Below are positions 1 to 33,276 of a stretch of DNA of 33,276 nt, one piece after another (the stretch's first letter is position 1; each line of letters begins with the position of its first letter). This stretch comes from an uncultured Methanobrevibacter sp. (lineage in GTDB: Archaea; Methanobacteriota; Methanobacteria; Methanobacteriales; Methanobacteriaceae): NCBI GenBank assembly GCA_902796575.1, contig CADBPS010000020.1:1-33276 (forward strand), given 5' to 3'. The position numbers were made by a program, and so were the translations under genes. A model generated the notes under the pieces. That model had not been told where the DNA came from. It worked only from the letters and a program-made list of their open reading frames with translations, and did no database searches.

Positions 1-24
1 AAAAAAGAGAGATTATAAATCTCT
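1..24 (-). terminator. Hairpin plus T-tract at the end of rpl15e
   Basis: Two 7-base arms (8-14 and 18-24) pair around a 3-base loop. Read on the minus strand the stem is followed by six T residues (positions 6-1). It overlaps the stop codon of rpl15e, so it probably ends that transcript. The window edge cuts off what follows. Confidence 0.5.
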
Positions 25-570
25 TCTTCTTGCTTGTTCACTACCTTTTCCTTTAGATTTTATTCCACGTCCTTTGTTACCAGCACTGGTTAAGCCTCTT
101 AAAGCTCTGTTAGTGTGTTTTTTAGAACAAATCCAATTGATTTTTTTATCGTTAATGATAGAAGGACTTTGTGGATCTACTAAGATAACTTCGTAGTATT
201 TGTATTTTCCGTCAGACCATACCCAGTAGGAGTTTAATACTTCTAAGTTAGGGTATTTTTTACCCACTCTTTCTTCAGCAATTCTTTGAATAGATTTTGC
301 CTGAGTGATTTTGTTTACACCCATTCTTTTAGGTTTACGACCGCCTTTGAAACGTGATTTCCTTCTTCCACCACGTCTTACTCTGGTTCTTACTAAAACG
401 AAACCTTTTTTAGCTCTGTAACCTAAACTTCTGGCCCTGTCTAATCTGGTAGGTCTTTCGATTCTTTGTACTACTTTTTGACGTCTCCATTTTGGAGCTC
501 TTTCCCACATGAGTTCACGTACATATGACTCACTAGGATTTTTCCAAGCATCTCTAATATATTTATACAT
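13..570 (-). CDS. rpl15e: 50S ribosomal protein L15e
   Basis: This 185-residue, very basic protein is the archaeal/eukaryal large-subunit protein L15e, which binds 23S rRNA. The N-terminus [15 protein letters not shown], the central Arg/Lys-rich block ([20 protein letters not shown]) and the C-terminal [18 protein letters not shown] are the hallmark stretches of the family, and the length is close to the usual 185-195 residues, so the gene is intact. The ATG at 570 is preceded by AAGGTGA with an 8-9 base gap, which fixes the start. It stands alone on the minus strand here, divergent from the marR-type gene. No other ribosomal gene is in the window. Confidence 0.97.
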
Positions 571-910
571 AAATTATTCACCTTTTATTGTTCAGCTATT
601 AAAAGCCACATCCAATGGGAATTAATCCCTAAAAAAGTAACTGTCAAAAAATATTAACAGTAATAAAATGTCTGTTTTAAATACATATAAATGTATTGAT
701 TTATAATCAAAATAACCGACAAAAAACCTGATTTGAAAAAAATTTATTTTATCAATTTTTGTTTATCAAATCATGTTAATTTACATTATAATATAAAATT
801 TTTTTGTATAAACAATTAAATTAATATAATATATAAAATTCAATGGAATAATGTTTATTTAAACCTTTAGATTACCGTAAAATAGAAAAATCTATCGAAA
901 ATATCGTTAA

Positions 911-920
911 CTTTAAATAT
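911..920 (+). promoter_or_regulatory. TATA-like box of the MarR-family gene
   Basis: CTTTAAATAT lies about 25-30 bases upstream of the centre of the 941-962 palindrome and 65 bases upstream of the ATG. An archaeal TATA box here would place transcription start inside the palindrome. Confidence 0.5.
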
Positions 921-940
921 TATTATTTACTTAATTAAGT

Positions 941-962
941 TTATTGCAAGTACTTGCAATAA
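941..962. promoter_or_regulatory. 22-bp perfect palindrome, probable MarR operator
   Basis: The half-site TTATTGCAAG is followed by TA and then its exact reverse complement, giving a 22-base perfect dyad. It lies 22 bases before the ATG of the MarR-family gene and over the predicted transcription start. MarR dimers bind dyads of this size and often repress their own gene, so this is most likely the autoregulatory operator. I did not see a second copy upstream of the exporter gene at 1640. Confidence 0.7.
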
Positions 963-984
963 ATTTTTTGAGTAGGTTTTACAT

Positions 985-1500
985 ATGAATGTGACGATGG
1001 ACAAGATAGTGATGCACAAGTTATACTTCATCAATGAAGCCTTCGAACGCAAACTTAAGGCAAGTAATTCAGGTGATCGTAATCGTCTTGAAGGCCAGGG
1101 TAGAATTTTATCCATGCTTAAAGTAAGAGATATGATATCTACAAAAGATTTATCAATAATTTTAGGTGTCAGTGTTTCATCGGTTAATTCACTGTTAGCA
1201 AAACTCGAAAAAAAAGCTTTGATAGAAAAAGTACCTTCCGAGGAAGATAAAAGAGTACTGTTAATCAAGATAACCGAAAAAGGACTAAAGTACAAAGTTG
1301 AACCTCCGGTCAATTACAGTGTATTCAACTGTTTAAACGATGAGGAAAAAAAACAGTTTGATAGTTACTTAACTAAAATAATTATTGAACTGAAAAAGGA
1401 TTTAGGCGAAGATGATCCCAAATTTTCCAAAAAGCGCAGAAAACTGTTTGAAGAAATCTTTGATTTGGATGATAGTGAGGAATGGCTTGATTTGGTCTGA
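985..1500 (+). CDS. MarR-family transcriptional regulator
   Basis: This 171-residue protein has the MarR winged helix-turn-helix in its middle: a recognition region around residues 50-75 (STKDLSIILGVSVSSVNSLL) and the wing SEEDKRVLLIKITEKG near residues 92-107. Helical N- and C-terminal parts would form the dimer interface. The acidic/basic C-terminal tail is of unknown use. MarR proteins are usually repressors released by small aromatic or toxic ligands. A perfect palindrome sits over its promoter, and an MFS exporter follows 139 bases downstream on the same strand. That is the standard arrangement for a regulator of drug or metabolite export. Its ribosome binding site is weak (AGGT, 8 bases before the ATG). 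The ligand cannot be read from sequence. Confidence 0.88.
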   Translation: MNVTMDKIVMHKLYFINEAFERKLKASNSGDRNRLEGQGRILSMLKVRDMISTKDLSIILGVSVSSVNSLLAKLEKKALIEKVPSEEDKRVLLIKITEKGLKYKVEPPVNYSVFNCLNDEEKKQFDSYLTKIIIELKKDLGEDDPKFSKKRRKLFEEIFDLDDSEEWLDLV

Positions 1501-1639
1501 GTGCTACTCAAAAAAAATTTGTGGGTGTTAGCAGAAATTGATTTTGATTTAAAAAATAATATTGATTTGAAAATTGAACTCAACAAATGCAGTTTTAATT
1601 TATTTTTTAAATTTTTTTCAATATTCTTATTTTTTTTAG

Positions 1640-3028
1640 ATGATTACTATGAAATTTGATACAGAAACTATAACATTAATTATATTCATAATTGCTGCTG
1701 CTCTTTTAAGCACAGCACAAAGTATAGTCACAACAGGATTATCTGAAATAATGATTGATTTTCAAATATCCTCCACGACAGCACAATGGATATATTCATC
1801 TTTTCTGCTTGTACTTGGAGTTATGATTCCAATTTCAGCATATATTTTCAGACGATTCAAAATTAAAATAATATTACTATTTTCACTGATACTATTCCTG
1901 ATAGGCTCAATAATATCATACATTTCCCCGAATATCGAAGTTTTAATTACATCCAGAGTTATTCAGGCTCTTGGTGCAGGAATATTGCTTCCAATAACAC
2001 AGATAGTTCTTTTAAAAATAATACCTGTTGAAAAATGGCAGGTATACATGGGACTGTTTGGTTTCATAATAGGAATAGCCCCGGCCATTGCACCTACAGT
2101 CGGAGGATTAATAATTGACTCCGTGGGATGGAGATCCATATTTTTAATATTTGCAGTAATAACTGTAATACTAATTGCAGTATCAGCTGTTGCTGTTAAA
2201 CTGGACTTTGAAACCGGCGAATATCCTCTTGATTTCATATCGCTGATACTGTGTGTAGTCGCCTGTGTCGGAATAATGCTTGGTTTTTCAAATATTGCAG
2301 AAAACGGATTCAGCCTGATTTATGTAATACTGCCGATTGTAGTCGGAGTCATAACACTGGTACTGTTTATTTTAAGACAGTACAAAATAAGTCATCCTCT
2401 GTTGAATCTGAAAGTATTAAAGAACAAGTATTTCTTTTTCGGAACCATGTTCTCGGCGATTTTATACTTCACAATGTGCGGTCTGAATGTTATAATGCCT
2501 TTGTTTGCTCAAAGTGTAGCATATCATTCTGCAACAACATCAGGTATTATACTGCTGCCGGCTACAATCATAATGATCATATTTAATTTTATCGGTCCTT
2601 TAATGGCCAACCGTTTCGGTGTTAGAAAAATACTGATTTTATCATGTATATTTTCAATAGCCGGATATCTTGTGATGATGACATATAATGTTAATTCAGA
2701 CGTTAATTACATGATTGGTACACAAATCATAAGGGCAATAGGTGCCGGATTAGGATTAATGCCTGCAGTAACATGGACTTTAAGTATAGTGCACAATGAT
2801 GTTGAAGATGCTACAGCTATTAACAATACTGTCAGACAAATCATTGGTGCTGTAGGATCAGCTATTGCAGTTGTTCTGATGGCTGTGTTTGCAGGAGGAA
2901 ATGTTGCTCACAATGCAATTTCAGCAGCCGCATTCAGTGAAACTTCACTGGTAATGTCAATTCTGGCCGTTGCAATGCTTGTTATTGTAATCATCTTTGT
3001 TCATGATGACATCAGCGCCGACGTTTAA
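1640..3028 (+). CDS. MFS exporter, DHA2 (EmrB/QacA-like) type
   Basis: This 462-residue integral membrane protein has about 14 hydrophobic segments, the number typical of the DHA2 drug:H+ antiporter branch of the major facilitator superfamily. An early charged loop (FRRFKIKI) matches motif A. GIAPAIAPTVGGLIID at about residues 147-162 matches antiporter motif C, followed by the usual WRSIFLI. It probably expels a hydrophobic or toxic compound in exchange for protons. It follows the MarR gene on the same strand and may be co-transcribed or separately controlled by it. The start is uncertain: the ATG at 1640 has no binding site, while a second ATG at 1649 is preceded by GATGAT. A terminator hairpin follows the stop. 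Confidence 0.9.
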   Translation: MITMKFDTETITLIIFIIAAALLSTAQSIVTTGLSEIMIDFQISSTTAQWIYSSFLLVLGVMIPISAYIFRRFKIKIILLFSLILFLIGSIISYISPNIEVLITSRVIQALGAGILLPITQIVLLKIIPVEKWQVYMGLFGFIIGIAPAIAPTVGGLIIDSVGWRSIFLIFAVITVILIAVSAVAVKLDFETGEYPLDFISLILCVVACVGIMLGFSNIAENGFSLIYVILPIVVGVITLVLFILRQYKISHPLLNLKVLKNKYFFFGTMFSAILYFTMCGLNVIMPLFAQSVAYHSATTSGIILLPATIIMIIFNFIGPLMANRFGVRKILILSCIFSIAGYLVMMTYNVNSDVNYMIGTQIIRAIGAGLGLMPAVTWTLSIVHNDVEDATAINNTVRQIIGAVGSAIAVVLMAVFAGGNVAHNAISAAAFSETSLVMSILAVAMLVIVIIFVHDDISADV

Positions 3029-3035
3029 TTTTAAA

Positions 3036-3077
3036 TTATTGGCAAAATTTTAATGCCAATAACACTTTTTTATTTTT
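3036..3077 (+). terminator. Hairpin plus T-rich tail after the MFS gene
   Basis: Nine-base arms TTATTGGCA and TGCCAATAA (3036-3044 and 3054-3062) surround a 9-base loop and are followed by two T-runs up to 3077. It begins 7 bases after the exporter's stop codon. Confidence 0.6.
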
Positions 3078-3352
3078 AACCATACACATTACAATACTTA
3101 ATTATACAGATTTAAACATCACAATTAATTAAATTAAAAAGAAAAGCCATAATTATTGATACAACAAAGAAAAACATCAATATTAATGAAGCTTTATTCA
3201 ATAATAATTTGTCTAAGAATAATTGCCAGCACAGACTGATTTTTGTAAAATGCAAATTAAACTGTTCTAAGTGATAATCGGTTAAGAAATAATAAGTTAT
3301 TTATTATATTTGAAATAAATTAAATAGTATCCTATACTTGGAGGATAATTTT
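3078..3352. other. Intergenic region before the cyclase-like gene
   Basis: AT-rich and without a convincing ORF. TTATTATATT at 3301-3310 could be the TATA box of the downstream gene. A strong GGAGG at 3340-3344 is its ribosome binding site. I see nothing else here. Confidence 0.4.
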
Positions 3353-4468
3353 ATGAATAAGAGTGATTTAGAAAGAAACTATTATATGCTGAAAGGACCT
3401 CTTGCAAAAAAAGGTTATGACTGGTGGTGGCACTCTTTAACTGCATATAATAAGGAAACGGGTGAAGCAAAACCATTTTTTATTGAATATTTTGTATGTA
3501 ACCCTGCATTAGCTGAGGATGAACCTGTATTAGGTCAAGATCCTGAAAATCAAAAACTCGGAAAAAAACCATCTTACTGTATGATTAAAGTTGGAACATG
3601 GGGTAAAAATCCAAAACAAATCCATAATTTTTACTCGATGAAGGAATTTAATTGTCCCGACGATAAATTGGATATTCGTGTCGGAGACTGTTCCCTGTCT
3701 GAAACCCATATGATAGGATCATGTAAAGTAACAGAACAGGATGCTAAAGACCATCCCGAATACATGTCTGATGCCGGCGACATGAGATGGGATTTGGATA
3801 TTGACAAACAAATCACATTCAATGTCGGTTATGGAGCAAGCAAACTGTTTAGAAAATTAAATTCATTTGAAATGTTCTGGCATGCAGAAGGAATTAAAAC
3901 TCAATACAAAGGTTCAATATGGTTAGATGGTGTTGAATATGAAGTAATTCCTGAAAAATCATATGGTTATTCAGATAAAAACTGGGGTGGCGACTTTACA
4001 AGCCCATGGCTTTGGATTTCATCATGCAACATTACCAGCCTGATAACCGGAAAGAAATTAAATAATTCTGCATTTGAAGCTGGAGGCGGAAGACCTAAAG
4101 CCTTCGGTATTGAAATTCCCCGTAAATTACTAATAGGTTTTTACTATGAGGGAGAAATGTATGAATACAATTTTGCCAGATTCTGGAATCTGGTTAAGGT
4201 TGATTTCGATTTTGAAGAAGGTGATGAAGTCAACACATGGCATGTCAATGCATCCAACAAGAATTCACGCATGGAACTGGTTCTTTACTGTAAACGTGAC
4301 GAGATGCTGCTAATCAATTATGAAGCACCAAACGGTAAAAAACTCCACAATAGACTATGGAATGGTGGAAACGGATGGGGTGAAATCAAATTATATAAAA
4401 AAGACGGTACTTTAATCGATCACGTTAAAATTGAAAATGCAGGATGTGAATATGGAGAGTATTGCTGA
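3353..4468 (+). CDS. Tocopherol cyclase-like protein
   Basis: This 371-residue protein has no signal peptide or membrane segment and is rich in Trp, Tyr and Gly. Conserved blocks match the tocopherol cyclase (VTE1/SLR1737-like) fold family: KGYDWWWHSLTAYN (residues 20-33), SDKNWGGDF (207-215) followed by PWLWI (218-222), AGGG (243-246), YEGEMYEY plus a nearby FW (265-278), and a C-terminal GWGEIKLYKKDG. In plants the enzyme closes the chromanol ring of prenylated quinols. Archaea do not make tocopherol, so the substrate here is unknown; a prenyl-bearing compound is a reasonable guess. GGAGG eight bases upstream fixes the ATG at 3353. Its stop overlaps the start of a phytol kinase-like gene, so the two act together. 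Confidence 0.7.
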   Translation: MNKSDLERNYYMLKGPLAKKGYDWWWHSLTAYNKETGEAKPFFIEYFVCNPALAEDEPVLGQDPENQKLGKKPSYCMIKVGTWGKNPKQIHNFYSMKEFNCPDDKLDIRVGDCSLSETHMIGSCKVTEQDAKDHPEYMSDAGDMRWDLDIDKQITFNVGYGASKLFRKLNSFEMFWHAEGIKTQYKGSIWLDGVEYEVIPEKSYGYSDKNWGGDFTSPWLWISSCNITSLITGKKLNNSAFEAGGGRPKAFGIEIPRKLLIGFYYEGEMYEYNFARFWNLVKVDFDFEEGDEVNTWHVNASNKNSRMELVLYCKRDEMLLINYEAPNGKKLHNRLWNGGNGWGEIKLYKKDGTLIDHVKIENAGCEYGEYC

Positions 4469-5139
4469 TGATATTAACTGATGTTGTTGCGCTGATAATC
4501 GTTTATTTATATGTAGCTGTAATTTTTGTAATAGCGGAAAGGGTTCTAAATACAAGACCTGAAGTTTCACGTAAATTTTTACATATAATGGTAGGTAATA
4601 TGATTTTTGCCATGCCATTCTTCTCAGATCCATGGGTTATGATATTGTTTCTGACATTACCTATTACAGTAGTGCTATTCTTCCTGACGGAATATTCCCC
4701 TATTAAAATTAAAAACAGTGTAACTGAATCAGGCCATGCATTAGGATTATTCTTCTACGCAGGTATTTGGACTGTTTTGATTGCAGTTTTCAGTAATCGC
4801 CTGTGGATTGTTGCATTAGCTATTGTTCCAATGGTATACGGTGACGGTTTTGCGGCATTAATCGGTCAAAAATTCGGTAAATTCAAATACTATATATTCG
4901 GCGGTGAAAAATCACTGGAAGGATCACTGACCATGTTTGTAATAACTACAGTTATGAGCGTTTTCGTCTGGATGATTTTCACATCAATCGGATATCCGAT
5001 GCCTAAATTCAACATTGTTTACATAATTGCAATTTCAGCTGTTGCAACAGTATGTGAAGCTTTAAGTTATGGAGGTATTGACAATCTGACTGTTCCAGCC
5101 ATAACTTCAATTTTGTATTATTTAGTAGCTATTTCATAA
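4468..5139 (+). CDS. Phytol/dolichol kinase-like membrane protein
   Basis: This 223-residue protein has about seven membrane segments and carries the full set of phytol/dolichol kinase (VTE5/VTE6/SEC59-like) blocks. These are SRKFLHIMVGN (34-44), YGDGFAALIGQKFG (124-137), GGEKSLEGSLTMF (145-157) and EALSYGGIDNLTVP (197-210). Family members phosphorylate polyprenyl alcohols or polyprenyl phosphates using CTP, at the membrane. The ATG at 4468 shares one base with the TGA of the upstream cyclase-like gene and has GGAGAG eight bases before it, which implies translational coupling. A role in archaeal lipid salvage or activation (geranylgeraniol, phytol-like alcohols) is plausible, but the substrate is not shown by sequence. 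Confidence 0.8.
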   Translation: MILTDVVALIIVYLYVAVIFVIAERVLNTRPEVSRKFLHIMVGNMIFAMPFFSDPWVMILFLTLPITVVLFFLTEYSPIKIKNSVTESGHALGLFFYAGIWTVLIAVFSNRLWIVALAIVPMVYGDGFAALIGQKFGKFKYYIFGGEKSLEGSLTMFVITTVMSVFVWMIFTSIGYPMPKFNIVYIIAISAVATVCEALSYGGIDNLTVPAITSILYYLVAIS

Positions 5140-5338
5140 GCTACACATTTATTCTTATTTTAAATAACAAAATTATAAACAAATTTTATCAACTTTTGCT
5201 TATTTTACATTTCAAAACAATTTAATACTATTCTGATTTTTTTATATTATGAATATAAATTTGTCTTTTCATTTAAATATTGCTTTTAGAATGTTATATT
5301 GTATAAAAGTATTAATTTAATCTTAAAAATACAAATAA

Positions 5339-5348
5339 CTTTATATAG
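5339..5348 (+). promoter_or_regulatory. TATA-like box of the Rpn-like gene
   Basis: CTTTATATAG lies about 57-66 bases before the ATG at 5405, in an otherwise featureless 265-base AT-rich gap (5140-5404). It predicts a leader of about 30 bases. Confidence 0.5.
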
Positions 5349-5404
5349 TTCGAATTCAATAATAATGATTACGGATAAAAAAACAATTTAATAAATTAAA
5401 GGAG

Positions 5405-6313
5405 ATGGTAAAAGTTAAAACAAAAATAAGAATTGACAAACCTGATGATAAACTTGTCAAAAGACAAGCCACCCACGCAGGAGATGTGATCCATGAATTT
5501 TTTGAACTTCCAGGCAAGTTTGTCTATGCTCATCCTAATGACTATCCGCAACACAAATATTCAAAAGTGGATTCGGCATACTACGTTGAAAAAGATGGAG
5601 AACTTTTAACCATCAATCGTGAAGATGAAAGCAGCCATATTGATGATGAAGTCATTGAAAAGATTAACAGATACAGATATTTACTGGAATGTGCATTTAA
5701 AAAACCAGTAATGTCTGTTATTACAACACCCGTTCCAGTAAACAAACCTTCAATTAAAATTAAAATTTCTCCAACAACGTTAATAGATATCAAAGTGATT
5801 TCATATCCAAAACTTGATGGTCGAAAAAGATTAAATAAGATAAAAAGAAAAATAAATGATAACGAGAGCTTAACTAATGTTGAAGCTATGAATCTGGTCA
5901 TGATTCCAAAGATGTTTACATCAAGAAATGATGAGATTCTTGAAGAAGTGTGTCGTTTGCTTAAGAAGGCTCATCTCATTGAAGAATTCTTCAAACATGA
6001 ACTGATATGTGAAATGAGATATGTCATTCACAAATATGCTAAAACATTAAAAGACATCAACCGTTTAGAAGGAGTGATTGGTTTGCAAAACTCATGCATA
6101 GCAATGAAACAACGCGATCAGTATTTACAAGACAAATTTCTTAAACAAGGCATCGAACAAGGAATTGAACAAGGAATTGAACAAGGTGTTAAAAAAGGTT
6201 CATTTGAACTAGCCCTTAAAATCAAACGAGCCTTCGGTTTAGAAAGTGCCCTTGAAATGACCGACTTTACACGTGAAGAACTCGAAAACGAAAAATTAAA
6301 CGAAACAGAATAA
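5405..6313 (+). CDS. Rpn/PD-(D/E)XK transposase-like protein
   Basis: This 302-residue protein resembles the Rpn (recombination-promoting nuclease)/PD-(D/E)XK transposase-like family. It shows HAGDVIHEFFELPG near the N-terminus, a KVDSAYY stretch with Asp56, a following beta-rich segment (LLTINREDESSHI, about 68-80), a helical middle and a C-terminal tail of GIEQ repeats. That tail is typical of the family. Asp56 and an acidic residue near 73-75 are candidate metal ligands, but the usual ExQ/ExK core is not clean, so activity is uncertain. The GGAG lies directly against the ATG, leaving no spacer; no other start exists before the upstream stop at 5366, so the true start is doubtful. It stands alone and ends in a hairpin. 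Confidence 0.65.
   Translation: MVKVKTKIRIDKPDDKLVKRQATHAGDVIHEFFELPGKFVYAHPNDYPQHKYSKVDSAYYVEKDGELLTINREDESSHIDDEVIEKINRYRYLLECAFKKPVMSVITTPVPVNKPSIKIKISPTTLIDIKVISYPKLDGRKRLNKIKRKINDNESLTNVEAMNLVMIPKMFTSRNDEILEEVCRLLKKAHLIEEFFKHELICEMRYVIHKYAKTLKDINRLEGVIGLQNSCIAMKQRDQYLQDKFLKQGIEQGIEQGIEQGVKKGSFELALKIKRAFGLESALEMTDFTREELENEKLNETE
6143..6190 (+). repeat. Four tandem 12-bp units coding GIEQ repeats
   Basis: Four head-to-tail 12-base units of the form GAACAAGGAATT (two exact, two varied) encode the QG-I-E repeats at about residue 247 of the Rpn-like protein. Units are in frame, so slippage would lengthen or shorten the tail without breaking the gene. Confidence 0.9.
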
Positions 6314-6332
6314 CGGCTCAAAACCGTTATTC
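6308..6332 (+). terminator. Hairpin over the stop of the Rpn-like gene
   Basis: Nine-base arms GAATAACGG and CCGTTATTC (6308-6316 and 6324-6332) with a 7-base loop overlap the stop codon. The T-run after it is short, so termination strength is uncertain. Confidence 0.5.
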
Positions 6333-6508
6333 ACACCATATTTTAAAATAAACAAACAAATATTCTTATTTTTCTATATTCCACCTTTAGGATAGAAAAC
6401 CATCCATATCCCAACATTATCAAAGATATTTCATATCCAACTTGGTAGCAGAGAAAAATTAAATGTGACAAATGAAAATATAGATAGACAAATAAACCGG
6501 GAATCATC
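6333..6508. other. Intergenic, probably decayed upstream part of the ion-channel remnant
   Basis: No intact gene is seen here. All plus-strand frames carry stops. Codons for NKPGII lie in frame just before the ATG at 6509, suggesting that the lost gene once began further upstream. Confidence 0.3.
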
Positions 6509-6797
6509 ATGGCATTATTATTCACTTTGATTTTTGCTGGTTTTATTGTTACATTGATATCAGAAGAAGAAACTCCTTTAAATTCAATAGTTATAGTTTC
6601 AAATGCATTTACAAGTAACGGTTATAAAATGTACAAGTTTTGGTAAATTAAACAGTATAATTTTAGTTTGGTGAGAATACATTATGTCCAGCATATGTAC
6701 TGCAACGGCATCTGTTGCAATTTTATTAAAACACCTGCAAAGACATAAAAAAGAATTAAATAAATTAGAAGGATCAATTAAAAATAATCAAAAATAA
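6509..6797 (+). pseudogene. Broken ion channel-like membrane protein (C-terminal remnant)
   Basis: Frame one reads a membrane helix (MALLFTLIFAGFIVTLIS), then the pore-like SNAFTSNGY, and stops at 6644-6646. The reading continues in another frame from about 6642 with GKLNSIILVW, an in-frame TGA at 6672-6674, and then EYIMSSICTATASVAILLKH and a charged tail ending at 6795-6797. The join (pore-like loop, then G-K-L-x-S-I-x-L-V-W and a T-A-T helix) resembles small two-helix ion channels. One frameshift and one stop (probably GGA to TGA) disable it. Assignment to a channel family is from memory of the motif order only. Confidence 0.5.
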
Positions 6798-6971
6798 ACT
6801 TCCAATATAACAAACTCCAAAGAATTTCAGGTTCTGTCCAACATTCACAAGAGTACTGCAACTTCACAAAGTAATCTAAAATCTTACTCACCTATAGTAC
6901 ACCAGTAAAACATTTAATTTTAATCTTTTTTTAATATAAATACTTTAAATTTGTTTTTTAATATTTTAATG

Positions 6972-6991
6972 ATGTAAGTGTGTACTTACAT
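6972..6991. promoter_or_regulatory. 20-bp operator-like inverted repeat
   Basis: Eight-base arms ATGTAAGT and ACTTACAT flank a 4-base centre GTGT. The repeat ends 9 bases before the TATA box, where it would overlap the BRE/transcription factor B site. It is therefore a good place for a repressor or activator. It differs from the MarR palindrome at 941-962 except for a shared AAGT/ACTT core. Confidence 0.5.
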
Positions 6992-7000
6992 TCGAAAAAC

Positions 7001-7010
7001 TTTATATAAT
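7001..7010 (+). promoter_or_regulatory. TATA box of the Asp/Tyr-rich protein gene
   Basis: TTTATATAAT preceded by the purine-rich CGAAAAAC (BRE-like). It is a close match to the archaeal promoter consensus and lies about 90 bases before the ATG. Confidence 0.65.
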
Positions 7011-7100
7011 GCACGTTAAATATAATTAATTGTCTTTCAGAAGCCTTTAAAAAAAATGTTTCTATAATCCTTAAATCAAAGTTATAAAGGAAGATTGAAA

Positions 7101-7613
7101 ATGAACATTAAAAAAATTTTCTTTGCATTAACTGTAGTAACATTGATGATTGGCAGTGCTTGTGCTGCTGGTGTAAACAATTTAAAAATAGATGGATATA
7201 ATAATACATACAATTCTAATTATAGTTCTACATATATAAGCAATGACGGCAACTATGGAGCATATATTTACAAAAACATTAATAGCAACCTTTATGATGA
7301 TGATGGCCCTTACGACTACGATGACGACGATTACTTCGACTATGACGACGACCCTTACGACTACGATGACGACTGTTATGGATATCACGCTTTGGATATT
7401 GACTCACAAGTCACCAAAAATCAGGACAACACAGCCAGCTTCACAGATTATGATGATGCAGAACATGGTATTATAGAAGTAGTGCAGATCGGTGGCGAAA
7501 AGTATACCGTTGTATTCTGGGCAAAAGATTCAAGTAACACAAATAACACAAATTTAATGTCTAAATTAAATGATTTTAATAAAGATAATGGTGTTTCTCC
7601 AGTAGCATTCTAA
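7101..7613 (+). CDS. Small secreted Asp/Tyr-rich protein
   Basis: This 170-residue protein starts with a clear signal peptide (MNIKKIFFALTVVTLMIGSA, cleavage likely after ACAA). A Asn/Ser/Tyr-rich stretch follows, then a block of about 35 residues made almost only of Asp and Tyr (PYDYDDD repeats, residues about 69-95). The C-terminal domain of about 50 residues contains EVVQIGGEKYTVVFWAKDSS and ends SPVAF. The Asp/Tyr block could bind divalent cations or other surface polymers; that is inference. GGAAG seven bases upstream supports the ATG at 7101 over a TTG at 7095. I do not recognise the family beyond similar small secreted proteins expected in Methanobrevibacter. It has its own promoter and a T-rich 3' end. 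Confidence 0.8.
   Translation: MNIKKIFFALTVVTLMIGSACAAGVNNLKIDGYNNTYNSNYSSTYISNDGNYGAYIYKNINSNLYDDDGPYDYDDDDYFDYDDDPYDYDDDCYGYHALDIDSQVTKNQDNTASFTDYDDAEHGIIEVVQIGGEKYTVVFWAKDSSNTNNTNLMSKLNDFNKDNGVSPVAF
7307..7373 (+). repeat. 22-bp direct repeat coding PYDYDDD
   Basis: An identical 22-base segment beginning CCCTTACGACTACG occurs at 7307-7328 and 7352-7373, 45 bases apart, so the unit is 15 codons. It lies within the Asp/Tyr block. The exactness suggests recent duplication or slippage. Confidence 0.85.
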
Positions 7614-7767
7614 ATTATCTTTATTTTAATTTTTTATATTTATACCCTTTTTTTTAATCTGAATATAATCTTTTCGATCTTAACACCAATTTTTTTCTGT
7701 TCCAGATAACACCTGTTCAAATCCCTAGCTGGGATGCTGGTTGTTTAATTAAGAATTTAATATCATA

Positions 7768-8673
7768 TCAATCCAGTATTACTTCAACAATTCTCTTAAA
7801 TGCTTTTTTTGATTCTGGAACAAGCGGATAAATAGGATAGACATGATTCATTTTTTCACCAATATTAATTTCTGCATCAACATTATTATCCTCTAATTTG
7901 TTATAGAACTCAACAACATCAGAATAGAATATTTCATGAGTTCCTACAAAAAGGGTAGTTTTTGGAAGTTTAGACACATCCCCAAATAATGGACTTACTT
8001 TATAATCTTTTGGATCAATATCTCCTGCCCAGGTTTCACCCATTTCCCTCAAACCATCTATCCCAAGCATCGGGTCACATTCAACATCATCATAATTTCC
8101 AGACATTGAGACATCAACCCACGGAGATATTAAAATCAGGTTTTTTGGCTGGGGCAAATCTTTAACTGCAAGATTTTCACAGAATGCTGCAGATAATCCC
8201 CCTCCAGCAGAATCCCCCATGATTATAACTGGCTTGTCCATCTTCAACAGACAGTCATATAATTTTTCAATAATTTCATAAGTTTCTTCATATGTATGGT
8301 TTGGAGCAAGGGGATATATTGGAGCTATTACCGTTCCATTAATCTTTTTTGCAAGTTTATCACAAAAAGAAATGTGGGGCAACCTAATCTCATTTACATA
8401 TATTCCTCCATGAAGATAAATAACTGAATAATCAGTATTCTTATTATCATTAAAAATTACCATTTGGCATCCGAACAAGCATTTACTTTCAACTTTGGTA
8501 CGATATACTCCCTTTGGTATTTTATAAGGCTCATCTTCTTCAAGGGAACGTTCTTGCATATGTTCACGTGCTTTTTCAGCATCATCAACATATTCCCTGT
8601 GCTTTTTTTCTAATGAATATTCAACAATTTTTGACATTTTTGACATTTTATCACACAATATAACCATTATCAT
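7768..8673 (-). CDS. Alpha/beta hydrolase, HSL-type esterase/lipase
   Basis: This protein of up to 301 residues belongs to the hormone-sensitive-lipase branch of alpha/beta hydrolases. It has the oxyanion-hole HGG (residues 88-90), the nucleophile elbow GDSAGGG with Ser155, a late Asp in THEIFYSD and the catalytic His in MNHVYPIYP. The expected triad is complete, so it is probably an active carboxylesterase of the cytoplasm. The ATG at 8673 overlaps the stop of the upstream K+ channel (ATGA), which suggests coupling. A later ATG at 8646 preceded by GTGAT is an alternative start and would remove an unlikely N-terminus. Why an esterase follows two channels is not clear. Confidence 0.88.
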   Translation of the reverse strand: MIMVILCDKMSKMSKIVEYSLEKKHREYVDDAEKAREHMQERSLEEDEPYKIPKGVYRTKVESKCLFGCQMVIFNDNKNTDYSVIYLHGGIYVNEIRLPHISFCDKLAKKINGTVIAPIYPLAPNHTYEETYEIIEKLYDCLLKMDKPVIIMGDSAGGGLSAAFCENLAVKDLPQPKNLILISPWVDVSMSGNYDDVECDPMLGIDGLREMGETWAGDIDPKDYKVSPLFGDVSKLPKTTLFVGTHEIFYSDVVEFYNKLEDNNVDAEINIGEKMNHVYPIYPLVPESKKAFKRIVEVILD

Positions 8674-9431
8674 TTATTATTTTTAATCATTTCTTTTAAT
8701 TCAAATATTTCACGTTTTAATTCACTGTTTTCATCATGTATTGATTTCAGTTCAGATTTTAATTCATTAATTTCATCAGTTGATATGCCTTCACTTTCAA
8801 TTAACTGATTTGTAAAATAAGATGATATTACAGCAGTAATTGTGGAAAATACAAACACACCAACAACTATTAAGACCAAAGCTATTACTTTTTCACTGAA
8901 TGTTTCGGGAACAACATCCCCATATCCTACAGTTGACAGCGTCACCACTACAAAATAGAAATCCTCAAACAAACCGTAGGTCGGCCCCCAAATCCATAAT
9001 ACAAGAGTAAAAATCAGAATTGTAAAAATTATTACCCCTATAATCTTGTCCATATGAGTGGTTTTGATAAATGATTCCAGGATATTGAAAAAACGGGTAA
9101 ACAATGCCATTATCCTGAGCAATTTTAGCAGTTTTAAATATCTTAGGATATTTAACTGAGGAAGCATTAATACCAGTATTGCATCGAATGGAATAGATGC
9201 AATTAAATCAATCCAGTTGCTTGGCTTTTTTAAAAATTCCCCTTTTGATTTGGAATTATATAATTCCAAAAACCACTGAATTAAAAGAATCAGACATGTA
9301 AAAAAGTCAAAATTATAAATGCCCACCTCAACAGCAGGAGGCAGTTCCAAAAATATGGTTCCGGTTATAAGTACAATATCAACCACTATTAAAATATTGA
9401 TTAAAATAGCTATTAAATGATACTTGGTCAT
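8670..9431 (-). CDS. Voltage-gated-type K+ channel
   Basis: This 253-residue protein has the six-helix layout of voltage-gated K+ channels. Helix four has basic residues exactly every third position (R97, K100, K103, R106 in NILRYLKLLKLLRIM), the classic voltage sensor. The pore helix and filter TLSTVGYGD occupy about residues 164-172. The last 50 residues are a charged, heptad-like coiled coil (about 205-253) that would hold the tetramer. It should conduct K+ across the cytoplasmic membrane in response to voltage. The ATG at 9431 with AGGAAAAG just upstream is preferred over a GTG at 9461. It lies 41 bases after a TMEM175-like gene, and its end overlaps the esterase start. Confidence 0.92.
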   Translation of the reverse strand: MTKYHLIAILINILIVVDIVLITGTIFLELPPAVEVGIYNFDFFTCLILLIQWFLELYNSKSKGEFLKKPSNWIDLIASIPFDAILVLMLPQLNILRYLKLLKLLRIMALFTRFFNILESFIKTTHMDKIIGVIIFTILIFTLVLWIWGPTYGLFEDFYFVVVTLSTVGYGDVVPETFSEKVIALVLIVVGVFVFSTITAVISSYFTNQLIESEGISTDEINELKSELKSIHDENSELKREIFELKEMIKNNK

Positions 9432-9472
9432 TTCTTTTCCTAATATATTCAAATTACACACCCATCCAAATA

Positions 9473-10330
9473 TTAAGTTTTATGTCTTAATATAAATAAT
9501 CTGTCTCTGATTATTGAAATAATAGGAAGTAAAAGATACAAATAAAGAAGATCCAAAGAACTTATATTATCCAGAACAGTTATGGTAACTGTCATAAGGA
9601 ATAATATTGTTAATGTATTGTAAGTATACCTTCTTTCTTCATGAGATATTTTTGTTTTAATGAAATTCCGGCTGTCTGCATATTTAAACATTAAAACAAA
9701 AAATATTAATGTTAAAGAAAGTGTAAGGCCGAATATAAAGTTAGACAAAGCCAATCCAGGATTTGAACCCAGTATAAATGTTGCAAGTGGTAAAAATGTA
9801 ATCAATGCTAAAAAGAGCATACTTAACCATAAAAAAGGCAAATTAACCCTTGTTACTTCTAAAAACTGGTGATGATAAATCCAAAATGTGGAAAGTATAA
9901 TGAAACTGATCATTGCATTTCCAATTGTTGGAAGAATCATTTCAATAACTTCAAGAAGAGTATCAGCAAGTGTAAAATCAATTTGAGGAATAAGAATTTC
10001 AATCATAAGCAGGGTCATATCCATTCCGTAAATTCCATCTATCAAGTCCAGAAGTCTTTCGGGATCCACATCAATGTCATACTCAATATCAGTTATAAAT
10101 TCCCTTAAGGTAATAAATCTTTTTTTACTTTTTTTGTCTTCCTCAGGATTTTCTTCTTCAAAGTCAGCTTCCTCGACTTCCAGTCCAAGCTCCTTTTTAA
10201 ATCCGTTAATCTTTTTAACAGTTTCCGGATTATCAATACTGTCCAAATATTCAATTCTTGAATTGCACTCTTCTCTTAATTTATAGAGCTCTATATAATC
10301 GTCTTCATCAGTTTCATCATCAAGAAGCAT
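9473..10330 (-). CDS. TMEM175 (DUF1211)-family putative K+ channel
   Basis: About 285 residues. The N-terminal 85 residues are acidic and hydrophilic. The membrane part begins with ERLLDLIDGIYGMDMTLL, a degenerate form of the RxxxFSD motif of TMEM175/DUF1211 channels. FWIYHHQFLEVTRVN and then WLSMLFLALITFLPLATFI follow, both family blocks, and two to three more helices. Prokaryotic TMEM175 proteins are K+-permeable tetramers. Phe-Ser of the motif is replaced by Leu-Ile, so gating or selectivity may differ. The start is uncertain: a strong AGGTGAT lies at about 10350-10356, 19 bases before the ATG at 10330, with GTG codons at 10333 and 10354 as other options. It is the first gene of a three-gene group with the K+ channel and esterase. 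Confidence 0.78.
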   Translation of the reverse strand: MLLDDETDEDDYIELYKLREECNSRIEYLDSIDNPETVKKINGFKKELGLEVEEADFEEENPEEDKKSKKRFITLREFITDIEYDIDVDPERLLDLIDGIYGMDMTLLMIEILIPQIDFTLADTLLEVIEMILPTIGNAMISFIILSTFWIYHHQFLEVTRVNLPFLWLSMLFLALITFLPLATFILGSNPGLALSNFIFGLTLSLTLIFFVLMFKYADSRNFIKTKISHEERRYTYNTLTILFLMTVTITVLDNISSLDLLYLYLLLPIISIIRDRLFILRHKT

Positions 10331-10631
10331 CACTTTAATAGCTATACTAATCACCTGAAGTTTGTGTCATGTAAATAATAATTCAATCAAAACAGTTAAA
10401 CTATGTATAATTTCTTATTAATACACTTATATAAACTTATCAAATCAAAATAGATTACAGAATATCGGAAAACTCAAATGAAACAACAGTACATAATATG
10501 TTTAATATTATGCAGAAAAATAGGTAAAAATTAAAATATTTAAGGCGTTTATCGTTGAATTAAACAATAAAAATATTATATTTTAGAATTTTATTTAAAT
10601 ATCGGCAAAATATCGCCAATATCCAGAATAT
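10331..10631. promoter_or_regulatory. Intergenic promoter region of the TMEM175-like/K+ channel group
   Basis: About 300 bases with no ORF. On the minus strand GTTTATATAAG (complement of 10426-10436) is a good TATA box, some 95 bases before the likely start of the TMEM175-like gene. AGGTGAT at about 10350-10356 is the ribosome binding site. The remainder is AT-rich with no recognised element. Confidence 0.5.
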
Positions 10632-11033
10632 CTACTCCTTTTTAAAACCGCATTCACTGCAGGTATTATTCTGATAGTGGATTACACCACCGCACTGACT
10701 GCATAACCACAAGTCCCTGTCCTGAATCATCATCTTACCAATGCCCATTGTCTTAATTCTTTTGGCACTGTCAAGAGTATTTAAATAATGCCTTTTAACA
10801 TATTTTTTAGAATGCTTTTTAATCAGAGGACATGGAAATTCACTGCACCGGCCGCAGTAACTGAAATTCTTTTTGTCAAAACAGGCTTTAATTTTACACT
10901 TTAAAGTGGCCTTGTTCTTACCGTCATCCCCTGTTAAACATCCGGCACAGGGATTTTGATAACGTTGGCAGCTAATACAATTTACTCCACAGGGAGCAAG
11001 CAACTTTGGATTTAATTCATCTGGCATTTTCAT
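10632..11033 (-). CDS. DUF3795-type cysteine-rich protein
   Basis: This 133-residue protein has the DUF3795 pattern: APCGVNCISCQRY near the N-terminus, NPCAGCLTGDDG, then CKIKACF and YCGRCSEFPC. A C-terminal zinc-ribbon-like pair follows (LCSQCGG and TCSECGF). At least 14 cysteines in pairs imply zinc or an iron-sulfur centre in a cytoplasmic protein. No reaction is established for the family as far as I know. The first codon is uncertain: ATG at 11033, ATG at 11027 and GTG at 11042 are all near, and no strong binding site is present. It stands back to back with the glycosyltransferase gene, 51 bases apart. Confidence 0.8.
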   Translation of the reverse strand: MKMPDELNPKLLAPCGVNCISCQRYQNPCAGCLTGDDGKNKATLKCKIKACFDKKNFSYCGRCSEFPCPLIKKHSKKYVKRHYLNTLDSAKRIKTMGIGKMMIQDRDLWLCSQCGGVIHYQNNTCSECGFKKE

Positions 11034-11050
11034 ATTACACACTCTACGAA

Positions 11051-11066
11051 AATATTATATTAATTT
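11051..11066 (+). promoter_or_regulatory. AT-rich promoter element of the glycosyltransferase gene
   Basis: AATATTATATTAATTT lies about 25-30 bases before the ATG at 11085, exactly the TATA-to-start distance of archaea. The mRNA would then be leaderless, which fits the lack of a ribosome binding site. The same near-symmetrical element lies about 25 bases before the divergent DUF3795 start and could serve both. Confidence 0.45.
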
Positions 11067-11084
11067 AAAAATAAATATTTTTTC

Positions 11085-12287
11085 ATGAAAATATTAATTG
11101 TTCAGGAATCTGACTGGCTGGAAAGAAACCCTCACCAGCAGCATCATTTAATGGAAAGGATGGCTATAAAAGGCCATCAGATACGTGTAATTGATTATCC
11201 TATTGACTGGCCCACTAATAATAATGGCGGATTGCTATATCACAGGGAAGTTCATGATAATATATCAAAAATAAAGGAAAATGCCAATATTCAAGTTACA
11301 AGACCAGGTTTTATTAAAATAAAAGGCCTGAATTATATGTCACTTTTTTTCACACATAAAAATGAAATTAAAAGGCAAATCAGGGAATTCAAACCTGATG
11401 TTATTATTGCATTCGGTATCTTAAATTCATATAACGCTTCTAAAATAGCTAAAAAATATGGTATTCCATTTGTATATTATTTCATCGATGTTCTTCATGC
11501 ACTGATTCCTGAAAAATCACTTCAAAAAATAGGAAAGGTCTTCACCCGGAAAACTATTGAAAATACTGATCTGGTAATTACAATCAATAAAAAATTATCT
11601 GAGTTTGCTGTCAGCATGGGTTCAAAACCGGATTCAACAATATTAATTGATGCGGGAATTGATTTGAAGGATTTTAATCCTGATTTAGATGCATCTTCAA
11701 TTAAAAATGAATATGGCATTAAAGATAATGATATTGTATTGTTTTTCATGGGATGGATTTATGAGTTTGCAGGAATGAAAGAACTGGCTCGTGAATTAGG
11801 TAAAAATAAAGAAAAATATCCTGATTTTAAAATACTGATTGTTGGAGACGGAGATGCCTATGATGAGTTATGCCAGATACAGAAAGATTATGATTTGGGT
11901 GATAAACTGATTTTAACTGGCAAACAGCCTTATACAAAAATACCTGAGTTTCTGGCCTCTGCCGACTTTTGTCTTCTTCCGGCATATATTGATGAGGAGA
12001 TAATGCAGGATATTGTTCCGATTAAGCTTTATGAATATTTAGCTATGAAAAAAGTGGTTATAGCATCACATCTGCCAGGTATTTCAAAGGAATTCGGTTA
12101 CGGCAATGGTATTGAATATGTTCAAAAGGCAGAAGAAGTATTGGAAGTTGTCAAGAAAATTCTTGATGAAGGCAGATACGATGAAATAGCAAGTTCAGGA
12201 AGGGAATACGTTAAAAATAATGACTGGGAAGCTATTACTGATAAATTTGAAAAAACATTAGAGAATCTAATCTCAACAAAAAAATAA
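11085..12287 (+). CDS. GT4-family glycosyltransferase
   Basis: This 400-residue protein has the GT-B fold of family 4 glycosyltransferases. The N-terminal acceptor domain starts MKILIVQESDWLERNPHQQH. The C-terminal donor domain has VLFFMGWIYEFAGMKEL (about 222-238), ILIVGDGDAYDEL, LILTGKQPYTKIPEFLASAD and the nucleotide-sugar site IVPIKLYEYLAMKKVVIAS with the conserved Glu. It transfers a sugar from a nucleotide donor in the cytoplasm, probably onto a surface glycan or glycolipid precursor. The substrate cannot be read. It is probably translated from a leaderless mRNA. A hairpin follows, shared with the convergent small membrane protein gene. Confidence 0.9.
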   Translation: MKILIVQESDWLERNPHQQHHLMERMAIKGHQIRVIDYPIDWPTNNNGGLLYHREVHDNISKIKENANIQVTRPGFIKIKGLNYMSLFFTHKNEIKRQIREFKPDVIIAFGILNSYNASKIAKKYGIPFVYYFIDVLHALIPEKSLQKIGKVFTRKTIENTDLVITINKKLSEFAVSMGSKPDSTILIDAGIDLKDFNPDLDASSIKNEYGIKDNDIVLFFMGWIYEFAGMKELARELGKNKEKYPDFKILIVGDGDAYDELCQIQKDYDLGDKLILTGKQPYTKIPEFLASADFCLLPAYIDEEIMQDIVPIKLYEYLAMKKVVIASHLPGISKEFGYGNGIEYVQKAEEVLEVVKKILDEGRYDEIASSGREYVKNNDWEAITDKFEKTLENLISTKK

Positions 12288-12293
12288 GTATTT

Positions 12294-12318
12294 TGCAGAT
12301 ATAATCTGCATAATTTTA
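12294..12318 (+). terminator. Hairpin between convergent genes
   Basis: TGCAGAT and ATCTGCA (12294-12300 and 12304-12310) form a 7-bp stem with a 3-base loop, followed by a weak T-rich run. It lies 6 bases after the glycosyltransferase stop and could act in both directions. Confidence 0.45.
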
Positions 12319-12320
12319 AT

Positions 12321-12623
12321 CTAATCAAAATCTCCATTGTTTGGAGTATCCGGAGACTGACCTGTATGATTATCCTCTGAAACAGGATTACTTGCAGAAT
12401 CACTTGAAGGATTATTTATCACATTGGTTATGGGATTGCCTGCAGAATTTTGACTGTTGGAATTTCCATGAGGCAGCGAAATACCATTACCTTCATGATT
12501 ATTCTTGGAAACGGACACATCATGGTCATTAACAGTTATATGCATATTACCTAAAATAAAGACACCCATTACCAAAATTACAATGATAAGTACTGCAATC
12601 ACTATCTTACTTCCTAATCCCAT
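12321..12623 (-). CDS. Small single-pass membrane protein with Asn/Ser/Asp-rich tail
   Basis: This 100-residue protein begins MGLGSK, then has one strong membrane helix (IVIAVLIIVILVMGVFILG, residues 7-25), then a 75-residue low-complexity tail rich in Asn, Ser, Asp, Pro and Gly. No lipobox is seen, so an uncleaved anchor with an outside tail is most likely. GGGGTGAT 4-5 bases before the ATG fixes the start. The tail could act as a spacer in the pseudomurein wall, but there is no family I recognise. It sits 37 bases downstream of tRNA-Thr on the same strand and converges on the glycosyltransferase gene. Confidence 0.75.
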   Translation of the reverse strand: MGLGSKIVIAVLIIVILVMGVFILGNMHITVNDHDVSVSKNNHEGNGISLPHGNSNSQNSAGNPITNVINNPSSDSASNPVSEDNHTGQSPDTPNNGDFD

Positions 12624-12647
12624 TTAATCACCCCAAAAGTATGAATC

Positions 12648-12656
12648 AAAAAAAAA
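12648..12656 (-). terminator. T-run after tRNA-Thr
   Basis: Nine consecutive T residues on the minus strand lie 4 bases beyond the tRNA's last base. Oligo-T stops archaeal RNA polymerase, so this probably ends the tRNA transcript. Genes further down would then need read-through or their own start. Confidence 0.5.
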
Positions 12657-12660
12657 TGAG

Positions 12661-12733
12661 AGCTACTGACGGGACTTGAACCCGCAACCTTCGCCTTACG
12701 AGGGCGACACACTGCCAGTTGTGTTACAGTAGC
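12661..12733 (-). tRNA. tRNA-Thr (anticodon CGT)
   Basis: The 73 bases fold into a complete cloverleaf. The acceptor stem is GCTACTG with CAGTAGC and discriminator T. The anticodon stem TCGCC/GGCGA has loop CTCGTAA, which gives anticodon CGT and reads the ACG Thr codon. The T-arm is GCGGG-TTCAAGT-CCCGT. There is no intron, and CCA is not encoded. It begins 15 bases after the stop of the epimerase gene. A possible promoter (ATAATATT-like run near 12768-12777) would lie inside the end of that gene; otherwise the tRNA is cut from the longer transcript. Confidence 0.95.
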
Positions 12734-12748
12734 AAAAAAAATAAGAGA

Positions 12749-13744
12749 TTAAAATTCAGCTGATTCCTGAATATTATCCCAGTTTTCAACAAACCAGTCA
12801 TGAGTCTTTACAAGACCATCATCAAAAGATACTTTAGGCGAATAACCTAATATATTTTTTGCTTTTTCAATTGATGATAATAATTTTGTTTTTGCATCCC
12901 AGTCACGACGGGCAACATAATTGATACCGGCTTCATTGCCTGTTAACTGATTGACCTTATTTGCCATATCGATAACTTTGTGGTCCTGACCAGAGCCTAA
13001 ATTAATAGCTTCACCAATAGCTTCCTCTTCGATTCCCATGGCTACAAGACCATTACATATATCATCAACAAAAGTCCAGTCACGTGTTTCTGAACCGTCA
13101 CCAGTAATTGGTAATGCCTGACCGTTTTTAGACCAATAAAAAAAGTTTGGAATTACATTACGATATTTTCCAGGAACTTCACCCGGACCAAAAACATTAA
13201 AGAAACGTGCATTGACAATCGGCATTTCATATAAATTGTGGAAATAGTTGGTATATAATTCTCCAAGGAGTTTTGTTACCTGATAAGGGGTGTGAAGTGA
13301 AATTGAAATGTCATGTTCTTCAAACGGCATTTTGGAGTCAAGTCCGTAAACACCGCATCCGGATGAGGAGTAAACAAATCTGTTCACATCTGTCAGCTGT
13401 GCATACTGAAGCACTTTTAAAATTCCAATACCATTTACCATCAAATCCTTTTCCGGATTGTCGACACTGTTCTGATTTGCAAAATGTGCTGCCAGGTGGA
13501 ATACATAATCAGGTTTCTGTTTGAAAACCCTTTTTAAAACAGCATCATCCAAAATATCGCCTCTTATAAATTCAATTGCATCCCTATCCGGAATATTCCA
13601 TTCATAAGCAGATGACATGTTATCCAGAATTATTACTTTTTCAGCACCTAAATCCGATAGTTTTCGGGTTAAATTGCTTCCAACACATCCTGCTCCACCA
13701 GTTACTAGAATTGTCTTATCCTGATATTCGTTGTATTCTTTCAT
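12749..13744 (-). CDS. NAD-dependent sugar epimerase/dehydratase (extended SDR)
   Basis: This 331-residue protein is an extended short-chain dehydrogenase of the UDP-glucose 4-epimerase/dehydratase group. It has the NAD-binding TGGAGCVG (residues 15-22), an Asp at the end of beta-2 (ILDNMSSAYEW), VFHLAA (81-86), the Ser stretch YSSSGCGVYG and the catalytic Tyr154-x3-Lys158 (PYQVTK). It acts on a nucleotide sugar in the cytoplasm, probably for surface glycans. The exact sugar is not determined. The usual SSSAVYG motif carries one extra residue here (SSSGCGVYG). GGTGAT before the ATG at 13744 fixes the start and excludes a longer reading frame. It follows the CBS gene by 16 bases. Confidence 0.9.
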   Translation of the reverse strand: MKEYNEYQDKTILVTGGAGCVGSNLTRKLSDLGAEKVIILDNMSSAYEWNIPDRDAIEFIRGDILDDAVLKRVFKQKPDYVFHLAAHFANQNSVDNPEKDLMVNGIGILKVLQYAQLTDVNRFVYSSSGCGVYGLDSKMPFEEHDISISLHTPYQVTKLLGELYTNYFHNLYEMPIVNARFFNVFGPGEVPGKYRNVIPNFFYWSKNGQALPITGDGSETRDWTFVDDICNGLVAMGIEEEAIGEAINLGSGQDHKVIDMANKVNQLTGNEAGINYVARRDWDAKTKLLSSIEKAKNILGYSPKVSFDDGLVKTHDWFVENWDNIQESAEF

Positions 13745-13760
13745 TAAATCACCATTAAAT

Positions 13761-14396
13761 TTATTTTTTTGATCTACCCACTCTTCGTGCAATAACCATT
13801 TCACCAACAGAGATTAAACCTGCGAAGAATTTTTCAAGACCTCCTGTTGCCCAAATAGCTTCACCAAAAGTCGAATTCATTATATTAGCTTCATATTCTT
13901 CGGGAGTGATTTTTTTACCTGTTGTCTTTTTAGATACTAGAGCTGAAGCGGCCATTAATTCCTCCCATGTAACGCCTTTCAGCTGATTTTGCATTGCTTT
14001 GTATAATTTTGATACTTTAATATCATAAAGTTCAGATAATAACTCTACAATATCACAGGAGCGAATCATACCTATAACCTGATTATCATCATTAATAACC
14101 GGAACAGTGACGAATTTGTTGTTTGCAGTTAAAACAACAGCAAGTCTTGCGGGAGCATCCTCATGAACAGTAGCTATTTCTTCATAGGAGCTCATTATTT
14201 CATTTATTTTCTCGTTTCCTTCACGCAATCCCCTAGTTATATCAAATGAAGTTATCCATCCTACAAGCTGTTTGTTGTCATTTACAACAGGACAGGTGAA
14301 ACGCCTTATTTCCTCCATTACTTTAGAAACTTCAACAACACTATCCTCACAGTTTAAATATACAAAATCTTTATCCATTAACTCTTTAGCTTTCAA
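13761..14396 (-). CDS. CBS-domain-pair protein
   Basis: About 211 residues. Two CBS domains follow each other: KAKELMDKDFVYLNCED to LVGWITSFDITRGL, and NEIMSSYEEIATVHEDA to VIGMIRSCDIVELL. A 75-residue C-terminal part, LKGVTWEELMAASALVSKK onward, then ends in a basic tail. CBS pairs usually bind adenine nucleotides and report energy state. The C-terminal part is not one I recognise. GGGGG lies 8 bases before a TTG at 14396, which is the best start. An ATG at 14378 would cut into the first CBS domain, so a non-ATG start is likely. It lies directly downstream of the eha genes and the extra polyferredoxin, so a regulatory role toward Eha or methanogenesis is possible but unproven. Confidence 0.82.
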   Translation of the reverse strand: MKAKELMDKDFVYLNCEDSVVEVSKVMEEIRRFTCPVVNDNKQLVGWITSFDITRGLREGNEKINEIMSSYEEIATVHEDAPARLAVVLTANNKFVTVPVINDDNQVIGMIRSCDIVELLSELYDIKVSKLYKAMQNQLKGVTWEELMAASALVSKKTTGKKITPEEYEANIMNSTFGEAIWATGGLEKFFAGLISVGEMVIARRVGRSKK

Positions 14397-14411
14397 AAAC
14401 AAAACCCCCTT

Positions 14412-15224
14412 TTAAATTTTAACACGGTTCAAGGCACCGACAGGACAATGATTTGAGCATTCAACACATCGAATACATTTATCATTATCCAAAATCACTT
14501 CTCCATCTTCCAGACATATTGCATCAACAGGACAGTTTTCCTCACACAAATAACAGTTGACGCATAAATCATGATTAACATCAATTTTCTTATCAGGAAT
14601 AATCGGTCCGATTATTCTGTCTAAAGTAATTGCATTATCATTATGGGAAATTTCAACACATGCTCCGCATCCTATGCATAATTTCCGATTAACATGAGGA
14701 TATAATTTATCATCCCCCATTTCAATATCCACTTCGCTATCATTGAGAAATTCCTTAAATTCCAATGTAAAAGCATCCGTCGGGCATAAATCTGCACAGT
14801 CATTCCAGTTGTTGTCCTGGGAATAATCAATTTTAATATTATTCATCCGGACCACACGATGAGGACATCTGACATTATTCAGACTATAATTTATGAATTC
14901 CTTCTCATCATCATAAACAACCACATTTCTGATTAATTTAATAGCTGAAACAGGACAGGTCTGAACACAAATTTCGCATTTAACACATTTTTCAGTTATT
15001 TTAGCCAGTCTGAAAATATTTGCCGGTTCAATAGCTTCTACAGGACATGTTTCAACACAGGTATTGCATCTTACACATTTTGGTGCAACAGCGATGATTT
15101 CCTCTACAACATCGAACTCATCCAGCTCAAACTGAAAATCATCTCCGTCATCATCTAATTCAACAGATTTCAAAAGAACCTCTCTTTCAAGACTTGCCAT
15201 CTGCTTTATAAACGATACATTCAT
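14412..15224 (-). CDS. Polyferredoxin with four intact [4Fe-4S] motifs
   Basis: This 270-residue protein has four regular CxxCxxCxxxCP motifs (Cys50-60, 80-90, 221-231, 250-260). Between them are two decayed sites: CIGCGAC at 183-189 lacks its fourth Cys, and another keeps only C120, C143 and C147. It would carry at least four clusters and move electrons between soluble partners. The N-terminal 45 residues are acidic. The gene lies 36 bases after ehaT and 15 bases before the CBS gene on the same strand. As I recall, other Methanobacteriales also keep a polyferredoxin and CBS gene here. It is a plausible electron partner of Eha, but it is not one of the twenty named subunits. Confidence 0.9.
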   Translation of the reverse strand: MNVSFIKQMASLEREVLLKSVELDDDGDDFQFELDEFDVVEEIIAVAPKCVRCNTCVETCPVEAIEPANIFRLAKITEKCVKCEICVQTCPVSAIKLIRNVVVYDDEKEFINYSLNNVRCPHRVVRMNNIKIDYSQDNNWNDCADLCPTDAFTLEFKEFLNDSEVDIEMGDDKLYPHVNRKLCIGCGACVEISHNDNAITLDRIIGPIIPDKKIDVNHDLCVNCYLCEENCPVDAICLEDGEVILDNDKCIRCVECSNHCPVGALNRVKI

Positions 15225-15260
15225 ATTATTACCAACTATGTAATTTATTTTAATAAAATT

Positions 15261-16208
15261 TTATTTCTGATTATTTATAAATTCTTTTAACTCACCAAAT
15301 GAAGGGAATTTTTCCATACCAAATCCTTCGATACTTTTGCTGGCTGTCCAGTTACCTATTTCACATGATTTTTCCAAACCATATCCGCTTAAAAAGGCAA
15401 ATAGAAATCCACTGTTGAAACTGTCTCCGGCTCCTGTAGTATCTACAACATCACACTTGAAAGATTTAACTTCACAGCATTCATCATCACTGTTAAGAGC
15501 AAAAACACCATCTGATCCTTTTTTTATAACCACAGTAGTTATATCATAATCAAAGAGTTTATTTGCCAAATCTTTTATTTCAGATTCATTATCGTCGAAA
15601 AGCAATCTTAACTCTGATTCATTGATAAGCAGAATATCACATCTGTCTAAAATCGGCTTAAGTTCATCTAATCCTTTTTTGACGTAAAGCATTCCAGGGT
15701 CAAAACTTAAAATGGTGTCTTTATTTAATTTGTCCAGAAGTTCTATTTGTGTATTGAATGAATCTCCCACAAATGATGTGTAATGCATTATTTTACATCT
15801 CATTATATTTAGGGTATTAATTTCACCAATGACAATATCATCATTAACTCCCGGGTCAACATAAAGGCACCTGTCACCTTTTTCATCAACAAAGCCTAAG
15901 CATTTGCCTGTGATACCCTTATCCGAATATATTAGATTATTAGTGAAAACACCATTTACTGCCAGATTATATTCTATTAAATCACCGTCATCATCTTCAG
16001 CTATTTTACCTATAATTGAAGTTGTTTTCCCAAGTTTAGCCAATCCTATTATTGTATTCGCTGCTGATCCGCCTGGAGTATTAACTGTACTTTTAATGAA
16101 ACTCTCTTCATCGGCACCGGCAATATTTTCAACAGAATATAGTTTATCCACATTGAGGGCACCAAAGCCTATGATTTCAGCGTTTAAATCGTCATCAAAA
16201 ATTTCCAT
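15261..16208 (-). CDS. ehaT: PfkB-family carbohydrate kinase, eha operon member T
   Basis: This 315-residue protein is a ribokinase/PfkB-type sugar or nucleoside kinase. It has the first signature NTPGGSAANTIIGLAKLG (about 43-60) and the second DTTGAGDSFNSGFLFAF (about 256-272), with the catalytic Asp in GAGD. The active site looks complete, so it probably uses ATP to phosphorylate a sugar-like compound. It is the last of the twenty genes in the conserved eha order, with AAGGT upstream of its ATG, and starts 9 bases after ehaS. Why a kinase travels with a hydrogenase is unknown. It need not be part of the complex. Confidence 0.85.
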   Translation of the reverse strand: MEIFDDDLNAEIIGFGALNVDKLYSVENIAGADEESFIKSTVNTPGGSAANTIIGLAKLGKTTSIIGKIAEDDDGDLIEYNLAVNGVFTNNLIYSDKGITGKCLGFVDEKGDRCLYVDPGVNDDIVIGEINTLNIMRCKIMHYTSFVGDSFNTQIELLDKLNKDTILSFDPGMLYVKKGLDELKPILDRCDILLINESELRLLFDDNESEIKDLANKLFDYDITTVVIKKGSDGVFALNSDDECCEVKSFKCDVVDTTGAGDSFNSGFLFAFLSGYGLEKSCEIGNWTASKSIEGFGMEKFPSFGELKEFINNQK

Positions 16209-16217
16209 TTTAAAACC

Positions 16218-17108
16218 TTATTTCAGTATATCATGTAAATTGTAAATTTCATCACCAAGTTTACCATCAAAGTTACCTGCAGATATTCCAATAACACCCT
16301 CAACATCAACAGCCGCATCAATACCTGCTTTAATAGCTTTAAACATTGATTCAGTGTTTGTAGCATTAATTACTATTTCAGGAATATAATTAACATTATC
16401 CGCTACTTTTGACTCATCACCTAAGCGTTCTTTAAGGGACGGACAGTAATAATGATTTGTAGTAGGACCAATTTCGGGATAATTGGTTTCAGGTTTGGAA
16501 GCTGCTGAGCAGACTCCAAAGGGAGTGGTTGCTCCTTCAATTTCCATTATGGCATCTATTATAGCATCACCTGCAGTCAAAACCGCCTCCGGGGTTTCAC
16601 ATAAATACCAGAAATTGCCTCCCATAATTCCGTCATTGATTTTGAAGTTTTCTTCAATCTGGAAATCAGGCACTGCAATTGGAACATTAATCATGCTTCG
16701 GCCATACTCGCTTACAATCCATTCCCAGCCATCACCGCAGTGTCCGACAATATCCATCATTTCAATATACTCTCCACTTTCACTGTCGGAATAATCAAAG
16801 ATACGTGTAAACGGTTTAACAAGAATGTCCTGTCTTAAACGATAGGATAATTCAAACGCAAATTTTTCAATGTCATCTCCTCCAAGCCAGTACTGTACAA
16901 CTGCACCGAATCGGCCGTCAGGAGTCTGTGATTTATCCAGAAATCCTTCAACTCCACCTTCAACACGTCCGATAACTGCACTTGGTGTTGATGTTGAATC
17001 GTAAGCTGCGCTTTTAACTATTTTTTCTGTAGGCCCAGTTATTAATGCCCTTATATATTTTCCTTCAAAAGCTTCAAAAAATGTGTCTTCTACTTTGTCA
17101 TAATTCAT
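16218..17108 (-). CDS. ehaS: Formylmethanofuran:tetrahydromethanopterin formyltransferase paralog, EhaS
   Basis: This 296-residue protein aligns over its length with Ftr, which moves the formyl group from formylmethanofuran to tetrahydromethanopterin in CO2 reduction. The N-terminus [20 protein letters not shown] and the stretches [13 protein letters not shown] and [20 protein letters not shown] are Ftr-like, and the length equals that of true Ftr (about 297). It lies inside the eha operon, as does the FtrII/EhaS gene of other hydrogenotrophic methanogens. It is therefore probably a paralog, with the catalytic Ftr elsewhere; whether it still binds the cofactors is open. It is one base from ehaR. 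Confidence 0.88.
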
Positions 17109-17109
17109 T

Positions 17110-18153
17110 TTAACCTAAACCCCCTACATCTTCCCCGCGAATGTTATTTCGCATTTGAAGACTTTCTTTTAATATTTCATCAAAGTTATTTTCATCTATA
17201 ATTTTAACGGTCGGGTAATCATTATTGTAAACTTCAAAGAACTTATCTTTGATTTCACTATCTATTTCATATTCATCAAAAAGTATTTCAGGATTATCTG
17301 AGGAGTTGTATTCAATTATAAAATCAATAACATGATTTTTGTCATATCTTGCATATATATCAGCTATCAGTGCAGTTATAGCTGCACTTGGAGATACTAC
17401 AGCTATTTCAGCCGCCCTTAATGAGTATTCATTTCCGTTGAAGGATATTGATATTCCATTATTGTTTTTGGCAAACTGAAGTGGCTCCACATCAGTAATA
17501 CTGTCACCAATATACAACATTTGATTAATATCAATCCCATATTCTTCGATTATATCATCAATAGCTAATTTTTTGCCAAGCCCTCCGATAACATCTATTT
17601 TTTTAATTTTTTCATAAATGTCCATTTCAGGAATTTCTTTAAAGAATATTTCATCAAATAAATCATAATTTTTTGGATTTTCAAGTATCTGATTTTTGAA
17701 CTCGCTTATTTTTAGCGATTCTTCATCACTTAGTGACAGGCCATCTATATCAACATTTGTGTAATATGTATTTTTAAATGGGAATTCCATATAATTAGAT
17801 AAAGCTTCAATATATTGGCCATAACTTGTACTGACAATGTATGTATTCATAGCTGTCTGCAAGTAACTTAACAGAAATTTCGAATCCCTGACTGGGTAAA
17901 TATTGTTTCTTGAAAAATCAACTAAATCTTTATTTTTAATATTTTCAGATACTAAAAATGGTAATATTAGTTTTAAAGTATTACCTGCCTTATAATTTTC
18001 CTTTTTAACAACATCTGCCAAATAATCATCATATAAACTAAGTATCTTAAATAATTCATCCCCGTTTTCAAGAAAATGTGCACATATCTCAAATGCATTG
18101 TCATTTAATGTCAGCGGTCCTTCACAGTCTGTAATAACTGATTTTTCAAACAT
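17110..18153 (-). CDS. ehaR: HAD-like protein, EhaR
   Basis: This 347-residue soluble protein has HAD-superfamily marks at both ends of the fold. [11 protein letters not shown] (about residues 8-18) stands for the nucleophile motif and [16 protein letters not shown] (about 214-229) for the metal-binding motif. The second position of the first motif is Glu rather than the usual Asp (DxE), so it may be a weak or altered phosphatase. The middle is a helical cap. It is the R gene of the conserved eha order. AGGTGAG, overlapping the ehaQ stop, precedes its ATG. Its role in Eha is not known. Confidence 0.82.
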
Positions 18154-18159
18154 TTAATC

Positions 18160-19518
18160 TCACCTGAAATTTATTATCCTTATAGCATCTATAGGACATA
18201 TTGCTTCACAGTTTCTGCAGTAAATACATTTATCTTCAGCAAATTCAATTTTGTCACCGTTTAATACCAGCGCTTCAGTTGGACAGTTTCTCACACAGAT
18301 TGCACATGCCTGACATTTAATATCAGATAATGTAAAATCAGCTTCTCTCTGTTTGTATAAATATGATCTGGCATAGTACAGGTCTGAGTCCTTGCTGTAG
18401 AAGTAATCATCATATGCTCCTATTGCATCAAAGCGGCACTGCTCAACACATTTGCCGCAGTAAATACATTTGTCGTTTATTGTGATTGGACTTGGTCCGT
18501 TGACTTCAATAGCTCCGACAGGACATACATTGTAACATTCACCGCAGGCAAGACATTTTTTTGCATAAACTTCAATGTTTCTGTCCATCAGATACGATCC
18601 GAAAAGCTCATCAAATTCATTGACCTGAATACTTGAATCGAGAACAACACGCAATTCCTTTTCCATCATGTCATTTACCTTGTATTCAATGAAGTTTTCG
18701 AAATTACTGTCGTCAAATTCCAGTGACAGGGAATTTGCAATTCTTTTAAGAACCAGATTAAGACTTATTAAATCAAGGGATAATCGTTTAATATCATTGT
18801 CTATTATGCTTGAAACTATATCAAATGATTTTATTTCACTGTAGAGTTTATAGGCTCTTTTACGTGATGAGTATCTTATTGCAGTTGACGGACAGGAGTG
18901 CATACATTCTTCACATCTTGCACAGTATCCAGGATTGATATAGGGCAGTTTATTTGTTCTTCCAACGTTAATAGCTCCCGTTGAAGGACAAACCCTTGTA
19001 CATGTCATACATCCGATACATTTGTCCTGATTGACAACAACTGCTTTACCGCCTTTAACTGTTTTTGGAAGAAGCTGTCCATATTTGATTGCATCTGTAG
19101 GACATACTCTGAAACAGTATCCGCATCGGATACAGGTATCCTTGTCAATTTCACTGTGAGGAGGATTTCTTCCGTCATTAACAATGTGGATGGATGCATT
19201 TTTACAGGCCTGAACACAGGCTCCGCATGCTTTGCACAATTTGATGTTTATATTGGGAACTTCCTCTTTTAACGGAGGATCCATCTGCACATCCAGAGAA
19301 ATTGCATCATAAGGACATGAATTACGGCATAAAACACAGCCGAAACAGGTGTTTTTTATTTTAACAAGACCGTCAACATCATCCATGTAAATGGCATCAA
19401 TAGGACATGACATAAGGCATGGTTTATCTTCACATTTTTCACATTTTGTCTGGTTGATTAAATAATCAACATCAACATGTCTTAGGGGTCTTGGAGTTTT
19501 AGTGTAACTGTCAATCAT
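18160..19518 (-). CDS. ehaQ: Ten-cluster polyferredoxin, EhaQ
   Basis: This 452-residue protein has ten cysteine motifs, which matches the ten-[4Fe-4S] polyferredoxin expected of EhaQ. Six are in the first 210 residues and four in the last 150, with a helical stretch of about 100 residues without cysteine clusters between. The first motif is irregular (C26, C29, C34, C38: one gap of four residues), while the others are regular CxxCxxCxxxC. It passes electrons between the hydrogenase core and soluble ferredoxin on the cytoplasmic side. GGAGTGATT before its ATG overlaps the ehaP stop codon, so translation is coupled. Confidence 0.93.
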   Translation of the reverse strand: MIDSYTKTPRPLRHVDVDYLINQTKCEKCEDKPCLMSCPIDAIYMDDVDGLVKIKNTCFGCVLCRNSCPYDAISLDVQMDPPLKEEVPNINIKLCKACGACVQACKNASIHIVNDGRNPPHSEIDKDTCIRCGYCFRVCPTDAIKYGQLLPKTVKGGKAVVVNQDKCIGCMTCTRVCPSTGAINVGRTNKLPYINPGYCARCEECMHSCPSTAIRYSSRKRAYKLYSEIKSFDIVSSIIDNDIKRLSLDLISLNLVLKRIANSLSLEFDDSNFENFIEYKVNDMMEKELRVVLDSSIQVNEFDELFGSYLMDRNIEVYAKKCLACGECYNVCPVGAIEVNGPSPITINDKCIYCGKCVEQCRFDAIGAYDDYFYSKDSDLYYARSYLYKQREADFTLSDIKCQACAICVRNCPTEALVLNGDKIEFAEDKCIYCRNCEAICPIDAIRIINFR

Positions 19519-19522
19519 ATAA

Positions 19523-20551
19523 TCACTCCATTAATAATTCTCCATTTAAATTAGATGCTTTTACTGTAATATGTATTGTTCTGTCATTTTCCAGTGAGAA
19601 TTTAGCTATGAAATATTTGATTACTGAAAACGGACATGTCTGATAACATATGCTACATCTTAAACATCTGTCTTTATCACGGACAATAGTATCATTTTCC
19701 TCATCAAATGAAATACATTTAGTTGGACATTCAGGAACACATAGCTGACATTTTTCACATTTGCTTGAGTCCCAATCAATAATTCTGATTTTAAGTCTGT
19801 TAACAGCATTGGAAATAATTTCAAAGGAAATTTCATCATCAGGAATTATTTTAAGTGCCTCATCCCATATTCCGTCAAGAGGCAGGTCATACTGAAGCAG
19901 CCTGTCCTTTTGAAGTGCCCTTAAATCTTCCTCTTTGGAGTTGATGTAATCTTCCAGATAGTTGACGGTAAGTAAAATTAAATCTTTCTGGTCCTGGAGA
20001 TTTTCAACAAACACTGCCTTCATTGCACCGTTAACAGGACAGACATCGACACATTCACCGCAGGCAATGCATTTAAGCTGGTCAACCTGCAGTTTGTCAT
20101 TGACAATGGAAATAGCATCAACAGGACATTTCTTCATACATTTTTTACATTTGATGCATAAATAATCATCAATAATATACTGTCTTTTGGAAGGAATAAT
20201 ATTGAATTCAGGATGTATCAGATGATTTTCACCGCATTCCAAGGTTTTAGGATCAGTCGGACATACTTCGGCACAGAATCCGCAGCGAATACAGGCTCCG
20301 GGATTAATAACAGGAAATGTCATACCTTCACCTGTTTCATCATCCTTTTCACGTACAATCTTAATTGCATTCGGTGAAGGACATGAAACGGTACATGCAC
20401 CACAGCCGATACAATACTGTTTGTTTACAGTCGGAAAGTCTCTGAATCTATCAGGTTTTTCTGCCAATTCAGAACGCGAGTGAGCATTGGTAAATCCATC
20501 AGCCCATGCCTTTCTGGCAAAATCATAAATATACCATATTAAAGATGACAT
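19523..20551 (-). CDS. ehaP: Six-cluster polyferredoxin, EhaP
   Basis: This 342-residue protein has six intact CxxCxxCxxxCP motifs at about residues 47-57, 87-97, 132-142, 161-171, 265-275 and 296-306. The number agrees with the six-[4Fe-4S] EhaP described for Methanothermobacter. A cysteine-poor helical section (about 180-260) separates the fourth and fifth. It probably carries electrons from the hydrogenase core (EhaN/O) toward EhaQ or ferredoxin. The ATG follows the ehaO stop by one base, with GGTG upstream inside ehaO. Confidence 0.93.
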   Translation of the reverse strand: MSSLIWYIYDFARKAWADGFTNAHSRSELAEKPDRFRDFPTVNKQYCIGCGACTVSCPSPNAIKIVREKDDETGEGMTFPVINPGACIRCGFCAEVCPTDPKTLECGENHLIHPEFNIIPSKRQYIIDDYLCIKCKKCMKKCPVDAISIVNDKLQVDQLKCIACGECVDVCPVNGAMKAVFVENLQDQKDLILLTVNYLEDYINSKEEDLRALQKDRLLQYDLPLDGIWDEALKIIPDDEISFEIISNAVNRLKIRIIDWDSSKCEKCQLCVPECPTKCISFDEENDTIVRDKDRCLRCSICYQTCPFSVIKYFIAKFSLENDRTIHITVKASNLNGELLME

Positions 20552-20552
20552 T

Positions 20553-21677
20553 TTACTTTACACCACCCATATTCATTAAGCGAGTATCTCCATGTTCATT
20601 AGTAACAGCAACTCTTTCAGCACATGCAACACACGGATCACATGAAGCGTAAGTGGAAACTGCATCGGCAACAGATGCAACATCCCTAATCATATATTTG
20701 GCGCATGAATCCATATTAGGAATACTTGGAGTTCTTATGGTAATATGTTTGATTAGATTTCCATTTGTTTCAATCATATACATAACTTCTCCACGTGGCG
20801 CTTCATTTCTTCGCTGAGCATATCCTGATTTGAGCTCAACAGGAACTCGGATATCTCCTTTAGGTATGTTGTCAATAGCCTGTCTTATTAAACTGATGGA
20901 TTCGGGAATTTCATCAAATCTGTTAAGAGTTCTGGCGTAATTGTCCCCTTCCTTTCTCCAGATTGTTTTAAAATCAAAATAATCTTCATAAGTATAGTGG
21001 TCTTCACGAAAATCGTATTTAATACCTGAACCTCTGCCTATAGGACCAACTGCTCTTCCCTTAATAGCTTCTTTTTTTGTCATAACACCGACATCTTTGG
21101 AACGAAGAGCCAAGGCCGGACCTTCCGCATAGAGTTCACGAGTCATTTCAAAATCCTCTTCTATTTTTTTAAGGTTTTCAAGAATCGGTTCGAAATGGCG
21201 TTCATCAGCATCCATTCTAACACCGCCGACTACATTCCATCCCATATTGACTCTGTTACCGGTTAACAGTTCAATTGAATCCATTGCATATTCCCTTAAT
21301 TCCAGTACCTGCATGAATAATGTTTCATGGTCCATTGATTTGAAGAATGTGGAATTTCCAAGTAAATGACTTTGAATCCTGTCCAGTTCATTGGTTATTA
21401 CTCTTAAAAACTGTGCTCTAGGAGGTGCTGTAACTCCGCAGATTTCTTCGATTGTTTCAGCGAAAGTCTGAGTATGTTCATAGGAACATATACCGCATAC
21501 TCTTTCAGATAAATAAATACCTCTCTGCCATGTCTGGCCTTCAATTATTTTTTCAATTCCTCTGTGAACATAACCATATTCTATTTCTGCTTTAACAACA
21601 CGTTCGCCTTCAGTCTGGAGTTTAAGCCTTATAGGCTCTTTTAAAGCAGGATGAATCGGACCAATTGGCAATATCAT
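20553..21677 (-). CDS. ehaO: [NiFe]-hydrogenase large subunit, EhaO
   Basis: This 374-residue protein has the two cysteine pairs that hold the Ni-Fe centre: RVCGIC (Cys61, Cys64) and DPCVAC (Cys349, Cys352). This is the group-4 (Ech/complex I NuoD-like) form. [13 protein letters not shown] and the RGIEKIIEG stretch at the N-terminus are typical. All four ligands are present, so the site should be active. It oxidises H2 and reduces ferredoxin using ion motive force. Its ATG overlaps the ehaN stop by 4 bases. A C-terminal tail of 22 residues follows the last ligand and may be removed on maturation, as in other hydrogenases. Confidence 0.97.
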
Positions 21678-22123
21678 TTTTTCTCCCTCCCTCGATCGGC
21701 AATAGCTTGAGGACCAACAGCTAAAATAGCCTCTAGAATTTCACTTGGTCTTGGCGGGCATCCGGAAATTGCTGCATCAACAGGTATGAAATTGGAAGCG
21801 GGAGCATAGACATGGCCACCCTCCTGATTAAAGACATCACCTGACTGCGGACAGTTTCCAACAGCTACTACTATTTTCGGTTCCGGAGCCTTATCGTAAA
21901 CTCTTTTAAGATTTTCTCTCCACTGTTCTGTAACTGCGCCCGTTAACAATAAAACATCAGCTTCACGAGGATTATTGTGAACGTAAATACCATATTGCTC
22001 TAAATCATATCTTGGAGATAATAATGCAACACATTCCACATCACATCCATTACATCCACCACAATTAACAATACAGACATGAATTGAACTTTTTCTCACA
22101 ATATCCTTTATTGAATTTAACAT
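21674..22123 (-). CDS. ehaN: [NiFe]-hydrogenase small subunit, EhaN
   Basis: This 149-residue protein is a group-4 hydrogenase small subunit (NuoB-like). Cys21 and Cys24 in [12 protein letters not shown], Cys91 in VGNCPQSG and Cys122 in [11 protein letters not shown] are the expected ligands of the proximal [4Fe-4S] cluster. The length is normal for the short group-4 form, without the extra clusters of uptake hydrogenases. It pairs with EhaO on the inner face of the membrane. GAGGG six bases upstream supports the ATG. Confidence 0.96.
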
Positions 22124-22136
22124 TTTTTCCCTCTTT

Positions 22137-22523
22137 TTATATAGAATCCTTCAATATTGAAAACAATTCTTTCTGACCTTCTTTTAATACCTGTGAGTAA
22201 TCATCACCGTTGATTATTTTATCTGCCAGTTTTTCCTTAAGATTATCTGCATCCTCTTTTGAAATCAGATTCAAAGTTGAGCAAAACCAGCAAAGTCTCA
22301 AATCGGCATGCAGTTTCTTGATTAAACATAAATATTGTGCAGTTTCAAATGTTGAATGTAAAGCCTCCAGTGAAGACATGTCAAGTGCATCGAAGAAAAA
22401 CTCTTCAAGCTCCTCTTTTGTACAGTCAAAATCCTTGGATAACGGCAGTATAATCTCTTTCTGCCAGGCGTAACTTTCTATTATCCTTCTTTTCATCAGT
22501 ATCAATTTTGCTTCATCATCCAT
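22137..22523 (-). CDS. ehaM: Eha subunit M (DUF1959-type)
   Basis: This 128-residue, soluble, helical protein contains [20 protein letters not shown] and two conserved Cys (LRLCWFCST). It matches the DUF1959 family, seen only with Eha. It lies just before the small and large hydrogenase subunits and is probably a peripheral or assembly subunit. No enzymatic motif is seen. The ATG at 22523 preceded by GTGAT is preferred to a GTG at 22532. Confidence 0.82.
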
Positions 22524-22533
22524 TGAAATCACA

Positions 22534-22836
22534 TCACAATGTCAAGTGTAATAATAAATATATTAAAACAGCTATTATCAAACCGACAGCACTTTCTTTT
22601 CTGCCGTAGCCGGGTCTTGATCCCATGACAAATCCTGCCATCACAAAACCTGCTCCTCCAATAATCATATTTCCGGAGTTGAATCCTAAAACCCAACCTA
22701 TAATGGAAATTATACAGTAAGAAATATTTAACTTGCTGTCGGCAACAAAAGGTTCCCCATGCAATTTGTAACTATAGACTAATCCTGCAATGGATCCTAT
22801 AACAAATGTAAGTAAATAAATTAAATAATCCAACAT
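22534..22836 (-). CDS. ehaL: Eha membrane subunit L
   Basis: This 100-residue protein has three to four hydrophobic helices separated by a short loop with KLHGEPF and a Gly-rich stretch ending GSRPGYGRKES. Assigned to EhaL by its place between ehaK and ehaM and by size. AAGGAG eight bases upstream fixes the start. It probably sits in the membrane arm; its individual role is not known. Confidence 0.75.
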   Translation of the reverse strand: MLDYLIYLLTFVIGSIAGLVYSYKLHGEPFVADSKLNISYCIISIIGWVLGFNSGNMIIGGAGFVMAGFVMGSRPGYGRKESAVGLIIAVLIYLLLHLTL

Positions 22837-22846
22837 AATAATCTCC

Positions 22847-23104
22847 TTAAATCGGTTTGTAAAGCATTATAAAAGAACATATTATAATTATAAAAGTTAC
22901 TAAAAACATTATCTTTTCAAGATTTTCGGTTGTATGGGGGAAATTACCTTTATTAGTCAGTAAAACAATAATAGCTAAGATACCTCCGATAACAGGGATT
23001 GGTGCCAAAATCATTGAATGAAAAACTGCAGCAATAAGACCGACAACAATTATGCCGACTGCAACCAAAGCCGTTAAATATACAATAGTTTTTTGTGAAC
23101 TCAT
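22847..23104 (-). CDS. ehaK: Eha membrane subunit K
   Basis: This 85-residue protein has three hydrophobic helices (YLTALVAVGIIVVGLIAAV and so on). The true start is the ATG at 23104 (MSSQKTIVYL) with GGGGGAT upstream, not the longer frame that would run into ehaJ. Identified as EhaK by order; no motif. Confidence 0.72.
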   Translation of the reverse strand: MSSQKTIVYLTALVAVGIIVVGLIAAVFHSMILAPIPVIGGILAIIVLLTNKGNFPHTTENLEKIMFLVTFIIIICSFIMLYKPI

Positions 23105-23121
23105 AATACTTAATCCCCCTT

Positions 23122-23982
23122 CTAAATAAATATCATTATCAGTGTTCCAATAAAGCAAACCGCACCTAATGTAATTTGAGTCATAACGGAATGATTCGGA
23201 TTCAATATTGGAGTTGTCGCATTAATAAAAGCTGTGATAAATGTAATTACAAGCATGCCAATCAGATATCCTGCTGCTGAAAGCGGCGGGAAGAATATTG
23301 TCAGGAAAAGCCACATCATCACATACCATGATATTGACTCTGCAAACATTATATATCCTCTTAATAAACCGAAATGCTCTGTTTCAAATCCTGAAATTAA
23401 TGCCTTATCTTTAGTTATTCCAAATGGAGAATATGGAGATTTGGACAGCAGCAGTATGAAAAACATTACCGCTGCAAGAGGTATGCTTAATATAAGAGGA
23501 CCGTTGACGGACTGGTAAGCAATAATACTTGAAATATTCATGGAACCGGTTTTAAGATAAACAAGAACAACAGCTGCAAATAATGGCAATTCTGTTGCTG
23601 CTGATAAAACAGCCCTTACACAACTTGCTTTTCCATAAGGTGAACCTGAACTTGAACCTGCATTATGCTCAACAATCTTATAAACAGCATAGACACCAAA
23701 CAAGATTAATAATGAGCCTTTAGTGACCGGACCTACGATTACTCCGACAATCCAGACTGCAGCCAAAATAAAAACAATACCTATGTAAAACGGCATTGAA
23801 ACTGTTTTTGGAAAGGCCGTTTCTTTAAAAAAGAATTTTAAAGAGTGAAGCAAATGCTGGATAACAGGAGGACCAGGCCTTTTCTGAACACGAGCCATTA
23901 TTTTCCTGTGCAAACCCAAAAGCAGGCTTCCGGCGAGGAATGCAATAATCACATTAATTAAAATATCTGCCATTAAATTCAT
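23122..23982 (-). CDS. ehaJ: NuoH/HycD-like membrane subunit, EhaJ
   Basis: This 286-residue protein has about eight membrane helices. Its cytoplasmic loop [21 protein letters not shown] (about residues 35-55) is the NuoH/HycD signature region (GPP-Q, then K-E). [19 protein letters not shown] is the second conserved loop. This subunit anchors the hydrogenase core to the membrane and forms the ion path next to the Ni-Fe site. The ATG at 23982 is used; a second at 23973 is possible. Confidence 0.92.
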
Positions 23983-23989
23983 AATATCA

Positions 23990-24205
23990 CTAATATCCGG
24001 TAAACGGTTCTTTCACCCTTTCTTCTGCATCTTCACTTCTAGGTTTAGCCATTGTAAGAAAACCCAAAGATAAAATCCAAAGTGGAATGGCAACAATAGC
24101 CACCATGTAAACAATCCAATCCTGGAAACTTACAAGCAAACAAGCCAAAATGGCCAGTGTAGATAAAATCAATAATATAATACAAGATAATTTTTGATTA
24201 AACAT
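23990..24205 (-). CDS. ehaI: Eha membrane subunit I
   Basis: This 71-residue protein is two membrane helices ([20 protein letters not shown] and an [19 protein letters not shown] segment) and a charged C-terminal tail ending EPFTGY. Assigned to EhaI from place and size (DUF2104-like). Its individual role is unknown. It lies between the antiporter-like and NuoH-like subunits. Confidence 0.75.
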
Positions 24206-24212
24206 AGTTCCA

Positions 24213-24884
24213 CTATCCTAATACCAATAACAATATTTCAACAGCTCTTACAATAATAAATAATGAACTTAAATGTATAATGACAATAAACGGAGATCCC
24301 GGCGTCCTGAACATTTCAGCTTTGCTTGCAAAAAATGGAGCAACACCGCTTTCACCTAAAATACCAAGCAGCATTAAAACGGCACCAAAAATAACCATCG
24401 GATTTGGAGGCAACTGTGATAATTCAAAAAGACTTAAAGTACCCGTTGATGCAAGAATAATAGCTGCACCACCAAACAAAGGTAAACTGCACATCATAGC
24501 TATAAGTCCATACTGATATGCGGAATTTAAAACAGTTGTCTGTTTAACAGCAGAAACAATACCAATATTTAAAATACCAATCAGTGCCATAAACAGTGTA
24601 AAATTAAATAAATCTCCTGTAATCATAGCTCCCGCTGAAGCAATACCGCAGATAACAGCCAAAAATCTTCTCTGCTTAAATTCAGACTTGCCCACTTTAA
24701 CATTAGTATTTGAAAGTTTCATCAATGTGGCTTCAACCTGCGTTTCAGTTTTACTTATTGCAATCAGTAAAGTGAATATGATAAGCACGCCGAACAGGAA
24801 AAGATTAAGTGGCGTAACATAAAGTACAATATCCCCGAGAGGGATTGTACCAAACAAATTTCCTCCAAGTGTAACAAAATCCAT
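24213..24884 (-). CDS. ehaH: Antiporter-like (NuoN/HyfB-type) membrane subunit, EhaH
   Basis: This 223-residue protein has about six helices and resembles one half of the NuoL/M/N-MrpD antiporter-like fold. It has [19 protein letters not shown] and [20 protein letters not shown], the latter like the conserved K/G-x-A-x-x-P-F/H loop. It is shorter than the full 14-helix subunits. It probably moves H+ or Na+ when ferredoxin is reduced. The ATG at 24884 is preferred to a TTG at 24908 that overlaps the ehaG end. Confidence 0.85.
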
Positions 24885-24894
24885 AAACGCATCA

Positions 24895-25590
24895 CTACTC
24901 CTTATCAATATCCTCTCTCATGAGCAAACCAATCAGACCAACTTTAGATGCAACTTTAAGCAATAATCCACAGGCAGCCAGGAATAAACTAATCAGCCAT
25001 AAATTAGGAGCTACAAAGAACAGCAGGAATCCAATAATCCATAAACACCATGAAATACCTGAAACACCTGCAATACCATCAATCACTAAAACAGGCATTC
25101 CTCTAGCTTTTTTGGATAATGCATACAATACAATTCCCCCTCCAGCTACTGCACCACCGGTAAATCCGGTTAAAAAGATCCCATATCCAATTAATACCAG
25201 TGCAATAAAATTAGGAGCAGTTGTCATAATCTCCATATTCAAAGCAAAAGGCTGAGGGAAAAGTGAAGAAGCCTTAGAGAGATTCCTTCTAGGATCAGCA
25301 TCAATTTTACGCATTTCTCTTGAAATTAATATTTCAGAAATAGCCATTGTTTCTGCAAGCTCAACAACCAGTCCAGGCAGTATTAAAGCCTCAGCCAAGT
25401 CAGTACCAACAGCAGAAACAACAAAAATCATTGCAAGACCAATCAAATCAGTTAGAATAAGAATATGAAGCTCTTCCCTTTTCATTGCAATAGCCATTGA
25501 TCCTATAAAGCCGACAATTAATCCCGCATAGATAGCAGGCATATACATAAATATAAATTCAGAAGGAACATATGGAGGAGTGAAAATCAT
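24895..25590 (-). CDS. ehaG: Eha membrane subunit G
   Basis: This 231-residue protein has six to seven membrane helices and conserved acidic or basic residues in loops ([20 protein letters not shown]). Matches the DUF2105-type EhaG in place and length. Its ATG shares a base with the ehaF stop. It probably lies in the ion-translocating arm, in part equivalent to a piece of an antiporter subunit. Confidence 0.82.
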
Positions 25591-26171
25591 CAGTTATCCC
25601 TCCTCAACTGTTTTAATCTGGATTTTTCATCACTAACCTTAACTTCACGGGCAAGTTTGGCTGAATCACTGGCCGCTTTTTTAATGTCTTTTTCAATGTC
25701 ACGCCTGTTCATGGTATAATTGACAGTCAGCCATGATGCAATAACAAAAGACATCATTAAAATGGAAGATTCAAGTATTGTATCGAAACCTCTGGTGTAA
25801 TATAAAACCTCATCAATAAGTCCTCCCGGAGATGAGTAAATTGAAGTTCCAAAGTAAGGAGATATTGATGAAATCCACTGAGCCAGCGGCGACATGTAAG
25901 CTGAAATCATACCCAGTTCTTCGGAATTTTCAGGATACTGTGCCTTGACAATTACCGGTTCCTTTAAAACTTCACCTCCACGGTCATAAGGTGCCAGATT
26001 GACACCGTCTTCAGCTTGAAGTTGAGGAGAAGGCCTTACATACAACTGATCGGGATTCAAAGCCATTGGTACAACAAAACCAACAATCAGAATAACAGCC
26101 AAACAGAATGCAAATAATCTTGGAACATTATTAGGATTAGCTAATTTATTCCATAATCTACCGATTTTCAT
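25590..26171 (-). CDS. ehaF: Eha membrane subunit F
   Basis: This 193-residue protein has an N-terminal membrane helix, an outside loop of about 80 residues (containing [20 protein letters not shown]), a second helix ([19 protein letters not shown]) and a charged inside tail of about 45 residues (Lys/Asp-rich, ending RRDN). This DUF2106-type layout fits EhaF. The ATG overlaps the ehaE stop by four bases. The exact role is not known. Confidence 0.82.
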
Positions 26172-26428
26172 ACGTCAGCCCCCATTTCTTCAAGACGAAT
26201 AATCGCTCTAAATAAGATTAATGTAATAATCACAGTAGTTGCAATCAGGGTCAGTAAGGCTAAAGTGTGGTTATAACACAAAAGTATTAAACAGACTCCG
26301 ATAGAGGCAACTTCAGTATTGAAAGTTCTGACAATAGGATCATTAACCCCCGGCCCCCATGCAGTGGCCAAACTGCCTAAAATAGCAAGAAATATTCCAA
26401 AATAGAAGAATAAATGAACATCAATCAT
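26168..26428 (-). CDS. ehaE: Eha membrane subunit E
   Basis: This 86-residue protein has three helices and starts [20 protein letters not shown]. The ATG at 26428 with GGTGAG five bases upstream is clearly the start. It overlaps the end of ehaD by eight bases and shares ATGA with ehaF. Assigned by order (DUF2107-type). Confidence 0.8.
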
Positions 26429-26687
26429 GAATCTCACCACTTTCCACTTTTTTAAAACGAATTTCCTTAATTTTAACAATTGCCATGATAAAGACTAAAG
26501 TGGACAAAGGACCGGAAAGGGCGATGAATAAAGCAACATCAAGATATTTAAACAGGACTACACTTAGTAAAAAACCCGCATCCAAAATAGAAAACATGAT
26601 TACCTTATCAAGGGGTTTTTTAAGCAGAATAATACCTGCGGCACCGATTAGCATCAATGCAAAAGCAATAAATATTACAAACTCCAT
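26421..26687 (-). CDS. ehaD: Eha membrane subunit D
   Basis: This 88-residue protein has three helices and [14 protein letters not shown] at the inside C-terminus. GAGGG lies 6-7 bases before the ATG at 26687, favouring it over an ATG at 26693. Assigned by order (DUF2108-type). Small subunits of this kind resemble pieces of Mrp-type antiporters. Confidence 0.8.
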
Positions 26688-26696
26688 TTTCATCCC

Positions 26697-26945
26697 TCAA
26701 TCCAATAATATTTCATCATCCAACTTGTTTAAAGTGTAAGCAATTGCATTTGCACTAATTGTAGAACAAATGAAGAATGCTGCAGCAACAATAAGAGCAA
26801 AAGGAGTATTAATCACCAGTGCAATAAGTGCAGAAACACCAAAACCTATAACATTAATGTATAATAGTCTTTCAGCTCTGTTTTTAGTTATTAATGCCCT
26901 TAATGCAACAAATATTAATATCACACCAATTATTTCAACATACAT
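26697..26945 (-). CDS. ehaC: Eha membrane subunit C
   Basis: This 82-residue protein has three helices with a conserved ITKNRAERLLYINVIGFGV segment. Matches DUF2109-type EhaC by place and size. GAGTGATTAT before the ATG overlaps the ehaB stop. It may be one of the Mrp-like small subunits. Confidence 0.8.
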   Translation of the reverse strand: MYVEIIGVILIFVALRALITKNRAERLLYINVIGFGVSALIALVINTPFALIVAAAFFICSTISANAIAYTLNKLDDEILLD

Positions 26946-26951
26946 ATATAA

Positions 26952-27449
26952 TCACTCACGAGCATGCCTATTAAATTTATCGGCTATTTTTCCAAGAACA
27001 ATAGAAGCCCTGACCTGATCAATGCCCTGAACAGTTAAAATCGCAATAACCATACCTACAATAAACATTTCAGCAGTCAGACCGACAAAGGAAAAAATAA
27101 AAATAAGCACAGTAGCACTTAAACAGCCGACAGTTCCAGCATAACCTGGATCAGCACATAGTCTATTACCAATGAAAACGAAAAACGCCGCAATAATTCC
27201 TCCAGGAATACCCAGGACCAAAAAGCCTATAGCAGCTAATAAAGTACCTGCAGATGCATCAGGAGAACATAAAACATTTCCCTGGAAAAATCCACCAGCA
27301 ATATCACCATTTCTTTTCTTAATCGCCTCGCCAACAAGCCTGGCTCCTTTAACACCAGGCTGCTGCGGAAGTCCAAAATATGTATCGATAATCACAAAAT
27401 TCAACCAGCAAATGACTGCTGCAAGAATAATGCCAATAATCTCATTCAT
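26952..27449 (-). CDS. ehaB: Eha membrane subunit B
   Basis: This 165-residue protein has four to five helices. After the first helix comes an inside loop with [19 protein letters not shown], and the C-terminus has a short basic tail. The ATG lies within the end of ehaA (8-base overlap), preceded by GGGGGAGG, so translation is coupled. Assigned to EhaB by order. Confidence 0.8.
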
Positions 27450-27810
27450 TTACATCCTCCCCCATATCCGGAGACGGAAAAACGAAATAAAAGAAATATT
27501 TAACGAAAACTCCAGAGAAAATTCCAATAATCATAGCTAATAAAAGACCATTATATGCGAAAGTGTAATTTAAAACCAAAAATAATGATAAAATACCAAC
27601 AGCAATAATTGGGGTTGGATAAACGGCACTTACATCGAAGGAATACCTGTAAGGTTTACTCGGTAATAATGGAACTCTTAAAATTAAAGCTACAAGAACG
27701 GATATAACAATAGCTACAATGTACGCTAAAACTATATCGAAATAACCTATGGTTATATTGGCAAAACCATAAACACCAGGGTTTACAGCATTATAAACTA
27801 ACCCAAACAT
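27442..27810 (-). CDS. ehaA: Eha membrane subunit A, first gene of the operon
   Basis: This 122-residue protein has three helices and starts [21 protein letters not shown] lies 7 bases before the ATG. As first gene of the twenty-gene eha set it marks the transcript start: a TATA box lies about 40 bases upstream. The role of this subunit is not known beyond the membrane arm. Confidence 0.82.
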
Positions 27811-27844
27811 ATTAAGACTCCCTTTTTATTATTATAATATACTT

Positions 27845-27853
27845 ATTTATAAT
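27845..27853 (-). promoter_or_regulatory. TATA box of the eha operon
   Basis: TTATAAATA on the minus strand, 35-43 bases before the ehaA ATG; it predicts a leader of about 10-15 bases that still holds the GGGAG site. No dyad is seen near it. Confidence 0.5.
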
Positions 27854-27860
27854 CAAAAAA

Positions 27861-27870
27861 ATATATAAAT
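27861..27870 (+). promoter_or_regulatory. TATA box of the divergent epimerase gene
   Basis: ATATATAAAT on the plus strand lies about 75 bases before the ATG at 27943 and only 8 bases from the eha TATA box, so the two promoters are back to back and could interfere with each other. Confidence 0.5.
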
Positions 27871-27942
27871 GTTATTACTTAGAAATAATACTAAAAGATT
27901 AGCTAATAATTAAATTAAATAGGAATAATTGTAAGTGATTTG

Positions 27943-28875
27943 ATGAAAGGAAAAAACATACTTGTAACGGGCGGTCTTGGCTTTATAGGGTCACATATTG
28001 TAGATGAACTAATAAATGACAATGAAATTATAATAATTGACAATAAGTCCACAGGTAAAATTGAAAATCTGAAATATCCAAATCATGAAAATATGACTTT
28101 AATCGAAAAGGATTTGAATGACTGTGACTTAAATGAAATACTTAAAGAGGTTGATTATGTATTCCACTTGGCAGCAATGGCAAGTGTTCCGTTAAGTGTG
28201 GATGACCCGATAAGATGCAACAAACAGAATGTGGATGCAACAGTAAAGCTGCTGAACGGATGCAGAAACAACAATGTTAAAAAAATCGTGTTTTCATCAT
28301 CATCAGCAGTTTATGGAAATAATGAAAATATGCCGCTTAAAGAAACAGAACCTCTAAACCCGACATCACCATATGCAGCATCTAAAGCAAGCTGTGAATT
28401 ATATTTAAAAACATTTTATGAATCATACGGATTGAATTACACAATATTGCGATACTTCAATGTATTCGGTCCAAAACAGGATAAGAATTCACAGTATGCA
28501 GCAGTGATTCCAAATTTCATAAGTGCATTGCTTGAAGGCACACAGCCGGTAATATACGGAGACGGAGAACAGACAAGAGATTTTGTATTTGTTAAAGACA
28601 TAGTTCAGGCAAATATACATTCTGCAGAATCTGATTACAACGGAATAGTTAATGTAGCATCTGGCAGAAAAATAACCATAAACAGGTTATATGAAGTGGT
28701 CAGGCAAACTTTAGATTATGATGTTGATGCCGAATACCTGCCTGAACGAAAGGGAGATATAAAGCATTCTCTTGCAGATGTAGGCAATATGGAAAAAATC
28801 AACTACAAAATTGACTTTGAAAACTTTGAAAATCAATTGAAAGAAACAATAAACTGGTTTAAAACCCAGTTATAA
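27943..28875 (+). CDS. UDP-glucose 4-epimerase-like sugar epimerase
   Basis: This 310-residue extended SDR has the NAD site TGGLGFIG (9-16), VFHLAA (73-78), SSSSAVYG and the catalytic Tyr144-x3-Lys148 (PYAASK), then RYFNVFGPKQ and DGEQTRDFVFVKD. All are typical of GalE-like enzymes. It changes a nucleotide sugar, probably for surface polysaccharide, pseudomurein or S-layer glycans. The exact sugar is open. The ATG at 27943 has AGTGAT before it. It is divergent from ehaA and is a second, distinct copy of the enzyme class seen at 12749-13744. Confidence 0.92.
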   Translation: MKGKNILVTGGLGFIGSHIVDELINDNEIIIIDNKSTGKIENLKYPNHENMTLIEKDLNDCDLNEILKEVDYVFHLAAMASVPLSVDDPIRCNKQNVDATVKLLNGCRNNNVKKIVFSSSSAVYGNNENMPLKETEPLNPTSPYAASKASCELYLKTFYESYGLNYTILRYFNVFGPKQDKNSQYAAVIPNFISALLEGTQPVIYGDGEQTRDFVFVKDIVQANIHSAESDYNGIVNVASGRKITINRLYEVVRQTLDYDVDAEYLPERKGDIKHSLADVGNMEKINYKIDFENFENQLKETINWFKTQL

Positions 28876-28895
28876 AATTTTTATAAAAAAAGGAA

Positions 28896-29267
28896 TCAGT
28901 GGAATCCGCATCCACTGCATGTTTCACATTTTTCTTCTTCTAAAGGATCGTACTGTTTATCTTCCCTCAGGGTTGCAGAGATAAAATACTGATCAAACTC
29001 ATCTTTATTTTTTAAAACAGGAGAAATTCCCTTAAATTCACATCGGATATTACCGGTTCCACCAATATCAACAAGAATAGGTTCACCTAACTTGAATCTT
29101 TTAAAATAATCTTCAATTTCATCCTTTAACTCACCAGGTATTCTGAAATTAAAGGATAAAATGTTATTCTCCTTCATTTTTAAACCGACATATTTCTGAT
29201 CAATTTCAAAATTCAAACCTAACTGTTTTTTAAATACAATGGTATTTCCAATATCTGAAGCTGACAT
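28896..29267 (-). CDS. Conserved hypothetical protein with CxxCxxC tail
   Basis: This 123-residue soluble protein has a beta-rich central part (GEPILVDIGGTGNIRCEF, about 76-93) and ends in ECTC-like CETCSGCGFH. The last ten residues hold three Cys and a His, spaced CxxCxxC. Such a tail may bind zinc, iron or a cofactor, or act as a thiol pair. I do not recognise the family. GGAG about 10 bases upstream of the ATG is weak, and a TATA-like run (complement of 29294-29304) is close. It converges on the epimerase gene with a 20-base gap. Confidence 0.7.
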   Translation of the reverse strand: MSASDIGNTIVFKKQLGLNFEIDQKYVGLKMKENNILSFNFRIPGELKDEIEDYFKRFKLGEPILVDIGGTGNIRCEFKGISPVLKNKDEFDQYFISATLREDKQYDPLEEEKCETCSGCGFH

Positions 29268-29435
29268 TAATAACTAACTCCTCACAATTCATTCGATATA
29301 TAACTATTGACACTTGTTCCTTATAACTGTATAACTTTCACAAAAATCCTAGATTAAAACAATTAAAAATTAAATTCATGAGTTAAATTAAAAAAATAAG
29401 AAAAAAAATAATTTTTAAATTTCAAATATAATGGA

Positions 29436-31742
29436 TTATGCAGTGACAGTAATTTTATTGGCAACAGAATACTCATCCCATGATGAAGTGATGATATACT
29501 TACCCCTGCCTAAATTGATATTCAATGCATCTATTCCATTAGAAGCCACTGTACGGGTGTAGAACTTTCCGTTAATATTAAATGTTACAATTTCACCCGG
29601 AGCAATATCTCCTTTTTCATCCAGAACTATGACTTTAAACTTGCCGCCACTGTTCTGCTTCATCGACAAATCATTAGTTATTATCCAAGTCAGAATAAAT
29701 ATATCATTGGAGACATATGCACCATTATATCCTGAAGTGATAATGTAATTTCCAGGAGCCAGATTAATGGATAATCTTGCAGTACCGTTTTCATCGGTCG
29801 GGCGGTCATAAATTCTGCCGTTAATATTGAAACTCACTTTGGCATTTCCAAGAAAATTATCCTGACCGTCAAGCAGCCTGACAGAAAACTGACTTGCATT
29901 TATATAATATTTTACCAAATCAAAGTTATCAACAATTACCGGTTTAACTTCAATTGAATTAGCAAGTTTTTCACCGGTTGCCGAGTTAATGGAAGTGATA
30001 ATATAATTATCAGGACCCAAATTAATGTTTAATTTAGCAGTCCCATTATTGTCTGTAGTACGGGTGTAGAATATACCGTTAACATTAAACTGGATTTTGG
30101 AATTTTTCAAGACATTACCTTTTTTATCCAGAAATGAAGCATAAAATTGGGTGTTATTTTTATAGTATTTTACAATATCCTCAGCAAAAACCGTTGGTCT
30201 GATAATAATCTTTGCAGTACTTTGATTTTTACCCAGTAATCCGTCATATAATACAACAGCTTCGTACTCGCCGCTACCCAGATTAACAGGCATTGAAACC
30301 AGCCCTCCATCCTGAACCGTACGTACATATGATTTGGTATTAAGAAGAACAGATACATTTTCACCGGTCAGCGAAGTACCATACCTGTCAGTTAAATGAA
30401 TAACAAGATTTTTTGATGCTCCATAATATTTGTCAACATCCTCTGCTGAGAGAACAACACTATAATCGGTTGCATAATATCCTGCATCAATTTCTTCATT
30501 TATTCCATGAATATAAGTGTGAATAATGATTTCCTATGGTTTTCGCCTTTAAGGTAAGATGGATATCCGTTAATCCTCCGCCTTCCGCTAATTTACACAA
30601 CACTGCATGATTTGGCGAATCATAAGTAAAGCTTCCTGAAGACATAGCTGCATTTACAAAATCAGCATCATTGCCAATCCGAAAAACAATAGTCCTGTCG
30701 GAGATAAGATTTTTAACTCTGTAGGATACATCGAAGTTCTTCTCAACAATAACATATCTCGGACAGTTAAGCACCTGAAGACACTTGCCAAAGTACTGAC
30801 TTTCAAAAATATGATTTCCAAGATATAATTTTCCGGGATTCTGCAGAATGGAAGACGGAGGAAAATACTGTCCCTTAAACCAGACATGAGTAACAATACC
30901 TGCCGTATTTAAACCTACATTACGTCCGTTATCATTGGTTGCAAAAGCATCAACTCCCCAGAAAACACCATTGAGTGTTTCATGAGGTTTATAATCATAA
31001 GTCACAAGGTCTCTTCTGTTAAAACCTGAACTCACATATGAACATATAATGATAATTGCATCAACTGGATTTGATGCATACTTCCTGTAGTCACCGGTAT
31101 ACCAGCTTGAAGAGTAATGGGAACTACCAAAAACTGTCCCGGCTGTAAAGTTCCGGTAAGGTAAGTATTATGAAATGCAATTCCGTATCTTCCGTCGGGA
31201 GCTTTGACAACAAAATGACCGTAACCGTAAGGTGAAAGAATGCTCCTTATCTGGTCAAGATAAACCGGAGAAATATCATTGGTAGTGATGATTGTTGCAG
31301 CTATCTGCTCGATGGATCTGCTGCTTGAATTGAACTGGCTTCCGCCCTGACTGGCTACCCATCAGTTTTCCGTGATTATACCATGAAAGAAATATGAGTT
31401 GGTATTATCAATTTCCTGTTTAAGAATATTCATACCGTACCAGTTCTGAGAAACAGCCTGTACACCAAAGCCGTTTAAAGGAGAATCCTGTCTATATCCA
31501 TATACCATTTCACCGTTTTCCTGAATAAGAAAAGAACAGCATTCGGAATCTGATTTATTAACAGTTTCAGTGTCTGAAGATATGTCTGGCACTTCATCAG
31601 CAACAACATCAGCTGATGGCTGTTCAGCCTCGTTTAAAACTGTAGAATCATCAGAATCAATATCTTCCCCACAAACTGCCAAAACACAAAATATTAAACA
31701 AAAAATCATGATTATTGAAAAAAATATATTCTTATTTAACAT
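29436..31742 (-). pseudogene. Adhesin-like Ig-repeat surface protein, broken
   Basis: Reading through three lesions gives one protein of about 768 residues. It starts with a signal peptide (MLNKNIFFSIIMIFCLIF) and an acidic stretch. An N-terminal domain of about 400 residues with many Tyr, Gly and Asn follows, of no family I can name. Four Ig-like repeats of 80-95 residues then follow, each with a KYY or similar start, NVNGIFYTRTTD-like and LNINLGPDNYIIT-like strands. The lesions are an in-frame TGA at 31362-31364, a frameshift near 31118-31126 and another near 30515-30521. Continuation of the same protein in the next frame is clear in each case. Proteins with such repeats sit on the cell surface and may bind host or partner cells. 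It seems silent in this strain unless the lesions are read errors. Confidence 0.85.
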
Positions 31743-31761
31743 GATTAACGATATTTGTTAA

Positions 31762-31773
31762 TTTTATATAAAA
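31762..31773. promoter_or_regulatory. Symmetrical TATA element between metY and the adhesin-like gene
   Basis: TTTTATATAAAA is a perfect 12-base palindrome. On the minus strand it lies about 25 bases before the ATG of the adhesin-like gene (31742), giving a leaderless message. On the plus strand it would start a metY message with a leader of about 70 bases. It may serve both. Confidence 0.5.
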
Positions 31774-31865
31774 AATTTGTTATAAAACGGTACATAAACA
31801 TTTCCAAATGTATTATTAAAGATGATAGACATAATAACAGTAAAGAACAGGAAGTGAGGATAACT

Positions 31866-33146
31866 ATGAAAAAATATCATGAAAGAACATTAGAAGTCCA
31901 TGCAGGAGAGAAAGCAGATTCGGTAACAGGTGCAAGAGCAACACCAATATACCATACAAGCTCATATGCATTTGAAAGTGCAGATAAAGCTAAAAAATTA
32001 TATGCACTGGAAGAAGAGGGACATATTTATACAAGAATTTCAAATCCAACCTCAGAAGTTTTGGAAAAACGTGTTGCAGCAATAGAAAATGGAGTGGCCG
32101 CACTGACTCAGTCGACAGGAATGAGTGCAATATTACTGGCCATACTGAATATTGCAGGAAACGGAGATGAAATAGTATCATCCAATAACCTCTACGGCGG
32201 AACATACACATTATTTAAAAATACAATGCCAAACTGGGGTATTAAAGTTAATTTTGTAGACACACATGACTTGGATGCCTACAGGAAAGCTATTAATGAA
32301 AATACAAAGGCAATATACTGTGAATCAATTGGAAACCCTCAGCTTGACATTCCTGATTTCGAAGCATTGGCAGAAATAGCACATGAAAATAACATTCCCC
32401 TAATTGTAGATAATACTTCAGCTATTACGATGGTTAAACCAATTGACCATGGAGCAGACATTGTAGTTCACTCAGCAACAAAATTCCTGTCCGGAAACGG
32501 AACCAGTATGGGAGGTATGATTGTGGACGGGGGAAAATTTGACTGGACAAACGGCAAATTCCCCATGTTTACAGAGCCTGATGAATCATACCACGGCCTG
32601 ATTTACAGTGAAGCATTCGGAAACAAAGCATACATTATGAAAGCAAGAGCACATCTGATGAAAGATTTGGGAACTGTAATGAGCCCCCTTAATGCATTTC
32701 TTATTATTCAAAGCTGCATGACATTAAGTCTTCGTGTTAACCAGCACTGTGCAAATGCCCTTGAAATAGCAGAATTTCTAAAAAATCATGATGCAGTATC
32801 ATGGGTTAACTATCCAGGACTTGAAGACAATGAAAATCACGAAATGGCAGAAAAATACCTGAACGGCAATTACGGTTGTATTGTAAGTTTCGGTATTAAA
32901 GGAGGAATCGAAGAAGGCAAAAAATTCATAGAAAGCGTTGAACTTTTAAGCCATGTTGCCAATATTGCCGATTCAAAAACACTTGTTATACATCCAGCAA
33001 GCACAACACACTCAAATATGACTGAAGAAGAGCAGTTAGCTAGTGGAATTACACCTGATTTCATCAGAATGTCCGTGGGTATAGAAGATGTTCGTGATTT
33101 AATAGAAGATATCGACCAGGCATTAAAAAAAGCTATTAAAACATAA
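31866..33146 (+). CDS. metY: O-acetylhomoserine sulfhydrylase (MetY)
   Basis: This 426-residue PLP enzyme of the Cys/Met metabolism family starts [19 protein letters not shown]. It has [20 protein letters not shown] (about 55-74), the PLP-binding VDNTSA (181-186) and the Schiff-base Lys206 in [17 protein letters not shown]. The length and the long insert [18 protein letters not shown] are those of O-acetylhomoserine aminocarboxypropyltransferase (MetY) rather than cystathionine gamma-synthase. It makes homocysteine from O-acetylhomoserine and sulfide, for methionine synthesis. GTGAGG 5-6 bases before ATG 31866 excludes the longer upstream frame. No metX-like gene is in the window. Confidence 0.93.
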
Positions 33147-33276
33147 TCTTATAAATTTTAAGGACACGAATCATTAACCAATTCACCAATTTCAAGACAT
33201 TAAAAAATCAATTAGAAAGTTTGAGCGGTTAATCCTTTCAAACAGTAATTAAAAAAAAAACATATACACTATTTTA
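33147..33276. other. Sequence after metY, window end
   Basis: 130 AT-rich bases without an ORF or clear hairpin. A run of A residues at 33250-33259 is of no clear meaning. Confidence 0.3.

Follow-up and report, generated by a model that had tools for sequence, protein, structure and literature searches.

A tocopherol-cyclase-like gene linked to a prenol-kinase-like gene in gut methanogens, a possible mobile isoprenoid-handling unit

Introduction

The tocopherol cyclases of plants and cyanobacteria carry the motif YxEKNWG, and tocopherol-cyclase-like proteins of heterotrophic bacteria, together with the motif they share, were noted in 2016 with no function assigned and no mention of archaea (PMC4963081). 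A 'tocopherol cyclase' annotation in M. ruminantium has likewise been published already, PMC4963081 and PMC7772410 being cited jointly for it and for the heterotroph proteins. In CrtC, mutagenesis has established that D268 together with W110, W283 and W285 is required for protonation and carbocation stabilisation (PMC12402844). As for prenol kinases, PfPolK is a CTP-dependent enzyme with a charged clamp formed by R29-K30-H33 (PMC10849223), while geranylgeraniol (GGOH) kinase and geranylgeranyl-phosphate (GGP) kinase activities are ascribed to Sulfolobus (Ohnuma 1996, as cited in PMC9751614). According to the latter paper, proteins for the two-step phosphorylation of prenols have been identified in plants only. 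Literature searches on phytol or archaeol in the rumen, on mru_0432 and on archaeal polyprenol kinase returned nothing useful.

Here, a gene pair combining relatives of both enzyme types is described in a 33,276-nucleotide stretch of DNA from an uncultured Methanobrevibacter sp., referred to below as the window.

Results and Discussion

Organisation of the locus

The features of the locus are as follows.

3353..4468, + strand: tocopherol-cyclase-like gene (PF14249; AttH/CrtC two-barrel fold) encoding P0001, 371 aa, recognised by Pfam, AlphaFold, Foldseek and invariant residues
4468..5139, + strand: gene of a prenol/phytol/dolichol-kinase-like integral membrane protein, P0002, 223 aa, with eight predicted helices and conserved blocks
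4466..4470, + strand: TGATG stop/start overlap joining the pair by one base
3974..3976, + strand: codon of D208, the presumed general acid in YSDKNWG, invariant in 49 relatives and lined up with DRQWG in kievitone hydratase and with DRSWG in 25-phosphosteroid lyase (25-PSL)
4007..4015, + strand: codons of W219-L220-W221, the presumed carbocation-stabilising Trp pair, both Trp invariant in 49 relatives, with CrtC W283/W285 as precedent (PMC12402844)

Both reading frames are open over these coordinates, and base 4468 is common to the TGA stop of the first gene (4466-4468) and the ATG start of the second (4468-4470), which confirms the one-base overlap described in the original prediction. The sequence blocks quoted there are all present in P0001, at residues 206-215 (YSDKNWGGDF, quoted from its Ser), 218-222 (PWLWI), 243-246 (AGGG) and 265-272 (YEGEMYEY).

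Further along the window, positions 7095-7613 encode a secreted-looking protein with Asp/Tyr-rich repeats (YDDDDYFDYDDD) and no Pfam match. At 5405-6313 the window species has an Rpn-like nuclease/transposase reading frame (weak TIGR01784 match), at the place where other species of the same genus (g1) carry, behind the pair, 2TM proteins, a LytTR regulator and DUF3021 (L034:5513-6918; also L033, L036, L037, L051 and L052), possibly a regulatory cassette.

P0001 is predicted to have the AttH/CrtC-type two-barrel fold, with an aspartate in place of glutamate

The resemblance of the first gene product to tocopherol cyclase was upheld by profile search, in which PF14249 (Tocopherol_cycl) matched P0001 with 45 bits and E=1e-11 (45.3 bits when the gene was scored on the genome), above the gathering cut-off of 26.6 bits. 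This match is partial and covers model positions 151-334 of 335, that is, the C-terminal half only. Plain sequence searches of the PDB with P0001 and with the kinase returned nothing, and structure prediction was therefore needed. The AlphaFold model of P0001, built on an alignment of 49 sequences, reached a pLDDT of 92.3 and a pTM of 0.92, and Foldseek aligned it over the entire protein, unlike the half-model Pfam match. Convincing matches in the PDB were all of the two-barrel AttH/CrtC-type fold (probability 1.0), namely Fsa2 (E=2.8e-9) and a related pericyclase, AttH NE1406 (7e-9), kievitone hydratase (6e-8) and 25-PSL (about 5e-7), with only 7-14% identity to P0001 in the structural alignments.

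Residues D208, K209, N210, W211, G212, W219 and W221 and the block GYDWWWH are invariant across the 49 relatives, all of which carry the motif as YxDKNWG, with Asp and not Glu. In profile alignments the P0001 segment SYGYSDKNWG..PWLW was placed over YDRQWG..WTWF of kievitone hydratase (E=0.34) and over RDRSWG of 25-PSL, the sequence E values of 0.3-0.5 not being significant alone. Taken with the fold, the invariant residues and the CrtC precedent, this motif suggests that P0001 uses acid catalysis, its target being an isoprenoid-like double bond or a leaving group, and the cyclase homologue is probably an acid catalyst acting on an isoprenoid-like lipid. For its reaction, hydration or dehydration would be the first choice and kinase-coupled elimination of phosphate the second.

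The YxEKNWG motif of the photosynthetic tocopherol cyclases (EC 5.5.1.24) is not present in P0001, which has D208 in place of its Glu. The family label given by the original prediction stands, but it does not make the protein a tocopherol cyclase, given the Asp of all 49 relatives and a fold in which the other solved members act as hydratase, phosphosteroid lyase or pericyclase.

P0002 is a putative isoprenoid-alcohol kinase

No Pfam or NCBIfam profile matched P0002, and PF01148 was reached by only one of nine relatives (E=0.013). Of the two profile checks proposed in the original prediction, the cyclase one was thus borne out by PF14249 while the curated kinase profile gave no match. The conserved blocks are nevertheless strict: R35, H39, D126-G127, A129, G133, K148, G152-S153, E197 and D205-N206 are fixed in the archaeal and bacterial relatives alike, K36 is nearly invariant, and the spacing of RKxxH is that of the charged clamp of PfPolK. 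The model of P0002 has eight helices, with the CTP-using membrane enzyme CdsA as the top solved structural match (probability 0.99, E=0.037), and a homologue is fused to DUF92 in two bacteria (G144 and G146), the fusion of about 490 aa with a VTE6-type DUF92 domain being a single reading frame in two Bacillota (L154:1471-2943; L153, - strand). These invariant residues, helices, CdsA match and fusions together agree with the resemblance to phytol/dolichol kinase first proposed for the gene, and the assignment of P0002 as a putative CTP-using kinase of isoprenoid alcohols, like the phytol, farnesol and dolichol kinases, is well supported by them; that the kinase acts on an isoprenoid alcohol is very likely.

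In a MAG labelled Chloroflexi, a kinase homologue is fused behind a TauE/SafE sulfite-exporter domain (L157:634-2136).

The pair is linked in methanogens and unlinked in bacteria

P0001 was found in 85 of 139 Methanobacteriaceae genomes, and in the phylum set in 85 of 152 genomes, belonging to four genera, all of them Methanobacteriaceae. By their named relatives the archaeal carriers are Methanobrevibacter and Methanosphaera from gut samples, mostly ruminant, and the distribution is patchy, the gene being widespread in ruminant Methanobrevibacter and absent from M. smithii-like genomes. Among the 139 genomes, 74 have both genes, 11 the cyclase-like gene only (nine Methanosphaera and G007 among them) and 16 the kinase only (including G041 and the M. 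smithii-like G037 and G042). The two genes are adjacent on one strand in 71 of the 74, a linkage far beyond chance and one that extends the predicted pairing well past a single strain; only G065 and G060 hold both genes unlinked, and in G027 the linkage rests on two contigs that overlap by 55 nt. Nearly all g1 genomes have a gap of 2-8 nt between the genes, against 61-220 nt in a second genus, g9, and the two genera also have different genes flanking the pair. In G067 the cyclase-like gene is a 39-residue remnant beside an intact kinase (L052, 4295-4639).

Two further observations concern individual genomes: an apparent frameshift lies near the 3' end of the cyclase-like gene in G019 (C1:613090-613164), and in Methanosphaera a MacB/FtsX-type permease and a LolD-like ATPase come after the gene, with no kinase (L039:9199-11384, L040:9103-11279).

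A scan of genome contigs gave at least 591 relatives of P0001, while a search of plasmids with P0001 gave no match. Among the matches listed, the best non-archaeal relatives are Bacillota, 55-66% identical, with a few Chloroflexota and one Treponema; in sampled Lachnospiraceae, the family of G144, 20 of 150 genomes have a relative. The survey of adjacency held in other gut archaea but not in bacteria, where no kinase lies beside the cyclase-like gene at any of 54 loci and any such kinase occurs in only 8 of 30 cyclase-bearing genomes tested. No conserved neighbour was found across the 54 loci either, the commonest, at about 6-7 of them, being a flavin oxidoreductase of the OYE type, in many cases together with an SDR. 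Since bacterial carriers mostly do without the kinase and have no conserved neighbour, a substrate of the P0001 type must exist in bacteria too, and the kinase-free loci imply that the cyclase-like protein works there without it.

In a subgroup of gut Bacillota, the cyclase-like gene lies near the OYE-type flavin oxidoreductase and/or the SDR, sometimes with an aldehyde:ferredoxin oxidoreductase (L101, L102, L112, L119, L123, L131 and L132).

This distribution bears on whether P0001 might act in the gut on dietary tocopherols or tocopherolquinols, forming or opening their chromanol ring. Membership of PF14249 and the gut and rumen setting of the archaeal copies would suit such a tocochromanol metabolism, yet the acid residue differs (YxDKNWG against YxEKNWG), no tocopherol pathway genes lie beside P0001, and its close relatives include Fusibacter, Paenibacillus and the bioreactor organism Galacturonibacter, which we take not to be gut organisms, so that we regard it as very improbable. 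Tocopherol synthesis is not supported, and the doubt on this point in the original prediction was well placed.

The kinase has an older partner, a TMPK-like protein

Where the kinase occurs without the cyclase-like gene, it usually adjoins a P-loop protein resembling thymidylate kinase (TMPK-like), and in Methanobrevibacter-like genomes the kinase has CofH as its other neighbour. In Methanobacterium-like genomes the kinase lies beside a UbiA prenyltransferase matching the profile PRK12884/PRK12882, which was taken as a DGGGP synthase because no other protein of this type there matched as well, or at all. The following feature represents the TMPK-like protein.

G000 (window genome) C128:12487-13053 (L227:4988-5557), with counterparts at L133:6325-6885 and L142:6850-7422: diverged TMPK-like paralogue with the P-loop GLDGSGKDT

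Kinase and TMPK-like protein are both present in 87 of the 139 genomes and both absent from 45, leaving seven discordant, several of them incomplete assemblies (Fisher p=4e-28, a value that ignores phylogeny). The score of the TMPK-like protein does not reach the dTMP kinase cut-off, a different protein exceeds this cut-off in 26 of 27 genomes (the exception, G060, having a partial dTMP kinase match), and the DR motif of the TMPK-like protein has Ser or Val in place of Asp; this protein is therefore not the dTMP kinase, and may be a second, prenyl-phosphate kinase, a role assigned here tentatively.

In plants the phytyl-phosphate kinase VTE6 is a DUF92 protein, and a DUF92/VTE6 homologue is present in most genomes, including that of the window. 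As an obligatory second kinase it was rejected, since DUF92 and kinase are discordant in six genomes (DUF92 without kinase in G114, G117 and G007; kinase without DUF92 in G133, G137 and G025) and it is the TMPK-like protein that tracks the kinase instead. The single absences of DUF92 in G133, G137 and G025 count for little because these assemblies are 89-91% complete, and the homologue could act as second kinase in place of the TMPK-like protein.

The position of the kinase beside a DGGGP-synthase-type prenyltransferase in the deeper lineages suggests that its product feeds ether-lipid synthesis. It also weakens the argument of the original prediction that a new reaction was likely because no prenyltransferase adjoined the pair, while its isoprenoid theme was judged right: the context of the pair points away from vitamin E synthesis and towards a role in processing isoprenoids that are related to archaeal membrane lipids. 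The same neighbour, together with the chemistry of the P0001 fold and that of hydroxyarchaeol, could speak for lipid tailoring, in which P0001 would hydrate or cyclise a double bond of an unsaturated ether-lipid precursor (for instance on the way to hydroxyarchaeol-type chains) and the kinase would recycle the freed C20 alcohol. That reading is quite improbable, as proteins 55-66% identical to P0001 occur in Bacillota, in which we know of no ether-linked isoprenoid membrane lipids.

The cyclase-like gene is a later acquisition from Bacillota

In the tree, the archaeal cyclase-like sequences sit between those of Bacillota, at two or more positions far from each other. Gut methanogens thus acquired the gene repeatedly, from Bacillota and at least twice. 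Clade I comprises the sequences of the window, g9, Methanosphaera and G007; the other half of the tree holds those of G065/G060 and of G025, probably two further acquisition events. In G025/G027, too, the separately acquired cyclase is found immediately upstream of a kinase and a TMPK-like gene.

A single clade (support 100/99) unites the kinases that accompany the clade-I cyclase; it spans g1 and g9 and includes those of G041 and G067, which have lost the cyclase, while the native-context kinases of g1 and g9 fall apart from it. At the native site, the M. smithii-like G042 has the order CofH-kinase-TMPK-like, while in the window genome, G039 and G043 CofH is followed directly by the TMPK-like gene and the kinase is missing; in g9 (G033 and G019) the TMPK-like gene has no kinase beside it. 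The simplest reading is that a cyclase-kinase cassette moved between genera and the native kinase was lost, the alternative being relocation of the native kinase gene followed by transfer. An origin of the pair as such in the ancestor of Methanobacteriaceae was ruled out by the trees. The kinase is the older part, old in this family, and the cyclase-like gene was added to it by horizontal transfer. The pair proposed as a functional unit is linked in methanogens as predicted, but it is not an ancestral unit, its cyclase being used without the kinase in bacteria and Methanosphaera.

This history weighs on two other explanations. In the first, the kinase would phosphorylate a tertiary isoprenoid or sterol-like alcohol and P0001 would eliminate the phosphate to give an alkene, amounting to an ATP/CTP-driven dehydration. 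Such a split between kinase and lyase is established for 25-OH steroids in Sterolibacterium, whose 25-hydroxysteroid kinase (25-HSK) works in tandem with 25-PSL (PMC8449060), and 25-PSL has both the P0001 fold (E about 5e-7) and a DRxWG site; with bacterial carriers mostly lacking the kinase, and the kinase predating the cyclase and having a partner of its own, the coupling appears improbable. In the second, the two genes would serve unrelated processes and be merely co-inherited in a mobile cassette, as each occurs without the other and the bacterial copies of the cyclase are unlinked to a kinase. We consider this unlikely to a similar extent, in view of the adjacency in 71 of 74 genomes across different genomic settings, the second, independent linkage in G025/G027 and the standing of the cyclase-linked kinase in place of the native one.

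Proposed role of the pair

The explanation preferred here is a mobile, co-inherited isoprenoid-handling unit. P0002 would phosphorylate a C20 prenol, geranylgeraniol or phytol, derived from turnover or from the gut, and the TMPK-like protein (or DUF92) would add a second phosphate to give a C20 diphosphate feeding GGGP/DGGGP synthase and hence archaeal ether lipids. P0001 would be a cofactor-free acid catalyst in which the proton from Asp208 goes to an isoprenoid C=C or to a leaving group attached to it, and Trp219 and Trp221, with the N-terminal GYDWWWH block, stabilise the carbocation. Judged by fold and motif, the outcome could be hydration, its reverse or ring closure, and P0001 would most likely supply or remove the alcohol that the kinase phosphorylates. 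In outline this chain is a reasonable though tentative proposal; in all its detail it is doubtful. Equally doubtful is the fuller scheme of two-kinase salvage of plant- or membrane-derived C20 alcohols into ether lipids, in which the TMPK paralogue would act on prenyl phosphates, the cyclase-fold enzyme captured from Bacillota would widen the range of usable isoprenoids, and cassettes would displace the native kinase.

The kinase/TMPK-like module provides concrete candidate genes for the archaeal GGOH and GGP kinase activities of 1996, as these are relayed in the later literature, and this candidate pair is present in M. smithii-like and M. ruminantium-like genomes. The archaeal linkage to a kinase is, to our knowledge, the first functional clue for the cyclase-like gene, whose patchy presence in methanogens offers natural comparisons. 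Should phytol or other plant isoprenoids be built into the membranes of gut methanogens, diet would be tied directly to methanogen lipid supply.

Comparison with known systems

P0001 shares with the tocopherol cyclases VTE1/SXD1/slr1737 (PF14249, EC 5.5.1.24) the Pfam family, above cut-off, and its YxDKNWG and WxW blocks resemble YxEKNWG and FPxxWxW of the plant and cyanobacterial enzymes. It differs from them in belonging to a Bacillota-centred subfamily, in having Asp for Glu, in covering half of the Pfam model and in that no tocopherol pathway is seen. Relative to the heterotroph proteins noted before (PMC4963081), the linkage to a kinase and the horizontal transfer to methanogens are added here. 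Kievitone hydratase, 25-PSL, the Fsa2-type pericyclases and AttH resemble P0001 in fold as found by Foldseek, kievitone hydratase, as far as the profile alignments go, also in the Asp-x-x-Trp-Gly site and Trp pair and 25-PSL in DRxWG, while CrtC was compared by published residue roles only and not by Foldseek; the substrates differ.

P0002 in turn has the RKxxH clamp, the GDG, KSxEGS and E...DN blocks and the eight helices of VTE5, FOLK, dolichol kinase and PfPolK, but it belongs to an archaeal subclade with no curated family match and has a TMPK-like protein rather than DUF92 as its partner. Finally, the Sulfolobus activities, as far as they are described in the citing paper, consist of two successive kinases acting on C20 prenols in archaea, which is the role proposed here for P0002 and its TMPK-like partner.
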